This document shows, piece by piece, positions 1 to 64,000 of a DNA stretch of 64,000 nt. The notes beneath the pieces are model-generated. The model was not told where the DNA came from. It saw only the letters and a program-made list of their open reading frames with translations, and searched no databases. Made by a program: the position numbers and the translations under genes. Source of the DNA: Terrihabitans soli (GTDB lineage Bacteria > Pseudomonadota > Alphaproteobacteria > Rhizobiales > Methylopilaceae); assembly GCF_014191545.1 (NCBI RefSeq), contig NZ_AP023361.1, positions 524,501 to 588,500 of the forward strand, read 5' to 3'. Numbering within the stretch: the stretch's first letter is position 1; each line of letters opens with the position of its first letter.

Positions 1-1
1 G

Positions 2-1777
2 GAATATCTCGTCAACTCCGACATGATCCAGATCAAGATGGCGCAGGGCGCAAAGCCCGGCGAAGGCGGCCAGCTGCCCGGCCACAAGGTCGACGCGGTG
101 ATCGCCAAAGTGCGCCACTCGACGCAAGGCGTCGGCCTCATCTCGCCGCCGCCGCATCACGACATCTATTCGATCGAAGATCTGGCGCAGCTCATCTACG
201 ATCTGAAAAACGTCAGCCCGACTTCAGCGATCTCGGTGAAGCTCGTCTCCGAAGTCGGCGTCGGCACGGTCGCGGCGGGTGTTGCCAAAGCGCGCGCCGA
301 CCATGTGACGATTTCGGGCTTTGAAGGCGGCACGGGCGCAAGCCCGCTGACCTCGATCAAGCATGCCGGTTCCCCGTGGGAAATCGGCCTTGCCGAAACG
401 CATCAGACGCTCGTCAAGAACGAACTGCGCGGCCGCATCGCCGTGCAGGTCGACGGCGGTGTGCGCACCGGACGCGACGTCGTCATCGGCGCGCTGCTCG
501 GCGCCGACGAATTCGGCTTCTCGACCGCGCCGCTGATCGCGGCGGGCTGCATCATGATGCGCAAGTGCCATCTCAACACGTGTCCCGTCGGCGTTGCGAC
601 GCAGGACCCGGTTCTGCGCAAGCGCTTCACCGGCCAGCCCGAACACGTCATCAACTATTTCTTCTTCGTCGCCGAAGAAGTGCGCGAGATCATGGCGCAG
701 CTCGGCTACCGGAAGTTCAGCGACATGGTCGGCCAGATGCAGATGCTGGACCGGACAAAAGTCATCGAGCATTGGAAGGCCAAGGGCCTCGATTTCTCGC
801 GCCTGTTCAAAAAGCCGGAACAGCCGCGCAACACGCCGATCTTCCATTGCGAAACGCAGGATCACCATCTCGAAGCCGTGCTCGACCGCACTTTGATCGA
901 GAAGGCAAAGCCCGCGCTCGAAAGCGGCAAGAAGTCGGCGTTCGACATCGAGATCCGGAACATCAACCGTTCGGCCGGCGCCATGCTGTCGGGCGAGATC
1001 GCGCGCCGCTACGGCCATAAGGGCCTGCCGGACGACACGATCTCGGTGAAGATGCACGGCACCGCCGGTCAGGCCTTTGGCGCCTGGCTTGCGCAGGGCG
1101 TCACCTTCGATCTTGAGGGTGTAGCGAACGACTATGTCGGCAAAGGACTCTCCGGCGGCCGCATCGTCGTCAAGCCGCCGAAGAAGACGGGCATTGTTCC
1201 CGAGCAGTCGATCATTGTCGGCAACACGGTTCTCTATGGTGCGATTGCCGGCGAGTGCTATTTCCGCGGCTTTGCCGGCGAGCGCTTTGCCGTCCGCAAC
1301 TCCGGCGCCATCGCCGTTGTCGAAGGCACCGGCGATCACGGCTGCGAATATATGACCGGCGGTGTTGTCGTCGTTCTCGGACAGACGGGCCGCAACTTTG
1401 CGGCCGGCATGTCGGGCGGCGTGGCCTACGTCCTCGACATGGACGGCACGTTCAAGAAGCGTTGCAACATGTCGATGGTCGAGTTCGAGCCGGTTGCCGA
1501 AGAAGAAGAGCTGATGCGCCGCGTCCATCACCAGGGCGGCGATCTTCTGTTCAAGGGCCGCGTCGAGCTGACCAGCGATATGACGCGCTTTGACGCCGAG
1601 CGTCTGTTGCAGCTCATCGCCAATCACGAGCGCTATACGGGCTCGACGGTCGCGAGCAAAATTCTCGATAACTGGGCCGAGTACCGCGGCAAGTTCATCA
1701 AGGTCATGCCGGTGGAGTACCGGCGCGCGCTGGCCGATATGGAGAAGCAAAAGCGCCAACTTGAGCCGGCGGAGTGA
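2..1777 (+). CDS. gltB: Glutamate synthase large subunit, C-terminal part (5' end outside window)
   Basis: Large chain of NADPH glutamate synthase (GOGAT), which makes glutamate from glutamine and 2-oxoglutarate. The window opens inside the gene; 591 residues are visible. They cover the end of the FMN/synthase domain, including the [15 protein letters not shown] stretch (near base 550-590) with the C-x5-C-x4-C spacing of the [3Fe-4S] cluster. The glycine-rich beta-helix domain follows (from about base 1130, with [21 protein letters not shown]). The stop overlaps the GTG start of the next gene by 4 bp and gltD follows, so this is the glt operon. The N-terminal glutaminase domain cannot be seen. 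Identity is secure from the cluster motif, the beta-helix and the gltD neighbour. Confidence 0.97.
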
Positions 1778-2364
1778 AAATTCTCGGCGACACGAATTCA
1801 GGAAATTGCCTGAAAGTTCTCTACACGGCCGACCATCTCGGTCTGCCCTATGAGTTCGTGCCCGTCGATATCGCAAAGGGGGAAAGCCGCACGCCGGCTT
1901 TTCTCGCAAAGAGTTTGATGGGGCAGGTGCCCGTGGTCGAATTCGACGACGGGCGGTGTCTTGCGCAGTCGAATGCGATCATCCGGTATCTGGCGAGCGA
2001 CAGCCGCCTTCTGCCGGACGATCCGTTCCTCGAGGCGAAGGTCGACGAGTTGCTCTTCTGGGAGCAGTACAGCCACGAACCTTATGTGGCGGTGTGCCGG
2101 TTCCAGATGGTTTATCTCGGCAAGAGCCGCGATGAGCGCGATCCGATGCGGGTCGAACGGGCGGAAAAGGCCCTCGACTTCATGGAGGCGCGGCTCGGCG
2201 GCGATGCGTTTTTTGTCGGAGGTGCGCTGTCGGTCGCCGATATCGCGCTTCTGGCCTATACGAGGCTTAGCTCTCAGGGCGGCTTCGATCTTACGTCCCG
2301 GCCGGGCGTGAGGAAGTGGATTGCCCGTTGCGAAGAGGTTCTTGGCCTCGAAGCAGCGGCTTAG
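1774..2364 (+). CDS. Glutathione S-transferase family protein
   Basis: A 196-residue GST-fold protein. The N-terminal thioredoxin-like half (about 1-78) has the beta-alpha-beta start [15 protein letters not shown] and the cis-proline/glutathione-binding section QVPVVEF...[11 protein letters not shown]. An all-helical C-terminal half follows, with the [11 protein letters not shown] core helix. It starts with GTG inside the gltB stop (GTGA overlap), so it is translationally coupled to gltB and co-transcribed with gltD 19 bp downstream. Its substrate is not evident. Its place in a GOGAT operon is unusual; GOGAT itself does not need a GST. Confidence 0.9.
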
Positions 2365-2383
2365 GGTGAGTTAAGGACGGGCT

Positions 2384-3805
2384 ATGGGCAAAGTTACGGG
2401 CTTTCTCGAGATCGAGCGCCAGGATCGCAAATATGCGCCGGCGTCCGACCGCGTGCGTCATTACAACGAATTCGTGCTGCCTTTAGGCGATGAAGGCACG
2501 AAGCGTCAGGCCGCGCGCTGCATGGATTGCGGCATTCCCTTCTGCCACAATGGTTGCCCCGTCCATAACCAGATCCCGGACTGGAACGATCTCGTCTATC
2601 GCGGCGACTGGCAGGAAGCGGCGAACAATCTCCATACGACCAATAATTTCCCGGAATTCACCGGCCGCATCTGCCCGGCGCCGTGCCAGGAAAGCTGCAC
2701 GCTGAACCTGTCGGACGCGCCGGTCACCATCAAGACCATCGAACAGGCGATCGCCGACAAGGCGTGGGAAAACGGCTGGATCGAAATCCAGTCGCTGCGG
2801 CCGAAGACCGGCAAGAAAATCGCTGTTATCGGGTCTGGCCCGGCAGGCCTCGCCTGTGCCCAGCAGCTCGCGCGCGCCGGCCACGATGTGCATCTGTTTG
2901 AAAAGCATCAGCGCGCCGGCGGCCTTCTGCGTTATGGCATTCCGGACTTCAAGATGGAGAAACATCTCGTCGACCGCCGCGTAAAACAGATGGAGCAGGA
3001 AGGGGTTACCTTCCATTACGGGGTCCATGTCGGCGTCGATGTGAAGGCCGCAGAACTTCGGAAAACTTATGATGCGGTGGTTTTGACCGGCGGTTCGGAA
3101 AAGCCGCGCGATCTTCCGGTGCCCGGCCGCGAATTGTCGGGCGTTCATTTCGCGATGGATTTCCTGACGCAGAACAATCGCCGCGTCTCCGGCGAGAACA
3201 CCGATGTCGCCGATCCGATTTTGGCGACCGGCAAGCATGTCGTCGTCATCGGCGGCGGCGATACCGGTTCGGACTGCATCGGCACCTCGGTGCGTCACGG
3301 CGCTTTGTCGGTGACGCAGCTCGAAATCCTGCCGCAGCCGCCGGTGAAGGAAAACAAGCTGCACATCTGGCCGGACTGGCCGCTGAAGCTGCGCACGTCG
3401 TCCTCACATGAAGAAGGCGCCGAGCGCGATTTTGCGGTTCTGACGCAGAGCTTCTCCGGCGAGAACGGCCGCGTCACGGGTCTGAATTGCGTGAAGGTCG
3501 ATGCGAAGTTCCAGCCGGTGCCCGGTTCGGAATTCACGCTCAAAGCCGATCTCGTGTTCCTCGCAATGGGCTTCGTGCATCCGGTGCATGAAGGCATGCT
3601 GAGCGAGCTTGGCGTTGCGCTCGATGCGCGCGGCAATGTCATTGCCAATCAGTCGAGCTATGAGACGTCGGTGTCGAATGTCTTTGTGGCGGGCGATATG
3701 CGCCGCGGCCAGTCGCTCGTTGTATGGGCGATCCGCGAAGGCCGTCAGGCGGCGGCCTCGGTCGATGCCTTCCTGATGGGCGAGACGGTTCTGCCGCGAG
3801 TGTAA
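2384..3805 (+). CDS. gltD: Glutamate synthase small subunit
   Basis: The NADPH-oxidising beta subunit (473 aa) passes electrons through FAD and [4Fe-4S] centres to the large subunit. Near the N-terminus are the cysteine clusters [15 protein letters not shown] and CPAPCQESC that hold the iron-sulfur centres. An FAD dinucleotide fold ([21 protein letters not shown], from about residue 147) and an NADPH fold ([13 protein letters not shown], about residue 286) follow. The C-terminal [18 protein letters not shown] is the typical FAD-closing motif. Length matches the family. It is the last gene of the operon; the next gene converges 3 bp away. Confidence 0.97.
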
Positions 3806-3808
3806 GGC

Positions 3809-5134
3809 TTAATTCGCAGCCGTTGCCGGCCAGGCGAAATCGTCGGCACGGCCGGGCTTGGCCGGAATGGCGGCGCCGGTCACAAGCGCATCTTCCGACA
3901 CCGGCGGCTGAGCCGGTTTTGCGGCGGCGGCCGACGGATCGGGCGCGGCACCTTCGGGCCCCGCGATCACGCCGGGATTGAATTCGGGCTTCTTCGTCTT
4001 GTCGGGTGCGGGCGGCGGTGCCGGCGGTACGAGGATCGCGCCGGGCGTCCGCGGCGTCATGCCGAGCATCAGAATGCGGCTTGAGCCGGGAACGGTCGGC
4101 GCGCCGGGATCGACGCCGATATCGGACATCGCATCGCCCTGATCCTTCGGCGCAAGAATGGTGCGCAGTTCAAGCTCGACCGCATGGCCGATCTTGCGCG
4201 CACCGGCTTTGGTGAAGTGCAGGCCATCGGCGGTGCGGAGGCGCACGACGCGGCCTTCGATGTTCGGGCCCTGCACGGTGAATTCCTCGTCCTCGTTGAC
4301 GAAGCCTTCCCACACATCGATGAACGTGCCGCCGAGGGCCGCTACGCGCTGGCGCACGAGCTCGTTCAGCTGGAGATATTCGGCGGTCGTTTTCGGATCT
4401 TCGACCGGCGGCAAGCCGACCCAAAGCAGCGGAATGCCTTTCTGGCGGAAGGCGAGCGCAATCTCATCGACCTTGTTGGCATAGTCGTCCTGCCAGGGCG
4501 CCGTCGTTGCGATCGTCGGGCCTGTGGTCTCGACCTCGGCTTTCTTCTTCACGGGTGCCGGCGCATCGTCCATCGGTCCGATGAAGATGACGGCGGCGGC
4601 GACCTGCGGCTGACGCGCCAGAATTTCATCGGTCGTCTGGCGCCAGCTCGTTTTGCTTTCCTTCAGAAGCCCGGCGCCCGAACGGATCTCGCGGACAAGC
4701 CCGACTTCGGGGCGCTCGGACAATGCATCGTTCAAGCCGGGCGCGAGATTTTCGGCGAGCGAGTCGCCCATCACTGCAACGAAGATCGTCTTCGCAACTT
4801 TCGGCGCGGCGGGCGCGGCCTGATCGTTGTCGACCGACTGGCCGCCCAGGCCGTCGGGACGCGATGTCCCCGCCGTCGGCGGCGGACGAACCGGCCGGCC
4901 GAACAGGCGGTCGAAGAAACTTTGGCGCGGGCGCGTACGCTGCTCGGGAACATATTGCCGGCGTGAGCCTTCCTCACCACCGCCGCCAGTGCCCGGCAAG
5001 CGATAGACGCGCGGTGCGTTGCCGCCCGGCGGGGAATAGCGCGGCTCGAAGAACTGCGCGTGCGACGGCGAGACGCCCGCGGCGAGGCCGAGGGTGAGAA
5101 CGAGAATCGCAAGGAGAAAATTCAGCGTCCGCAT
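3809..5134 (-). CDS. SGNH/GDSL-type esterase, DUF459 family, exported
   Basis: A 441-residue protein with an N-terminal signal peptide (MRTLNFLLAILVLTLGLAAG, cleavage near SHA-QFF). A proline/arginine-rich spacer comes next, then an SGNH hydrolase domain with the nucleophile block VMGDSLAENL and the late catalytic pair DGLHFTKAGARK (Asp and His three residues apart). The last 110 residues are Pro/Ala-rich and probably disordered. DUF459 proteins are periplasmic and of uncertain substrate; acetyl-ester hydrolysis on cell-wall or capsule polymers is an inference. The neighbouring minus-strand gene is a lytic transglycosylase, consistent with an envelope role. Confidence 0.85.
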   Translation of the reverse strand: MRTLNFLLAILVLTLGLAAGVSPSHAQFFEPRYSPPGGNAPRVYRLPGTGGGGEEGSRRQYVPEQRTRPRQSFFDRLFGRPVRPPPTAGTSRPDGLGGQSVDNDQAAPAAPKVAKTIFVAVMGDSLAENLAPGLNDALSERPEVGLVREIRSGAGLLKESKTSWRQTTDEILARQPQVAAAVIFIGPMDDAPAPVKKKAEVETTGPTIATTAPWQDDYANKVDEIALAFRQKGIPLLWVGLPPVEDPKTTAEYLQLNELVRQRVAALGGTFIDVWEGFVNEDEEFTVQGPNIEGRVVRLRTADGLHFTKAGARKIGHAVELELRTILAPKDQGDAMSDIGVDPGAPTVPGSSRILMLGMTPRTPGAILVPPAPPPAPDKTKKPEFNPGVIAGPEGAAPDPSAAAAKPAQPPVSEDALVTGAAIPAKPGRADDFAWPATAAN

Positions 5135-5179
5135 TGCCTTGGCATAACCGCCAGAGGGCTGCGGCGCAAATATGGCCTG

Positions 5180-6388
5180 CTATTTCTTCGCGGCGCGCAG
5201 GCGCTCCAGAACGTCGGGCGTCGGCAGGCCGTCGGCGGCCGTGTCGGTCTCCTTCTGGAAGGCGAAAATCGCCGAGCGCGTTTCCGTGCCGAGCTGGCCG
5301 TCGAGTTTCGAAATCGGAAAACCGCGGCTTTTCAAGAGCTTCTGTATTTCGAGCCGCTCCTCTTCGGAGAGCAGTTGATCGATCGGGAAGGGCGTCACCC
5401 AGGGGTTTCCGCCGCGCATGCGGTCCGACAGATAGCCGACGGCAAGCGCGTAATTGTCGGAATTATTGTAGCGCTTGATAACCCTGAAATTGGGAAGGGT
5501 TAGAAGCGCCGGGCCGGTGGTGCCGCCGGGCATAACGAGGCGTGCCGTATCCGTGGGGCGCGGGAAGGGCTGGCCGTTGGCGCGCGTTACGCCGAGATTT
5601 TGCCATTGCGCGATCGACACCGCGCCCATCGCTTTTGCCTGCGTGGGATTTAGGTTTTTCGGCAGCACGACTTCGTAGCCCCACGTTTCGCCGGCCCGCC
5701 AGCCGTGGACTTTCAGATAATTGGCGGTGGAGGCGAGCGCGTCGGGGATCGTCGTCCAGATATCGCGCCGGCCGTCGCCGGTGACATCGACCGCATAAGC
5801 CTTGAAGCTCGACGGCATGAATTGCGTGTGGCCCATCGCGCCGGCCCAGGAGCCGATCATGTTTTCCGGAACGGTATGGCCCTGCGCCAGAATATCGAGC
5901 GCGATCAGAAGCTCTTTCTTGAAGTAGTCGGCGCGGTAGCCGGAATAGGCGAGCGTTGCCATCGCGCGCAGGACGTTGTGGCCGCCGAGATAGCCGCCGA
6001 AATTAGTTTCATTGCCCCAGACGGAGAGAACGACGAAACGGTCGACGCCATAGGTCGCCTCGATATGGGCGAGAACCTCCCCCCATTCCTTGGCCTTGGC
6101 GCGGCCCTTCTCGACACGCAGCGCCGAGACGCGCTTGGCGAGATATTGCGCCGGGGTCGATTTGAATTCCGGTTGCTTGCGGGCGAGGCCGAGCACGTCC
6201 GGATCGGGCGTCATGCCGTCGAACGCGGATTTGAAGACGGCGCGCGGCACGCCACGCTTTTCGGCCAGCGGCCACAGGCCCTGCACATAGGTCTGGAAAT
6301 TGGCGGAAGCCGGAACTGATAAGAAGAGGGGGGCCCATAGCAGGGCCACAGTCAGGACGGCGCGCTTCAAAAGCGTCGTTCCGGTCAT
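5180..6388 (-). CDS. Lytic murein transglycosylase (MltB/SLT2 family) with peptidoglycan-binding domain
   Basis: A 402-residue exported enzyme that cleaves glycan strands to 1,6-anhydro-muropeptides. The signal peptide spans about 1-29 (cleavage after PASA). The SLT2 domain (about 30-330) carries the catalytic glutamate, E127, in SVWGNETNFGGYLGG, plus AGAMGHTQFMPSSF. The C-terminal about 60 residues form a PG_binding_1 repeat (LLKSRGFPISKLDGQLGTET). There is no lipobox, so it is periplasmic rather than a lipoprotein as in E. coli MltB. It lies 46 bp upstream of the DUF459 gene on the same strand and may be co-transcribed with it. Confidence 0.93.
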   Translation of the reverse strand: MTGTTLLKRAVLTVALLWAPLFLSVPASANFQTYVQGLWPLAEKRGVPRAVFKSAFDGMTPDPDVLGLARKQPEFKSTPAQYLAKRVSALRVEKGRAKAKEWGEVLAHIEATYGVDRFVVLSVWGNETNFGGYLGGHNVLRAMATLAYSGYRADYFKKELLIALDILAQGHTVPENMIGSWAGAMGHTQFMPSSFKAYAVDVTGDGRRDIWTTIPDALASTANYLKVHGWRAGETWGYEVVLPKNLNPTQAKAMGAVSIAQWQNLGVTRANGQPFPRPTDTARLVMPGGTTGPALLTLPNFRVIKRYNNSDNYALAVGYLSDRMRGGNPWVTPFPIDQLLSEEERLEIQKLLKSRGFPISKLDGQLGTETRSAIFAFQKETDTAADGLPTPDVLERLRAAKK

Positions 6389-6473
6389 AATCCGCTCCGC
6401 ATCGCGAGCCCCCGCCCACGAAGTCTAGAACGGCCCGCTTGTGGTTACCAAACGGTTAAAATCGGGGAGTTCG

Positions 6474-7478
6474 TCAGGCTGCGTTGGTGCGCAGGCGCTC
6501 GTCGAGATTGGCTTCCCAGGACAAAGCGTGCGCGACGATCGTGTCGAGATCGTCATAGTTCGGCACCCAGCCGAGGAGATGGCGGATGCGGTCGGCGCCG
6601 GCGACGATCTTGGCGGGATCGCCCGGACGGCGGTCGGCGAAGTTGATGGTGAAATCGCGGCCCGACACGCGTTTGACGGCGTTGATGACCTCATACACCG
6701 AAGCGCCTTCGCCATAGCCGCAGTTGAGCGTGAGATTGTCGCTTTGCGGGCCAGAGCGCAGATGGCGCAGCGCCAGAAGATGCGCGTGCACGAGATCTGC
6801 GACATGGATGTAGTCACGCACGCAGGTGCCGTCGCGCGTCTCGTAATCGGTGCCGAACACGGAAATCGACGGGCGTTTGCCGAGCGCGGTTTCGCACGCG
6901 ACTTTCAGAAGATGCGTTGCGCCTTGCGTCGATTGGCCGGCGCGTCCGAAGGGATCGGCGCCCGCGACATTGAAATAGCGCAGTGCGACATAGCGCAGGC
7001 CATGGGCGAGCGAAGCGTCGCGCAGCATGATCTCGCTCATCAGCTTTGAGGTGCCGTAAGGCGACATCGGGCTCGGAACGGCGTCCTCGCCGACCGGATT
7101 GGTCGCCGGATTGCCGTAAATGGCGGCGGTGGACGAGAAGATGAAATGCGGGATCGCGGTCGAGACGGCGGCCTGGAGGAGGTTTCGCGTCTTCATCGTG
7201 TTGGCGAGGTAATAGCCGAGCGGATCGGACACCGAATCCGGCACGACGATGCGCGCGGCGAAATGGATGATCGAGTCGATCTTGTGGTCGCGCAGGACCC
7301 GCTCGACGAGATGCCCGTCGGCGATATCGCCATGGATGAACGGCACATCGTCCGGAACCGCCCAGCGAAAGCCCGTCGACAGATCGTCGATGACCACCGG
7401 CTTCTCGCCATTGGCGAGGAGTTCCAGAACCATATGGCTGCCGATATAGCCGGCGCCGCCCGTCACAAGTACGCTCAT
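6474..7478 (-). CDS. galE: UDP-glucose 4-epimerase
   Basis: Interconverts UDP-glucose and UDP-galactose for polysaccharide synthesis. The ATG at 7478 is chosen because the NAD-binding motif [13 protein letters not shown] follows directly and an AGGAG lies about 10 nt upstream; a start 30 bp further upstream would only add non-homologous residues. The 334-residue SDR protein has the catalytic Tyr-x3-Lys in [12 protein letters not shown], a Ser/Thr before it (FSSTAAIYG) and the family block [15 protein letters not shown]. It is transcribed divergently from galU with 141 bp between them, which makes a UDP-sugar supply pair. Confidence 0.95.
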
Positions 7479-7619
7479 TTCCCATGTCTCCTGATGCCAA
7501 CAGGCCATGCGACCGCTTACTTTCCCCTTGTTTTGGCGCTAGAAACGCCCGGAAAGCAATGGTGTGGTGAACAACCGGTCAACACACCGTCCCCCGCCCC
7601 TCGGAGATTTCGGCCCCCT

Positions 7620-8483
7620 ATGAAGCGTATCCGCAAGGCAGTTCTTCCCGTCGCCGGCCTCGGCACCCGTTTCCTCCCAGCCACCAAGGCCATTCCGAAG
7701 GAAATGCTGACAGTGGTCGACCGCCCGGTCGTCCAGCATGTCGTCGATGAGGCGATGGCGGCGGGCATCGAGCATTTCATCTTCGTCACCGGACGCAACA
7801 AGGGTGTGATCGAGGATCATTTCGACAAGCAGTTCGAACTCGACGCGACGCTCGAAGGCCGCGGCAAGACGAAGGAACTCGCGGCGCTGAAAAGGGATCT
7901 GCCCAAAGCCGGCCAGACGAGCTTCACGCGCCAGCAGGAGCCGCTGGGCCTTGGCCATGCGGTGTGGTGCGCGCGCGATATCGTCGGCGATGAGCCGTTC
8001 GCACTGCTTCTGCCCGATATGCTGCATCACGGTCCGAGTTGCCTCGCCGGCATGATGAAGGTGTATGGCGAGACCGGCGGCAATATCATCGCCGTCAACG
8101 AAGTGCCAAAGGATCAGGTGCATCAGTACGGGATCGTCGGCGTCGGCGAGAAGAAGGGCTCCGGCTTCAAGATCACCGGCATGGTTGAAAAGCCCAAAGC
8201 CGAAGATGCGCCGTCGAACTATTCGATTTCGGGCCGCTATATCCTGCAGCCGGAAATTTTCGGCCTCCTGGAAAAGCAGGAGCGCGGCGCGGGCGGCGAA
8301 ATCCAACTGACGGATTCGATGCTGACTTTGGCGAAGACCCAGGATTTCTTCGGCTATCAGTTCGAAGGCCGCATCTACGATACCGGCTCGAAGATCGGCT
8401 TCCTCACCGCAAATCTTGCTTACGGGCTTGAGCGCGAGGATCTCGGTCCGCTGCTGAGAGCTGAGATAGCATCTCTCAAATAA
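7620..8483 (+). CDS. galU: UTP-glucose-1-phosphate uridylyltransferase
   Basis: Makes UDP-glucose from glucose-1-phosphate and UTP. The 287-residue protein begins [23 protein letters not shown], the nucleotidyltransferase G-x-G-T-R-x-L-P-x-T-K signature. [14 protein letters not shown] and the C-terminal [10 protein letters not shown] block typical of GalU follow. The reading frame is open for a further 474 bases upstream, but that sequence overlaps galE on the other strand and has no homologous look, so the ATG at 7620 is used. The stop abuts the convergent barrel gene with no spacer. Confidence 0.96.
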
Positions 8484-9941
8484 TCAGCGCTGAACGCGAA
8501 GCCCGATCTCGATCAAGCTTGTGTCGTAGTCTTCGCCGTCGTTCGAACTGTCGCTGATCTGGTGCGCGGCGCGAAGGCGCGCCGAAACCGTGCGGTTGAA
8601 GCGGTATTCGAGCGCGATTTCGGCATCGACATCCTGCAGCGTGTAATCGGCGCGCGGATAGAAGGAGCGCTCGTAATCGAGGCTCGCGGTAAAGAAGAAA
8701 TTGCGCTGCAATTCATGCTCGATTTCGACGCTGGCACTGACTTCGCGCGCGACCGCGCAGCAACTGAGCCCTCCGGACGAGACGTCCTTTTCGGCGGTCA
8801 GTGTGACTTTGGTTTTCACCGTCGGCTGCCAGATCAGCGAGGCCTTGGCGATGAAATCGTCGAGTTTCGGCTCGAACGGATCTTCGGCCTCGAGATGGCC
8901 ATAGCCGATAGCGCCTTCGAACGACCAGATCGGGTTCGGCTCGAGCCGGACGCCGGCATAGGCTTTGTAGCCTTCGGTGTTGTGCTGCAGGCCTGAATCG
9001 TTCTCGTCGAGATCGTATTCGCGTCTATTGCCTTCGATCTCGGCAAAGGGCTCGAAGCCCGGATGCAATTCGTAACCCGTCCGCAGGCCGAGGCGGTAGG
9101 CCGTGTAGTTACGGTCTTCATTGTCGACGGTCGAGCCGTTGTTGAGTTCCGCATCCTCATAAGTGCGGCGGTCGACATCGCCTTTGAGGCGGAGCGACAG
9201 GCGGTTCGGCTTGTAGGTGATGCCGCCGCCGGCACCCATGCGCAGATTTTCAGGCCGGCCCTTCACGCCGTCAGGCACTTCGGGATCGCCCGGGCTCTCG
9301 CTGTCGAGTTCGGTGCGGGCGAGGAGATCGATTCTGAGATCCTCGTGCGCATCGAGCCGAAGCGCGCCGTCTGCCGCAAGGCGCGGCGCGTTCAGATCCT
9401 CAAAGGCCTCATAGGCGGTGTATTCGGCCTCGAGCCGGCCGCGGAAGGCATGGCGCGCCCAGTCCGACTCGATGTCGAGCCGGCCTTCGCTGCGGCCATA
9501 GAGCGAACCGCCATTCTCTTCGGTCGAGGTCGGATTGGTCTCGTAGCCGCCATAGGCATCGAAGGTCGGCTTGAACAGGAAAGCGCCGGCGCGGATGCCG
9601 ACCGGGTCGAACGGATTGTCCTCCTCGGGGCGCTTTTTCCGCTTCAGCCTTTCCTCGGGCTCGGCGAGCGGCGGCGGCTCGACGCCCCTGAGATCCTCCA
9701 GCGGCTCCTCTGCGAGATTGTCCGGGTCCTCGGCAAACGCGCTGTCGGGAGCGATCCCCAGCGCATCGGGGGCGAAATCGTCATCGGCGCCGGGCAGGGC
9801 TTCCAGCGAGCCGCGAATCTCCTGTGCGCTCGCCGCGGATGCCAGCAACAGCAACGCAAGGACCGCCAAAGATACGCAAGCGCGGCGGCCGGGCACGCGC
9901 CCGCCGCCGCCGGGAAGGGGTCCGGTCCTCGGCTCGATCAT
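8484..9941 (-). CDS. Outer-membrane beta-barrel protein (BBP2-like)
   Basis: A 485-residue exported protein. After an arginine-containing N-region comes a hydrophobic signal segment (SLAVLALLLLASAASA). An acidic, proline-rich, probably disordered stretch follows to about residue 120. The rest alternates short aromatic/charged strands with turns (DAYGGYETNPTS, RLGLRTGYELHPGF, LEYRFNRTVSARL) as in porin-like barrels. It resembles the outer-membrane beta-barrel family found beside exopolysaccharide genes in alphaproteobacteria; this is recognised by pattern, not by a catalytic motif. The nearby galU and galE fit an envelope-polysaccharide role, but its cargo or function is unknown. Confidence 0.75.
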   Translation of the reverse strand: MIEPRTGPLPGGGGRVPGRRACVSLAVLALLLLASAASAQEIRGSLEALPGADDDFAPDALGIAPDSAFAEDPDNLAEEPLEDLRGVEPPPLAEPEERLKRKKRPEEDNPFDPVGIRAGAFLFKPTFDAYGGYETNPTSTEENGGSLYGRSEGRLDIESDWARHAFRGRLEAEYTAYEAFEDLNAPRLAADGALRLDAHEDLRIDLLARTELDSESPGDPEVPDGVKGRPENLRMGAGGGITYKPNRLSLRLKGDVDRRTYEDAELNNGSTVDNEDRNYTAYRLGLRTGYELHPGFEPFAEIEGNRREYDLDENDSGLQHNTEGYKAYAGVRLEPNPIWSFEGAIGYGHLEAEDPFEPKLDDFIAKASLIWQPTVKTKVTLTAEKDVSSGGLSCCAVAREVSASVEIEHELQRNFFFTASLDYERSFYPRADYTLQDVDAEIALEYRFNRTVSARLRAAHQISDSSNDGEDYDTSLIEIGLRVQR

Positions 9942-10058
9942 GGTTAACGAAGATCGAACCGGGGTGGTTAATATCGGGTTCGTTTCGGCCCGACACTTCG
10001 CCCGGCTTGCCGCCTTCGGGCGGTGGGACTAGACAAGGGTGAGTTCAGGAGTAGTCGC

Positions 10059-11075
10059 GTGCCCAAACCTGTCCGCCTTGCCGGAGAAGAGACCGACGAG
10101 ATGCCGGCGCTGGATTCGGCCCGCAAGACAGTTCATCTGGAAAGTCAGGGACTTGCCACCCTCGCGCAGGCGCTTGAGGGCGACCTCGGGCGCGCCTTCT
10201 GCAAGGCCGTCGAGGTGATCGCCAAAGCCGTTGAAGGCGGCGCAGGCCGCGTCATCGTCACCGGCATGGGCAAAAGCGGCCATGTGGGCCGCAAGCTCGC
10301 CGCGACCTTTGCCTCCACCGGCACCCCCGCAAGCTTCGTCCATGCGGCGGAGGCCGGCCATGGCGATCTCGGCATGGTCACGGCGAAAGATGTGGTCGTC
10401 GCCCTGTCCTGGTCGGGCGAGACGCCCGAGCTCCGGGAAGTCATTCATCACACCCAGCGTTTCGACGTCCCGGTGATCGCCATCACCTCGGAGGCGGCAA
10501 GCGCGCTCGGCCGCACCTCCGATATCGTGCTGGCTCTGCCCAAAGCGACCGAAGCCTGCCCGCATGGCCTAGCCCCCACGACCTCGACGACCATGCAGCT
10601 CGTGATCGGCGATGCCCTGGCGATCGCCCTTCTGGAAGGGCGCGGCTTTACAGCCTCCGATTTCCGCGTTTTCCACCCGGGCGGCAAGCTCGGCGCGGCG
10701 CTGACCCATGTGCGCGACCTGATGCATGAAGGGGACAAAATCCCGCTCGTGCCGGCGGGCACGCCCATGTCGCAAGCCATTCTGGCGATGAGCGAAAAGA
10801 GCTTCGGCTGCGTCGGCGTCACCGATGCCTCACGCCGCCTCGTCGGCATCGTCACCGACGGCGACCTCCGGCGCCATATGGGCCCCGACCTCCTCGGCAA
10901 GGGGATCGATCAGGTGATGACGAAGAACCCCCGCAGCGTCGCTCCCGACGCCATTGCATCGGCAGCGCTCGAAATCATGAACTCGTCCAAAATCATGGCT
11001 CTGTTCGTGGTGGAGGAGGGGCGGCCGGTGGGCATCCTGCACCTGCACGATGTCCTGCGCGCCGGGGTCGCTTAG
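10059..11075 (+). CDS. kdsD: Arabinose-5-phosphate isomerase (KpsF/GutQ/KdsD family)
   Basis: Converts ribulose-5-phosphate to arabinose-5-phosphate, the first committed precursor of Kdo in lipopolysaccharide. An SIS sugar-isomerase domain (about residues 30-175; VTGMGKSGHVGRKLAATFASTG and ALSWSGETPEL) is followed by two CBS domains (about 205-335; VRDLMHEGDKIPLV and VMTKNPRSVAPDA). I chose the GTG at 10059 because AGGAG sits 7 nt upstream (10047-10051); an ATG at 10101 is the other option. The domain order and about 338 aa length match KdsD/KpsF. It stands alone here, without kdsABC beside it. Confidence 0.92.
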   Translation: MPKPVRLAGEETDEMPALDSARKTVHLESQGLATLAQALEGDLGRAFCKAVEVIAKAVEGGAGRVIVTGMGKSGHVGRKLAATFASTGTPASFVHAAEAGHGDLGMVTAKDVVVALSWSGETPELREVIHHTQRFDVPVIAITSEAASALGRTSDIVLALPKATEACPHGLAPTTSTTMQLVIGDALAIALLEGRGFTASDFRVFHPGGKLGAALTHVRDLMHEGDKIPLVPAGTPMSQAILAMSEKSFGCVGVTDASRRLVGIVTDGDLRRHMGPDLLGKGIDQVMTKNPRSVAPDAIASAALEIMNSSKIMALFVVEEGRPVGILHLHDVLRAGVA

Positions 11076-11148
11076 GCCCGTCCGGGGTCCGGCTAGGGGT
11101 AATTGCGGGTTAAGTCCCGAGAGGGCGCAGACAAAGAACGCTCCGTCC

Positions 11149-11163
11149 TTAACGCGCAATTAG
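11149..11163 (+). promoter_or_regulatory. Imperfect CtrA-like box upstream of the motA/pomA-like gene
   Basis: TTAA-N7-TTAG lies 56 bp upstream of the stator gene. It differs from the alphaproteobacterial CtrA consensus TTAA-N7-TTAA at one base. CtrA controls motility genes in many alphaproteobacteria, but one near-match of this length is weak evidence. Confidence 0.25.
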
Positions 11164-11218
11164 AGAAACCCTGCCTAATGTCCCGCCAGTAGAGGGGCGT
11201 TTTTCCCGGGTTGGGTAC

Positions 11219-11995
11219 ATGGACATAGCATCAATTTTGGGTCTGGCCGGTGCCTTCGGCATCGTCCTGCTGCTCGCCGTCATGGGTGGCGATGCGGGGG
11301 CCCTTATCGACAGCCACGCGGCGATTTGTGTGTTCGGCGGCGCCTTGGCGGCGACGCTGGTGCGCTTTCCGCTGCATGCGATCCTGCACGGCCTTCCGGT
11401 CGGCCTGAAATACACCTTCACCATGCGCAAAGTGACGACCCGCGGCCTGATCGACGAGATCGGCTCGCTGGCCGAACTCGTCCGCAAGCAGGGCCCGCTG
11501 GCGCTCGAAAACGCCAAGACCTCCGATCCCTTCCTCGCCAAAGGCGTCCGCTACATCGCCGACGGCTATGACGCCGATTTCATTCGCGACAGCCTTGAGC
11601 GCGAACGCGATCTTCTGCTTGGCCGCCTGTCGGAAGGCGAAAAGATTTTCCGTTCGATCGCCGACTGCGCCCCGGCCTTCGGCATGGTCGGCACGCTGAT
11701 CGGCATGGTGCAGATGTTCGCCAACATGGCCGACCCGTCGACGCTCGGTCCGTACATGGCCATCGCGCTGTGCGCTACGCTCTACGGCGCGCTGGTTCAG
11801 AACTTCATCTGCATGCCCATCGCCGACAAACTGCATCTGAAATTCGCCGAAGAAGACCTCAACCAGACTCTGATCATCGACGGCATCCTGCAGATCCGCG
11901 ATGCGAAGAGCCCGGCGCTGGTGCGCGAAATGCTTCAGGCCTATCTGCCTGAGAAGCACCGCGACCGCGAGGATGAACTCGACGAGGCGGCCTGA
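11219..11995 (+). CDS. motA: MotA/PomA-type flagellar stator channel subunit
   Basis: A 258-residue inner-membrane protein with four hydrophobic segments (about 5-25, 30-50, 155-180, 190-212). The MotA/TolQ/ExbB core is APAFGMVGTLIGMVQMFANM. Length and sequence layout (short MDIASILGLAGAFGIVLLLAVMG start, IADKLHLKFAEEDLNQTLIIDG loop) are nearer to PomA/MotP than to E. coli MotA. It pairs with the downstream gene through a 1-bp TGATG overlap, so the two are translationally coupled. Together they would form the ion-driven torque unit. Which ion, H+ or Na+, cannot be decided from sequence alone. No other flagellar genes are present here. Confidence 0.88.
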   Translation: MDIASILGLAGAFGIVLLLAVMGGDAGALIDSHAAICVFGGALAATLVRFPLHAILHGLPVGLKYTFTMRKVTTRGLIDEIGSLAELVRKQGPLALENAKTSDPFLAKGVRYIADGYDADFIRDSLERERDLLLGRLSEGEKIFRSIADCAPAFGMVGTLIGMVQMFANMADPSTLGPYMAIALCATLYGALVQNFICMPIADKLHLKFAEEDLNQTLIIDGILQIRDAKSPALVREMLQAYLPEKHRDREDELDEAA

Positions 11996-12825
11996 TGGGC
12001 AAGAAGCGCAAAGCCGAAGCCCATGGCGGCGGCCATGGCTGGTACGTTACCTTCGCCGATTTGATGGGCCTGCTCATGGCGTTCTTCGTCATGATCGCCG
12101 CCTTCTCCACGATGAATCAGGAGAAGATGAAACAGGCGCTCGGCTCGATCCGCGAAGCCTTCGGCGTACAGACCGACAAGGTCGTCAACGGCGGCGTGAT
12201 GGAAATCAACGGCCTGCCGGTGCGCAGCTTCCCCAAGCATGTCGCAATGACCAATCCGGTCGACTCGACACAGCAGCCCGGCCCGATCATCAAGGAATTC
12301 GACCGCGGCCGGCTCAAGGCGGGCAGCGACCAGCAGTTCTCGACGGCCGCGACGACCTTGCGCCAGGCGCTGCAGGACATGCCTGAAATCGCTGAGATTT
12401 CGCAGAATATTCTGATCGAGCAGACCAATGAGGGCCTTGAGATCCAGCTGATGGATCAGGACGGGCGCTCGATGTTCCCGGAAGGCTCGAAAGAGCCCTA
12501 TGACCGCGTGCGCGCGGCGCTTGTGCGCCTGACGCCGGTTCTGCGCGCGCTGCCGCAGCGCATCTCGATCACCGGCCACACGGCGGAAAGCCAGGCAGTG
12601 CCGGGCCCCGGTTACGGTCCGTGGGAAATCTCGGCCGACCGCGCCAATTCCGTGCGCCGCATCCTGGCCGAAAACGGCCTGCAGATGGATCGTTTCTCGG
12701 CGATCACCGGCAAGGCGGACACGCAGCCGCTCTATCCGGACAATCCGTTCCTTCCGGCCAATCGCCGCGTGACCATCACGCTGATGTCGGAAGCGCCGCC
12801 GGTTCCTTCGGAACTCGCGCCTTAA
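11995..12825 (+). CDS. motB: MotB/PomB-type flagellar stator peptidoglycan-binding subunit
   Basis: A 276-residue partner of the preceding channel protein. A basic cytoplasmic tail is followed by one membrane helix, about 17-38, with the ion-binding aspartate D22 in TFADLMGLLMAFFVMIAAFS. A periplasmic linker/plug region comes next. The C-terminal OmpA-like domain (about 150-270) has ISITGHTAES and ISADRANSVRRILAENG, which anchors the stator to peptidoglycan. It overlaps the motA stop by 1 bp. The stop lies 4 bp inside the 3' end of the convergent nfeD-like gene. Confidence 0.9.
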   Translation: MGKKRKAEAHGGGHGWYVTFADLMGLLMAFFVMIAAFSTMNQEKMKQALGSIREAFGVQTDKVVNGGVMEINGLPVRSFPKHVAMTNPVDSTQQPGPIIKEFDRGRLKAGSDQQFSTAATTLRQALQDMPEIAEISQNILIEQTNEGLEIQLMDQDGRSMFPEGSKEPYDRVRAALVRLTPVLRALPQRISITGHTAESQAVPGPGYGPWEISADRANSVRRILAENGLQMDRFSAITGKADTQPLYPDNPFLPANRRVTITLMSEAPPVPSELAP

Positions 12826-13268
12826 GCCGGCACCACTTTCAGCAGCGCGCCGTCGGTTGACGCCACGCGCACTTTGCTGCCCGCCGGAAGATCATCGCCG
12901 GAAATCCGCCAGATCGAGTCATCGATGTGCACGCGGCCCAAGCCGCCGACAATCGGCTCTTCCAGCGTAAAGACGCGGCCGATATGCAGATCGGCTCTCC
13001 GGTGCAGAACGGGCTCCGAGCCGTCCTTTTTGGCGCGGCTCGGATAGACCCACCAGCCGATCACGGCAAGCACCGACAGGATCGCAAAAGCGATCAATTG
13101 CACCTGCCAGCCAATGCCGATGATGAGTGTCACCGCGCCGGTCAGAAGCGCGGCGATGCCGAGCCACAGCATGAACGTGCCGGGCACCAGAAGCTCGATG
13201 CCGAGCAGGATCAGGCCGAGGACGAACCAGTTCCAGACACCGAGCGTCTTGATGAGATCGAGGATCAT
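12822..13268 (-). CDS. NfeD family membrane protein
   Basis: A short NfeD-type protein of 148 residues. Two to three membrane helices lie in the first about 80 residues ([51 protein letters not shown]). A soluble OB-fold domain sits at the C-terminus ([25 protein letters not shown]). It overlaps the upstream stomatin-like gene by 4 bp on the same strand. NfeD proteins are encoded with SPFH proteins across bacteria and act with them in membrane microdomain or protease complexes; the exact role is not known. Confidence 0.92.
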
Positions 13269-14215
13269 GTAGACGGTCCGGACACCGGGGGCACCGAATT
13301 GCGCGGACGCGATGGCGGCGCCTGGTCAGGACGATTGCTCTCGATTGCAGATTTGGCGATCTCGGCGATGCCGGCGAGCGAGCCGATGATGGCCGTCGCT
13401 TCGATCGGCAGGATCAGCGTCTTCTGATTGGGCGAGGTCGCAAGCTTTCCGAGCGCATCGACATATTTGTCGGCGATGAAATAGTTCAGCGCGGCAAGAT
13501 CGCCGCGCGCCACGGCCTCGGACACGACGGCCGTTGCTTTGGCCTCGGCTTCGGCCGAGCGCTCGCGGCCTTCGGCATCGCGGAAGGCGGCTTCCTTGCG
13601 GCCTTCGGCCTCAAGGATCTGCGACTGCTTCTTGCCTTCGGCTTCCAAAATCACCGCGCGTTTTTCGCGTTCGGCCTTCATCTGGCGGCCCATGGCAAGG
13701 ACGAGATCCTGCGGCGGGCGGATATCCTTGATCTCGATGCGGGTGACTTTCACGCCCCAGGGGGCGGCCGCGGCATCGACGACCTTCAGCAGCCGGTCAT
13801 TGATCTCGTCGCGCTGGGAGAGGACATGGTCGAGGTCCATCGACCCCATGACCGAGCGGATATTGGTCATGGTGAGATTGAGGATCGCGGATTCGAGATT
13901 GGTTACTTCGTAGCTCGCCCGGGCGGCGTCCACGACCTGGTAAAAGTTAACGCCGTCGACCTGGACGGTGGCGTTGTCGCGCGTGATGACTTCCTGGCTC
14001 GGAATATCGAGCACCTGTTCCATCATGTTCACCCGCCGGCCGATCTTGTCGATGAAGGGGATGATGATGGTCAGGCCTGGAGTCAGGGTTTTCAGGTATT
14101 TCTGGAAGCGCTCGACGGTGTAATTGTAGCCCTGAGGGACGGTCTTGACCCCCGCAAAGACGGTGAGGATCGCAAGACCCAAAAAGACCAGGGCAAAAAG
14201 ATCAAATCCGAACAT
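13265..14215 (-). CDS. SPFH/Band 7 stomatin-like protein (QmcA type)
   Basis: A 316-residue membrane-anchored scaffold. The N-terminal helix is about residues 5-24 ([17 protein letters not shown]). The SPFH domain follows, with [19 protein letters not shown] and [17 protein letters not shown] long charged coiled coil comes next ([19 protein letters not shown]...). A short proline-rich tail ends the protein. Such proteins oligomerise in rings in the inner membrane. The 4-bp overlap with the nfeD-like gene downstream matches the usual two-gene operon. Confidence 0.93.
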
Positions 14216-14413
14216 GAACAGCCCTCCCGGGGGCGCAGACTTTGGGGTTGTTCGTCCAAAGTCTCAAGAGGGTCCGGGGGCTAGGGCTGACGGGTTGCTT
14301 TTCATGGCTCTTTGGCCTAGAAGGCCCGCCACAGCCGATGTTCGCTATATGTGAGCAACCGCTTCTTGCGGCGGCAAACCATTTGCTAGCACTTCGATTT
14401 AGGCAGACGACCG

Positions 14414-14539
14414 ATGAAAATCCGCAATTCCTTGAAGTCGCTGCGCGGCCGCCATCGGGATAACCGCATCGTGCGTCGCAAAGGCCGCGTCTACATCATC
14501 AACAAGACGCAGAAGCGCTTCAAAGCCCGTCAGGGCTGA
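14414..14539 (+). CDS. rpmJ: 50S ribosomal protein L36
   Basis: A 41-residue basic ribosomal protein. It starts [17 protein letters not shown] and ends QKRFKARQG. The cysteines of zinc-binding L36 are absent, so this is the zinc-free (C-minus) form that alphaproteobacteria use. It sits alone, away from the ribosomal operons, as in other Hyphomicrobiales. A zinc-free paralogue often supports growth under zinc limitation, but no second copy is visible here. Confidence 0.92.
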
Positions 14540-14590
14540 TATCCCCATTTCGACTTTGACGATCTTGCGGATGCACCCTAGCTTGGGTGC

Positions 14591-15229
14591 ATGACCGCGC
14601 GGTTTTCACTTGCCTGCCTTTTACTTGCGCTCGCGACCGCGCCGTCCTTCGCTCAGACCTCTGGCGCTCAGTCGGCCGCCCAGCCCGATCCTCTGCTCGA
14701 CGCCGATCTCGGTATGCCGGAGCAGAACGAACCGATCGGCAATGACCGCGAAGCGCGGCTCGATCGCCTGTTCGACCGGCTGGCCGCCGCCAAGACCGTC
14801 GAAGACGCCAAGCGCTATGAGCGCACGATCGACGAATTGTGGGGCCATTCCGGCAGCGACACTGCCGATCTTCTGACGCTGCGCGCCGAAGAGCTCGTGG
14901 CCGGCGAGGATCAGGCCGGCGCGCTGAAGCTTCTCGAAGCCGCGCTGCAGGCCAAGCCCGATTATGCGGAAGGCTGGAACAAGCGCGCGACGCTTTATTT
15001 CCTGCGCGGCGACTATGTCAGCGCCATGAGCGCCATCCGCGAGACGCTGCGCTACGAGCCGCGTCATTACGGAGCCTGGGCCGGCCTCGGCCGTATTCTT
15101 CAGCAGACGGGCGATGACCGGAAAGCGCTCGAAGCCTATCGCCGGGCGCTGGCGATCCATCCGCATCTCGACGGACTGAAGGACGAGGTCGATGCTCTCG
15201 TCGGCAAAGTGCGCGGCGAAGCGCTCTAG
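14591..15229 (+). CDS. Exported TPR-repeat protein
   Basis: A 212-residue protein with a signal peptide (about 1-22, MTARFSLACLLLALATAPSFA). A short acidic segment is followed by at least three tetratricopeptide repeats (about 95-205), for example KPDYAEGWNKRATLYFLRGD and EPRHYGAWAGLGRILQQTGD. TPRs bind proteins, so a periplasmic adaptor role is likely, but no specific partner is suggested by the neighbours (rpmJ and a DUF1036 gene). Start: an ATG directly before the signal peptide. Confidence 0.85.
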   Translation: MTARFSLACLLLALATAPSFAQTSGAQSAAQPDPLLDADLGMPEQNEPIGNDREARLDRLFDRLAAAKTVEDAKRYERTIDELWGHSGSDTADLLTLRAEELVAGEDQAGALKLLEAALQAKPDYAEGWNKRATLYFLRGDYVSAMSAIRETLRYEPRHYGAWAGLGRILQQTGDDRKALEAYRRALAIHPHLDGLKDEVDALVGKVRGEAL

Positions 15230-15234
15230 AAAAT

Positions 15235-15747
15235 TTAAGGAGCGGTGGTGCTGGAGCGGCCGGCGGAGGCGTCGGCGCCCTGATCGTTGCCGCCCATGCC
15301 GCCTTCGGTGAGCTGGACGGTCCAGCTGCGCTGTTCGCCCGTATCGATCTCGAAAAAGCCGGTGCGATTGTAGTTGCGGGCGAGGCAGTTATCGATGCCT
15401 TTGATCGTGAACTCTTTTTCCTTGGTGCACATGAAGGCGGAGCCGCCCCATTCGCCGCCATGGTCGTAGTCGAGCGCGTAGACGTAATAATAGCGCGCGA
15501 CGAGGGGGCCTTTTAGCAGGGTCTCGCAGCTTGCGGCCGCCACATTCCACCAGCCCTCGGTGACCCAGCTTTCGCCGTCCTTGTAACCGACAGCGACGCC
15601 GACGCGGCTTTTGGTGGAATTGCACAAGCGGAAATCGACCGCGAGAGCCGCAGTCGATGAGAACGCACAGATTACCAATGCACACAGCGCCGGAAGGTAG
15701 GAACTCAGCCCCGACGCCCGGCATCGAAGAGCAAAGATCGACGTCAT
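15235..15747 (-). CDS. DUF1036 family exported protein
   Basis: About 170 residues with a signal segment (SYLPALCALVICAFSSTAALA) followed by the DUF1036 domain. This begins VDFRLCNSTKSRVGVAVGYKDG and contains the paired cysteines typical of the family (SCETLL, FMCTKE, NCLARNYNRTGFFEID). The ATG at 15747 is preferred because it puts the signal peptide near the N-terminus; upstream in-frame starts at 15780 and 15846 are possible. Function is unknown; the family is restricted mainly to alphaproteobacteria and is predicted periplasmic. It converges on the TPR gene with a 5-bp gap. Confidence 0.85.
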   Translation of the reverse strand: MTSIFALRCRASGLSSYLPALCALVICAFSSTAALAVDFRLCNSTKSRVGVAVGYKDGESWVTEGWWNVAAASCETLLKGPLVARYYYVYALDYDHGGEWGGSAFMCTKEKEFTIKGIDNCLARNYNRTGFFEIDTGEQRSWTVQLTEGGMGGNDQGADASAGRSSTTAP

Positions 15748-15934
15748 CCGTGATCGGCTCGTGTCAGCCCAAGACTGCATTCTGTATCCCGTCTTTTCCG
15801 CGCCGGTGTCAATGTGAACGTCCCCGAAACGGGCGCGGAAAACCACTCAAGCGCGAGGAAAAAGGCGTTATCGGGGCGCAGGAAACGGGTCCTGAGCATG
15901 ACCGGGGCCGCGGCTTTCTTTATGCTTTCGGGCC

Positions 15935-16765
15935 ATGCTTAACCGACCCCCGGTCCAGGACATATTTCGCGCGCCGTTCGAAGTTCTGCCCGGAACCCGA
16001 GACCGCAGACTGCTAATCCTGTGCGACCACGCGTCCAACGCGCTGCCCAAGGACTACGCTCTCCTGGGGTTGCCGGAGGCCGAATTCGAGCGCCACATCG
16101 CCTATGACATCGGGGCCGCCGGTGTCGTGCGGCGCTTGGCCGAAATTTTGGGGGCAAATGCCGTCCTCAGCGGATTCTCGCGCCTTCTGATCGATCCGAA
16201 TCGCGGGCCCGACGATCCGACCCTTGTGATGCGCCTCTCGGACGGCTCGGTCATTCCCGGTAATGCGCGGATCGGTCCGGAGGAGGTCACAAAGCGCATG
16301 CAGGCCTATTACGAGCCCTATCATGCGGCCATCACCGGCCTGATCGACGAGGCGCTGGATCTCGGCGATGTGCCGGTTCTCGTCTCGATCCATTCCTTTA
16401 CGCCGAGCTGGAAGGGCGTGCCGCGTCGCTGGCAGGCGGGGCTTTTGTGGGACAAGGACCCCCGTCTTGCCGGGCCGCTGATCGAGGAGCTGAAGGCCGA
16501 AGGCCTCGTGACCGGTGACAACGAGCCCTATGACGGGGCGCTGGAAAACGACACCATGTACCGGCACGGCACGCTGCGCGGCCTGCCGCATGCCTTGATC
16601 GAGGTGCGTCAGGACCTCATCTCAGAGCCGGATGGTCAGGCGGAATGGGCGGAGCGTCTGGCGCGCATGCTGACCTCCATCCTGAAGGATCCGGCGTTGT
16701 CGCGGATCGAGCATTTCGGATCGCGGGTCGGGCACGGACATACGGCGCCTCCCAATGATGTTTAG
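15935..16765 (+). CDS. N-formylglutamate amidohydrolase family protein
   Basis: A 276-residue metalloamidohydrolase-like protein. Metal-site segments visible are LLILCDHASNALP near the N-terminus, a middle LIDPNRGPDD block, VLVSIHSFTP, and the C-terminal HALIEVRQDLI. Together these are the usual His/Glu ligands of the family. The classical enzyme releases glutamate from N-formylglutamate at the end of histidine breakdown, but no hut genes are present and many alpha homologues act on other substrates, so the exact reaction is open. It is followed after 17 bp by the DUF1244 gene on the same strand, with which it is often paired. Confidence 0.87.
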   Translation: MLNRPPVQDIFRAPFEVLPGTRDRRLLILCDHASNALPKDYALLGLPEAEFERHIAYDIGAAGVVRRLAEILGANAVLSGFSRLLIDPNRGPDDPTLVMRLSDGSVIPGNARIGPEEVTKRMQAYYEPYHAAITGLIDEALDLGDVPVLVSIHSFTPSWKGVPRRWQAGLLWDKDPRLAGPLIEELKAEGLVTGDNEPYDGALENDTMYRHGTLRGLPHALIEVRQDLISEPDGQAEWAERLARMLTSILKDPALSRIEHFGSRVGHGHTAPPNDV

Positions 16766-16782
16766 TTTTAGGAGAGGACGAG

Positions 16783-17079
16783 ATGATCGACGACAAGACC
16801 AAGACCGAGCTTGAGGCCGCCGCCTTCCGGCGCCTGGTCGAGCATCTGCGCAATCGTACGGACGTCCAGAACATCGATATGATGAACCTCGCCGGCTTTT
16901 GCCGGAACTGTCTGTCGAACTGGATGAAGGATGCCGCCGATGAGCGCGGCGTGCCGATGACCAAGGATGAAAGCCGCGAACTCGTCTACGGCATGACCTA
17001 TGACGAGTGGAAAGCGAAGCACCAGAAAGAGGCTTCGCCGGACCAGCAAAAAGCGTTCACAAACCAGCAAAAACACTAG
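16783..17079 (+). CDS. DUF1244 family protein
   Basis: A 98-residue soluble protein of the DUF1244 family, helical throughout. The conserved core AAAFRRLVEHLRNRTDVQN...LAGFCRNCLSNWMKDAA contains the two invariant cysteines CRNC; the segment YGMTYDEWKAKHQKEAS follows. A good GGAGAGGACGAG ribosome site lies just before the ATG. Function unknown. Its position 17 bp after the N-formylglutamate amidohydrolase gene suggests one operon. Confidence 0.93.
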   Translation: MIDDKTKTELEAAAFRRLVEHLRNRTDVQNIDMMNLAGFCRNCLSNWMKDAADERGVPMTKDESRELVYGMTYDEWKAKHQKEASPDQQKAFTNQQKH

Positions 17080-17190
17080 AAACGCCCGCTTTCCACAGTG
17101 GCCTTTTTGCCTTTTTTGATTGCTTGATTTCGACCTCTGCGCGGGCCCACAAAGTGGCTCATCCGATTTTCGCGCAAGGTTTTTAGTCTC

Positions 17191-17436
17191 ATGGACGCAT
17201 CGGTCGTTGCCAAGGAACAGCTGCTTTCCATCATCGAACGCGTCGAGCGTCTCGAAGAAGAGAAGAAGGGCATCTCCGACGACATCAAGGAGGTCTATGC
17301 CGAGGCCAAGGCCAACGGCTACGACACCAAGGTGCTCAGGAAAGTGGTCTCCATCCGCAAGCAGGACGCGGCGGAACGCGAGGAGCAGGACGCGATCCTC
17401 GACCTCTATCTGACCGCGCTCGGCATGGTGAAATAG
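17191..17436 (+). CDS. gapR: Nucleoid-associated protein GapR (DUF2312)
   Basis: GapR binds overtwisted AT-rich DNA ahead of forks and RNA polymerase and helps gyrase and topoisomerase IV in alphaproteobacteria. The 81-residue protein has the full family core: [18 protein letters not shown], then [21 protein letters not shown], then [22 protein letters not shown]. This is the long helix plus basic clamp that forms the DNA-encircling tetramer. It is monocistronic, with its own terminator at 17472-17509. Identity is by direct resemblance to Caulobacter GapR. Confidence 0.95.
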
Positions 17437-17471
17437 TCTCCGCCGTCACGCACACACATGACGGTTTGAGA

Positions 17472-17509
17472 CCCTCTCCCGCGACCCGCGGGGGAGGGTT
17501 TTCTTTTTT
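17472..17509 (+). terminator. Rho-independent terminator of gapR
   Basis: A CCCTCTCCCGCG arm and its CGCGGGGGAGGG partner form a strong GC hairpin followed by TTTTCTTTTTT, 35 bp after the gapR stop. Confidence 0.85.
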
Positions 17510-17512
17510 CGG

Positions 17513-17624
17513 GCCTCATCCTGAGGAGGCACGTCAGCGCCGTCTCGAAGGATGGGCGGCGAGTGTGGAGTTCGTTGCCCATCCTTCGAGACGCGATGCT
17601 TCGCATCGCTCCTCAGGATGAGGC
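17513..17624. repeat. Dispersed inverted repeat, REP-like palindrome
   Basis: Two arms, 17513-17556 and 17577-17624, are near-perfect reverse complements: GCCTCATCCTGAGGAG against CTCCTCAGGATGAGGC, and TCGAAGGATGGGC against GCCCATCCTTCGA. They would fold as a long stem with inner bulges. Intergenic palindromes with this CTCATCCTGAGGAG core recur in Bradyrhizobium-like genomes. Only one copy is in this window, so dispersal is known from relatives, not shown here. Confidence 0.8.
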
Positions 17625-17648
17625 CGTAGTTTAGGAAACGATTGAGAT

Positions 17649-19322
17649 TTAGCGGTTGGTGAGGAGCGCGGTGCGCTGCGGGCCGAAATTCACGGTGCGC
17701 AGAACGGCGACCGAGGAGCCCATGAAAGCGTCGCTGCGCATGCCCGAATTCGGGTTGCCGCCGAACTGCAGCGACAGCACGCCGCCGGTCGGCGCGGAAA
17801 TCAGATCATCGCGCGCAAAGTTCGGATGATTGAGATCGAGATCGGGGTTACGCGCGGTGCGCACCGGCGACAGCGACGGCTTCGGAGCTTCACCCGCGGT
17901 GAGGGCCACCGGCTGCGTACCGAGCGTCGCAAGCTGCATGCGCGAGGCCTGCTGCTTGGCGGGCCGCTGGGCGGCCTGCGGAACGGAGGCCGTCTGCGAG
18001 AACGCATCATGCGCCGCAAGGATATGGCCGATGGCATCGCCCTCGGCCGGCTGCTGGGGCGCGGCCGACGGCGCCGCGCTCTGGCCGAGCTGGCCGAGAA
18101 GGCGAAGGGCGGCGGTGCGCTCTTCGGCAAGGCTTGCGCCCGGCGCCAGCGAGGCGGTGATCGGCTGGTTCGGTTGCACGATACGGCTGTCGACGGAAGC
18201 GAGCGCGTAAGGCGTCGTCTGCGGACGGGGGGCCGGCATGGGCGCGCCGTTCGCGGAGGCGGAATTCGTCGTCTGCGGATAAGCGGGCGAGGAAGCGGGG
18301 CCCGAGCGCCAGATCATTTCGGGACCGGCCGGGAATGGCTGTTCGGGCGCATAGGCGGCAACGACCGTCGAGCCGCCCATTTCGGACGGACGCGGCGCCG
18401 GCATCGGCACGGCTTCGGCGATCGCCTGGTAGGCGGCCGGTGTTTCTTCCGGCGCGGATGCGGGCATGACTTCGTCCGGACCCGGTACGCCCGGTGCATC
18501 GTCCTCGTCGTCACCCGCAAGGAATTTGGTGAGGAAACCGCGGCCGCCGGACGTCGTGCCGGCCTTGCCCTGATTGCGCTGCGCTTCGGCGATCTGCGTA
18601 TCGGTCATGCCGCGCGCCGTGCCGCCGTTCTTGGCGACATCGGCAAGTGCGAGCTTGTAGTTCTTCAGCGGAATGCCGTCGGTCGGCAGATGCACGGTGC
18701 GGCCGTCGGGGAAGAGGCGCACGAGCTGATCGCGCGTCATGCGCGGCCAGTGGCGGACGCTGCCGACGTCGAGATGTACGAAGGGTTTTGCCGAAGTCGG
18801 ATAGAAGCCGACGCCGCCGCGCTGCAGGCGCAGGCCAGCTTCGCGGATTTTCGCCATGCTGACATCGGGCACATGGATGTCCATGGCGCGGCCGAGCATG
18901 TGCTGGCTGTGCTTGGCGACGCCCTTCGAGCGCGAGCGCAGCTTTTCGTTGGTTTCCGGCGAGCGGTAGGCCGAGATGATCTGGATCGGCGCGTCCGAGC
19001 CGGCATCCTTCTGCACTTCCCAGACAACGTCGAAGAGCCGAGGCTCCATCGTCGTTTCCTTCTGGTTCCGCCAGTCGCGGAGGAAGTGGTTGAGCTTTTT
19101 CAGACCGTCTTTGTCGTAGCGGCCTTCGCGCTTGAAGGTGACGGTGATCCGCTCCTGCGAATGCGTGTGGTAGAAGCTGAGCGTGCGCGTATCGCCGTTG
19201 GCGATGGCCGTCTGCGTGGTTTCGGCGCCGGCAATGACGAACGCACCCACGAGCGCAGCCGACGCGCAAAGGCGCGTGAGCCGGCGGGGCGAACCAGACG
19301 TCGCGGCAAAAACCCGTTTCAC
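17649..19322 (-). CDS. DUF882 (YcbK-like, M15) murein peptidase-like protein with long disordered tail
   Basis: A 557-residue exported protein. After a signal segment (LCASAALVGAFVIAGAETTQ) comes an about 160-residue DUF882/M15 domain. Its zinc-ligand signature is HSQHMLGRAMDIHVPDVS and, later, KPFVHLDVGSVRHW. Such domains are related to D-alanyl-D-alanine carboxypeptidases and to E. coli MepK (YcbK), which cuts 3-3 crosslinks; an L,D-transpeptidase gene follows upstream on the same strand. About 340 C-terminal residues are Pro/Ala/Gln-rich, low complexity and probably disordered. Substrate specificity is inference. Confidence 0.88.
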   Translation of the reverse strand: MKRVFAATSGSPRRLTRLCASAALVGAFVIAGAETTQTAIANGDTRTLSFYHTHSQERITVTFKREGRYDKDGLKKLNHFLRDWRNQKETTMEPRLFDVVWEVQKDAGSDAPIQIISAYRSPETNEKLRSRSKGVAKHSQHMLGRAMDIHVPDVSMAKIREAGLRLQRGGVGFYPTSAKPFVHLDVGSVRHWPRMTRDQLVRLFPDGRTVHLPTDGIPLKNYKLALADVAKNGGTARGMTDTQIAEAQRNQGKAGTTSGGRGFLTKFLAGDDEDDAPGVPGPDEVMPASAPEETPAAYQAIAEAVPMPAPRPSEMGGSTVVAAYAPEQPFPAGPEMIWRSGPASSPAYPQTTNSASANGAPMPAPRPQTTPYALASVDSRIVQPNQPITASLAPGASLAEERTAALRLLGQLGQSAAPSAAPQQPAEGDAIGHILAAHDAFSQTASVPQAAQRPAKQQASRMQLATLGTQPVALTAGEAPKPSLSPVRTARNPDLDLNHPNFARDDLISAPTGGVLSLQFGGNPNSGMRSDAFMGSSVAVLRTVNFGPQRTALLTNR

Positions 19323-19394
19323 TTCAGGCGATTTCCCACCAATAGCCCCCGTCCGGGGCGGGATCGGAAAAACTTAACTATTTCTGAAGCACGT

Positions 19395-19409
19395 TAACGG
19401 ACCCTTACC
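19395..19409 (-). promoter_or_regulatory. Imperfect CtrA-like box upstream of the DUF882 gene
   Basis: TTAACGGACCCTTAC matches TTAA-N7-TTAA with one mismatch, and lies about 75 bp upstream of the DUF882 start in an AT-richer spacer. The evidence is motif only. Confidence 0.3.
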
Positions 19410-19517
19410 GCTAACCCATTGCTTCAAACCCACAGTCAAGCATTAGCCCGGACAAAAATGGCGGAAAACGGACCACGAGGCGAGTCAATTTAGACCAGCC
19501 CGAAAAGGCGGTGAATA

Positions 19518-21410
19518 TCAGTGCTTGGCCGAGGCCTGCACCTGCCCGCCAAGTCCTAGAGCCGCCTTCATTTTCTTGTCCGTCCCGTAGACGTCCGGGC
19601 GGGTCAGGAGCGTATCGTCGGAAGCCACTTCGGCGGTAAAATACGCAATGTGAATGGGGATTTTGTGCGCGAGATCGATTCTCCGCTCTTCCCCGCCGCC
19701 GACCATGCCCTTCAGCTTGGTGCCGTCGAGCCCGGTATCCTCGAGCAGAACGTCGGCCAGCTTGAAGGGGTCCTGGACGCGGATGCAGCCATGGCTGAGC
19801 GCCCGCATGTCTTTCGCGAACAGGTTCCGGGTCGGTGTGTCGTGCAGATAGACCGAGTGCTTGTTCGGGAACATGAATTTGATATGGCCGAGCGCGTTGC
19901 GCTCGCCCGGCGGCTGGCGGATGCGGACACGGTTCATGTCCTCCACGCTCATGCTGTTCCAGTCGATCCCGCTGCCCTGAACCTCGACCATACGGCTGCC
20001 CCAGAAGCCGTTGACGACCTTCTTCTGCGGTCTGCGGCCCTCGAACGTCACTTCGAAACCCTGGCGCTCGAGATAGGTCGGATCCTTCTGCAGCTGCGGC
20101 AGCATCTCCTTGATCGCGATCGAGGCCGGCACGTTCCAGGCCGGATTGACGATGATGTGCTCCATCTCGTCGGAGAAGATCGGCGAGGGGTTCTGCTTGC
20201 TGCCGGTGATGACGCGCGTCTCATGCACGGTATTCCCGTCGCGGACGATGCGCGCCATGAACTCCGGCACGTTCACGAAGATATGGGTCTGGCCGAGTTT
20301 GCGCGGCAGCCAGCGCCAGCGCTCCATGTTGACGACGACGAGCGGGATCGGATCGACCACGGTCGCGACTTCGTTGAGGAGCGCAACAGTCTGATTGCCG
20401 AGAACGCCGTCGGCGTTGAGGCCCTGACGCTTCTGGAATGCTGAGACGGCGGCGGCGAGTTCCGGATCGTAGAACCGGCTCGTCACTTCGGCGGTTTCGC
20501 CATCGGCCGTTCTGACTTCCATCGTCGCCGGCGGAAGGCCCATGCGCTGCCGCAGCACGGCAACGCGCTCATCGAAGCCGCCGGGCTTCAGGCTCTTCTT
20601 CGCCGTCGGAATTTCCGGCGGCGGAGGCGGCACCGGCTCGTTCGCGGCGGCTTTCAGTTCGGCGAGTTTTTTCTTCAGCGCGCGGAAGCCGGCATGCGGC
20701 GGGTTATAGGTGTCGAGCCAGTCGGCTGCGCCGTCCTCGCGCGCCATCAGCGCAAGCACATCAGCGCGCCGCGGGTGCGTCGGTTCCGGTGTGACCAGCG
20801 GGCCAAGGGTCGACGGCTCCATCCGGCCGCCCTGCGCCTGGCGCGCAAACGCCGCGACCGCGCGCGACAGCGCGATTTCGGCGGCGACAAGCTGTTCGGG
20901 AGATCCGTCCGTCGCTTGCGGATCGGGCAGGACGAAAGCCGAGGGATCGAGGCCGTCTTCATCGGCGCGCTTGATGCGGTCAATGACGCCGAGCGCTTTG
21001 GCGTTCAGCTTTCCGTCGGCAACCCAGATCGGTTCGAATTTGCGCGCCGCATAGAAGGCGAGAACATCCGCCTCGTCTTTGCGTTCCGAAAGCCGTTTGT
21101 TCAGAACGTTCTCAACGGTTTCACCCGGCGCGACAGGTGTGCTGGCTTGCGTCGCAAGTTCCGGCGAAGTCGCTTCAGGCTGCGGTTGGGCAAGCTCGGG
21201 TGCGGCCGCTTCCGGCGCGGTCACTTCAGGCGCAACGGGCTGCTGCTGGACGATTTCGGGAGCGGGCGTTTCGACAACGGAAGCAGGCGCTTCCACGGCC
21301 GGAGCATCAGGTGTCGGCAGAGTTCCGGGAGTCATATCCTGGGCATAAGCGGGCACGGACAGAGCCATGGCACCCGCCAGCAAGAACCCGGTATACTGCG
21401 ACAGGCGCAT
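19518..21410 (-). CDS. L,D-transpeptidase (YcbB/LdtD-like) with peptidoglycan-binding domain
   Basis: A 630-residue exported cell-wall enzyme that makes 3-3 crosslinks. The ATG at 21410 follows TTAGGAGAAA and opens the signal peptide (MRLSQYTGFLLAGAMALSVP). A long Pro/Ala/Glu repeat region, about 25-110, is low complexity. A YkuD-type catalytic domain follows, with the nucleophile block MRALSHGCIRVQDP preceded by KHSVYLHDTPTR, inserted after a PG_binding_1 repeat (AFQKRQGLNADGVLGNQT). This is the large LdtD architecture, including the substrate-capping segment. It is paired with the DUF882 gene on the same strand. Confidence 0.92.
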   Translation of the reverse strand: MRLSQYTGFLLAGAMALSVPAYAQDMTPGTLPTPDAPAVEAPASVVETPAPEIVQQQPVAPEVTAPEAAAPELAQPQPEATSPELATQASTPVAPGETVENVLNKRLSERKDEADVLAFYAARKFEPIWVADGKLNAKALGVIDRIKRADEDGLDPSAFVLPDPQATDGSPEQLVAAEIALSRAVAAFARQAQGGRMEPSTLGPLVTPEPTHPRRADVLALMAREDGAADWLDTYNPPHAGFRALKKKLAELKAAANEPVPPPPPEIPTAKKSLKPGGFDERVAVLRQRMGLPPATMEVRTADGETAEVTSRFYDPELAAAVSAFQKRQGLNADGVLGNQTVALLNEVATVVDPIPLVVVNMERWRWLPRKLGQTHIFVNVPEFMARIVRDGNTVHETRVITGSKQNPSPIFSDEMEHIIVNPAWNVPASIAIKEMLPQLQKDPTYLERQGFEVTFEGRRPQKKVVNGFWGSRMVEVQGSGIDWNSMSVEDMNRVRIRQPPGERNALGHIKFMFPNKHSVYLHDTPTRNLFAKDMRALSHGCIRVQDPFKLADVLLEDTGLDGTKLKGMVGGGEERRIDLAHKIPIHIAYFTAEVASDDTLLTRPDVYGTDKKMKAALGLGGQVQASAKH

Positions 21411-21539
21411 ACGTGTTTCTCCTAAGCCCCCAATCTGTCTATGCCCTTCCGCGCGTGAGTTGGGAATCACAAACGCGACGTCAGGCAGCGGCTTCCGGAG
21501 GCTTCGTGTCCGGCGAGCCACAGACTTCCCTCTCGAGGT

Positions 21540-21736
21540 TGAGCGCGGGCGCTCGATTCGAGTCGATGGGCAAGGTTCGGTGACTTGCCCCTAATAATGT
21601 CTGAGTGTGTCGGCAATCGCATCGCGTTCAATCCCGGCGGACCGTCGTCCATGTTTGTGAACGCCGTTTGCCGTGAGGATGTTGCGTGCCAATTGCCTAA
21701 GCAGCCGATGCTGTTGGAATTCGGTGTGCTTTTCGT
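21540..21736 (-). pseudogene. Decayed fragment of an NtrC-type regulator (C-terminal Fis-like helix-turn-helix)
   Basis: Reading the minus strand from about 21736, the peptide LARNILTANGVHKHG... and then GIERDAIADTLRHY aligns without gaps to LPRNALMLTGIQGHV... and EIERDTIANALKHY of the intact regulator at 22191-23660. A TAG stop (21593-21591) replaces the next Glu codon; then GQVTE matches GQMTE. A frameshift afterwards gives LAHRLES for VARRLGI. DNA identity is visible too (CAATCGCATCGCGTTCAAT against CAATCGTATCGCGCTCAAT). No AAA+ or receiver domain remains. It fills most of the 329-bp gap between two genes. Confidence 0.75.
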
Positions 21737-21739
21737 CCG

Positions 21740-22096
21740 CTACCGCGCCGCCATGCATCGGTTGAACGCCTGATCGTAATAGCGATCATATTTGCGGCCG
21801 CCCTCGCGCGACCCGAAGAGACCGCGCACGGCGCCAATGGCCGCACCGCGACCGGCGCCGTCATCGCCGTCGAGAATGCCGCCGATGATGGCGCCGCGGC
21901 CGGCGCCGCGGGCAGCGCTGCGGCCGGGATCGCCGGTTTTGCTGTCTGCATAGTCGCGCGCGTAGTCCTCGCAATAAGCCAAAACCTGAGATCGCGCCGG
22001 ATCTGCCTTGACGGAGTGGACGCCGGCGAAAACGCCGGCGAGCATCAGGGCACAAAGCGCAAGCAGTCTCGCACGCTTCACGGCATTGCTACGCAT
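21740..22096 (-). CDS. Small exported glycine-zipper protein
   Basis: 118 residues. The ATG at 22096 follows a GGGAGGG ribosome site. A signal peptide (AVKRARLLALCALMLAGVFAGVHS) is followed by a cysteine-containing helix (VLAYCEDYARDYADSK). A glycine/alanine-zipper stretch comes next (ARGAGRGAIIGGILDGDDG and GRGAAIGAVRGLFG), then a basic tail with YYDQAFNRCM. Glycine zippers insert in or pack on membranes; the two cysteines could form a disulfide. The C-terminal YDRYYDQAFNRCM resembles tails of other alphaproteobacterial YMGG-like proteins. Function unknown. Confidence 0.75.
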   Translation of the reverse strand: MRSNAVKRARLLALCALMLAGVFAGVHSVKADPARSQVLAYCEDYARDYADSKTGDPGRSAARGAGRGAIIGGILDGDDGAGRGAAIGAVRGLFGSREGGRKYDRYYDQAFNRCMAAR

Positions 22097-22190
22097 AACC
22101 AACCCTCCCTTGTTCAGGAAGCGTAGCACCCGCATGCCGTGCTCTTGAAGCGATTATTGGGTCAGTGGCGCTGACATAAATTCGGGAATG

Positions 22191-23660
22191 TCAGGCGGCG
22201 GCACCGGGACTTGTGCTCGTGCCGGCTTCGCCCTCAAGGTCGAGCTCTTTGAGCTTTCGATAAAGAGTCGAACGGCCGATGCCCAGACGGCGGGCGACTT
22301 CCGTCATCTGCCCCTCATAATGCTTCAGCGCGTTCGCAATCGTATCGCGCTCAATTTCCGCAAACGGTCGCACATGGCCTTGAATGCCCGTCAGCATCAG
22401 GGCGTTGCGCGGCAAAGGCGCCGGAGCGGGGGCCGCTTGCGGTTCGGGCAGGCGTACGGGCTCGCTCGGAGCCATGCCAAGCTGCGACGCGATTTGAGGA
22501 AATTCGGCAGCGGTGAGCTCATCGCCCTCGGCAAGAACGACCGCGCGGAACACCGCATTTTCGAGCTGGCGGACATTGCCCGGCCAGGAATGTTCTTCGA
22601 GCAGCGAAAGCGCCGCAGGCGAGATCGAGCGGATGGTGCGGCCTTCTTCGGCGGCAAAGCGCGCAAGAAAGCCGCGCGCCAAAGCCCTTATGTCGGAACG
22701 GCGATTGCGAAGCGGCGGAATTCCGATCGGGAAGACGCCGAGACGGTAATAGAGGTCTTCGCGGAAGAGGCCCTTCTTCACGAGATCGATCAGGCCGCTA
22801 TTGGTCGCCGAGACGATGCGGATATCGACGCGCACCGGACGCCGCCCGCCGACCGGATCGACCTCGCCCTCCTGCAAGGCGCGCAGGAGTTTGACCTGTG
22901 CTTCCGGCGGCAGTTCGCCGATCTCGTCGAGGAACAGCGTGCCGGTATCGGCTTCGACGAATTTGCCCGCGTGCTTTTCGGTGGCACCGGTGAACGCGCC
23001 CTTTTCGTGGCCGAACAAGACGCTTTCCACGAGATTCCCAGGAATAGCCCCGCAATTCACAGCCACAAAAGGCCGTCCGGCGCGATCGCCCGACGCGGCA
23101 ATGGCGCGCGCGAAGAGTTCCTTGCCGACGCCCGTTTCACCTTCGAGCAGAACCGGAATGTTCGAGGCGGCGGCTCTGCGTCCGAGATGCAGCGCCGCCT
23201 TCATGGCTTCGCTTTTGGATTCGAGATCGTCAAAGGTCAGCGTGCCGGCTGCGCGGCGACGGAATCGGCGAACCTCGCTCGCCAGCGCATCGGTCTTCAG
23301 CGCGTTGCGGATCGAAACCTGAAAGCGTTCGGGGCCGACGGGCTTCACCATGAAATCCATGGCTCCCGCGCGCATCGCCGAGATCACCGTATCGATCGAG
23401 CCGTTCACCGTCTGCACAATGACCGGAATATCGATCTGCGCCTTGTTGAGACGCTCCATCACGGCAAAGCCGTCGAGCTCGGGCATGACGAGATCGAGTA
23501 CGAGAACATCGACGCCGCCGCGACCTGGAGAGGCAAGGAGGTTGAGCGCCTCCTGGCCGTTGTCGAGGACGATCGCCTCATAGCCGAGGCGGCGCGCCAT
23601 GCCCTCGAGCAGGCGGCGCTGCACCGGATCGTCGTCAACAATGAGAATCGTGCCGCTCAT
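22191..23660 (-). CDS. NtrC-family sigma-54-dependent response regulator
   Basis: A 489-residue regulator with three parts. The receiver domain (about 1-120) has the phospho-acceptor D56 in VLVLDLVMPELDG and acidic pocket D9-D11. The AAA+ sigma-54 activation domain (about 150-390) has Walker A GETGVGKELFARAI, the sigma-54 loop GAFTGA and Walker B TLFLDEIGELP. The Fis-type DNA-binding helix-turn-helix is near 430-475 (VARRLGIGRSTLYRKL). I take the ATG at 23660, just before ILIVDDD; the frame is open further upstream but into unrelated sequence. No histidine kinase lies beside it. A decayed copy of its C-terminus lies 0.5 kb away. Confidence 0.93.
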   Translation of the reverse strand: MSGTILIVDDDPVQRRLLEGMARRLGYEAIVLDNGQEALNLLASPGRGGVDVLVLDLVMPELDGFAVMERLNKAQIDIPVIVQTVNGSIDTVISAMRAGAMDFMVKPVGPERFQVSIRNALKTDALASEVRRFRRRAAGTLTFDDLESKSEAMKAALHLGRRAAASNIPVLLEGETGVGKELFARAIAASGDRAGRPFVAVNCGAIPGNLVESVLFGHEKGAFTGATEKHAGKFVEADTGTLFLDEIGELPPEAQVKLLRALQEGEVDPVGGRRPVRVDIRIVSATNSGLIDLVKKGLFREDLYYRLGVFPIGIPPLRNRRSDIRALARGFLARFAAEEGRTIRSISPAALSLLEEHSWPGNVRQLENAVFRAVVLAEGDELTAAEFPQIASQLGMAPSEPVRLPEPQAAPAPAPLPRNALMLTGIQGHVRPFAEIERDTIANALKHYEGQMTEVARRLGIGRSTLYRKLKELDLEGEAGTSTSPGAAA

Positions 23661-23833
23661 ATGCGCAAGTTCGCCCCAGACATGCCGGGCATCGTGGCCG
23701 CTGAGCGTAAACAGACGCTTACATTTGGGGCTGAACCGTCCCATTCGGGGAAATTGTCGCGCTGAAAGGTTGATCCGGGAGCGGGCGGGCGCGATATGCT
23801 GGGACGGTTTCCACGTCCAAGGTGATTTGCCAG

Positions 23834-25660
23834 GTGCGACAGCCCGTTTTCGATTCCGCCGAGAAGACCGCCGATCCCAAACTTGGCGATCTGCCCGAAT
23901 GGAATCTCGACGACCTCTATAAGGGTCTTGAGGCGCCCGAACTCCTGGCCGACCTCGCGCGCTCGGATGCCGATGCCGCCGCTTTCGCCAAGACCTATCA
24001 GGGCAAGCTCGCAACGCTCGCCGCCGACAATCCCAGGGGACTGCTGGAAGCGGTGAAGGATTATGAGGCGCTCGACGACCTCATGGGCCGTCTCGGCTCT
24101 TATGCCGGGCTCGTCTATTCAGGCGATACGACCGATCCCAAACGGGCGAAATTTTACGGCGATGTTTCCGAGAAGCTGACCAATGCGTCGTCGCATCTTC
24201 TGTTTTTTGCGCTCGAACTGAACGGCATCGAAGATGCGGTGCTGGATGATGCGCTGCAGCTTCCCGGGCTCGACCGCTACAAGCCCTTCTTCGACGATGT
24301 GCGGAAAGAACGCCCGCACCAGCTCGAGCCGCGCGTTGAACAGCTTTTCCACGAAAAATACACGACGGGCCGCGGCGCCTGGAACCGCCTCTTCGACGAA
24401 ACGATCGCCGCACTCACTTTCGAGGTCGACGGCGAGACGCTGCCGCTCGAGCGCACGCTCAATCTGATGCAGGAGCCGGACGAGAAGAAGCGCAAAGCGG
24501 CGTCCGAAGCGCTCGCCAAAGTGTTCAAGGAGAATTTGCGCGTCTTTACGCTGATCACAAACACGCTGGCGAAGGACAAGGAAATCTCCGACCGCTGGCG
24601 CTCGTTCGAGGATGTTGCGGATTCGCGCCATCTCGCCAACCGTGTCGAGCGGGAAGTGGTGGAAGCGCTGGTTTCCGCAGTCCGCGCCGCCTATCCGCGG
24701 CTGTCGCACCGCTATTACGCGCTGAAGGCGAAATGGTTCGGCAAGGACAAGCTCGAACATTGGGACCGCAACGCGCCGCTGCCGAAAGTCGAGCAGCGCA
24801 CGATCTCCTGGACCGAGGCGCGGGACACTGTGCTGTCGGCCTATGGCGGGTTCTCGCCGCAAATGTCGGACATCGCCAAACAGTTCTTCGACAAGAACTG
24901 GATCGATGCGCCGGCACGGCCGGGCAAATCGCCGGGCGCGTTCGCCCATCCGACGACGCCCTCGGCGCATCCTTATGTTCTGGTCAATTATCTCGGCAAG
25001 CCGCGCGATGTCATGACGCTGGCGCATGAGCTCGGCCATGGCGTGCACCAGGTGCTCGCCGCGCCGAACGGCCCGTTGATGGCGCCGACGCCGCTGACGC
25101 TTGCGGAAACCGCATCCGTCTTCGGCGAGATGCTGACTTTCCGCAAGATTCTCGACGGCACGACGGACCCGGTTCAGAAAAAAGCGCTTCTCGCCTCCAA
25201 GGTCGAGGACATGCTGAACACCGTCGTCCGCCAGATCGCGTTCTATACCTTCGAGCGCAAGGTACATACCGAGCGCCGCGAGACGGGCGAGCTGACGAGC
25301 GAGCGCCTCAACGAGATCTGGCTCGAAGTCCAGCATGAGAGTCTAGGGCCGGCGATCCGCTTCAACCCGGGCTATGAAGTGTTCTGGACCTATATCGGCC
25401 ACTTCATCCATTCGCCCTTCTATGTCTATGCCTATGCCTTCGGCGATTGCCTCGTGAACTCGCTCTATGCGGTTTATGAAAAATCACACGAGGGTTTTGC
25501 CGAGCGCTATTTCGCGCTGCTGTCGGCGGGCGGCACCAAGCATCATTCCGAATTGCTCGCGCCGTTCGGTCTCGATGCGCGCGATCCGCAATTCTGGCAG
25601 ACGGGCCTCGGCCTGATCGACCGGATGATCAGCGAGCTTGAGGCGCTGGAGACGGCGTGA
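23834..25660 (+). CDS. M3 family oligoendopeptidase
   Basis: A cytosolic zinc peptidase of the oligoendopeptidase F/M3B type, about 608 residues. The catalytic HExxH is in MTLAHELGHGVHQVLA and the third ligand glutamate follows in TLAETASVFGEM. Helical N-terminal half and length match the family. Two GTG starts are possible; 23834 is preferred because AAGGTGA (23818-23824) sits about 9 nt upstream, and the alternative is 23822. It is translationally coupled to the next gene by a GTGA overlap. Confidence 0.93.
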   Translation: MRQPVFDSAEKTADPKLGDLPEWNLDDLYKGLEAPELLADLARSDADAAAFAKTYQGKLATLAADNPRGLLEAVKDYEALDDLMGRLGSYAGLVYSGDTTDPKRAKFYGDVSEKLTNASSHLLFFALELNGIEDAVLDDALQLPGLDRYKPFFDDVRKERPHQLEPRVEQLFHEKYTTGRGAWNRLFDETIAALTFEVDGETLPLERTLNLMQEPDEKKRKAASEALAKVFKENLRVFTLITNTLAKDKEISDRWRSFEDVADSRHLANRVEREVVEALVSAVRAAYPRLSHRYYALKAKWFGKDKLEHWDRNAPLPKVEQRTISWTEARDTVLSAYGGFSPQMSDIAKQFFDKNWIDAPARPGKSPGAFAHPTTPSAHPYVLVNYLGKPRDVMTLAHELGHGVHQVLAAPNGPLMAPTPLTLAETASVFGEMLTFRKILDGTTDPVQKKALLASKVEDMLNTVVRQIAFYTFERKVHTERRETGELTSERLNEIWLEVQHESLGPAIRFNPGYEVFWTYIGHFIHSPFYVYAYAFGDCLVNSLYAVYEKSHEGFAERYFALLSAGGTKHHSELLAPFGLDARDPQFWQTGLGLIDRMISELEALETA

Positions 25661-26541
25661 CCGGCAAGCCGCCCGGCTTTACCCACACGCCTTACACCGG
25701 CTCCTACAAGCCGTTCACCATCGGCATGAACCTGCTCGATCCAAAAGACTGGATCGAGGTCGATGCGAGGCTGCCGGAATACTTGAAGGAAAAAGCGCGT
25801 CTGCTCGCGGAAGACCGCGACGAGGTGTTTCGCGAAGAGCCCGCGACGCGCGCCGCGCAAGCCGAAGTTCTCGATCTTCTCCTCAATCATCTGCCCGCGC
25901 GTTTTCCGCAAATCTATCGGCGCGACGGGCGCTTGATGGAGGTCGTTCCCGCCGGTCTTCATGTTGATGTTGAAGATGAGAGCGAGGCGCCATTCGTTCG
26001 CGCCGCCCGGCTGATCCAGGAAGATCTTGTGCTGATGCGGAAAGGCGAGGGCGGCTACCGCTTCGCCGCCGGCTCGGTCTCGTTCCCGTCCTCCTGGGCG
26101 CTGAAAGACAAATTCGGCAAGACGCTCGACGGGCTGCATACGCCGGTGCCGGGCTATGCCGATTTCCTCTCCGGCCGGGTGGCCCGCATCTTCGAGAACC
26201 TGCCGGCCGACAAACCGGTCTGGCGGATGGGCTGGTCGCTCCACCCCGACAATGCGCTGCACCATCCGGTTGGCCATCCCTGGCCGGAGGGAGAGCTGTC
26301 GCCCTATGTCCGGCTGGAGCGGCAGACCTTGCGGCGGCTCCCGATATCGGGGGACGTGCTGTTCACGATCCGCATCCATATTGATCCGGTCGCGGCTCTG
26401 AAAACCCATCCCGAAGGGGCGCGCTTGGCCGCGGGAATCAAACAGGAAATTCTTGGCCTTTCCGACGGTCAGGCGGCCTATCGCTCGCTGCTGAAAGACC
26501 GGGCCCGGATCCTTGCCGTGCTTGAGTCTATAGAGCGATAG
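25657..26541 (+). CDS. DUF3445 family protein (heme-dependent oxidative N-demethylase-like)
   Basis: A 294-residue protein of the DUF3445 family. Conserved stretches seen are the proline-rich opening FTHTPYTGSYKPFTIGMNLL, DFLLNHLP-type helix EVLDLLLNHLPARFP, LIQEDLVLMRKGEGGYRFAAGS and WRMGWSLHPDNALHHP. Some family members are heme enzymes that oxidatively demethylate amines; whether this one binds heme is not shown by sequence alone. It starts with GTG inside the stop of the M3 peptidase gene, so the two are made together, and it ends 128 bp before the next gene. Confidence 0.83.
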   Translation: MTGKPPGFTHTPYTGSYKPFTIGMNLLDPKDWIEVDARLPEYLKEKARLLAEDRDEVFREEPATRAAQAEVLDLLLNHLPARFPQIYRRDGRLMEVVPAGLHVDVEDESEAPFVRAARLIQEDLVLMRKGEGGYRFAAGSVSFPSSWALKDKFGKTLDGLHTPVPGYADFLSGRVARIFENLPADKPVWRMGWSLHPDNALHHPVGHPWPEGELSPYVRLERQTLRRLPISGDVLFTIRIHIDPVAALKTHPEGARLAAGIKQEILGLSDGQAAYRSLLKDRARILAVLESIER

Positions 26542-26669
26542 AAAAGCCCTCTCGGGCGCGGCGACGGGGCGCACGCTCGCGGATGGCAATTTTGTGGCGG
26601 GAGCGTTGCCCTGCAGAGTGCTTTCCTTTAAAGGCGGCACTTAATCCATCTGCAACCTGGGGAGAGGTC

Positions 26670-26960
26670 ATGGCCGAGCATGGCAAGGTCGAATATGCGA
26701 CTGCGACCGGCAATGATTATGCCGAGCACGAGGGCACCTATCTCAACGTCATGAAGCTGACGAAAGTCGGCACCGTGGCCATCCTCGCAGGCGTCGTTTC
26801 CCTTGGAATCTGGGGCACGACCGGCCATCTCGGCTGGACCGCCTTCGGCATCGTCCTGTCGCTCATTCTGCTGGCTTACGGCCTTTATCGCGACAACGTC
26901 GTCCCGGTGACCGGCCTGCTGGTTTTCCTGCTCATCGTCTGGGCCTTCTTGGCCGGCTGA
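26670..26960 (+). CDS. aa3-type cytochrome c oxidase subunit IV family protein
   Basis: A 96-residue small membrane protein. The soluble N-terminus AEHGKVEYATATGNDYAEHEGTY is the family core (the acidic YxxHExTY pattern). Two or three hydrophobic helices follow (KVGTVAILAGVVSLGIWG, AFGIVLSLILLAYGL, VTGLLVFLLIVWAFLAG). Canonical bacterial subunit IV has a single helix and about 50 residues, so this one is longer. A GGGGAGAGG ribosome site precedes the ATG. It sits 16 bp before pntA1, as in related genomes, rather than near oxidase genes, so its true role may lie with the transhydrogenase. Confidence 0.8.
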   Translation: MAEHGKVEYATATGNDYAEHEGTYLNVMKLTKVGTVAILAGVVSLGIWGTTGHLGWTAFGIVLSLILLAYGLYRDNVVPVTGLLVFLLIVWAFLAG

Positions 26961-26976
26961 ACCTGGTTGATCCCCT

Positions 26977-28230
26977 ATGCGTATTGCCGTTCTCGCTGAA
27001 ACCGACGCCAATGAAGCGCGCGTTGCCGCAACCCCGGAAACCGTCAAGAAGCTGAAAGCTCTCGGCGCCGATATCGTTATCGAGGAAGGTGCGGGCGAAG
27101 AGTCCGGCATTCTCGACGCCGAGTATAAGGCTGCCGGCGCCGACATCGTCGCCGTCGGCAAAGCCGCGACCAAGGCCGATGTGGTTTTCTCGGTTCGCCG
27201 TCCGACGGCCGCCCAGCTCAAGGGCATCAATGACGGCGCCGCCGTCATCGCCATCGCCGATCCCTACGGCAATGAGGCCGAGCTCAAAACCATCGCCGGC
27301 ACCGATGCCGTGCTGTTTGCCATGGAACTGATGCCGCGCATCACGCGCGCCCAGGTCATGGACGTCCTCTCCTCCCAGGCGAACCTTGCGGGCTACCGCG
27401 CGGTGATCGACGCCTCGGCCGAATACGGCCGCGCTTTCCCGATGATGATGACCGCCGCCGGCACCATTCCCGCCGCGCGCGTCTTCGTCATGGGCGTCGG
27501 CGTTGCCGGCCTTCAGGCCATCGCCACGGCCCGCCGCCTCGGTGCCATCGTCACGGCGACCGACGTCCGCCCGGCGACGAAGGAACAGGTGGAATCGCTC
27601 GGCGCGAAGTTCATCGCCGTCGAGAACGAAGAGTTCAAACAGGCCGAGACCTCGGGCGGCTACGCCAAGGAAATGTCGACCGATTATAAGAAGCAGCAGG
27701 CCGAACTCGTCGCCGCGCATATCGCCAAGCAGGACGTCGTCATTACGACGGCGCTGATCCCGGGCCGCGCGGCGCCGGTGCTCGTCACCTCCGCGATGAT
27801 CAAGTCGATGAAGCCGGGTTCGGTGATCGTCGATCTTGCGGTCGAACGCGGCGGCAATGTCGAAGGCGTCAAGCTCGGCAAGATCGCGGACGTGAACGGC
27901 GTGAAGATCGTCGGCCATGCAAACGTTGCCGGCCGTCTCGCCGCGTCCGCTTCGGCGCTTTATGCGAAGAACCTTCTCGCCTTTGTCGAAACGCTGATCG
28001 ACAAGGAAAAGAAGGCGCTGGCCATCAACTGGGAAGACGAGCTCGTGAAGGCGACCGCGCTGACGCGCGGCGGCGCGATCGTTCATCCGAATTTCGGCGG
28101 CAAGGCCGAGAAGCCGGCGGCTGAAAAATCCGAAGGCGACAAACCTGCGGCGCCGAAGGCTGCCAAGAAACCCGCCACCAAGTCTGCTGCCGACAAGCCG
28201 GCTGCGAAGTCCAAGTCCAAGGGGGCCTGA
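26977..28230 (+). CDS. pntA1: NAD(P) transhydrogenase subunit alpha part 1
   Basis: The NAD(H)-binding domain I of proton-translocating transhydrogenase, 417 residues, soluble. It starts [26 protein letters not shown], and the NAD fold has [22 protein letters not shown]. The last about 40 residues are Lys/Ala/Pro-rich, a probable tether. Together with the next two genes it makes the split PntA1-PntA2-PntB enzyme usual in alphaproteobacteria, which interconverts NADH and NADPH at the expense of the proton gradient. Spacing to pntA2 is 2 bp. Confidence 0.96.
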
Positions 28231-28232
28231 TC

Positions 28233-28613
28233 ATGATTCAGTTCGCTCAGGCGACCGCAACGCCGGAAGCCGTCGCTGACGCCGGCGCCGCCGCCGCGCA
28301 CGCCGCGACCGGCATCGATCCGTTCGTTTTCCGCTTCGCGATCTTCGTGCTCGCGATCTTCGTCGGTTACTACGTGGTGTGGAGCGTGACGCCGGCGCTG
28401 CATACGCCGCTGATGGCGGTCACCAACGCCATCTCGTCCGTCATCGTGGTCGGCGCGCTGCTCTCGGTCGGCGTCTCGCTCGATCTCGGCGGCGACGGCC
28501 CGGTCTGGGCGCGTGCGCTCGGCTTCTTCGCGCTGATCCTTGCCTCCGTAAACATCTTCGGCGGCTTCCTGGTCACGCAGCGCATGCTCGCAATGTATAA
28601 GAAGAAGGGCTGA
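28233..28613 (+). CDS. pntA2: NAD(P) transhydrogenase subunit alpha part 2 (membrane domain)
   Basis: A 126-residue membrane protein that supplies part of the proton channel. Three hydrophobic helices are visible ([58 protein letters not shown]). The family signature [13 protein letters not shown] is present. It lies between pntA1 and pntB in the same frame direction, with tight spacing. The first about 30 residues are alanine-rich and variable. Confidence 0.96.
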
Positions 28614-28618
28614 GCGCC

Positions 28619-30022
28619 GTGATCAACATCAATATCGCCCAGTTCCTCTACCTCGCCGCCGGCATCCTCTTCATCCTGGCGCTGCGCGGTCTCTCGCATC
28701 CGACGACGTCCCGTCAGGGCAATACGTTCGGCATGATCGGCATGGCGCTTGCCATCGGCACGACGCTCGTCATCTCGCCGCCGGCCGACGTGCTCGGCTG
28801 GGGTCTTGTCGTCGGCGGCATCACCATCGGCGGCATCATCGGTGCGGTGATCGCCAAGCGCATCGCCATGACGGACATGCCGCAGCTCGTTGCGGCCTTC
28901 CACTCGCTCGTCGGTCTTGCCGCGGTGCTCGTCGCTGCCGGTGCGCTCTATGCGCCGGATGCGTTCGGTATCGGCGAACCGGGTTCGATCCACGGTTCGA
29001 GCCTGATCGAAATGTCGCTCGGCGCCGCCATCGGCGCCATGACGTTCACGGGTTCGGTCATCGCTTTCCTCAAGCTCGCCGCCATGATGTCGGGCGCCCC
29101 GATCATTCTGCCGGCGCGCCATCTGCTGAACATCGCGCTTGCCGCCGGTATCGTCGTTCTGATCGGCGTCTTCTTCGTCACCGAAAGCCATCTGGTGTTC
29201 TGGGCGATCGCGGCGCTGGCGCTCGTTCTCGGCGTCACTCTCATCATCCCGATCGGCGGCGCGGACATGCCGGTCGTCGTGTCGATGCTCAACTCCTATT
29301 CGGGTTGGGCGGCTGCCGGCATCGGCTTCACGCTCGGCAATCTCGCGCTGATCATCACCGGCGCGCTTGTCGGCTCGTCGGGTGCGATCCTCTCCTACAT
29401 CATGTGCAAGGCGATGAACCGGAGCTTCTTCTCCGTCATCCTCGGCGGCTTCGGCGGCGAGGTTGCGGCGGGCACCGGCAAGGTCGAAACGCGCCCCGTC
29501 AAGCAGGGTTCTGCGGACGACGCGGCCTTCATCATGAAGAACGCCGAAAAGGTCATCATCGTGCCGGGTTACGGCATGGCGGTGGCGCAGGCGCAGCATG
29601 CGACGCGCGAAATGGCCGACCTGCTGAAGAAGGCGGGCGTCGAAGTGAAATACGCCATTCATCCGGTCGCGGGCCGCATGCCCGGCCATATGAACGTGCT
29701 GCTCGCCGAAGCGAACGTGCCCTATGACGAGGTCTTCGAACTCGAAGACATCAATGCCGAGTTCGCGCAGGCGGACGTGGCTTTCGTCATCGGCGCGAAC
29801 GACGTGACCAACCCGCTCGCCAAGACCGATCCGAAATCCTCGATCTACGGCATGCCGATCCTTGACGTCGAAAAGGCGAAGACGGTTCTGTTCATCAAGC
29901 GCGGCATGGGCTCCGGCTATGCCGGCGTCGAGAACGAGCTGTTCTTCCGCCCGAACACGATGATGCTGTTCGGCGATGCGAAGAAGATGACCGACTCGAT
30001 CGTCAAAGGCCTCGGCCACTAA
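28619..30022 (+). CDS. pntB: NAD(P) transhydrogenase subunit beta
   Basis: A 467-residue protein. About 260 residues of membrane helices form the proton channel (FHSLVGLAAVLVAAGAL, ALIITGALVGSSGAILSYIM). The C-terminal NADP(H)-binding domain III has VIIVPGYGMAVAQAQHA and YAIHPVAGRMPGHMNVLLAEA. Starts with GTG at 28619. The operon ends with a strong hairpin terminator 21 bp downstream. Confidence 0.97.
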   Translation: MININIAQFLYLAAGILFILALRGLSHPTTSRQGNTFGMIGMALAIGTTLVISPPADVLGWGLVVGGITIGGIIGAVIAKRIAMTDMPQLVAAFHSLVGLAAVLVAAGALYAPDAFGIGEPGSIHGSSLIEMSLGAAIGAMTFTGSVIAFLKLAAMMSGAPIILPARHLLNIALAAGIVVLIGVFFVTESHLVFWAIAALALVLGVTLIIPIGGADMPVVVSMLNSYSGWAAAGIGFTLGNLALIITGALVGSSGAILSYIMCKAMNRSFFSVILGGFGGEVAAGTGKVETRPVKQGSADDAAFIMKNAEKVIIVPGYGMAVAQAQHATREMADLLKKAGVEVKYAIHPVAGRMPGHMNVLLAEANVPYDEVFELEDINAEFAQADVAFVIGANDVTNPLAKTDPKSSIYGMPILDVEKAKTVLFIKRGMGSGYAGVENELFFRPNTMMLFGDAKKMTDSIVKGLGH

Positions 30023-30042
30023 GCGGCTGCAGAGGGACAAAC

Positions 30043-30072
30043 AAAAAGGGCGCCGTGCGGCGCCCTTTTTTG
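30043..30072 (+). terminator. Terminator of the pnt operon
   Basis: AAAAAGGGCGCC-GTGC-GGCGCCCTTTTTT: a perfect GC stem flanked by A- and T-runs, so it can also end transcripts coming from the minus-strand TPR gene. Confidence 0.95.
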
Positions 30073-30092
30073 TTGGCTTGCCCAGCCGAAAA

Positions 30093-30956
30093 TCAGTTCA
30101 TCAGATTGTAGGTCTGGCCGGTTTTGCCGCCGGTGCGGTTGAAGGCATCGCGCGCCGCCGTGTTCTTCGGCGAGACCTGCACGGCGCGGGCGTAAGACGC
30201 CTTGGCGCGCTCCTGATCGCCCTGCGCTTCATAGGCCTGGCCACGGCCGATCCAGGCTTCCACAGCGTTGCCTGAGGTCGCAAGCGCAGTGTTGAAATCA
30301 TCAAGCGCCGATTTCGGATCGTTCAGCGCGAGGTACGAGTAGCCGCGGGCAATGCGCGGCGGCGTCGCATTGGCGTCCGCCGTGATGGCGCGGTTGAAGT
30401 CTTCGACCGCGAACATGTGCTGGTTCTGCGCCTGCTGGACGAGGCCGCGATTGTGATAGGCCTCGGCATTGTGCCGGTCGATCTGGATGGCGCGGTTATA
30501 ATCGTTCATCGCCATCTCGAACTGGCGCGCCTGGCGGTAAACGTTCCCGCGGCCGACATAGGCGGCGACATAATTCGGATTGGCGGTGATGGCGCGCTCG
30601 TAATCGGCGATCGCCAGCTGCGGCTGGCCGAGGCTGACCTGGGCAAGGCCGCGATTGGCATAGGCCTGGGCGAAGTTCGGATCGAGGCGGAGAGCGGTGT
30701 CGAAATCGAGCATCGCTTCCTTGTATTTGCCGGCGCGGGCCAGCGCCGAGCCGCGGGTGTTATAGGCCTGCGGATCCTGCGGATTGCGGGCAACGACATC
30801 CGACAGCGAGGCGATATTGGCCTGCGATGAGGCGGCGACTTCCGTGTTGACCTTGGGGCCGCCCGACGAGGTCGTCTCGCAGCCGCCCAGGACAAGCGCA
30901 GCGCAGCCCGCAAGGAGCAGGCGCTTGACCGGTCGTCCGGAGGCGGTGTGCGGCAT
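30093..30956 (-). CDS. TPR-repeat lipoprotein
   Basis: 287 residues with a lipoprotein signal: a basic N-region, RLLLAGCAALVLGGCETTSS, lipobox LGGC. Tetratricopeptide repeats then fill about 50-270, at least six, with repeated signatures such as AYANRGLAQVSLGQPQLAIADY, AYVGRGNVYRQARQFEMAMND and AYHNRGLVQQAQNQHMFAVED. The architecture is like NlpI and other envelope adaptor lipoproteins. A specific partner is not evident from the neighbours (rpsU upstream in the same orientation, pnt operon converging). Confidence 0.87.
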   Translation of the reverse strand: MPHTASGRPVKRLLLAGCAALVLGGCETTSSGGPKVNTEVAASSQANIASLSDVVARNPQDPQAYNTRGSALARAGKYKEAMLDFDTALRLDPNFAQAYANRGLAQVSLGQPQLAIADYERAITANPNYVAAYVGRGNVYRQARQFEMAMNDYNRAIQIDRHNAEAYHNRGLVQQAQNQHMFAVEDFNRAITADANATPPRIARGYSYLALNDPKSALDDFNTALATSGNAVEAWIGRGQAYEAQGDQERAKASYARAVQVSPKNTAARDAFNRTGGKTGQTYNLMN

Positions 30957-31021
30957 GGTTTCAGGTTTCCCGGGGCAAATCCTCTGCGGCCCGAATGCGG
31001 CGACAGTGGGACTCCCAACGC

Positions 31022-31053
31022 AAAAGCGCCCGAGAGTATGACCCGCGGGCGCT
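31022..31053 (-). terminator. Hairpin terminator downstream of rpsU
   Basis: AAAAGCGCCCG and CGGGCGCTT arms form a stem about 30-60 bp past the rpsU stop; read from the minus strand it ends in a short T-run (CTTTTG). The T-run is weak but the stem is strong. Confidence 0.6.
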
Positions 31054-31084
31054 TACTAACTGCTTTCGCAATGAAGGCCGCGAA

Positions 31085-31324
31085 TTAGCGCGCGGCGGGC
31101 TTCTTCATCGGGATGAGGCCTTCGCGCTGGGCGCGCTTGCGGGCCAGCTTGCGGGCGCGGCGAACGGCTTCCGCCTTCTCGCGTGCCTTCTTCTCGGAGG
31201 GCTTCTCGTAATGGCCGCGCAGCTTCATCTCACGGAAGATGCCTTCACGCTGCATCTTCTTTTTGAGCGCCTTGAGCGCCTGATCGACGTTGTTGTCGCG
31301 AACGAGAACCTGCACGGGCAGCAC
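31085..31324 (-). CDS. rpsU: 30S ribosomal protein S21
   Basis: 79 residues, basic. The S21 core [28 protein letters not shown] begins at the N-terminus, and the alphaproteobacterial lysine/arginine-rich tail [19 protein letters not shown] completes it. Single gene with its own terminator; not in the rpsU-dnaG-rpoD order of enterobacteria, as usual for this class. Confidence 0.96.
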
Positions 31325-31446
31325 ATCCTTTGAAAATTATAGGAACTTGGCAGCGGGTGAGCACCCGGGGGCGCCGCAACCGGCACTGCCGATTGGGGCT
31401 GCGAATATCAGACGAGTCGCGATTTGTCCAATAGGAAAGGCCTAAA

Positions 31447-34092
31447 TCAGGCCGAAGCCCGGGACAGGGGCGTCACATAGGGGCGGAAGGCCGATTTATC
31501 GGTCCCGCAATCGGGGCAGCGGAAGCCGGGACGGACCTCCCCGAAGGGGGTCCCCGGCTGGGCGCCCTGAGGGGGATGTCCCTGGCTTTCCTCATAGATG
31601 TAATAGCAGCCCCGGCAGATATAGCGCCGTCCGGCCTCGGCCTGGACCGCCACGGGCGGGGCGAGGGGGGCGGTCCCCTCGGCCAGGGGCACCTCCACCG
31701 GATCGCCGACCACCACTTTCCCGGCTTTGCGGGTCACAAGGTAAATCCCAAGATCCTTGTGTCCAAAGCCGGCCCGCAGCGAGGCCGGAATATCGAGGTC
31801 CCGGCGGCCGGTCGCGGGGTTCACATTGGTAGCTCCGCAGCGGCCATTGCGCCGGTCGACCCTGAACGTCGCGTCGCCGATGGCGACATCGCTGCCGATC
31901 CAGTCGAACTCCGACCAGGGGGCGGCACCGTCGATATAGAAATTAGCGCGGAAGCGGATGGGATCGATTTCGACGCCCCATTGCTCCTCAAGGCGGCGGA
32001 CGGTCGCCAGATTGATCAGCGACAAGACGGCATCGGGCTTGTCCATGAAATGGCCCTCGCGGCTTTTCACGAGGCGCGGGGCGCCGCGCAGGGTCGGCAC
32101 CAGGCGGTGGAAGAAATCCTCGACTTCGGCGCGACCGTCTGCCGTCGAAATATCGGCCGACAGGATCTGGCTGTTGCCGCTGAGCACCGTGAGGTGCAGC
32201 GTCTCGTGATCGAGATGGGTTTTCACCTGCGCCAGCGCCTCATCGAGCATCAGCATCACGAACAGGCCCTTCTTGGCCCATTTCGGATCGTCCTGGTCGA
32301 TCGGCACGCCCGGCCGCGCCAGCGCGAAGACGCGGTCGAACGGAAAGGGTTTGCCGGCTTCGAGATGCACGCCCGGCATCGCTTCGGCGCTGAGGCCTTT
32401 CACCGGATAACGATAAATGCCGTGAAGGACTGGCATGGTGCTGGTGCTCTCGCGTGTTTTGTCCGCGCCGGACTTTGCACGACGGGAAGCGGAACCGCGT
32501 AGGGCCGGTTTCTGAACGAAATTGGGGGCCGGACGCGTCCGGCGCCGCGGCTCGGCCCGCGGGGCGCGGCGCAGAGGTTCGTGGATCATCAGCTGATCGA
32601 CGAAGCCGGGCTGGTCGTCGAGCGTGTCGTCGACAGCATCGGACAGGCGCGCAATGCCCTGTTCGATCTGCCGAGGCGTCAGCGAGGCATAGCCGAGCAC
32701 GATGCCGCGCCGCGTCAATGTTCCGCTCAGGGCATCGTAAGCGCCGCCCGCGGCGAGCGGATAAATCCCGACACGCGCTTTGCGCGCCAAGGCCTCCAGA
32801 ACATTGGCCTCCGGCACACCCTGCGGCAATTGCCAGAGCATATGCAAGCCGCCGGTCTCGCCCGAGAGTTCGACATCGCCGAAATGCCGCTGCAGCGCAT
32901 GAACGAGAACGTCGCGGCTTTCGCGGTATTGCGTGCGCAGGCGCATCAGATGCGCGGCATAGCTGCCGGAGCGAATGAACTCGGCGAGAGCGGACTGCTC
33001 AAGCCAGGGATTGCCGTTGTTGAGAAGGGTTTTTGCGGTGCGCACGGCATCGATGAGCTGCGGGGGCACGACCATGTAACCGAGGCGAAGCCCGGCGCCG
33101 AGCGATTTGGAAAACGTGCCGAGATAGATCGTGCAGTCGGGCGCGAGCGCCGCGACCGCCTGCAGCGGCGATCCCTCATAGCGGAAATCGCTGTCGTAAT
33201 CGTCCTCGAGAAGGTAGCAGCCATTGCGCCGCGCCCACAGAACAATGTCCTTACGCCGCTCAAGCGATAAAGTATGCCCGGTCGGGTATTGGTGCGAGGG
33301 CGTCAGATATAAAAGTGCGACATCGCGCTCGGGAAGCTCTGCCGCAACGAGCCCGTCTTCATCGACGGGAATGGGCAAAAGCTCGGCGCCCGCCGCCTCG
33401 AACGTGAACGCCGCGCCCTGATAGCAGGGGTTCTCGATGGCCGCCGCAACGCCCGGCCGCAGAAAAAGCTGAGAAGCGAGACTGATGCCTTCCTGAATGC
33501 CGCTGACGACCACGATCTGCCCGGGATCCGCGACAATGCCGCGCGTCGCCGAAAGATAGTTTGCGATCGCTGAGCGCAATACGAAAAGTCCGGTGGGATC
33601 GGAATAGTGCGCGAGCCCCGCAGGCCCGCCATGCGAGAGCGCGCCGAGAAGAAGGCGGCGCCAGGTTTTGATCGGAAACAGCGAAGCGCTGGGCCTTCCC
33701 GGGAAAAAATCGAAAGACAGCCGGCCGCGGTTCTGCGCGACGAGTTTCTGCGCGCGGCCCGCAAAGAGCGGGGCGGGCATCGGCCGTGCCGTCTCGGGCG
33801 GCAGCGTGTCGGCCGGAATGGCGCGCGGGCGGATCAGCGTATCGGGCAGTTCGTGCACGGCGAAGACGCCGGATGCCGCGCGCGTTTCGACATAGCCTTC
33901 GATCTCAAGCGTCTCATAGGCGCGGACGACGGTGTTGCGGGCAATGTCGAGCTGATCGGCGAGCCGCCGCGACGACGGCAGGCGCGTGCCGGGCGCAACG
34001 CGCCCATGGCGGATGGCGTCGCGGAATTGCTCCACGAGCTGTGCCGTCAGCGACTCGCTGCGCGAGCGGTCGAGGAGAACGGGTATCTGCAT
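31447..34092 (-). CDS. MocR-type regulator fused to MOSC domain and rubredoxin
   Basis: One open frame of 881 residues. Residues 1-70: GntR winged helix (RLPSSRRLADQLDIARNTVVRAY). About 100-488: fold-type-I aminotransferase-like domain with the PLP lysine K329 in GTFSKSLGAG and D298 in EDDYDSDF, the normal full length of MocR/PdxR. 489-552: Arg/Pro-rich linker with no homology I recognise. 553-815: MOSC domain (MPVLHGIYRYPVKGLS; RNGRCGATNVNPATG with C752). 820-875: rubredoxin, cysteines C826, C829, C859 and C862. The ATG at codon 553 has only a weak GAGAG upstream, but it could restart translation. No stop separates the parts, so a true fusion or a lost stop are both possible. Confidence 0.85.
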   Translation of the reverse strand: MQIPVLLDRSRSESLTAQLVEQFRDAIRHGRVAPGTRLPSSRRLADQLDIARNTVVRAYETLEIEGYVETRAASGVFAVHELPDTLIRPRAIPADTLPPETARPMPAPLFAGRAQKLVAQNRGRLSFDFFPGRPSASLFPIKTWRRLLLGALSHGGPAGLAHYSDPTGLFVLRSAIANYLSATRGIVADPGQIVVVSGIQEGISLASQLFLRPGVAAAIENPCYQGAAFTFEAAGAELLPIPVDEDGLVAAELPERDVALLYLTPSHQYPTGHTLSLERRKDIVLWARRNGCYLLEDDYDSDFRYEGSPLQAVAALAPDCTIYLGTFSKSLGAGLRLGYMVVPPQLIDAVRTAKTLLNNGNPWLEQSALAEFIRSGSYAAHLMRLRTQYRESRDVLVHALQRHFGDVELSGETGGLHMLWQLPQGVPEANVLEALARKARVGIYPLAAGGAYDALSGTLTRRGIVLGYASLTPRQIEQGIARLSDAVDDTLDDQPGFVDQLMIHEPLRRAPRAEPRRRTRPAPNFVQKPALRGSASRRAKSGADKTRESTSTMPVLHGIYRYPVKGLSAEAMPGVHLEAGKPFPFDRVFALARPGVPIDQDDPKWAKKGLFVMLMLDEALAQVKTHLDHETLHLTVLSGNSQILSADISTADGRAEVEDFFHRLVPTLRGAPRLVKSREGHFMDKPDAVLSLINLATVRRLEEQWGVEIDPIRFRANFYIDGAAPWSEFDWIGSDVAIGDATFRVDRRNGRCGATNVNPATGRRDLDIPASLRAGFGHKDLGIYLVTRKAGKVVVGDPVEVPLAEGTAPLAPPVAVQAEAGRRYICRGCYYIYEESQGHPPQGAQPGTPFGEVRPGFRCPDCGTDKSAFRPYVTPLSRASA

Positions 34093-34466
34093 TCTCTGCC
34101 CCCGAACCGGCCATGCAGGTTTGGAGCCAGCGGCCGATTTTTCAAGCAAACACAGTAAGGACGGGCGCGATGCGCCGATAGGTCCAGTTTGCCGCAATAA
34201 CTGGTGCCAGATACGCGATGGCGACTGGACTCAAAGTTCGCGCGAGCCGGCGTAACTGCACCCCGTGCGATCATTCCGGCGGTGCGAAGGCCCTCCGCCC
34301 GGTCACTTTCTGTGCAGGCGCAGCGTTTCGGCGGTTTCGGACCGCGGGTTGTCTGGAGTGCCGACAATTTCGCCCAATGGCTCTCGGGTTCGCACCGCTT
34401 CAGCGCGCACGATCGGCTTCAGGCCGGGGGCATCGATCCCGGCTGTTTCGAACCTGGGGAACTTCC
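34093..34466. other. Spacer between divergent MocR fusion and urtA
   Basis: 374 bp with no gene that I can support. It contains one perfect inverted repeat (34184-34204) described separately, and presumably promoters for both divergent genes. The plus frame of urtA stays open upstream to 34218, but this stretch has no signal-peptide or family resemblance. Confidence 0.6.
34184..34204. promoter_or_regulatory. Candidate operator: CCAGTT-N9-AACTGG
   Basis: Perfect 6+6 inverted repeat, centre at 34194, about 100 bp upstream of the MocR-type start at 34092. A GGTCCA shoulder on the left half resembles the short motifs bound by MocR regulators. Position suggests autoregulation; binding is inferred. 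Confidence 0.45.
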
Positions 34467-35699
34467 ATGAAACTCACACGTCGCATGCTGGGGGCAGGCG
34501 TGGCCGCCCTCGTAATGGCGGGCTCCGTGCCGCTCGCCACCGCCGCGGAAGACACGATCAAGATCGGTGTCCTTCATTCGCTGTCCGGCACCATGGCCAT
34601 TTCGGAGACCATCCTGAAGGACGTCATCCTGATGGAAGTCGATGAGATCAACAAAAAGGGCGGTCTTCTCGGCAAGAAGGTGGAAGCCGTTGTCGTCGAT
34701 CCGGCGTCGAACTGGCCGCTTTTCGCCGAAAAGGCGCGCGAGCTCATCAGCCGCGAGAAGGTTGCGGCGGTGTTCGGCTGCTGGACGTCGGTGTCGCGCA
34801 AATCCGTGTTGCCGGTGTTCGAAGAACTTGACGGGCTTTTGTTCTACCCGCTCGAATATGAGGGAGAGGAAAGCTCGAAGAACATTTTCTACGGCTCGTC
34901 CGTGCCGGACAATAAAGCGATTCCGGCGGTCGAATATCTGATGAGCGCAGATGGCGGCAGCATCAAGCGATTCGTGCTTGAAGGTACGGACTATGTCTAT
35001 CCGCGCACCTCGAACAAAATCATCCGCGCATTTCTGAAATCGAAGGGTGTTGCCGATGAAGACATCCGCGAAAACTACACACCGTTCGGTTTCAACGACT
35101 GGCAGACGGAAGTCTCTGCCATCAAGAAATTCGGTTCCGAAGGCAAGCCCACCGCGGTGATTTCGACCGTCAACGGCGATGCGAACGTGCCGTTCTACAA
35201 GGAACTCGGCAATCAGGGCGTCAAGGCGACCGACATTCCCGTCATCGCCTTCTCGGTCGGTGAAGAAGAGTTGAAAGGTCTCGATACCACGCCGCTGGTC
35301 GGCCATCTCGCCGGCTGGAGTTATTTCATGTCGGTCAACACGCCGGAGAACAAGGCATTCATCAAGAAGTGGCACGACTACACGAAGGATCCGAAGCGCG
35401 TCACCAACGATCCGATGGAGTCCGCCTACAATCTTTTCCGTCTGTGGACGCAGGCCGTGAAGAAAGCGGGATCGACGGATGTCGACAAGGTGCGCGAGGC
35501 GATCATTGGCGAGAAGGTTGTTTCTCCGACCGGCTATGAAGTCGTGATGAACAAGAACCATCACGTAACCAAGCCCGTGATGATCGGCGAAGTGCAGGCC
35601 GACGGCCAGTTCGAGATCGTCTATCAGAGCAAGCCCGTCGCGCCGAAGCCGTGGAGCCCCTACCTCCCGGAAAACGCCAAGCGCAACCAAACCAACTGA
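34467..35699 (+). CDS. urtA: Urea ABC transporter substrate-binding protein
   Basis: A periplasmic type I binding protein, 410 residues. The signal peptide is MKLTRRMLGAGVAALVMAGS...TAA, of a twin-arginine-like form (RR). The mature start KIGVLHSLSGTMAISETILKD, the DPASNWPLFAEKARELI block and YPLEYEGEESSKNIFYG are the UrtA signature. The ATG at 34467 sits directly before the signal peptide. The usual partners urtBCDE are absent downstream, where a ferredoxin gene follows. A strong hairpin comes 7 bp after the stop. Confidence 0.93.
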   Translation: MKLTRRMLGAGVAALVMAGSVPLATAAEDTIKIGVLHSLSGTMAISETILKDVILMEVDEINKKGGLLGKKVEAVVVDPASNWPLFAEKARELISREKVAAVFGCWTSVSRKSVLPVFEELDGLLFYPLEYEGEESSKNIFYGSSVPDNKAIPAVEYLMSADGGSIKRFVLEGTDYVYPRTSNKIIRAFLKSKGVADEDIRENYTPFGFNDWQTEVSAIKKFGSEGKPTAVISTVNGDANVPFYKELGNQGVKATDIPVIAFSVGEEELKGLDTTPLVGHLAGWSYFMSVNTPENKAFIKKWHDYTKDPKRVTNDPMESAYNLFRLWTQAVKKAGSTDVDKVREAIIGEKVVSPTGYEVVMNKNHHVTKPVMIGEVQADGQFEIVYQSKPVAPKPWSPYLPENAKRNQTN

Positions 35700-35705
35700 G
35701 CAATA

Positions 35706-35735
35706 CGCCCGCGCGGACGTCACGCCGCGCGGGCG
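35706..35735 (+). terminator. GC hairpin downstream of urtA
   Basis: CGCCCGCGCGG and CCGCGCGGGCG, a perfect 11-bp stem with an 8-nt loop (ACGTCACG), starting 7 nt after the urtA stop. It lacks a T-run, so it may be a weak terminator or an mRNA 3'-end stabiliser. Confidence 0.55.
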
Positions 35736-35832
35736 ATGGCCCGGAGACCGTCCCTACATTCAGACCGGCCTTCTGTCCCCGGTGCGGATGCGGAAAGCTC
35801 CGGGCCTTTTCCTTCGCGCGGATTGCAAGATC

Positions 35833-36153
35833 ATGCTCAAAGTCATCTTCGTAACGCCGTGCGGCGCGCGCATCGAGATCGAGGCGCAGACTGACGACAG
35901 CCTGATGTTCGCCGCCCTGACCAATGGGCTCGACGGAATCATCGCCGAATGCGGCGGCGGCATGGTGTGCGGCACCTGCCATGTCTATGTCGCGGAGGAA
36001 CAGTTCGGGCGTCTTCCGCCGATGAGCCATGAGGAAGACGATATTCTGGAAACGGTCGCGGGCGGACGGCGCGCGACCAGCCGGCTGAGCTGCCAGATCA
36101 AGATGACGGATGAACTCGACGGGCTCGTTGTGACAATCCCGGAGACGCAGTAG
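35833..36153 (+). CDS. [2Fe-2S] ferredoxin, adrenodoxin type
   Basis: 106 residues. Cluster cysteines C40, C46, C49 and C87 appear in AECGGGMVCGTCHVYV and RLSCQI, the C-x5-C-x2-C...C pattern of vertebrate-like and Isc-type ferredoxins. The acidic segment HEEDDILETV is the usual surface that binds reductase or P450. Start: ATG at 35833; the frame runs further upstream without homology. It is not next to isc or P450 genes, so its electron partner is unknown. Confidence 0.93.
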   Translation: MLKVIFVTPCGARIEIEAQTDDSLMFAALTNGLDGIIAECGGGMVCGTCHVYVAEEQFGRLPPMSHEEDDILETVAGGRRATSRLSCQIKMTDELDGLVVTIPETQ

Positions 36154-36157
36154 CCGC

Positions 36158-37252
36158 TCAGTCTTCCGGGGTCAGCCGGTTGATATGGCCCATTTTCCGG
36201 CCGGGGCGGGCAGCCCCCTTGCCGTAAAGGTGAATATGGACCCCCGGGCTGGCCGCAAGCTGCTGCCAGGCATGGACTTCATCGCCGAGGAGATTGGTCA
36301 TCTCAGAACGGCCGAGACGCTTAGGGCTGCCCAGCGGCCAGCCGGCAATGGCCCTGATATGCTGCTCGAACTGGCTGGTTTCGGCCCCGTCCTGAGTCCA
36401 GTGGCCGGAATTGTGGACTCTCGGGGCCAGTTCGTTGACCAGGACCTGGTCCCGCCCGTTTTCCCGCACTACGAACATCTCGACCCCGATGACCCCGACA
36501 TAATTGAGGGCCTCGGCGATCTTGCCGGCGATCTTGAGCGCCTCGGCCGAGGTCTCGGCCGAGAGCGCTGCGGGGACGGTCGAGGTGCGCAGGATGTGGT
36601 TCTCGTGGCGGTTCTCGGTGACGTCGAAGGCCTGAAACTCACCACGGGCATTGCGGGCTGCAACGACCGAGACCTCAATCTCGAACGGCACGAAGGCCTC
36701 GAGCACCGCGGGCTGGCTGCCGATGGCGGCGAATGCCGCGGCAAGATCCGCCTCTTCGCGGATCATGGTCTGGCCCTTGCCGTCATAGCCGAACCGGCGC
36801 GTCTTCAAGACGCTCGGGCGGCCGAGCTTACGGACCGCGGCGAGGAGTTCGGCCTCGCTGTTCACTTCGGCGAAATCGGCGAGCGGCACGCCGAGATTTT
36901 TCAGGAACGTCTTTTCCGCAAGCCGGTCCTGTGTCGTCGCGAGCGCATGCGCGTCGGGATAAAGCGGTTTCGACTTTGCGAGAATTTCCGCGGTTTTCGC
37001 CGGCACGTTCTCGAACTCGTAGGTGACGAGATCGACTTCGCTGGCAAAACGGATGAGTGCGGCCTCATCCTCGTAATCAGCCTGTGTATGGGCGGCAGAT
37101 ACGTCGAAAGCCGGGCCCGTGTCCGGACAGAAAATATGGATCTTGAAGCCGAGCCGCGCCGCATCGAGCGCCAGCATGCGGCCAAGCTGGCCGCCGCCGA
37201 GAATCCCGATCGTGGCGCCGGGCTTCAGGGCGCCGTTCTCATCGCGTGCCAT
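36158..37252 (-). CDS. purK: 5-(carboxyamino)imidazole ribonucleotide synthase
   Basis: ATP-grasp enzyme of purine synthesis: AIR + HCO3- + ATP gives N5-CAIR. 364 residues. The start is set at the ATG at 37252 because ATIGILGGGQLGRMLALDAARLG follows directly. ATP-grasp features are visible: DRLAEKTFLKNLGVP, VLKTRRFGYDGKGQ and VNELAPRVHNSGHWT. It lies 2 bp after purE on the same strand and makes the substrate for it. Confidence 0.96.
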   Translation of the reverse strand: MARDENGALKPGATIGILGGGQLGRMLALDAARLGFKIHIFCPDTGPAFDVSAAHTQADYEDEAALIRFASEVDLVTYEFENVPAKTAEILAKSKPLYPDAHALATTQDRLAEKTFLKNLGVPLADFAEVNSEAELLAAVRKLGRPSVLKTRRFGYDGKGQTMIREEADLAAAFAAIGSQPAVLEAFVPFEIEVSVVAARNARGEFQAFDVTENRHENHILRTSTVPAALSAETSAEALKIAGKIAEALNYVGVIGVEMFVVRENGRDQVLVNELAPRVHNSGHWTQDGAETSQFEQHIRAIAGWPLGSPKRLGRSEMTNLLGDEVHAWQQLAASPGVHIHLYGKGAARPGRKMGHINRLTPED

Positions 37253-37254
37253 GT

Positions 37255-37755
37255 TCAGGCGGTTCCGGTAACGGGCGTCTCGGCAATCTTCGCCGTCTGC
37301 TTGGCGCGCCATTCGTCAAGGCGCGCGGCGAGAGCCTTATCGTGCAGCGACAGAACGCTGGCCGCGAGTAGCGCGGCATTGATCGCGCCGGCTTTGCCGA
37401 TGGCGAGCGTGCCGACGGGAATGCCGGCCGGCATCTGAACGATCGACAGCAGCGAATCCATACCGGAGAGGGATTTGGTTTCCACCGGCACGCCGAAGAC
37501 GGGCAGGGGCGTCAGCGAGGCCGTCATGCCGGGCAGATGCGCGGCGCCGCCGGCCCCCGCGATCACGACCTGGAAGCCTTCGTCCCGCGCGCCCTTGGCG
37601 AACTCATAAAGACGGTCGGGCGTCCGATGGGCCGAGACGATACGCGTATCATGGGCGATGCCGAGCGCATCCAGCGTCTCCGCCGTATGCTGCATGATCT
37701 CCCAATCCGACTGGCTGCCCATAATGATGGCAACAGGCTTTGCCTGTCCGGCCAT
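37255..37755 (-). CDS. purE: N5-carboxyaminoimidazole ribonucleotide mutase
   Basis: 166-residue PurE class I, which isomerises N5-CAIR to CAIR. Active-site blocks: [21 protein letters not shown] near the N-terminus, [16 protein letters not shown] and [14 protein letters not shown], then [15 protein letters not shown]. First gene of the purE-purK operon. The following gap on the minus strand has no further purine gene. Confidence 0.97.
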
Positions 37756-37837
37756 GGCTGCTCCTTCCGCCCCCGAAAAGAAGCGCCGGACTATAGGGAG
37801 GGGCCCTTACAGAGGCAAGGCAAAGGCAAAGCTGTGC

Positions 37838-38050
37838 TTAAGGCGTTGGCGAAGCCGGATTCTGCGACGGCTTTTTCCAGCAGATGGGGCCGCCTTTGAC
37901 CGGCCGGCACTCCCAGCTGTCATCGAGGATGCCGGTATTCACCGCTCTCTTCCGCTCAAAAGGCCCGATGGGCGGTGCACCGGCGAACCACCAGAGCGTG
38001 AAGACGCCAAGAAGCATGAGCCAAAGCCAGGCCCGGAGTTCTTTCCTCAC
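37838..38050 (-). CDS. Small predicted membrane protein
   Basis: 70 codons from a GTG start with TGAGG about 6 nt upstream. One N-terminal membrane helix (LRAWLWLMLLGVFTLWWFAG) is followed by an about 45-residue soluble part with two cysteines (SWECRPVKGGPICWKK), perhaps a disulfide-linked hairpin. It is separate from purE on the same strand by 82 bp. I do not recognise a family; the coding call rests on length, ribosome site and a coherent topology. Confidence 0.5.
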   Translation of the reverse strand: MRKELRAWLWLMLLGVFTLWWFAGAPPIGPFERKRAVNTGILDDSWECRPVKGGPICWKKPSQNPASPTP

Positions 38051-38162
38051 ATCGGCCTCATATCCGCGTCATCCACTTTGCATCTTACAGGATCGCGGTC
38101 TCGTCGTTTGCATGACAGACGGGCTTGGTTAAGCTCCGCGACCCGTTGGGAGGGGAAGCCGG

Positions 38163-39065
38163 ATGAGCGTGCAAGATTTCGATCCTTACAAACTGTCCTC
38201 GCCCCGGGGCTTTCTGCTCCGCATGCTGTTGTTCGTCCTGCTGGTGGGCTTCATCGTACTCATCCTGCACGAGCAAATCCGGCGCGCTTTCCTCGCCAAT
38301 CCCGGTCTGAACGGTCTGATCTTCGGCGTTCTGTTCATCGGCATCGTGCTCGCCTTCCGGCAGGTCATTCGCCTCTTCCGCGAAGTCCGCTGGGTCAATG
38401 ATTTCAGAATCTCCGATCCAGGCATGACGCTGCGCGATGCGCCGGTTCTGCTCGCGCCGATGGCAAGCCTTCTCGGCAATCGCCTCGGCCGCGCCTCGAT
38501 CTCGACCCTGACCTTGCGCTCGATCCTTGATTCGGTCGGCACGCGCCTCGACGAAGCGCGCGATATCGGCCGCTATCTCACCGGCCTTCTCGTCTTCCTC
38601 GGCCTTCTCGGCACGTTCTGGGGCCTACTCGAAACCGTCTCCTCGATCGGCGCGGTTATCGGCGGTCTGTCGGTACAGGGGGATGCCGCCGTGGTGTTCG
38701 ACGATCTGAAGCGCGGTCTCGGCGAGCCGCTCGCCGGCATGGGCATCGCGTTCTCGTCATCGCTGTTCGGCCTTGCCGGATCGCTCGTTCTCGGCTTCCT
38801 CGATCTGCAGGCGGGCTCAGCGCAGAACCGCTTCTACAACGAACTCGAAGACTGGCTGTCGGGCACCGTCGCCGGCGCTCGCATCGAAGAGCAGGAGATC
38901 GAGCTTTCGGGCTCCACTGCGCAGGTCAAGATCGCCGACGGCATGTCGCGTCTCGTCGAGCATCTGCGCGCCGAACAGCGCCTCATCCGCGACTGGATGC
39001 AGAAGCAGGCCGCGGACACCGAAGAAATCCGCCGCATGATGATCGACAAAAAGGATAAGCACTGA
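38163..39065 (+). CDS. MotA/TolQ/ExbB-type proton channel family protein
   Basis: 300 residues with a GGAGGGG ribosome site. Hydrophobic helices: about 17-38 (LLRMLLFVLLVGFIVLIL), 45-62, a conserved pair near 145-170 and 195-220. The ExbB/MotA core is ARDIGRYLTGLLVFLGLLGTFWGLLETVSSI, and ISDPGM and GIAFSSSLFGLAGSLVLGF follow. It lacks the longer MotA N-terminus. Coupled to the next OmpA-domain gene by 1 bp, it makes an ion-driven stator-like pair distinct from the one at 11.2 kb. Its target machine is not shown. Confidence 0.87.
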   Translation: MSVQDFDPYKLSSPRGFLLRMLLFVLLVGFIVLILHEQIRRAFLANPGLNGLIFGVLFIGIVLAFRQVIRLFREVRWVNDFRISDPGMTLRDAPVLLAPMASLLGNRLGRASISTLTLRSILDSVGTRLDEARDIGRYLTGLLVFLGLLGTFWGLLETVSSIGAVIGGLSVQGDAAVVFDDLKRGLGEPLAGMGIAFSSSLFGLAGSLVLGFLDLQAGSAQNRFYNELEDWLSGTVAGARIEEQEIELSGSTAQVKIADGMSRLVEHLRAEQRLIRDWMQKQAADTEEIRRMMIDKKDKH

Positions 39066-39066
39066 G

Positions 39067-40077
39067 ATGGCGCGGAGGTCGCGCCGCGAGCGCCATGTCG
39101 ATTACTGGCCGGGCTTTGTCGATGCGCTTGCGACGCTGCTCATGGTCATCATCTTTCTGCTGTCGGTCTTCGTCGTTGCGCAATTTGTTCTGTCGCGCGA
39201 AGTCTCGAGCCGCGATACCGCACTCGACCGGCTGAATATGCAGATCGCGGAACTGACGGATTCGCTTGCCATGGAGCGCTCGTCGAAGCGCTCGATGCAG
39301 GACGAACTTGCGGCGCTTTCCGCCTCGCTTGCCACGGCCGAGGCCGAACGCAAGAGACTGCAGGGCGAGCGCGACGGTGCGGCGAGCGGTGCGGGCCAAG
39401 CGCAGACTCTCTCGACCGAACTCGATCAGCAGAAAGACATCTCAAGCCGCGCTCTGGCGCAGGTCGAACTTCTCAACCAGCAGATTTCGGCGCTGCGCCG
39501 CCAGATCGCCGCGCTCGAAGATGCGCTCGAAGCGTCTGAGGCGCGCGGCCGTGAAAGCCAGGCGAAGATTGCCGATCTCGGCTCCCGCCTGAATGTGGCG
39601 CTTGCGCAGCGCGTGCAGGAGCTTGCGCGCTATCGCTCCGACTTCTTCGGCCGGTTGCGCGAAATTCTCGCCAATCGTCCGGATATTCGCATCGAAGGCG
39701 ACCGTTTCGTCTTTCCGTCGGAAGTCTTTTTCGATGTCGGCTCGGCGGCGATCTCGCCGTCCGGTCTTTCGCAGCTCGACAAGCTGGCGGAAGCATTGCG
39801 CGCGCTTGAGGGACAGATCCCGCCTGAAATCAAATGGGTCCTGCGCGTCGACGGTCATACAGACAAGCGCCCGCAGTTCTCGGCGCAATTTCCGTCGAAC
39901 TGGGAGCTGTCGGCCGGCCGCGCCATCGCGGTCGTAAAATATCTCGTCTCTAAGGGCATCTCGCCCCAGCATCTCGTCGCCGCCGGCTTCGGTGAATTCC
40001 AGCCGCTCGATACCGGAACGACCGAAGAAGCTTTTGCGCGCAACCGGCGCCTGGAGCTGAAGCTGACGGAACGCTGA
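39067..40077 (+). CDS. MotB-like OmpA-family protein with coiled coil
   Basis: 336 residues. One membrane helix about 17-40 with the ion-carrying aspartate D19 in YWPGFVDALATLLMVIIF, as in MotB. A long coiled coil follows, about 45-190 (repeated QQ, RR and leucines, QISALRRQIAALEDALEASEA). The C-terminal OmpA domain is about 225-336 (VDGHTDKRPQF, SAGRAIAVVKYLVSKG, FARNRRLELKL). The coiled coil is much longer than in flagellar MotB, so the peptidoglycan anchor would stand further from the membrane. It pairs with the preceding channel gene. Confidence 0.88.
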   Translation: MARRSRRERHVDYWPGFVDALATLLMVIIFLLSVFVVAQFVLSREVSSRDTALDRLNMQIAELTDSLAMERSSKRSMQDELAALSASLATAEAERKRLQGERDGAASGAGQAQTLSTELDQQKDISSRALAQVELLNQQISALRRQIAALEDALEASEARGRESQAKIADLGSRLNVALAQRVQELARYRSDFFGRLREILANRPDIRIEGDRFVFPSEVFFDVGSAAISPSGLSQLDKLAEALRALEGQIPPEIKWVLRVDGHTDKRPQFSAQFPSNWELSAGRAIAVVKYLVSKGISPQHLVAAGFGEFQPLDTGTTEEAFARNRRLELKLTER

Positions 40078-40080
40078 GTT

Positions 40081-41844
40081 TTACGCAAACTGCAGATGCG
40101 CAAGGCGCGCATATAACCCGTCCTTTGCGACGAGTTCGGCATGCGTGCCCTGTTCGACGATGCGGCCCTCATCGATGACGAGAATGCGGTCGGCCTTGAG
40201 CACGGTCGCAAGGCGATGTGCGACGACAAGCGTCGTCTTACCCTTCATCAGCCGGTGCAGCGCGTCCTGAACGAGGGCCTCACTCTCGGCGTCGAGCGCC
40301 GAGGTCGCTTCATCCAGAAGAAGAATCGGCGCATCGCGCAGGATGGCGCGGGCAATGGCGAGACGCTGGCGCTGGCCGCCCGAAAGCGTCACGCCGCGCT
40401 CACCGACTTCGGTGTCATAGCCTTCCGGCAGCGCGCGGAGGAACCCGTCGGCGGCGGCATCGCGCGCCGCAGCCTCAACGGCTGCATCCGACGCATCGGG
40501 ATGTCCGAAGCGGATATTGTCGCGCGCCGTTGCGGCGAAGACGACCGGATCCTGCGGCACGAGCGCCATGCGCGAGCGCAGTTCGAACAGATCCGCGCTG
40601 CGCACATCGACGCCGTCGATGAGAACGCGTCCTTCGGCGGGATCGTAAAAGCGCAGCAGAAGATGAAAGAGCGTCGACTTGCCGGCGCCGGACGGGCCGA
40701 CAAGCGCAATCGTCTGTCCCGGTTGGACGCGGAACGACACGCCGTTCAGCACCGTCGAATGCGGGCGGGCCGGATAGGCGAAGCGGATGTCCTCGAAACT
40801 GATCGCGCCTTTTGCCGGAACGGGAAGCGGCGTCGAATTTTTGGGGCTTTCGATCTGCGGCTCGACCTGCAGCAATTCGTCAAGACGCTCGGCCGCGCCC
40901 GCGGCCTGGCTGACATCGCCCCAAACCTGTGAGATTTCGCCGAGCGCACCCGCGGCGAAGACCGCATAGAGCACGAACTGGCTGAGAAGCCCTGCGCTCA
41001 TGCGGCCGGCAATGACATCTGTCGCGCCCCACCAGAGGATCGCAACCACGCTGGCGAAAACAAGGAAGATGACGACGGCGGTGAGCACGGCGCGCGTTGC
41101 CGTCGCATCGCGTGCGCCGCGATAGGCACGCTGGACCGCGGCGTCGAAACGTCCGGACAATTGGCTCTCGGCGGTGAAGGCCTGGACGGTGCGCATCGCA
41201 CCGATGGCTTCGCCCGCCAGCGCCGATGCATCCGCCAAAGTGTCCTGTGCGGTGCGCGAGCGGCGCTGCACGGCTCTGCCGAACGCAACGAGCGGCAGGA
41301 CAATGAGCGGAATGGCGATGAGGACGAGGGCGGAGAGGCGCGGGCTCGTCACGACCATCATGATCGCCGCGCCGAAGAAGAGGAACATGTTGCGCAGCGC
41401 AACAGAGGCCGAGGCGCCGAAGGTCGATTTGATCAGCGTCGTGTCGGCGGCAAGGCGCGAGACGAGTTCGCCCGAGCGCGCATCGTCATAAAAATTCGGA
41501 GAGAGCTTTGTGAGATGGGCGAGGACCGAAGACCGCACATCGGCGACGACGCGCTCGCCGAGCGTCATGACCAAATAGTAGCGGGAGGCGGAAGCCCCGG
41601 CGAGGAGGGCCGCCACCGCGACCATCGCCCCGAAATAGAGGTTTACGAGTTCGGCCTGCCCGGCCGAAAAGCCGAAATCGACCACGCGGCCGACGGCCAC
41701 GGGCACGACAAGGGTTGCCGCCGAGGCCACGACCAAGGCCAGAAAGGCCAGCGCAATCCGGCCTTTATCGCGCAGGGCGAAGGGCGCAAGCGCCAGCAGG
41801 GGCCGCAGGCGGCGGTTCTTGGGGGCAGGCGGGGTCTCGGTCAT
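40081..41844 (-). CDS. ABC exporter, fused membrane and ATPase domains
   Basis: A half-transporter (ABCB/MsbA type) of about 587 residues. Six-helix membrane domain about 20-320 (IALAFLALVVASAATLVVP; YYLVMTLGERVVADVRSSV). ATPase domain: Walker A ALVGPSGAGKSTLFHL, signature TLSGGQRQRLAIARA, Walker B ILLLDEATSALD. The start at 41844 (MTETPPAPKNRRLR) is a choice among several in-frame ATGs without a clear ribosome site. Homologues are exporters of lipids or hydrophobic drugs; the substrate is not known. It converges on the stator-like gene 4 bp away. Confidence 0.9.
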   Translation of the reverse strand: MTETPPAPKNRRLRPLLALAPFALRDKGRIALAFLALVVASAATLVVPVAVGRVVDFGFSAGQAELVNLYFGAMVAVAALLAGASASRYYLVMTLGERVVADVRSSVLAHLTKLSPNFYDDARSGELVSRLAADTTLIKSTFGASASVALRNMFLFFGAAIMMVVTSPRLSALVLIAIPLIVLPLVAFGRAVQRRSRTAQDTLADASALAGEAIGAMRTVQAFTAESQLSGRFDAAVQRAYRGARDATATRAVLTAVVIFLVFASVVAILWWGATDVIAGRMSAGLLSQFVLYAVFAAGALGEISQVWGDVSQAAGAAERLDELLQVEPQIESPKNSTPLPVPAKGAISFEDIRFAYPARPHSTVLNGVSFRVQPGQTIALVGPSGAGKSTLFHLLLRFYDPAEGRVLIDGVDVRSADLFELRSRMALVPQDPVVFAATARDNIRFGHPDASDAAVEAAARDAAADGFLRALPEGYDTEVGERGVTLSGGQRQRLAIARAILRDAPILLLDEATSALDAESEALVQDALHRLMKGKTTLVVAHRLATVLKADRILVIDEGRIVEQGTHAELVAKDGLYARLAHLQFA

Positions 41845-42011
41845 CGCAAGGTCCGGGCGGACCATGCCCATCCGGGCCGGTCGGAGGCAAGACCGCGGGA
41901 CGGCCAAGATGACGCGGAAGGGTTGCCTAGAGGGCCCCCATCCGGTATAGCCGCGCCTTCCAGATTTTACCGACGATGTGAGGCGCTTAGGCAGCGCCCC
42001 GAAGGCGAGCC

Positions 42012-42245
42012 ATGAAAAGCGGAATTCACCCGGACTACCATTTCATCAAGATCGTGATGACCGACGGCACCGAGTATCAGACCCGGTCGACCTACGGCAA
42101 AGAGGGTGACTCCCTCCAGCTCGACATCGATTCCAAGACCCATCCGGCCTGGACCGGCGGCGAGCAGAAGCTTCTGGACCGCGCCGGCCGCGTGTCGAAG
42201 TTCTCGGCCAAGTTCGGCTCGATCGGCGCCGCCAAGCCGCGCTGA
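42012..42245 (+). CDS. rpmE: 50S ribosomal protein L31
   Basis: 77 residues. It has the L31 opening [19 protein letters not shown] and [12 protein letters not shown]; the CxxC pairs of the zinc-binding form are replaced, as in the alphaproteobacterial type. Single gene, ended by a strong terminator that also serves rcdA from the other side. Confidence 0.97.
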
Positions 42246-42263
42246 TCTTCCGACCTTTCGGAA

Positions 42264-42295
42264 TAAAAAAAGCCCCGCTCAGCGGGGCTTTTTTG
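42264..42295. terminator. Bidirectional terminator between rpmE and rcdA
   Basis: AGCCCCGCT-C-AGCGGGGCT (42271-42289) with a seven-A run to its left and a T-run to its right: works for rpmE on plus and for rcdA on minus. Confidence 0.95.
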
Positions 42296-42314
42296 TTGCG
42301 CGGTACAATTGGTA

Positions 42315-42836
42315 TCAGGCGCCGGTGAAAGCCGTGCGCAGAAGCGCGAGCTGGCTTTCGATCGGGTTGGAGCGCACGGGCTCTTCGGCTTTGCCGTTGA
42401 TCTGGTTTTCCAGCATCAGAACGCGGCCCTGCAGGCGTTCGGTGCGGTCGACAAGCTCGCGCAGCCGTTCCGGCAGGCTCTCAAAGGTCTCGATGGCGAC
42501 GGTCGAGCGGCCGGTCGTCAGCTTCACTTTCTGCTTTTCCTGACGGGCCTGTTCCTGGTTCATCTCGCCTTCATTGGCGGCGCGCTGGATCAGGAGCCAG
42601 GACGCAATCTGCATCAGGCGGGTGGTGAGACGCATGCTTTCGGTCGCGTAAGCGAGCGCGGCAGCGCGGGCGAGCTTGCGGCTCTCCTCACGGCCTTCTC
42701 CGTCGAGATAGGCAGCCGTTTCTTCGACCAGAGCCATGCCCTCGCGGAACAGCGTGCGGAAGCTTTCGGAAGAAACGAGCTTCTGGCCGAAGGAAACGAA
42801 GCCCTCATCGGTCAGGTTTTCGGACGTCTCACTCAT
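42315..42836 (-). CDS. rcdA: Cell-cycle factor RcdA (DUF1465)
   Basis: RcdA is an adaptor that helps the ClpXP protease degrade CtrA at the G1-S transition in Caulobacter. The 173-residue protein has the DUF1465 core FREGMALVEETAAYLDG, then ESRKLARAAALAYATESMRLTTRLMQIASWLL and QRAANEGEMNQEQA. It forms a helical bundle. The ATG at 42836 (MSETSENLTDEG) is taken; an ATG two codons upstream is also possible. Upstream are a CtrA-like box (42936-42950) and a candidate sRNA. Identity by direct resemblance. Confidence 0.9.
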   Translation of the reverse strand: MSETSENLTDEGFVSFGQKLVSSESFRTLFREGMALVEETAAYLDGEGREESRKLARAAALAYATESMRLTTRLMQIASWLLIQRAANEGEMNQEQARQEKQKVKLTTGRSTVAIETFESLPERLRELVDRTERLQGRVLMLENQINGKAEEPVRSNPIESQLALLRTAFTGA

Positions 42837-42935
42837 ACGCATCTCAAACGGGGGCGCACAGAACAAGAAAGGCAGACGCCCCAAGCCCGCCGGGGCCTAC
42901 AGTGGCGCGCCTTTGATCCAAACGGAAGTTAAAAC

Positions 42936-42950
42936 TTAACCAATGGTTAC
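42936..42950. promoter_or_regulatory. CtrA-like box upstream of rcdA
   Basis: TTAA-CCAATGG-TTAC, one mismatch from TTAA-N7-TTAA, with the TTAACCA half typical of CtrA sites; about 100 bp upstream of the rcdA start. CtrA regulation of rcdA is known in Caulobacter; the match here is motif only. Confidence 0.5.
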
Positions 42951-42996
42951 CGATGCGGCCCGGCCGCCCGCGGGGCTCCGGCCCGGCGAGGATCAT

Positions 42997-43022
42997 AAAA
43001 AAGAGCCGCCGGGGGGCGGCTC
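42997..43022 (-). terminator. Rho-independent terminator (sRNA candidate and/or DUF1192)
   Basis: Read on the minus strand: GAGCCGCC, loop CCCC, GGCGGCTC, then TTTTTT; an 8-bp perfect stem. Lies 148 bp after the DUF1192 stop. Confidence 0.9.
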
Positions 43023-43086
43023 TAGTCTGATGACAGGGAGGCGTCAAACAGAGCGGCGCGGTGCCGCTCCGAAATCCAGAAACCTG
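42997..43086 (-). ncRNA. Candidate CtrA-controlled trans-acting small RNA
   Basis: On the minus strand a perfect CtrA box lies 17 nt before a CATACT -10-like hexamer (43097-43092), so transcription would start near 43086. The roughly 90-nt transcript folds into hairpin 1 ATCCAG-GTTT-CTGGAT (43089-43074; its first bases may lie just upstream of the start), hairpin 2 GAGCGGC-ACCGC-GCCGCTC (43069-43051), a 28-nt single-stranded linker with CCTCCC (43041-43036), able to pair with a ribosome-binding site, and a terminator GAGCCGCC-CCCC-GGCGGCTC plus six T. No stop-free coding frame of note. The alternative is that the hairpin merely ends the DUF1192 transcript 150 bp upstream. It should be compared with Rfam RF00519 (suhB/mmgR) and rhizobial alpha-r families. 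Confidence 0.55.
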
Positions 43087-43091
43087 GATAC

Positions 43092-43129
43092 AGTATGTAA
43101 ATAACTCAGAAAGCTTAATGCTACGTTAA
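43092..43129 (-). promoter_or_regulatory. Perfect CtrA box with -10-like element
   Basis: TTAATGCTACGTTAA (43115-43129) is an exact TTAA-N7-TTAA. On the minus strand 17 nt separate it from CATACT (43097-43092). That geometry, box at -35 and normal spacer, is the one of CtrA-activated promoters. There is no gene start close behind it, only the small RNA candidate. Confidence 0.6.
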
Positions 43130-43169
43130 CGAGCGAGTATCTACCGCCTTATCGCAGAGGTGGCAGCGT

Positions 43170-43367
43170 TCAGCGAGGCCCGAATACGCTGTCGGCGGCG
43201 GCGCGCTGCGCCGATTTCTTCTGGCGAGCTTCCTCCAAGCGGGAGATTTCAGCTTTCAGAAGCGCGATACGCTCGTCAAAGTCTTCAATCGACAGGGAAT
43301 AAAGGTCCTGGCCGATCTCGTGGGCAACCTTCCGGATCGGTCTGTCCTCGTCGGGCATGGCACCCAT
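43170..43367 (-). CDS. DUF1192 family protein
   Basis: 65 residues. The ATG at 43367 follows an AGGGAG ribosome site. The sequence MGAMPDEDRPIRKVAHEIG, then LYSLSIEDFDERIALLKAEISRLEE (a coiled coil) is the DUF1192 core, known only in alphaproteobacteria. Function unknown. It is transcribed divergently from trcR with a 169-bp gap. Confidence 0.9.
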   Translation of the reverse strand: MGAMPDEDRPIRKVAHEIGQDLYSLSIEDFDERIALLKAEISRLEEARQKKSAQRAAADSVFGPR

Positions 43368-43536
43368 TGTTCGCTCCCTTTCCGCGCCGGTTTGCAAAAA
43401 GTGTAACGCAGAACAGCCGGAAAATCGCTGGAGGCGTTTGCCTCAATCGGGCGGCATCTCTATATTCCGCCCATTCCGGTCATTTTAGTTGGACCATGCT
43501 TCGCCCCGGCGGGCGAAGCGCACAGGAGATATTGCT

Positions 43537-44259
43537 ATGGCCACAGCGCCCCTCATGCCGAAGGCAACGGCCGTCTGGCTCGTCGACAACACCAGTCTGT
43601 CGTTCGCCCAGATCGCGGATTTCTGCCATCTGCACGAGCTTGAGGTGAAGGCCATCGCCGACGGCGACGCCGCCCAGGGCATTCGCGGCATCGACCCGAT
43701 TTCGGGCGGCCAGCTGGCCCGCGAAGAGGTCGAGAAGGCGGAGAAGGATCCGGCCTACCGGCTGAAGGTTCTGGAAAGCAAAGTGCGCCTTCCCGAGGTC
43801 AAGCGCCGCAAGGGCCCGCGCTACACCCCGGTCTCGCGCCGCCATGACCGTCCGAACGCCATTCTCTGGCTGCTCCGCAATCATCCGGAGCTGAAGGACA
43901 GCCAGATCATGCGTCTCGTCGGCACGACGAAATCGACTATCCAGACGATCCGTGAGCGCACGCACTGGAACATCGCGACCATGACGCCGATCGATCCGGT
44001 GGCGCTGGGCCTGTGCTCGCAGCTCGATCTCGATTTTGAAGTGAACAAGGCTTCGAAGAACGCTCCGCCGCGCCCCGAGGGTGAGGAAATCGGCGGCCAG
44101 ACGCTGCTGCCGGCGGAAGTTACAACGGCGCCGGGCAGCCAGCCCTTTGCCGATTTCGAGCCGAGCGAGCGCCGCCGCGACGAAGAAGAAAAGATCGACG
44201 CCGACTCGGTCTTCGCCAAACTCAAAAATCTGCGCCGCGACGACGAAGACGAGCAGTAG
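43537..44259 (+). CDS. trcR: Cell-cycle transcriptional regulator TrcR (DUF1013)
   Basis: 240 residues with a CAGGAGAT ribosome site. The helical N-terminus includes KATAVWLVDNTSLSFAQIADFC and LHELEVKAIADGDAAQGIRG. A sigma-factor-like or helix-turn-helix-like segment is seen in PNAILWLLRNHPELKDSQIMRLVGTTKSTIQTIRER, preceded by a basic stretch KRRKGPRYTPVSRRHDR. TrcR associates with RNA polymerase and sigma factor at active genes in Caulobacter-type alphaproteobacteria. The C-terminus is acidic. Identity by DUF1013 resemblance. Confidence 0.92.
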   Translation: MATAPLMPKATAVWLVDNTSLSFAQIADFCHLHELEVKAIADGDAAQGIRGIDPISGGQLAREEVEKAEKDPAYRLKVLESKVRLPEVKRRKGPRYTPVSRRHDRPNAILWLLRNHPELKDSQIMRLVGTTKSTIQTIRERTHWNIATMTPIDPVALGLCSQLDLDFEVNKASKNAPPRPEGEEIGGQTLLPAEVTTAPGSQPFADFEPSERRRDEEEKIDADSVFAKLKNLRRDDEDEQ

Positions 44260-44315
44260 AGCTCGTCTGCCGCCGTTCGCTGCCCAGTCGGGCGAATTTT
44301 TGGAAAATTTTCGGT

Positions 44316-44504
44316 TTAGTGAAGGGTCTCGCCGGGCGGGGCCGTCTTCAGGCGAGTGATCTCGTCCTTAAGCTTGAGCTTTTGCCGCTTCAGTTCCGCA
44401 AGGCGGGTTTCATTGGCTGAAGGGCGGGAGAGTTCGTCTTCGATCTGCCGTTCGAGCGTCTTGTGCTTATTCTCAAGCGCTGAAAGATGCGAAGCTATCG
44501 ACAT
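44316..44504 (-). CDS. YdcH/DUF465 family coiled-coil protein
   Basis: 62 residues. The ATG at 44504 follows a TTAGGAGGAGA ribosome site. The DUF465 pattern is seen in LSALENKHKTLERQIEDELSRP and ETRLAELKRQKLKLKDEITRLK: a small helical hairpin with the conserved LK-x-x-KLxLKDE end. Function unknown. It is arranged divergently with another DUF465 gene 173 bp away. Confidence 0.88.
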   Translation of the reverse strand: MSIASHLSALENKHKTLERQIEDELSRPSANETRLAELKRQKLKLKDEITRLKTAPPGETLH

Positions 44505-44676
44505 TCGATCTCCTCCTAATGCTGAGGAACCCCAGACTGACACGGGTTCGTCACGCTGTCGATTCGGCACTAAGACTTAGGCACATTCTGGGCCGGGCCT
44601 TGAAGAAAGCTTCCAGTCGCAGCAATACTTCGCCCGATAAGGGGCCTCTTGCGGGGGCCGGAGCGGAACTCCCAGC

Positions 44677-44889
44677 ATGACCGAGGAACAGGACGACGAA
44701 AGCGCGCTGCGCGCCGAACTGTCCCGCCTCGAAGAGGAGCATCGCGATCTCGACGGCGCGATCTTTGCGCTCGAGCGCCTGGGTACGGGCGACCGGCTGC
44801 AGGTTCAGCGTCTGAAAAAGAGAAAGCTCCACCTCAAAGACCGCATCTCGCATATCGAAGACGCGCTGACGCCGGACATTATCGCCTGA
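44677..44889 (+). CDS. Second YdcH/DUF465 family coiled-coil protein
   Basis: 70 residues: MTEEQDDESALRAELSRLEEEHRDLDGAI, then LQVQRLKKRKLHLKDRISHIED, the same LKxxKLxLKDRI end as the divergent neighbour, so the two are paralogues. The suhB-like gene converges 5 bp beyond its stop. Function unknown. Confidence 0.88.
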   Translation: MTEEQDDESALRAELSRLEEEHRDLDGAIFALERLGTGDRLQVQRLKKRKLHLKDRISHIEDALTPDIIA

Positions 44890-44893
44890 AGGC

Positions 44894-45682
44894 TCACGCC
44901 TTCTTCAAGCGTTCCAGCAGAGCTTTGTGGATGGTCTCGTTGCCGGCGCACAGATGGCCGTGCTCGAACATGTCGTCGCGGCCGTTGAGATCGGTCACAT
45001 AGCCGCCGGCCTCGCGGATCAGCAGAATGCCCGCCGCGATATCCCAGGGCTTCAGATCGCGCTCCCAGAAACCGTCAAGACGGCCGGCCGCAAGATAAGC
45101 GAGATCGAGCGAGGCTGCGCCCATGCGGCGGATGCCGGCGACTTCGGTCTGTACGGATTTCAGCTCGCGGCCGAAGAGATCGTGATCGCCTTTGCCGCGA
45201 TGGGTGACGCCGGTGCCGATGACGCAATCGTTCAATCGCTGGCGGGCGGCGACACGGATGCGGCGGTCGTTGAGGAAGGCGCCCTGGCCGCGTTCGGCGG
45301 TGAAGAGCTCGTCATTGACCGGATTGTAGACAACCGCGGCGATCAGCTGGCTGTTCTTCTCCAGCGCGACGGACACGGCAAATTGCGGAATGCCGTGCAG
45401 GAAGTTGGTCGTGCCGTCGAGCGGATCGATGATGAAACGCTGCGACGCGTCCGAGCCCGCAACCGCACCGCCTTCCTCGAGAAGAAAACCGATCTCGGGC
45501 CGCGCCTTCTGCAATTCCTTGACGAGAATTTCCTCGGCCTTGCGGTCGGCTGCGGAGACGAAATCCGAAGGTCCCTTGATCGAAACCTGAAGCTGCTCGA
45601 CCTCGCCGAAATCGCGCCGCATGCCGCGCCCGGCTTTGGTCGCAGCCTGAATCATCACATTCATCAAAGGAGAGCGGGGCAT
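44894..45682 (-). CDS. suhB: Inositol monophosphatase family protein
   Basis: 262 residues. Mg2+/substrate motifs: FLLEEGG (Glu pair, metal 1), FIIDPLDGTTNFLHGIP (metal-binding DPLDGT) and WDIAAGILLIREAGG. These are complete, so it is probably a working phosphatase on inositol-phosphate or a related substrate. SuhB can also bind RNA polymerase in some bacteria; that is not tested here. It converges on the DUF465 gene. Confidence 0.93.
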   Translation of the reverse strand: MPRSPLMNVMIQAATKAGRGMRRDFGEVEQLQVSIKGPSDFVSAADRKAEEILVKELQKARPEIGFLLEEGGAVAGSDASQRFIIDPLDGTTNFLHGIPQFAVSVALEKNSQLIAAVVYNPVNDELFTAERGQGAFLNDRRIRVAARQRLNDCVIGTGVTHRGKGDHDLFGRELKSVQTEVAGIRRMGAASLDLAYLAAGRLDGFWERDLKPWDIAAGILLIREAGGYVTDLNGRDDMFEHGHLCAGNETIHKALLERLKKA

Positions 45683-45726
45683 TTCGAACGCGCTGCCGGA
45701 AAAAGGGGGTGGGGAAGAGAGGGCGG

Positions 45727-46761
45727 TTACTGGACCTTGGCGGCGGGAGCGTCAAGGGCGGCGGATTCGCCGGTCTTGGCGAATTCCGCGGCACGCGCCT
45801 CGGCCTTTTTCAATTCCTCATCGGTGAGCCCGTTGAGAAGGTCATCGAGAAAGGGATCGACCGCGCCGAGCTTCCTCGAGCGCATATGCCAGGCGGCGGC
45901 AAGCACGCTGTCGGCCTCGACCCCGCGGCCCACCGCATAGCAGCGGGCAAGGCGGTTCATTGCGCCGACGTGCCCTCTGAGCGCGGCGCGCTGGAACAGC
46001 TTGAATGCGCCTTCTTCATTCTTCGCAACACCGGTGCCGTTGAACATGGCGACGGCATATTCGGCCATGGCATCGAGGTGGCCCTGCGCTGCCGCGCGGC
46101 TCAAAAATTCGGTGCCGAGGGCTTTGTCCTCTTTGACGCCGGAGCCGGACCGAAGCGCCGAGCCCCATGCATATTCGGCATCGGGGTTTCCGGCTTCCGC
46201 CGCGATCTTGAAATGCCCGGCCGCTTTCACGTGATCCGGCAGGACGACATCGCCCTCAAGCAAAAGAAGCCCGGTATTGTAATGACCGATCGGATCGCCC
46301 TTGTCCGCCGCGCGCTTGAACAAATCGGCAGCGCCCTTTTTGTCCTTCGGCGTGCCATTGCCTTCGAGCTTCAAAAGCCCGAGCGCCACCATGGAATTGG
46401 TATCGTCCTCTTTGGCGCCGAGCGCATACCATTCGGCGGCCTTCGCAAAATCCGTCGGAAAGCCGAGGCCGTTTTCGTAGATGAAGCCGATCAGCGTCAT
46501 GGCCGGGCCGGGATCTTCCTTCGCCGCAACGCGCTTCAACGCCTCGTTCATGGCAAGGAAATATTCGCCGCGCTGGAACGCGCCGAAGGCGAGGTCGCCT
46601 TCGGGCACCGGAGCTTCCGGCGAAGCCGCAGCATCGGGCGATGACAGCGGAAACATCGGCAGATCGGGCGGCGTAAAGGGCGGTTCGATCGCCGGAAGAT
46701 CGGGGGGCGCTGCGAGCGCCGGCGCCGCAACCAGGAAGGTTGCGAAGAGAAGGCGGCGCAT
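45727..46761 (-). CDS. SEL1-repeat protein, exported
   Basis: 344 residues. Signal peptide MRRLLFATFLVAAPALA. SEL1-like repeats fill about 95-300 (PTDFAKAAEWYALGAKEDD; KDKKGAADLFKRAADKGDP; HVKAAGHFKIAAEAGNPDA; NEEGAFKLFQRAALRGHVG). The ATG at 46761 overlaps the stop of the preceding ThiE-like gene (TGATG), so it is translationally coupled; a GTG one codon earlier is also possible. SEL1 proteins bind envelope or signalling partners; no partner is evident. Confidence 0.88.
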   Translation of the reverse strand: MRRLLFATFLVAAPALAAPPDLPAIEPPFTPPDLPMFPLSSPDAAASPEAPVPEGDLAFGAFQRGEYFLAMNEALKRVAAKEDPGPAMTLIGFIYENGLGFPTDFAKAAEWYALGAKEDDTNSMVALGLLKLEGNGTPKDKKGAADLFKRAADKGDPIGHYNTGLLLLEGDVVLPDHVKAAGHFKIAAEAGNPDAEYAWGSALRSGSGVKEDKALGTEFLSRAAAQGHLDAMAEYAVAMFNGTGVAKNEEGAFKLFQRAALRGHVGAMNRLARCYAVGRGVEADSVLAAAWHMRSRKLGAVDPFLDDLLNGLTDEELKKAEARAAEFAKTGESAALDAPAAKVQ

Positions 46762-47396
46762 CACGGCGCGGACTCGAGCGCCGGTATCTGTTCGGCTGCG
46801 GCTTTGACGGCCGCGGCCGGACCGTCCTTATGTGTCCATACGAAAGCGCCGAGCGCGACGAAGTCGGCGCGCGTTGCGGCGATGGGCGCAACGGAATCGA
46901 AGGTTTCCGCCTGGCCGACACAGGGCGTCGTGAAGATCTCGGCCCACCAGCCGCAGCGTTCGACGACAATATCGAGCGGCACGTCTCCGCCTTTGCCGGG
47001 ATCGCCGAAGAGGACGTAATCGGTGTTCACTTCGCCGGCGCTCATCGCCGCGTCTTTTGTGCGCAAACCACCCGCACCGACGATCTTGTCCGGCTTGAAG
47101 CGCGATATCGCCTCGCGCGCCTGTTTGTCGCCGAGCACATGCAGCCCGTCGGCTCCCGATTTGCCGACGAGATCGGCAGAGCCCTCGATCAGGGCGGCAG
47201 CGCCTGCGGCCTGAACCGCTTCGATCAGGGGTTTGAGCATTTTCAAAAGCGCGCGCTCATCCGCGCCGTAATCGGTGCGCAGGACCACCGCCGCAAACGG
47301 CGCGGCCGACAGGGCGGCGGCCAAAGGCGCGCCAAAATCGGCATCGGCCCCGAGCGGCGGAGAGATCAGCATAAGGCGGGAAGGGGTATCGGCCAT
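46761..47396 (-). CDS. ThiE/TenI-like TIM-barrel protein
   Basis: 211 residues with the thiamine phosphate synthase fold: RLMLISPPLG start, ALIEGSADLVGKSGADGLHVLG in the middle, YVLFGDPGKGG near the phosphate-binding loop. The GADGLHV segment is the ThiE signature, but the pyrimidine-binding region is degenerate compared with classical ThiE. It could be a true ThiE or a TenI-like protein of another role. No other thi genes or THI-box riboswitch are near it. It is upstream of, and coupled to, the SEL1 gene. Confidence 0.7.
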   Translation of the reverse strand: MADTPSRLMLISPPLGADADFGAPLAAALSAAPFAAVVLRTDYGADERALLKMLKPLIEAVQAAGAAALIEGSADLVGKSGADGLHVLGDKQAREAISRFKPDKIVGAGGLRTKDAAMSAGEVNTDYVLFGDPGKGGDVPLDIVVERCGWWAEIFTTPCVGQAETFDSVAPIAATRADFVALGAFVWTHKDGPAAAVKAAAEQIPALESAP

Positions 47397-47506
47397 GGGA
47401 AGAGCCTTCTAGCAGGGGGCAATGGCGAAATGTAGATGGGTAAAATGGGCGGTTTGCACCGGCCCGGGTCTGGGCTAGGGAAGGCGGCAATTGGCGGGTC
47501 TTTCCC

Positions 47507-48133
47507 TTGGCGTATTTCCTCATCACCGGGCTTGGCGGCACCGGCAAATCGGCACTCGTTTATGAACTGCGCAAACGCGGCCGCAAGGCCGTGGATGCCG
47601 ACGACGTGCGGGGTCTATCCTCCTGGAAGAATATCAAGACCGGCGAGGCGGTCGACGGCATGCCGCCGCAGCCGATCGATTTCACCAAATACCGCTTTGC
47701 CTGGGACGAGGAAGCGATGCTCGCGCTCTTCGGCCAGAAAGGGCCGGTCTATCTGTGCGGCGGGGCATGGAATGCGCGCGCCTTTTATCCGTGCTTCGAG
47801 CATATTTTCGTCCTGGCGCCGGACAAGCCTTCGGCGCGAAAGCCAAAAGCCTCGAAGAAACCGCAGGTGCTCACGAAGAAGCAGATCGAACAGAAAAAGC
47901 TTGGAAAGACCGATCCCGCGCTCGCCGAGCCGCTGCCCAATATTCCGGGCGCCAGCATCATCCAGGGCGCGCGCTCGATCCCCGAGATCGCAGACGAGGT
48001 GCTGGCCAAGTCGAGCCGTGTGCTGAGCCCGCGTTCGATGCGCGGATTCTTAAGGCTTGTGCGGCCCAAAGCTGTGCGGCTCGTTAAGAAACTGGAGGCG
48101 CGGCGCATGCCGCGTACGGCCTCAGGGGCCTGA
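47507..48133 (+). CDS. P-loop nucleotide-binding protein (kinase-like)
   Basis: 208 residues from a TTG start. The N-terminus MAYFLITGLGGTGKSALVYELRKRG carries a Walker A (GLGGTGKS), then VDADDVRGLSSWKN like the nucleoside-kinase lid, and VYLCGGAWNARAFYPCF as a Walker-B-like strand followed by FVLAP. Residues about 104-130 are a lysine-rich insertion (ARKPKASKKPQVLTKKQI). The C-terminal tail is basic (RLVRPKAVRLVKKLEARR). It resembles small adenylate-kinase-like or AAA_18-type proteins; the substrate is unknown. The TTG start has only a weak ribosome site, so it is uncertain. Confidence 0.65.
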   Translation: MAYFLITGLGGTGKSALVYELRKRGRKAVDADDVRGLSSWKNIKTGEAVDGMPPQPIDFTKYRFAWDEEAMLALFGQKGPVYLCGGAWNARAFYPCFEHIFVLAPDKPSARKPKASKKPQVLTKKQIEQKKLGKTDPALAEPLPNIPGASIIQGARSIPEIADEVLAKSSRVLSPRSMRGFLRLVRPKAVRLVKKLEARRMPRTASGA

Positions 48134-48188
48134 ATGTTTATTTTCCTCGGCCCATATCAATCGCCGGGGAAAAGCCTATCTTGGGTGC

Positions 48189-48401
48189 ATGCCTCACAAA
48201 TTCCGCATCGGCGATGCCGTCGATCTCGCCCAGAATCGTCTGAATACGCCGCGCGGTCCTTACAAGATCACGAGCCTGATGCCGGAGGGACGCGACGGCG
48301 AACCTCAATATCGCATCAAAAGCGATGCACCGGGTCCCGAGCGTGTTGTGACGGAAGTCGAAATCGTGCCGCGCGCGCGTTCTGCGACGTTCAGCGCTTA
48401 A
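48189..48401 (+). CDS. Small SH3-like protein (first of a split pair)
   Basis: 70 residues: FRIGDAVDLAQNRLNTPRGPYKI, then GEPQYRIKSDAPGPERVVTEVEIVP. It matches residues 8-65 of the larger gene at 49687 (LGDQVDLARAVHNTFRGPYEI; GEPQYALRSESGAERVVTEAEILP). A small beta-barrel is likely, but no function is known. It ends 9 bp before the next small gene, which matches the following domain of the same paralogue. Confidence 0.8.
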   Translation: MPHKFRIGDAVDLAQNRLNTPRGPYKITSLMPEGRDGEPQYRIKSDAPGPERVVTEVEIVPRARSATFSA

Positions 48402-48410
48402 AGCCGTAAA

Positions 48411-48572
48411 ATGCCGCGAATCCGCACCATGGCTCAGGAAGAGCGCGCGATCAGCGCAAGGAAAGCCTGGGCGGAATATATCGACGAAAAAACGGTGCTG
48501 GCCGAACGGACGGCGAAGCTCAGAGCCATCCGCCTTGCGGCGCAGACGGCAAAGCCCGTTCCCAAGAGCTGA
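48411..48572 (+). CDS. Very small coiled-coil protein (second of a split pair)
   Basis: 53 codons (or 47 from the ATG at 48429). The core RKAWAEYIDEKTVLAERTAKLRAIRL lines up with AWKDYLDERDHVARRTAELRELRL in the 259-residue paralogue at 49687. Its coding nature is supported by this domain match and the 9-bp spacing to the SH3-like gene before it. Confidence 0.65.
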   Translation: MPRIRTMAQEERAISARKAWAEYIDEKTVLAERTAKLRAIRLAAQTAKPVPKS

Positions 48573-48788
48573 AATGCGGCGATTTGCTTTCTGACCGGAA
48601 AGCGCGCATAATGGTTGAACCCAATCTCCCCGAGACATATTTCGTGGACAAAACCAGCTGGGCCCAGCTCAGCCGGTGGGAACGAATATTGATTTGCCTT
48701 GTCCGTACGTCCTGAAGGGTGTGCTTCCAAGTCACTCTCGATTTTCGATTATCAGGAACGCGCGATGCGCGCATATACGGAGGCCATC

Positions 48789-48998
48789 ATGGCTACGACA
48801 GGTACTGTTAAATTCTACAACTCGCAGAAGGGCTTCGGCTTCATCCAGCCGGAAACCGGCGGCCCGGACGTGTTCGTCCACGCCACCGCTCTCGAGCAGG
48901 CCGGCATCTACACGCTGAACGAAGGCCAGAAGGTCACGTTCGAAGTCGTGTCGGATCGCGGCAAGACCAAGGCCGCGAGCCTGCAGGTCGAGAAGTAA
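48789..48998 (+). CDS. cspA: Cold-shock domain protein
   Basis: 69 residues, single cold-shock domain: [22 protein letters not shown] with RNP1 KGFGFI, and RNP2 VFVHATAL. Single-stranded nucleic-acid chaperone. The 216-nt spacer upstream is long enough for a cold-responsive leader. A strong terminator lies 23 bp after the stop. Confidence 0.96.
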
Positions 48999-49021
48999 TC
49001 CTTCTCCCTTGACGTAAATAC

Positions 49022-49055
49022 AAAAGCGCGGGTTCTCACGAACCCGCGCTTTTTT
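49022..49055. terminator. Bidirectional terminator between cspA and the convergent gene
   Basis: AAAAGCGCGGGTTC-TCAC-GAACCCGCGCTTTTTT: a 10-bp-plus stem with A- and T-runs on both sides. Works for cspA and for the minus-strand glycine-rich gene at 49068. Confidence 0.95.
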
Positions 49056-49067
49056 GTGTCCGATCGC

Positions 49068-49457
49068 TTAGTCTTCCATGCAGACGGTGACGATCTTCTT
49101 CTTGCGCTTTTCCTTCCAGCAGACGAGGTCGTCATCGTCGTGAGCGGCTGCCGCAGCACCCGCCGCGATCAGGCCGACGCCAAGGCCGATGCCGAAGCCG
49201 GCGCCCGGGTGCCAGCCACCGCCGCCACCGCCACCGCCGCCGCCACCACCGCCGCCGCCGCCGGGAGGAGCAAAGCCGCCCGGTCCGCCCGGTCCCGGTC
49301 CACCCGGCCAGGCACCGCCGCCGCCACCGCCGCCACCAGGGGGCGGAGCCATTTCACCGCCCGGACCCATCGGGGGCAGAGCGAGAGCGGCCGAAACCGA
49401 AGAGAGAGTGATTACGGTCGCCGCCACAGCGGAGACCAAACGCTTTGAGAGTGTCAT
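49068..49457 (-). CDS. Exported Gly/Pro-rich small protein, CWKEK family
   Basis: 129 residues: signal peptide MTLSKRLVSAVAATVITLSSVSAALA, a glycine/proline-rich low-complexity middle with runs of Gly (49230-49345), then a short hydrophobic segment GFGIGLGVGLIAAGAAAAA and the tail DDLVCWKEK...IVTVC. The tail matches the gene at 51998. The two cysteines may be disulfide-linked. Function unknown; likely envelope-located. Confidence 0.8.
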   Translation of the reverse strand: MTLSKRLVSAVAATVITLSSVSAALALPPMGPGGEMAPPPGGGGGGGGAWPGGPGPGGPGGFAPPGGGGGGGGGGGGGGGGWHPGAGFGIGLGVGLIAAGAAAAAHDDDDLVCWKEKRKKKIVTVCMED

Positions 49458-49686
49458 CAGGTGTTTCCTTCCAATTCGCTTAGGAGCGTGGAGGATCGGC
49501 CCGATTGCCTTGCCTCAATGCCCGTTGATCATTGGTCGCGGGCGGGGCAAAGCGGGTTCAAAACTCAGTTGCGGGACTTTATTCCTGAACAACCGTTCGG
49601 TTAGCGATTAACCCCATCACCAGCCTGGGATTAAAATCAGCCTGATTTGTCTGGATTCCTGCAAAAGAGAGCCTATATGCGTACAT

Positions 49687-50466
49687 ATGCAGACTATCTA
49701 TGCCTTTGAGCTCGGTGATCAGGTCGATCTGGCCCGGGCCGTCCACAACACCTTCCGCGGTCCTTACGAGATTACGGCGATCCTGCCGGAGAATCCGTCG
49801 GGCGAGCCGCAATATGCCCTCCGCAGCGAGAGCGGCGCCGAGCGCGTCGTGACCGAGGCCGAGATCCTGCCGGCCATGGCCCCTGTAGAGGCGCCCAAGC
49901 CGTCGCCGGAAGAGGCCAAGGCGAAGCGCGAAGCTGATCGTAAGGAACGGGAAGAACAGGCGAATTCCGCCTGGAAGGACTATCTCGACGAGCGCGACCA
50001 TGTCGCCCGCCGCACCGCCGAACTGCGCGAACTGCGCCTGAAGGCTGAGGCCGAGGCGGCTGAAAAGATCGCCCGCCTGGCCCGCGAAGCCTCCGCCAAC
50101 AAGGCGAAGGCCGGCGGCAAGACCGCCCTCGGCAAGGTGAACGGCGCCAAGGCCGACCCGGCCAAAGGGAAAGCCGAAGCCAAGCCTTCTGTAAAGGGTA
50201 AGGTTGAGGCGAAGGCCCCGGCGGCCAAAACTCCCGTCGCTAAAGCCCAGGTGAAGCCTGTTGTTAAGCCGAAGCTCGAGGCCAAGCCGGCCGAAAAGCC
50301 GAAGGCCAAGGCGGCTCCGGCCAAGCCCGCCGCCAAGGCCAAGCCCGCCGCGAAAGCCCCGGCCAAGGCCAAGGCTCCGGTGAAGGCTGCGGCCAAGACG
50401 GCGGCCCGCCCGAAAGCGGCGTCGGTCAGCCGGACCAAGCCGAAGGCCAAAGCCAAGAGCCGCTGA
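49687..50466 (+). CDS. SH3-like domain protein with histone-H1-like Ala/Lys/Pro tail
   Basis: 259 residues in three parts. About 1-70: SH3-like domain (FELGDQVDLARAVHNTFRGPYEI). About 75-130: charged coiled coil (ANSAWKDYLDERDHVARRTAELRELRLKAEAE). About 130-259: almost only Ala, Lys and Pro, with repeats of KPAAKA/KAKAP type, the composition of histone H1 and of bacterial H1-like nucleoid or polyphosphate-binding proteins. The first two parts correspond to the two small genes at 48189 and 48411. DNA binding is an inference from composition. A terminator follows at 50510-50537. Confidence 0.8.
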   Translation: MQTIYAFELGDQVDLARAVHNTFRGPYEITAILPENPSGEPQYALRSESGAERVVTEAEILPAMAPVEAPKPSPEEAKAKREADRKEREEQANSAWKDYLDERDHVARRTAELRELRLKAEAEAAEKIARLAREASANKAKAGGKTALGKVNGAKADPAKGKAEAKPSVKGKVEAKAPAAKTPVAKAQVKPVVKPKLEAKPAEKPKAKAAPAKPAAKAKPAAKAPAKAKAPVKAAAKTAARPKAASVSRTKPKAKAKSR

Positions 50467-50509
50467 AATATCCTCTGATTGGGGCTCTCACGAATTCCGG
50501 GAAATCGAT

Positions 50510-50537
50510 ACGGCGGTGCCTCTGGCGCCGCCGTTTT
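50510..50537 (+). terminator. Terminator after the histone-H1-like gene
   Basis: CGGCGGTGCC-TCT-GGCGCCGCCG (10-bp stem, one wobble) followed by TTTT. Confidence 0.85.
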
Positions 50538-50613
50538 CATTTGCGCGCACAATCGCGTGCGGCATACGTGCCGCGCGTCCGATCCGTGCTACAGCCATTC
50601 TTTGCGAGGTGCG

Positions 50614-51420
50614 ATGCGGATTCTGGTTGGCTGCGAGATGATTTATGAGCTGCCCCAGGCAACGCCCATTATCGCGATGCTCAACGTTCATGCCTCGCGC
50701 GTCTCCGACCTCGAACGCCCCGATTATCTGACGACCTCGCCCTCGGTGCCGCTTCAGGGCTATCGCGACAGTTTCGGAAACTGGTGCATGCGCTTCATTG
50801 CGCCCGCCGGCACGTTCACCATCCGCACCGATACAATCGTCCGCGACAGCGGCAATCCCGACGGGCAGGGCGGCGACGCGCCGGAAATCCCTGTATCGCA
50901 GCTTCCGGCAGACACGCTGCTGTTTCTGCTCGGCAGCCGCTATGTCGAAACCGACAGGCTCAGCGACATTGCCTGGAAGCTGTTCGGCCATTTGCCGCCG
51001 GGCTGGTCACGCGTGCAGGCGATCTGCGATTTCGTGCACAGCCATATCGCCTTTGCCTATGCGGATTCACGGCCGACCCGCACCGCGTTCGAGGCCTATG
51101 AAGAAAAGATCGGCGTCTGCCGCGATTACGCGCATCTGGCTTTGGCGTTCATCCGCAGCCTCAATATTCCGGCGCGGTACTGCACCGGCTATGTCTCGGA
51201 TATAGGCCTGCCGCTGCCGCATGCGCCGGGCGATTTCGCCGCCTGGATCGAGGTTTTTCTCGGCGGCAGCTGGCACATGTTCGATCCGCGCAACAACGAT
51301 CCGCGCGTCGGCCGCATCCTCATCGCCTATGGGCGCGATGCCGCCGATGTGCCGCTGACCCTGACGTTCGGGCCCAACACGCTGACGGGGTTCAAGGTCG
51401 TGACGGAAGAGGCAGCTTAA
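50614..51420 (+). CDS. Transglutaminase-like family protein, catalytic histidine replaced
   Basis: 268 residues. The cysteine-protease-like core has C169 in IGVCRDYAHLALAFI and D224 in HMFDPRNN, as in the transglutaminase-like Cys-His-Asp triad. The segment that should read xHAWxE is FAAWIEVFLGGSW, so alanine A209 stands at the His position. The family is known, and the proteins are peptidases or amide ligases of unknown substrate; this one may be inactive or use another base. The N-terminal about 120 residues form a beta-rich domain. It is followed by a small basic gene. Confidence 0.85.
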   Translation: MRILVGCEMIYELPQATPIIAMLNVHASRVSDLERPDYLTTSPSVPLQGYRDSFGNWCMRFIAPAGTFTIRTDTIVRDSGNPDGQGGDAPEIPVSQLPADTLLFLLGSRYVETDRLSDIAWKLFGHLPPGWSRVQAICDFVHSHIAFAYADSRPTRTAFEAYEEKIGVCRDYAHLALAFIRSLNIPARYCTGYVSDIGLPLPHAPGDFAAWIEVFLGGSWHMFDPRNNDPRVGRILIAYGRDAADVPLTLTFGPNTLTGFKVVTEEAA

Positions 51421-51485
51421 GATCTCGCCCTTGCGCACCGGCACAATCGGGCGTTTGCTCCAAAAATAACAAAGAGGAAAACGCC

Positions 51486-51632
51486 ATGGCCAAGGGACAG
51501 CAGCGCAGCAACCGGGAAGCCAAAAAGCCCAAAAAGGAAAAGCCGAAAACCATCGCCGCGGCGCCGTCGACGAAGAACTCGGTGGTCAGCGACAGCATGG
51601 CGCGCCAGCAGGGCGGCGGCAAAAAGCACTAG
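51486..51632 (+). CDS. Small basic conserved protein
   Basis: 48 residues: MAKGQQRSNREAKKPKKEK at the start, then a Ser/Ala-rich stretch and QQGGGKKH at the end. A good AAGAGGAAAACG ribosome site is 3-9 nt upstream of the ATG. Lysine-rich, probably disordered; similar short genes occur in rhizobia. Function unknown. Confidence 0.7.
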   Translation: MAKGQQRSNREAKKPKKEKPKTIAAAPSTKNSVVSDSMARQQGGGKKH

Positions 51633-51686
51633 CTTCCGACGCGGTAGTCCGGCCGCCGCGCGGCCGGGTGTCAGGAGATGCAGCCC

Positions 51687-51857
51687 TCAGACCCGGCGCA
51701 TGCCCGGGTCGAGATGGGTGCCGTACTGCTTCTGCTCGGCATCGCGCTTTTGCATCATCTCCTCATAGGCCTTCTTCGCCTCGTCGGAGAGCTGCACGCG
51801 CTTGGCCTTCTCGGCCTTGCGCTTGGGCGCCTTGGTGAAGGTATTCGGCGTCTTCAT
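51687..51857 (-). CDS. Small charged hypothetical protein
   Basis: 56 residues: basic start MKTPNTFTKAPKRKAEKAKR, then a probable amphipathic helix LSDEAKKAYEEMMQKRDAEQ, ending in HLDPGMRRV. The ATG at 51857 is one of several possible starts, and the ribosome site is weak (GAGGCG). Call rests on length, composition and the absence of another gene. Confidence 0.5.
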   Translation of the reverse strand: MKTPNTFTKAPKRKAEKAKRVQLSDEAKKAYEEMMQKRDAEQKQYGTHLDPGMRRV

Positions 51858-51953
51858 GGAGTTCGGTTTCGCCTCAGTCTGAATGACGGGCGGGACGCTA
51901 GCACGGGTCGCGGAGGGAGTGGATTCCTCGGCTTTCGATACTTTGGTTTCGGT

Positions 51954-51988
51954 AAAAAAAGGGCGCGGAGTGTTCAGGCTCCGCGCTC
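51954..51988 (-). terminator. Terminator of the 51998 gene
   Basis: GGGCGCGGAG and CTCCGCGCT arms with a run of seven A to the left on plus (T-run on minus); just past the stop of the minus-strand gene. Confidence 0.85.
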
Positions 51989-51997
51989 CTTCGGTTT

Positions 51998-52330
51998 TTA
52001 CTCTTCGCAGATCAGAACGACCTGACCCTTGTGCTTTTCCTTCCAGCAGACGGTGTCGTCCTGGGCGGCGTCGGCGGCAGCAGCTGCCGCGGCGATGGCG
52101 CCGACACCCAGGATGATGCCGAAAGCCGGGTTGAAGCTGTGATCGTGATTGTGCGGGCCATTGCCCTTCGGCGGGTTCTTGAAATCGCCCGGGCCCTTCG
52201 GGCCGGGGAATTTCGGCTGCGGCTTGGCCTGAAGGTCCTTCGGACCCTGCGGGAAGGCCATCGCCGACGTATTGGCGGCGAGGACGCTGGACGCTGCGAT
52301 CAGCGCAATGGCGATGCTGGTGAGTTTCAT
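51998..52330 (-). CDS. Exported CWKEK-family small protein (paralogue of 49068)
   Basis: 110 residues: signal peptide MKLTSIAIALIAASSVLAANTSAMA, a Pro/Gly/Lys-rich middle, a hydrophobic segment FGIILGVGAIAAAAAAADAA and the tail DDTVCWKEKHKGQVVLICEE. Segment order and the last 40 residues repeat those of the gene at 49068, so they are paralogues 3 kb apart. Envelope location and disulfide between the two cysteines are inferred. Function unknown. Confidence 0.8.
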   Translation of the reverse strand: MKLTSIAIALIAASSVLAANTSAMAFPQGPKDLQAKPQPKFPGPKGPGDFKNPPKGNGPHNHDHSFNPAFGIILGVGAIAAAAAAADAAQDDTVCWKEKHKGQVVLICEE

Positions 52331-52524
52331 AACGGCGTTTCCCTGTCTTTGCCCTCGGTGAGGGAGAGGGAGGTCCGGCGATATGCCGGTTGCCTGCCCT
52401 GGTGCCTGTTGGTCGAGGCATGCGGGAAACGGGTTCGAACGGGTCGTGGATTATTTTCCTGAATGGATATTCAGGAACCGGAGGTGATTAGCGAGGAAAC
52501 TTACTTCGGCCTTCGCGCGACCGT

Positions 52525-52620
52525 TCACCCCACAAAGAAGCTGATCAGCCACATGCCCGCCATCCAGAGGAAGACAGAGCTGAAGGCGAGGATGATGAGC
52601 CAGCGCAATCCTTCGATCAT
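52525..52620 (-). CDS. Membrane microprotein, 31 aa
   Basis: MIEGLRWLIILAFSSVFLW and MAGMWLISFFVG: a single transmembrane span after a short amphipathic start. A modest AAGAGAA lies about 10 nt upstream. It is 77 bp beyond the fba stop on the same strand, so it may be at the 3' end of the tkt-gap-pgk-fba operon. Too short to assign a family. Confidence 0.5.
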   Translation of the reverse strand: MIEGLRWLIILAFSSVFLWMAGMWLISFFVG

Positions 52621-52696
52621 CGGGTTCTCTTAAATCGCAGGCCGCGATGATGTCAGAAGAAGACCGCGCGGCGAATGATCGAGATCAACGGCGGAG

Positions 52697-53782
52697 TTAC
52701 TCCGCCGCCTTCGCCACGCCCGCGATCTTCGGATCGAGTTCGCCCTTGGCATAGCGGGCGGCCATGGTGGCGAGCGGGATCACCTTGATCTTCGAGGCGT
52801 TGCCGGCGGTGCCGAACTGTTCGAGACGCTGCGAGACGAGCTTCTGCATCGCCTCCGTCGCGGGCTTCAAGTATTTACGCGGATCGAATTCCGAGGGGTT
52901 CTCGGCAAAGACTTTGCGGATGGCGCCGGTGATGGCCATGCGGTTGTCGGTGTCGATGTTCACCTTGCGCACGCCGTGCTTGATGCCGCGCTGGATTTCT
53001 TCGACCGGCACGCCCCAGGTCGGCTTCATCTGGCCGCCATATTTGTTGATGATCTCCTGAAGATCCTCCGGCACCGAGGACGAGCCGTGCATCACGAGAT
53101 GGACGGTCGGCAGGCGCTTGTGGATCTCTTCGATGACATTCATCGCGAGAATATCGCCGTCGGGCTTCCTCGAGAATTTATAGGCACCGTGCGAGGTGCC
53201 CATGGCGATGGCAAGCGCATCGACTTTCGTCTTCGCGACGAAGTCCACCGCCTGGTCCGGATCGGTCAGAAGCTGATCGTGCGAGACGGTGCCCTCAAGG
53301 CCGTGGCCGTCTTCCTGTTCGCCGCCGCCATGTTCGAGCGAGCCGAGCACCCCGAGTTCGCCCTCGACGGAGGCGCCGGCCCAATGCGCCATATCGGCGA
53401 CGCGCTTGGTGATCCCGACATTGTAGTCGTAATCGGCCGCCGTCTTGCCGTCGGCCTTCAGCGAGCCGTCCATCATCACCGAGGTGAAGCCGTACTGGAT
53501 CGCCGTGGCGCAGGTCGCTTCGTTATTGCCGTGGTCGAGATGCATGCAGATCGGAATGTGCGGATAGATCTCGACGAGGGCGTCGATCATCTTCGCCAGC
53601 ATGATGTCGTTGGCGTATTGGCGAGCGCCGCGCGAGGCCTGGATGATGACAGGCGCATCCAGCTTGTCGGCCGCGGCACCGATGGCCAGCGCCTGTTCCA
53701 TATTATTGATGTTGAAGGCCGGAACGCCGTAGCCGTGCTCGGCAGCGTGATCGAGAAGCTGTCGCAGGGTAATACGGGCCAT
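52697..53782 (-). CDS. fba: Fructose-bisphosphate aldolase, class II
   Basis: 361 residues. Zinc site [11 protein letters not shown] with an upstream Asp/His set, MMDGSL and [17 protein letters not shown] (the class IIB EGELG block), then [10 protein letters not shown] and [12 protein letters not shown]. Cleaves fructose-1,6-bisphosphate in glycolysis or makes it in gluconeogenesis and the Calvin cycle. Last large gene of the four-gene operon. Confidence 0.97.
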
Positions 53783-53817
53783 AATCGTCTCCGGACCTGA
53801 TGTTTGCTGTCGCTATT

Positions 53818-55014
53818 CTAGCGCGCCGCCTTGAGGGCTTCCACGCCCGGCAGCGGCTTGCCTTCCAGCCATTCAAGAAACGCGCCGCCGGCGGTTGAAA
53901 TATAGCTGAACTCGTCCGCCGCGTGAGCGTGATTGAGCGCCGCGACCGTATCGCCGCCGCCCGCGACCGACAAAAGCTTGCCGGATTTGGTCAAAGCCGC
54001 CGCCTTTTGGGCGACCGCGACCGTCGCCGCATCGAAGGGTTCCAGCTCAAACGCGCCGAACGGGCCGTTCCAGACCAGGGTCTTGGAGACCTCCAGCAGT
54101 TTCGAGACCTCTATGACGCTTTGCGGGCCGGCATCGAGGATCATCTCGTCCGGGCCCACCATATCGGCGGGCACGGTGCGGTGCGCGGCATTGGCCTTGA
54201 ACTCTTTGGCGACGACCGCGTCCGTCGGCAGGACGATCTTGCAGCCGGCGAGCTTGGCCTTTTCCTGGATCTCTTTGGCGGTCTCGAGATGATCGCGCTC
54301 GCACAGGGATTTGCCGACCGCATAGCCGTTGGCGGCAAGGAAGGTGTTGGCCATGCCGCCGCCAATGATCAGCGTGTCGACCTTGCCGACGAGATTGCCG
54401 AGAAGTTCGATCTTGGTCGAAACTTTTGCGCCGCCGACCACGGCCGCGACCGGGCGTTCGGGATGGGAGAGGGCGGCGCCAAGCGCTTCCAGCTCCTGCT
54501 GCATGCTGCGCCCGGCATAAGAGGGGAGAATTTTCGCAAGGCCGACGACCGAGGCCGCGGCGCGGTGCGCGACCGAGAAGGCGTCGTTGACGAAGATGTC
54601 GCCGAGCTTTGCGAGTTCTTTCGTGAATTCCGGATCGTCTTTCTCTTCACCCGCATGAAAGCGGAGATTTTCGAGAAGCAGCACATCGCCGTCTTTCAGC
54701 GCGGCGACGGCCTTTTCGGCCACCTCGCCGATGCAATCATCGGCAAACGCGACCGGCTTGCCGAGCGCCGATGAGACGGCGGAGACGATCTGCTTCAGGC
54801 TCTGTGTTTCGTCGCGCTTGCCTTTGGGGCGGCCGAAATGGGCGATGAGGATCGCCTTGCCGCCGGCTTTCGTAATGTCGTTGATCGTCGGCAGGGCGGC
54901 TTGAATGCGGGTGTCGTCGGTGACCTTTCCGTCTTCCATCGGAAGATTGAAATCGACGCGGACGAGAACGCGCTTTCCGGAAAGGTCCGCCTCGTCGAGC
55001 GTTTTGAACGTCAC
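53818..55014 (-). CDS. pgk: Phosphoglycerate kinase
   Basis: 398 residues. N-domain [22 protein letters not shown] (3-PGA site), [16 protein letters not shown], and the C-domain nucleotide-binding blocks [12 protein letters not shown] and WNGPFGAFE, plus [14 protein letters not shown]. Sits between gap and fba in one operon. Confidence 0.97.
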
Positions 55015-55029
55015 TACTTATCCCTCATT

Positions 55030-55116
55030 TCAGGCCCGGCGGTTCATGAACCAATAGAGCCCCGCGCTCAGCAATATGCCGAGCGCGAAGCTCATATACT
55101 GGCCCCAGTTGCCCAT
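55030..55116 (-). CDS. Membrane microprotein between gap and pgk, 28 aa
   Basis: MGNWGQYMSFALGILLSAG then LYWFMNRRA: a single membrane helix ending in a positive tail, in the operon direction, in a 110-bp gap between gap and pgk. The ribosome site is weak (CTAAGCC). Judged by topology and position only. Confidence 0.45.
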   Translation of the reverse strand: MGNWGQYMSFALGILLSAGLYWFMNRRA

Positions 55117-55124
55117 CGGCCGGC

Positions 55125-56135
55125 TTAGAGCAGCTTGCCCATCGCAACAGCCGTATCGGCCATGCGGTTGGAGAAGCCCCATTCATTGTCGTACCAGGAG
55201 AGCACGCGGACGAGATTGCCCTCGATCACCTTGGTCTGGTCGAGCGCAAAGCTCGACGATGCCGGATCGTGATTGAAGTCGGTCGAGACGAGCGGCTCGT
55301 CGACAACGGCGAGAATGCCCTTCAGCTGCTGCTTGGACGCGGCGACGATGGCGGCGTTCACGGCTTCAACCGTGGTCGGGTTCTTCGGCACGAATTTGAA
55401 ATCCACCACCGAGACGTTCGGTGTCGGTACGCGGATCGAAGTGCCGTCGAGCTTGCCCTTGAGCTCGGGGATGACGAGGCCGATGGCCTTCGCGGCACCG
55501 GTCGAGGTCGGGATCATCGACAGGGCCGCCGCGCGGGCGCGGTAGAGATCCTTGTGCATCGTGTCGAGCGTCGGCTGATCGCCCGTATAGGAATGGATCG
55601 TCGTCATGAAACCCTTTTCGATGCCGATGGCATCGTTGAGGACTTTGGCGACCGGGCCGAGGCAGTTCGTCGTGCACGAGGCGTTCGAGACGACGATGTG
55701 ATCCTTGGTCAGCTGATCGTGGTTGACGCCGTAGACGATGGTGATGTCGGCGCCGTCGGCAGGCGCGGAGACGAGGACGCGCTTGGCACCGGCGGTGATG
55801 TGCGCGAGCGCCTTGTCCTTCGCCGTGAAGATGCCGGTGCATTCGAGCGCGATGTCGACGCCGAGATCCTTGTGCGGCAGTTCGGCCGGGTTCTTGATCG
55901 CGGTGACGCGGATCTTGCCGTGGCCTTCGACGTCGATGAACTCGCCGTCGACCGTCACTTTGGCCGGGAACTTGCCGTGCACCGAGTCATGGCGCAGGAG
56001 ATGGGCGTTGGTTTCGACCGGGCCGAGATCGTTGATGGCAACGACCTGGATGTCCTTGCGGCCGGATTCGACGATGCCTCTGAGGACCAGGCGCCCGATG
56101 CGCCCGAAACCGTTGATCGCTACCCGCACCGTCAT
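55125..56135 (-). CDS. gap: Glyceraldehyde-3-phosphate dehydrogenase, type I
   Basis: 336 residues. Rossmann start [19 protein letters not shown] and the catalytic cysteine in [12 protein letters not shown], with the substrate loop [12 protein letters not shown]. Upstream of pgk, downstream of tkt on the same strand; spacing to tkt is 21 bp, so one transcript is likely. Confidence 0.97.
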
Positions 56136-56156
56136 GTCCTTACCTCCTTGTGGGCT

Positions 56157-58154
56157 TTACCGCCCAAGTCTCGATTTCGCCGCCTGGACGATGGCATCGG
56201 TTGTGATGCCGAAATGCTCGTACACTTCCTTGGCAGGGCCGGACGCGCCAAAGCCCTTCATGCCGATGAATGTACCGTGCCGGCCGATAATTTCATCCCA
56301 GCTCTGGCGTATGGCTGCCTCTACGCCGATGCGCACCTTGGCCGTGCCGATGACCTCCTGGCGGTAGTCTTCCGACTGCTCGTCGAAGAGGTCCATGCAG
56401 GGCACGGAGACGACGCGGGTCGGGATGCCGGCCTTGTCGAGCACGGCTTTCGCCTCGACGGCGAGCGAGACTTCCGAACCCGAGGCGAAGATCGAGACCT
56501 CGGCTTTGCCGTCGGCCGGGCGCAGCTCATAGGCGCCGCGGGCAACAAGGTTCTTGCCGGTGTCTTCGAGGCGCACTTGCGGCAGGTTCTGGCGGGTGAG
56601 GGCCAGAACGCTCGGGCGGTCATTGTGCTTGATCGCAAGTTCCCAGCTTTCCGCGGTCTCGATCGTGTCCGCCGGACGGAAGACCATGAGATGCGGAATG
56701 GCGCGGAGCGCTGCGAGATGCTCGACCGGCTGATGGGTCGGGCCGTCTTCGCCGACGCCGATCGAGTCATGCGTAAAGACGAAGATCGAGCGGATGCCCA
56801 TCAAGGATGCAAGGCGCACCGAGGGGCGGCAGTAATCGGAGAACACAAGGAAGGTGCCGCCGACCGGGATGACGCCGCCATGCAGCGCCATGCCGTTCAT
56901 GGCCGAGGCCATGCCGTGCTCGCGAATGCCCCAATGGACATAGCGGCCTTTGTAATTACCGGGCGAGATCTCGTTGAAGGCTTTGACCTTCGTATTGTTC
57001 GACGGCGTCAAGTCCGCCGAACCCGAAATGAGTTCCGGCACGACATCGGCAATCGCGTCGAGCACGAGTTCGGAGCTCTTGCGCGTCGCAACTTCCTGCG
57101 GCGCATCGAACAGACGCGTCTTCAGCTTCTGGATGGCGTTGGCAAATTCCGGCGGCGGGCCGCTATGGACGCGGCGGTCGAATTCCGAACGCTTCTGCTG
57201 ATCGAGCGCTTTCAGGCGCTTTTCCCATTCGGTGTGGGCGTGGCGCGAGCGAAGGCCGGCCATGCGCCAGGCATCGACGATATCGGTCGGCACCTCGAAC
57301 GCCGGAAGATCCCAGTTCAGCGCTTTGCGCGTCGCGGCGATTTCCTCGGCGCCGAGGGGCGAGCCGTGCGCCGAAGACTTTCCGGCTTTGTTGGGCGAGC
57401 CGAAACCGATCGTCGTCTTGCAGGCGATGAGGCTGGGCTTGTCGCTCTTCTGCGCGTCTTCGATGGCTTTGGCGATGGCTTCCGGATCGTGGCCGTCAAT
57501 ACGAACCGCGTTCCAGTTCGCCGATTTGAAGCGCGCGACCTGGTCGACCGAGTCGGACAGCGAGGTCGCGCCGTCGATCGAGATGCCGTTATCGTCATAC
57601 AGAAGGATGAGCTTGCTGAGCTTCAGATGCCCGGCAATCGCGATGCTCTCCTGGCTGATGCCCTCCATGAGGTCGCCGTCCGAGCATAGGACATAAGTAT
57701 GATGGTCGACGATGTCGGAGCCGAATTCGCCGGCAAGGATGCGTTCGGCGAGCGCCATGCCGACGCCATTGCCGATGCCCTGGCCGAGCGGGCCGGTCGT
57801 CGTCTCGATGCCGAGCGTCATGAAGTTTTCCGGGTGGCCCGGGGTCTTCGAATTGAGCTGGCGGAACGCCTTGATGTCGTCGAGCGAGACGCTCTCATAG
57901 CCCGTCAGATGGAGCAGAGCATAAATGAGCATCGAGCCGTGGCCGGCCGACAGGACGAAACGGTCCCGATCGGGCCAATGCGGGTCGACTGGATCGAATT
58001 TGAGATATCGCGTGAAGAGTACGGTTGCGATGTCGGCGGCGCCCATAGGCAGGCCGGGATGGCCGGATTTGGCCTTCTCGACCGCATCCATGGCGAGGAC
58101 GCGAATGGCGTTCGCCATACGGTCGTGTTTTTCACGAGAGATTTGTGTCGGCAT
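56157..58154 (-). CDS. tkt: Transketolase
   Basis: 665 residues, thiamine-diphosphate enzyme of the pentose phosphate pathway and Calvin cycle. Visible blocks: [47 protein letters not shown] (ThDP-binding DGD...), and [21 protein letters not shown] (substrate site). The ATG at 58154 is taken because family homology starts there; longer frames exist. It is the first gene of the operon, with a 251-bp spacer to the divergent DUF4164 gene. Confidence 0.96.
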
Positions 58155-58405
58155 GTCGCGCGGGCCGCGAGGAGCCCGGGATTGGGCCCGTGCGCGGGGT
58201 GGGACACTTAGCATCCCCACAGGCTTAGTCAACGCAGCTTAATTCACACATCAGGCACGGCCTCAAGGCAGTTGAAGGCGCGGGGAATTGATTGACGGGG
58301 GTTTCGGCGGGCATCAATAATTCAAACCGGGCTGGGCATTTGCCAATTCAACGGCGTTGAACCTTGAACCCCCACGCGCGGCGGGCTGCCGGGGAGTTAT
58401 TGCGT

Positions 58406-58681
58406 ATGAGAGAATCCGCTCTCGGTCGTGCGCTTCACAGGCTGGAATCAGCCGTGGGAGTGCTTGAAGCGGCTTCGGCACGCGTTCTGGATCAGCGGCG
58501 GACCGGAGCCGACCGCGAAGCCGAAATTGCGCTCTTGTCGGACGATCGCTCGCGGCTTGCCGAAGAGCTCGATCATTCCAATGCGCGCACGGCGCGTCTT
58601 GAGTCGGTGAACCGCGATGTGGCGCGGCGGCTCGATAGCGCGATCAGCAATATTCGTGATGTTCTCCAGCGTAACGAGTAG
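58406..58681 (+). CDS. DUF4164 family coiled-coil protein
   Basis: 91 residues, ATG at 58406 after a GGGGAG ribosome site. All helical with heptads: ALGRALHRLESAVGVLEAASA and RSRLAEELDHSNARTARLESV. The 58406-58681 gene is followed 5 bp later by zapA, so both probably work at or near the divisome. Function unknown. Confidence 0.88.
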   Translation: MRESALGRALHRLESAVGVLEAASARVLDQRRTGADREAEIALLSDDRSRLAEELDHSNARTARLESVNRDVARRLDSAISNIRDVLQRNE

Positions 58682-58686
58682 CGGTC

Positions 58687-59076
58687 ATGGCGGAAGTCAC
58701 AGTCACCATTGCCGGACGCAATTACCGCATGGCCTGCGATGACGGGCAGGAATCGCATCTGCAGCGGCTCGGAGATCTCGTCGACCAGAAGATCAACGAT
58801 ATGCGTGCGAGTTTCGGCGAGATCGGCGATATGCGCCTCACCGTCATGGCGGCGATTGTTATCGCCGACGAACTCGCAGAGAGCCGCAGCCGGCTTTCGG
58901 GCGTTGAGGAAAAACTCTCGCGCCTGCAAAGCGGCGACAAGGAATTGATCGCCGCTTCCGAACATGAGACGGCAGAAGCCGTCGAACTCATCGAGCATCT
59001 GGCGGAGCGGCTCGAAATCCTCGGCGCTGACCTCCGAAGCCGCCTTCGGACCCAAGCTGGCGTAAACGGCGCCTGA
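58687..59076 (+). CDS. zapA: Cell division protein ZapA
   Basis: 129 residues. ZapA core EVTVTIAGRNYRMACDDGQE, then LQRLGDLVDQKINDMRASFGEIGDMRL. The C-terminal coiled coil (about 65-115) is longer than in E. coli. Crosslinks and stabilises FtsZ filaments. In alphaproteobacteria, 6S RNA follows it directly, as here. Confidence 0.95.
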   Translation: MAEVTVTIAGRNYRMACDDGQESHLQRLGDLVDQKINDMRASFGEIGDMRLTVMAAIVIADELAESRSRLSGVEEKLSRLQSGDKELIAASEHETAEAVELIEHLAERLEILGADLRSRLRTQAGVNGA

Positions 59077-59097
59077 CACCTATATTACTGGGGCGGG

Positions 59098-59250
59098 CGC
59101 TGCCGGGTTTGTTAGGAAACTGTATTCCCGGGGCCTTATCGATCTCAACGGGAGCTGTCCCTGTCCTTGCCCCTGGGCTTGGGCATATGGCGCCCACCTA
59201 CTTAGGTAGGTTCCCGGGATCGAAAAATCCGACGGCTTGGTGGCTCCGCA
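59098..59250 (+). ncRNA. ssrS: 6S RNA
   Basis: Global regulator RNA that binds sigma-70 RNA polymerase. Supported by position (directly after zapA, before the cyclo-ligase gene region) and by folding: the ends pair (GCCG...TTT at 59102-59110 with AAA...CGGC at 59224-59236), an inner arm TCCCGGG (about 59129) with CCCGGGA (about 59212), an open centre, and a GC-rich apical arm (GCCCCTGGGCTTGGGC). The GGGGCCTTATCGATCTC segment looks like the alphaproteobacterial 6S 5' bubble side. Exact ends are not defined. Confidence 0.75.
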
Positions 59251-59268
59251 CTTATTCTTCCGCTCGTG

Positions 59269-60018
59269 TCAGAGCCAGATCAGCTCAATGCCGCTGTGCA
59301 TGAGCTTGAGCCCGACCAGCACCATCAGCCCGTAGATGATCTTGTAGAAGCGGTCATTGCTTGTGCGCCGCACGAGCCATACGCCCGCCCAGGTCGAGAC
59401 GACGGCAAGCGGGATCAGAACCGCCGTCGTCAGCATATTTTGCTCCGTGAACTGGCCGAGCGCCCAGAAGCCCGGCAGCTTGATCCAGTTGACGATGGCG
59501 AAGAATGCAATCGATGTACCTACAAATATATCGCGCGCCAGGCGCTGCGGCAGAACGTAAAGCTGGAAGGGCGGCGCGCCGGCATTGGCGATCATGGATG
59601 TAAAGCCCGCAGCAACGCCCCAGAAGAGGCCGGCGGGAATGCCCGCCTTTTTCGGCGTGAGGTTTGCGGCAAACAGCGAGCGCAGGCCGAAGACCACCGA
59701 GATGAAGCCGAGCGCCAGATAAAACGGCCCGTCCGAGACTTTCGCGGCGAGAAGATAACCGATGATGATGCCGATGATCGCGCCGGGCATCAGGATGAGA
59801 ATGTTGCGCGTGTCCCACTTCTTCCAGTAGGCCGCGATGCTGATCGCGTCCTGCACCATCAGGATCGGCAAAGTGATCGCCGCGCCCTGCACCGGCGAGA
59901 CGACCAGCGCCAGCATGGGCACGCCCAGCATGCCGATGCCCGCAAACCCGCCTTTGGCGAGACCCATCAGAATGACGGCGGGAATGGCGGCGAGGTAAAA
60001 ATGCGGGTCGGAAATCAT
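59269..60018 (-). CDS. TauE/SafE (TSUP) family membrane transporter
   Basis: 249 residues with about eight hydrophobic segments (FYLAAIPAVILMGLAKGGFA at the start; FYLALGFISVVFGLRSLFA; AVLIPLAVVSTWAGVWLV). The family carries sulfite, taurine or related organic anions; the substrate is unknown. It interrupts the usual 6S RNA to 5-formyl-THF cyclo-ligase order and is on the opposite strand. Confidence 0.9.
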   Translation of the reverse strand: MISDPHFYLAAIPAVILMGLAKGGFAGIGMLGVPMLALVVSPVQGAAITLPILMVQDAISIAAYWKKWDTRNILILMPGAIIGIIIGYLLAAKVSDGPFYLALGFISVVFGLRSLFAANLTPKKAGIPAGLFWGVAAGFTSMIANAGAPPFQLYVLPQRLARDIFVGTSIAFFAIVNWIKLPGFWALGQFTEQNMLTTAVLIPLAVVSTWAGVWLVRRTSNDRFYKIIYGLMVLVGLKLMHSGIELIWL

Positions 60019-60118
60019 GCCGGCGGGCGGTGGGCGCGATCGATAGGGGTGGAAGGCGGGTATGAGTGTCTTACACCGCCGACTCGACCTTGTGGAACAG
60101 GACGGCTAGAGCCGGGAT

Positions 60119-60718
60119 ATGACGGATAACAGGCCGGCCGAAAAAGCAGCGGTCAGGGCGGTGAAGATCGCCTTGCGCAGCGCTCTGCCCGATGCCGAGG
60201 CGGCCGCCGCCGCCACGGCCGCCGCCGCGCACGCCATCCAGCTTCTGGGCGATGTGAAGGGCAAAACCGTCTCGCTCTATATGCCGATAAAGGGCGAGCT
60301 CGATCCGGCGCCTCTGGCGGTCAAGCTGCGTACCGCAGGGGCCATCGCCGCCCTGCCGCGTGTGACGGCGGGGGATGAGCCCATGGCCTTCCGGGCCTGG
60401 CTGGCCGGGGACCCGCTGGACAAGGGTTTTGGCGGCATCCGGGAGCCCGCCGCGAGCGCCCCGGAAGTCGTACCCGATATCGTCCTTGTGCCGCTGGCTG
60501 CCTTCGACCGGAGGGGTTTTCGCATCGGCTACGGCAAGGGCCATTTCGACCGCACCCTCGGCCCGCTGGCCCGAGGCCAGCGGCCTTTCCTTTTAGGGTA
60601 TGCCTATGCCCTTCAGGAGGTTGAGGAAGTTCCCCGCGAACTGCACGATGTGCCGCTCGATGCCGTGGTAACCGAGACCGAGATCATTCATTGCAATCCG
60701 GCCCGGGACGGGGTTTGA
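60119..60718 (+). CDS. 5-formyltetrahydrofolate cyclo-ligase
   Basis: 199 residues. Converts 5-formyl-THF to 5,10-methenyl-THF with ATP. Visible: N-terminal helix with RAVKIALRSALP, the Mg/ATP loop GYGKGHFDRTLGPL, and ILVPLAAFDRRGFRIG (here IVLVPLAAFDRRG). Its gene follows ssrS in E. coli as ygfA; here the linkage is conserved except for the TauE/SafE gene. Confidence 0.94.
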   Translation: MTDNRPAEKAAVRAVKIALRSALPDAEAAAAATAAAAHAIQLLGDVKGKTVSLYMPIKGELDPAPLAVKLRTAGAIAALPRVTAGDEPMAFRAWLAGDPLDKGFGGIREPAASAPEVVPDIVLVPLAAFDRRGFRIGYGKGHFDRTLGPLARGQRPFLLGYAYALQEVEEVPRELHDVPLDAVVTETEIIHCNPARDGV

Positions 60719-60725
60719 ACGCTCT

Positions 60726-61544
60726 ATGCGTATTCTCTTTCTCGGCGATCTCGTCGGCCGCGCCGGCCGTCAGGTGGCCATCGACCAGATTCCCCGCCTC
60801 AGGACGAAATGGAAAATCGACCTTCTCGTCGTCAACGGCGAGAACGCGGCGGGCGGATTCGGCATCAACGAAGACATCTATGAAAGCCTGATCGAAGTCG
60901 GTGCGGACGCGGTGACGCTCGGCAATCACGCTTTCGATCAGCGCGAGACGCTGGTCTTCATCGAACGCGCCGAGCGCCTTGTGCGCCCCGCCAATTATCC
61001 GCCGGGCACGCCCGGCCGCGGCTCGGTGCTGGTCGAATTGCATGACGGACGCCATGCGCTGGTGATGAACCTTATGGGCCGCACCTATATGGACGCGATG
61101 GACGATCCGTTTGCGCTCGCCGAGCGCGAGCTGGCTGCCTGTCCGCTGCGTCACCGGGCCGATGCGATCCTTATCGATTTCCACGGCGAGGCGACGAGCG
61201 AAAAGCAGGCCTTCGGCCATTTCGTCGATGGCAGAGCAAGCGTCGTCGTCGGAACGCACACCCATGTGCCGACCGCCGATCAGCAGATTTTCGCCGGCGG
61301 CACCGCCTATATTTCCGATGCCGGCATGTGCGGCGATTACGACAGCATTCTCGGTATGGACAAGGAAGAGCCGATCCGCCGGTTTACCAGGAAGATCCCG
61401 TCCGGCCGGTTTGAGCCGGCAACGGGAGAGGCCACGTTGTGCGGCCTGGCCGTCGAGACCGATGATGCCACCGGACTTGCGATGCGCATCTCGCGCGTCT
61501 GCATCGGCCCGCGCCTCGAGTCATGCCTGCCGAAGTTTTGGTAG
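60726..61544 (+). CDS. YmdB family metallophosphoesterase
   Basis: 272 residues, TIGR00282/YmdB family. Metal-binding motifs: ILFLGDLVGRAGR, VVNGENAAGGFGI, LGNHAFDQRE and VVGTHTHVPTADQQI. The family hydrolyses 2',3'-cyclic nucleotides in Bacillus. It follows the cyclo-ligase by 7 bp in one unit. A hairpin terminator lies after it. Confidence 0.93.
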   Translation: MRILFLGDLVGRAGRQVAIDQIPRLRTKWKIDLLVVNGENAAGGFGINEDIYESLIEVGADAVTLGNHAFDQRETLVFIERAERLVRPANYPPGTPGRGSVLVELHDGRHALVMNLMGRTYMDAMDDPFALAERELAACPLRHRADAILIDFHGEATSEKQAFGHFVDGRASVVVGTHTHVPTADQQIFAGGTAYISDAGMCGDYDSILGMDKEEPIRRFTRKIPSGRFEPATGEATLCGLAVETDDATGLAMRISRVCIGPRLESCLPKFW

Positions 61545-61556
61545 AAGTAACGCCAG

Positions 61557-61590
61557 CTGAACCAGGCTGTTGCCTGGGTTCAGTTTTTTA
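61557..61590 (+). terminator. Terminator after the YmdB-like gene
   Basis: CTGAACCAGG-CTGTTG-CCTGGGTTCAG followed by TTTTTTAATTTT; strong stem with a T-run. Confidence 0.9.
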
Positions 61591-61596
61591 ATTTTG

Positions 61597-61620
61597 CCAA
61601 GTCGGAAACATCCGACTTGG
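61597..61620 (+). promoter_or_regulatory. Perfect 10-bp palindrome before the deaminase gene
   Basis: CCAAGTCGGA-AACA-TCCGACTTGG, a perfect 10-bp stem with an AACA loop, ending 13 nt before the ATG at 61634 and touching the AAAGG ribosome site (61621-61625). It could be a protein operator or an RNA hairpin that controls translation. Which one cannot be told from sequence. Confidence 0.6.
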
Positions 61621-61633
61621 AAAGGCTAACGCG

Positions 61634-62110
61634 ATGAATGAGAACGATCTTCGTTTTCTGCGCCGCTGTGTACAACTCGCCGAGGAAGCACTCCTTGCGG
61701 GCGATGAACCCTTCGGCTCGGTGCTGGTCGACGCGCAGGGAAATGTCCGCGCCGAAGACCGCAATCGCATTGCCGGCGGGGACAAGACGCGCCATCCCGA
61801 ATTCGAACTCGCGCGCTGGGCGGCAAATCATATGACGCCGCAAGAGCGGGCGGGCGCCAGCGTCTATACATCCGGCGAGCATTGCCCGATGTGCGCCGCC
61901 GCCCATGCCTGGGTCGGGCTGAAGCGCATCGTCTATGCCTCATCCTCCAAGCAGCTTGCGGGATGGCTGACGGAGCTTGGCGTGCCGCCGCCGCCGGTGA
62001 AGACGCTGTCCGTTCAGGAGGTGGCGCCGGGCGTCGTTGTCGAAGGGCCGGCGCCTGAGCTTGAGGGCGAAATCCGCGCCCTCCATGTCAGGCTCCACCG
62101 CAAAAACTGA
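61634..62110 (+). CDS. Nucleoside deaminase (CMP/dCMP-deaminase-like)
   Basis: 158 residues. Zinc site: His and catalytic Glu in [13 protein letters not shown] (an HPE in place of the usual HAE) and the two cysteines in [14 protein letters not shown]. The fold is of the cytidine/guanine deaminase family, near TadA-like enzymes. The substrate cannot be predicted: the HPE form is found in several subfamilies. It is preceded by a terminator and a palindrome, so it is likely transcribed on its own. Confidence 0.88.
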
Positions 62111-62172
62111 CAGGCTTGGCGAGCCCCCATGCGGGCCCCTATAAACCGCCCAAGAATTTCAGAGGACGCCTC

Positions 62173-62922
62173 ATGGCCGGACATTCGCAATTCAAGAACA
62201 TCATGCACCGCAAGGGGCGGCAGGACGCGCAGAAGTCCAAGCTGTTCTCCAAGCTGGCGAAGGAAATCACGGTCGCGGCCAAAATGGGCATGCCGGACCC
62301 CAATATGAACCCGCGCCTGCGCCTTGCCGTGAACGAGGCCAAGGCCAATTCCATGCCCAAGGACAATATCGAGCGCGCCATCAAGAAGGCGCTCGGCGGC
62401 GAGGGCGAGAACTATGAAGAGGTCCGCTATGAGGGCTATGGCCCGGGTGGCGTCGCCGTCATCGTCGAGACGCTGACCGACAACCGCAACCGCACCGGCG
62501 GAGCGATTCGTTCCTATTTCACCAAATCCGGCGGGGCCCTCGGCGAAACCGGCTCGGTCGGCTTCATGTTCAACCATGTCGGCGAGATCATCTATCCCGC
62601 CAAAGCCGGCTCCGAAGACAAAGTGCTGGAAGCCGCCATCGAGGCAGGGGCGGACGATGTCGCCTCCGATGCCGAGCGGCACACCGTCACCTGCGCGTTC
62701 GAAAATCTCAATGAAGTGTCGAAAGCTCTAGAGGCCGTTTTGGGCGAAGCAGAAAGTGCGAAGGCCGTATGGCGTCCCACAACCATGACGGCTCTAGATG
62801 AAGAGCGCGCGCAGAGCATGCTGAAACTCATAGATACTCTTGAAGATGACGACGATGTGCAAAACGTATACTCGAACTTTGAAGTATCCGAAGAGACCTT
62901 GGCGAAGTTGACCGCCGCTTGA
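62173..62922 (+). CDS. YebC/PmpR family translation-associated protein
   Basis: 249 residues. [22 protein letters not shown] is the YebC start. Three-domain layout, with [28 protein letters not shown] and [19 protein letters not shown]. Family members have been described as transcription regulators and as helpers of ribosomes stalled at polyproline. The protein is complete and normal, but from about codon 175 the codons turn AT-rich (ATA, CTA, GTA), unlike the first two-thirds. See findings. Confidence 0.94.
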
Positions 62923-63242
62923 TCAAAAGTGCTCATGTAAATACTAAATAATACTCCTCCGTAGGTAAAATTACGTATTATACAAAAGTGGCAAACAAGC
63001 CTATTTTAAGGCTCCGTTAGATGTTTAAGTGGATGAGTAGTGCCGTAATACTTCCCATCAACAGATGGAGTGTTTGCGTTCTCCGTCCATCCCCAGTCCC
63101 CCCAAGCGGCGGAGATCGTCAAAAAGGCCGGGCCGAAAGGTCCGGCCTTATTCTTTGCGCGTGTGTTTTGGCTGGAGCTTTTCCCGCTCGGCTTCCTTTC
63201 GCTTACTGGACGTAAATCCCCGATCGGGTATTCGTTCACGGT
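62923..63242. other. AT-rich spacer between yebC and ruvC
   Basis: 320 bp without a gene that I can support. Bases 62941-63000 are only 19/60 G+C by hand count, against a window that is GC-rich. A GC hairpin at about 63118-63152 (AAGGCCGG...CCGGCCTT) is a probable terminator for yebC. No tRNA or insertion-sequence ends are visible. Confidence 0.6.
63118..63152 (+). terminator. Hairpin terminator before ruvC
   Basis: AAAAAGGCCGGGCC-GAAA-GGTCCGGCCTTATTCTT: strong stem followed by a weak T-run. Confidence 0.75.
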
Positions 63243-63755
63243 ATGGTCTCATCTCCGATTCGCATTCTCGGGCTCGATCCCGGCCTCCGCCGCACCGGCT
63301 GGGGCGTCATCGACTGTTCGGGCAACCGCCTGACCTATGTCGCCTGCGGGCAGGTCTGTCCCGACGAGACCTTGTCGCTCGGAGAGCGGCTGGCAAAGCT
63401 GCATGAAGGGCTGACGGAAATCCTCAAGGCCTATGCGCCCGATGAGGCGGCGGTGGAGGAGACCTTCGTCAATCAGAACCCGCTTTCGACGCTGAAACTC
63501 GGTCAGGCGCGCGGAATCGCCATGCTGGCGCCGGCGCAGGCCGGCATTATGGTCGCCGAGTACAAGCCGAACCTCGTGAAGAAGACGGTGGTCGGCACCG
63601 GCCATGCGGGCAAGGAGCAGATCGGCATGATGATCGGGGTGCTGCTGCCGAAAGCCGGGACCATCGGCGCGGACGCCGCCGATGCTCTGGCGGTTGCGAT
63701 CACGCATGCGCATCATCGGGTGAGCGCGGCCCTCAAAAAAGCGGTGATGGCATGA
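63243..63755 (+). CDS. ruvC: Holliday junction resolvase RuvC
   Basis: 170 residues. Catalytic acidic residues are seen in [14 protein letters not shown] (first Asp), [22 protein letters not shown] (Glu) and [17 protein letters not shown] (Asp pair). Overlaps ruvA by 4 bp (ATGA), the usual ruvCAB operon. ATG at 63243. Confidence 0.97.
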
Positions 63756-64000
63756 TCGGCAAGCTGAAAGGCATTGTGGATTCGCGCGGCGACGATTTCG
63801 TCATCCTCGACGTGAACGGCGTCGGTTACATCGTCTCCTGTTCCTCGCGCACGCTCGCATCGCTGCCGGGCACGGGCGAAGCCGTAAGCCTTTCCATCGA
63901 AACCTATGTGCGCGAAGACCAGATTCGCCTGTTCGGCTTCGCGAGCGATGCCGAGCGCGACTGGTTTCGCCTTCTGCAGACCGTGCAGGGCGTCGGCGCC
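63752..64000 (+). CDS. ruvA: Holliday junction branch-migration protein RuvA, 5' part (runs off window)
   Basis: The first 83 residues: [29 protein letters not shown] is the OB-fold domain I of RuvA, followed by [21 protein letters not shown] and the first helix-hairpin-helix. The gene is cut at the window end. Starts inside the ruvC stop (ATGA). Confidence 0.97.

Follow-up and report, generated by a model that had tools for sequence, protein, structure and literature searches.

The gap upstream of rcdA in Terrihabitans soli carries an element that, judged by its match to the Rfam model, is a local copy of the known small RNA (sRNA) family BjrC1505 (RF02356). When all evidence is considered jointly, the best explanation, and one that we regard as likely, is that this copy has its own CtrA-activated promoter, ends before rcdA, and acts in trans as an anti-Shine-Dalgarno RNA. 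The alphaproteobacterial cell cycle is governed by the master regulator CtrA, to which, to our knowledge, very few sRNAs have been connected. The window, that is, the whole stretch of DNA analysed, is 64 kb long. On its minus strand, the elements run in the order DUF1192 gene, CtrA-type box, GCTTTC, TATTTA, hairpin 1, hairpin 2, CCTCCC, terminator, and rcdA. The features, in window coordinates, are as follows.

43489 to 44259, plus strand: open frame of trcR (TrcR/DUF1013 cell-cycle regulator; PF06242, E 7e-65), divergent
43170 to 43397, minus strand: DUF1192 gene (PF06698, E 4e-21), upstream of the sRNA and co-directional
43115 to 43129, minus strand: CtrA-type box TTAACGTAGCATTAA, an exact match to TTAA-N7-TTAA
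43109 to 43114, minus strand: GCTTTC element directly after the box, of moderate conservation (0.33-1.03 bits)
43098 to 43103, minus strand: predicted -10 element TATTTA, 11 nt after the box, in columns conserved across 120 loci
42997 to 43089, minus strand: BjrC1505 sRNA, predicted transcript of about 93 nt, with the 5' end at 43089-43091 and the 3' end in the T run
43074 to 43089, minus strand: hairpin 1 (ATCCAG/CTGGAT), with two pairs changed on both sides among 27 sequences
43049 to 43071, minus strand: hairpin 2 (GAGCGGC/GCCGCTC), 7-9 bp, from the fold and from U-A to C-G and A-U to G-C covariation
43036 to 43041, minus strand: CCUCCC loop resembling an anti-Shine-Dalgarno sequence, within the near-invariant GUUUGACGCCUCCCUGU
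42997 to 43023, minus strand: Rho-independent terminator, a 9-bp stem followed by six T, from the fold and a terminator scan
42936 to 42950, minus strand: rcdA-proximal CtrA-like box GTAACCATTGGTTAA, a 7/8 match with a perfect counterpart in Rhizobiaceae
42315 to 42836, minus strand: rcdA (DUF1465; PF07323, E 5e-56), downstream of the sRNA and co-directional

Locus organization and family assignment

The initial annotation had placed the RNA in a 333-bp gap and linked it to rcdA. Both statements were borne out: 333 bp separate the DUF1192 stop (43170) from the rcdA start (about 42836), and rcdA lies immediately downstream and co-directional in 161 of the 165 loci with enough downstream sequence. 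The DUF1192 gene is upstream in 145 of 177 eligible loci, and the TrcR gene is divergent and further up in 61 of 173. The true start of trcR in the window is probably at 43538. The title of Delaby et al. (2021), as cited in PMC12864828, presents TrcR as a cell-cycle factor tracking with RNA polymerase. Just past trcR are two adjacent small DUF465 (PF04325) genes, at 44316-44570 (minus strand) and 44677-44889 (plus strand). The window also contains a 6S/SsrS RNA (RF00013) at 59094-59250 on the plus strand (76 bits, cut-off 46.4).

A cmscan search against Rfam matched RF02356 at 42996-43136 of the minus strand (81.7 bits, E 8e-14, cut-off 50). The alignment spans the full model (positions 1-140 of 140) without truncation, and the same sequence and structure are found over its whole length, with the two 5' hairpins, the GACGCCUCCCUGU loop, and the terminator all present. 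The RNA had been presented as an unannotated sRNA; this part of the earlier description has to be given up, since the family is already in Rfam. The window copy differs from most members in hairpin 2, whose CUCCUG loop is common to most homologues and lost in the genus of the window. Positions 1-40 of the model cover conserved promoter DNA (the box and the -10 element), which Rfam counts as RNA, and the weak pairs drawn through these positions are probably spurious. BjrC1505 is single-copy in the T. soli genome. Sampling across the order found it in 245 of 297 genomes, and sampling across the class in 30 of 289; in one large family, which is probably Rhizobiaceae, 64 of 81 genomes carry it.

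Membership in other families was rejected. RF00519 (suhB/mmgR), which the initial annotation had named for an Rfam check, also has CCUCCCU beside a terminator hairpin, but the element reached only 18.8 bits where the cut-off is 41; its SorY score was far under the cut-off. The Rfam scan of the window gave no match to EcpR1, and the neighbours of the RNA are rcdA and DUF1192, not rpmG. BjrC1505 is said to have been named in 2012 by Madhugiri and colleagues as an sRNA of Bradyrhizobium japonicum. The 2012 paper reportedly verified the RNA in B. japonicum and R. palustris, and its level was reportedly lower in soybean nodules. The RNA itself is known. In the literature searched, which covered few subscription journals, there was no report linking BjrC1505/RF02356, or CtrA together with an sRNA, to rcdA. 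As far as that literature shows, four points seem to be new: the class-wide CtrA promoter, its corrected anatomy, a Rhizobiaceae branch that Rfam misses, and the different reading of the ChIP signal at rcdA.

Structure of the RNA and conservation of its promoter region

The 91-nt RNA folds with a free energy of -42.6 kcal/mol (z = -4.7), and none of 200 shuffled sequences folded equally well. Across 27 diverse sequences, standard pairs occupied 96.6% of pair cells, as against 40-55% when the partners were slid. Two-sided changes were found in nine pairs versus 3.3 in shuffles, and none of 500 shuffles reached nine. In the terminator, compensatory changes were counted in five of eight stem pairs. 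As judged from the alignment, the BjrC1505 RNA is under structural selection. The motif GUUUGACGCCUCCCUGU is near-invariant across the 27 aligned homologues and is kept in distant lineages. Both hairpins of the initial annotation were recovered, as was its terminator with six T, for which the fold and the scan give a stem of 9 bp. The CCTCCC described there as unpaired is present; its predicted place, however, is the loop of a weak 4-5-bp hairpin (UGACG/UGUCA) and not a single-stranded linker.

The perfect TTAA-N7-TTAA reported at 43115-43129 was confirmed as TTAACGTAGCATTAA, the sole perfect copy within the window. With up to one mismatch, eight such sequences occur in the window versus 2.4 expected; further one-mismatch sites lie at 6445, 11099, 11149, 19374, 19394, and 63006 and include two close pairs. 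Because the RF02356 model contains the box, Rfam hits are no clean test of its conservation, and the CCTCCC region alone, matched exactly, was therefore used to fetch BjrC1505 loci. Among the 118 loci with enough upstream sequence, a box scoring at least 7/8 was present in 116, 88-102 nt before the CCTCCC end, versus 0.12% in control windows of the same size (21 positions) from the same loci; these loci are related sequences, so that the counts overstate the number of independent observations, an effect eased by the drift of the spacer and the depth of the lineages. They include named records of Bradyrhizobium, Afipia, Devosia, Methylobacterium, Bosea, Stappia, Hyphomicrobium, and Sneathiella.

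Over a non-redundant set of 120 loci, the information content is 1.25-1.93 bits in the columns of the half-sites and 1.10 bits at the following C, but only 0.05-0.44 bits at positions 5-10 of the spacer. Near-invariant half-sites around a drifted 7-nt spacer are the pattern expected of a DNA-binding site and not of RNA folding. A TTAA-N7-TTAA at promoter position and conserved in relatives is what characterizes the CtrA regulon, and it is found here.

The CATACT that had been proposed as the -10 element does lie 17 nt past the box, but its columns (43092-43097) are unconserved (0.03-0.36 bits in the 120 loci), and a -10 there would place the start within hairpin 1. It was rejected in favour of TATTTA (43103-43098): a conserved T-A-T/A stands at offsets 26-28, beginning 11 nt after the box, with the consensus TATnAC. 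By the usual -10 spacing, transcription is predicted to start at about 43089-43091, at the foot of hairpin 1, and not at about 43086; the -10 and start of the initial annotation are thus off by about 3-6 nt. In some lineages (loci L048, L053, L060, L084, and L175), an extra TTAAC/GCGTAA element occurs in the spacer just before hairpin 1 and may serve as an alternative -10 or as a third half-site. The conserved box and -10 between DUF1192 and the RNA support the earlier view of an sRNA with its own promoter. Box and hairpins are kept in relatives, the outcome on which that reading had been staked, and it was not refuted.

Lineages without adjacent rcdA and the Rhizobiaceae

In one set of loci without rcdA downstream, box and RNA were kept in all five; the same combination also occurs without rcdA downstream in L241-L244, L251, L252, and L254. 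The gene after the sRNA in Sneathiella-like loci is a Cys/Met PLP enzyme in place of rcdA, and in two Sneathiella-like genomes (G337 and G463) rcdA lies about 42 kb from the sRNA. The box stays with the RNA where rcdA is elsewhere and is therefore not merely an rcdA leader element. In the Sneathiella-like loci L241-L243, L156, and L178, the box is TTAATTGTAATTTAA nearly without variation.

A second box scoring at least 7/8 is present in the gap between terminator and rcdA in 31 of 180 loci (17%), versus 0.8% of controls. Loci of Rhizobiaceae (n = 15) were fetched by the RcdA protein alone, and 430 nt upstream were read. Within this length, the distal box is perfect in 10 of the 15, and a second perfect box (TTAACCCTTTCTTAA-like) stands ahead of rcdA in 13. 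Most of these loci show a distal box, a diverged RNA containing UUUUCUCCCUGUUUUACCUUGAGAGCCGC, a terminator, a proximal box, and rcdA. The Rhizobiaceae RNA copies tested scored under the Rfam cut-off or gave no score. Among these loci are genomes closest to S. meliloti pSymB (80-81% DNA identity), and Sinorhizobium-like genomes carry a diverged sRNA copy flanked by two perfect boxes.

In S. meliloti, a CtrA ChIP-seq signal was found at the rcdA promoter, as a peak that does not distinguish the sRNA box from the one close to rcdA, and rcdA expression was unchanged on CtrA depletion (PMC4433202). With the diverged Sinorhizobium sRNA lying between two boxes, the sRNA box may be the source of the CtrA signal, which may explain why CtrA is at the rcdA promoter while rcdA is unaffected by depletion. 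Differential RNA sequencing of agrobacteria mapped multiple starts ahead of rcdA in each of the three lineages, and the authors interpreted these starts as rcdA promoters (PMC10469942). The distal one may be the start of the sRNA.

Alternative explanations and proposed function

The constant linkage raises the alternative that the stretch is mainly a CtrA-driven leader of rcdA. Partial termination at 42997 would leave the remaining transcripts to read into rcdA, the sRNA would be an attenuator product, and a loop would run from CtrA to RcdA and on to CtrA proteolysis. The constant position of rcdA in nearly all eligible loci agrees with this, as do the Bradyrhizobium-type loci, in which a further box scoring 7/8 or better was generally not found between terminator and rcdA, and the statement that CtrA targets rcdA directly in Caulobacter (PMC4433202). 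We nevertheless consider a leader unlikely and reject it as the main reading where it is taken as the sole function. Box and RNA persist without adjacent rcdA (L156, L178, and L241-L244, with the Cys/Met enzyme or another gene next), including the genomes with rcdA some 42 kb away; the 17-nt near-invariant motif exceeds what an attenuator needs; a separate rcdA-proximal box is present in the window and in Rhizobiaceae; and rcdA of S. meliloti is unresponsive to CtrA depletion.

CtrA might instead repress the promoter, so that the RNA would be made when CtrA is absent, in S phase. The box, at -39 to -25, overlaps the -35 region, where a bound protein can block polymerase. Yet the promoter scan gave no -35 hexamer apart from the box, and the distance from box to -10 is constant, as it is at promoters that depend on an activator; boxes through which CtrA activates typically occupy this position. 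The reported decrease of BjrC1505 in soybean nodules would likewise fit CtrA activation, and repression seems rather improbable to us. It would be very surprising if the element were no more than the 3' end of the DUF1192 transcript, terminator included, beside a box that arose by chance, even though that gene is on the same strand and upstream in most eligible loci: almost every locus has a fixed box and -10 separating the RNA from DUF1192, a chance box is expected in about 0.1% of loci, and the RNA body covaries and holds an invariant motif.

The CtrA-activated sRNA, the reading that we prefer, would operate as follows. At a sigma-70-type promoter, the CtrA box at roughly -39 to -25 would replace the -35 region, 11 nt ahead of the -10 TATTTA. 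CtrA~P would most likely bind the box and activate transcription, and the RNA should then peak while CtrA is active. Transcription would most likely begin and end as predicted, stopping at the Rho-independent terminator ahead of rcdA. The near-invariant GACGCCUCCCUGU loop would be presented in trans to Shine-Dalgarno regions of mRNAs, and pairing with them would lower translation; anti-Shine-Dalgarno action is the most likely function of the loop.

A typical genome among the 31 scanned has about 20 sites with the Shine-Dalgarno complement CAGGGAGG-N-ATG, most of which are ordinary Shine-Dalgarno sequences. The T. soli genome has five distinct sites, only one of which precedes a plausible gene start. 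Two sites with 12-nt complementarity (CAGGGAGGCGTC) were rejected as targets because their frames look spurious, and a site at a 1-Cys peroxiredoxin gene was rejected because GGGAGG is kept only within the genus. The gcrA start regions shared no complementary site. Neither the scan of 31 genomes nor the gcrA comparison yielded a BjrC1505 target.

Three known sRNAs resemble the window RNA in part. CcnA of Caulobacter is, by description, likewise a non-coding RNA behind a CtrA box and acts on ribosome-binding sites of cell-cycle mRNAs; it differs in its length (182 nt), its place at the replication origin without linkage to rcdA, and its CCCC loop, which pairs with ctrA and gcrA (PMC8959179). 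EcpR1 of S. meliloti is a conserved rhizobial trans-sRNA of similar length with a link to the cell cycle, but it lies near divK beside rpmG, is stress-induced, and uses a GC-rich SL1 seed against gcrA and dnaA (PMC4414408). GspR of S. meliloti also belongs to the CtrA circuit, but it is limited to Sinorhizobium, lies between SMc03844 and SMc03845, has no known promoter signature, and directly represses ctrA (PMC5928217).

On a wider scale, we put forward tentatively, as a possibility that could well prove wrong, that BjrC1505 is an ancient, class-wide sRNA of the CtrA regulon. Together with rcdA (CtrA proteolysis) and trcR (an RNA-polymerase-bound cell-cycle factor), it would form a conserved CtrA-output cluster, within which an anti-Shine-Dalgarno RNA made under CtrA~P would silence a set of mRNAs in the CtrA-high phase. 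The promoter box of the diverged version in Rhizobiaceae, Sinorhizobium included, would explain the ChIP signal assigned to rcdA. The prediction is that the sRNA accounts for at least part of the CtrA signal ahead of rcdA; if true, this would account for the failure of S. meliloti rcdA to respond to CtrA depletion. In a large group of bacteria, plant symbionts among them, this sRNA has a CtrA box that is almost universal, which makes it a likely component of the bacterial cell-cycle circuit that has so far been overlooked.
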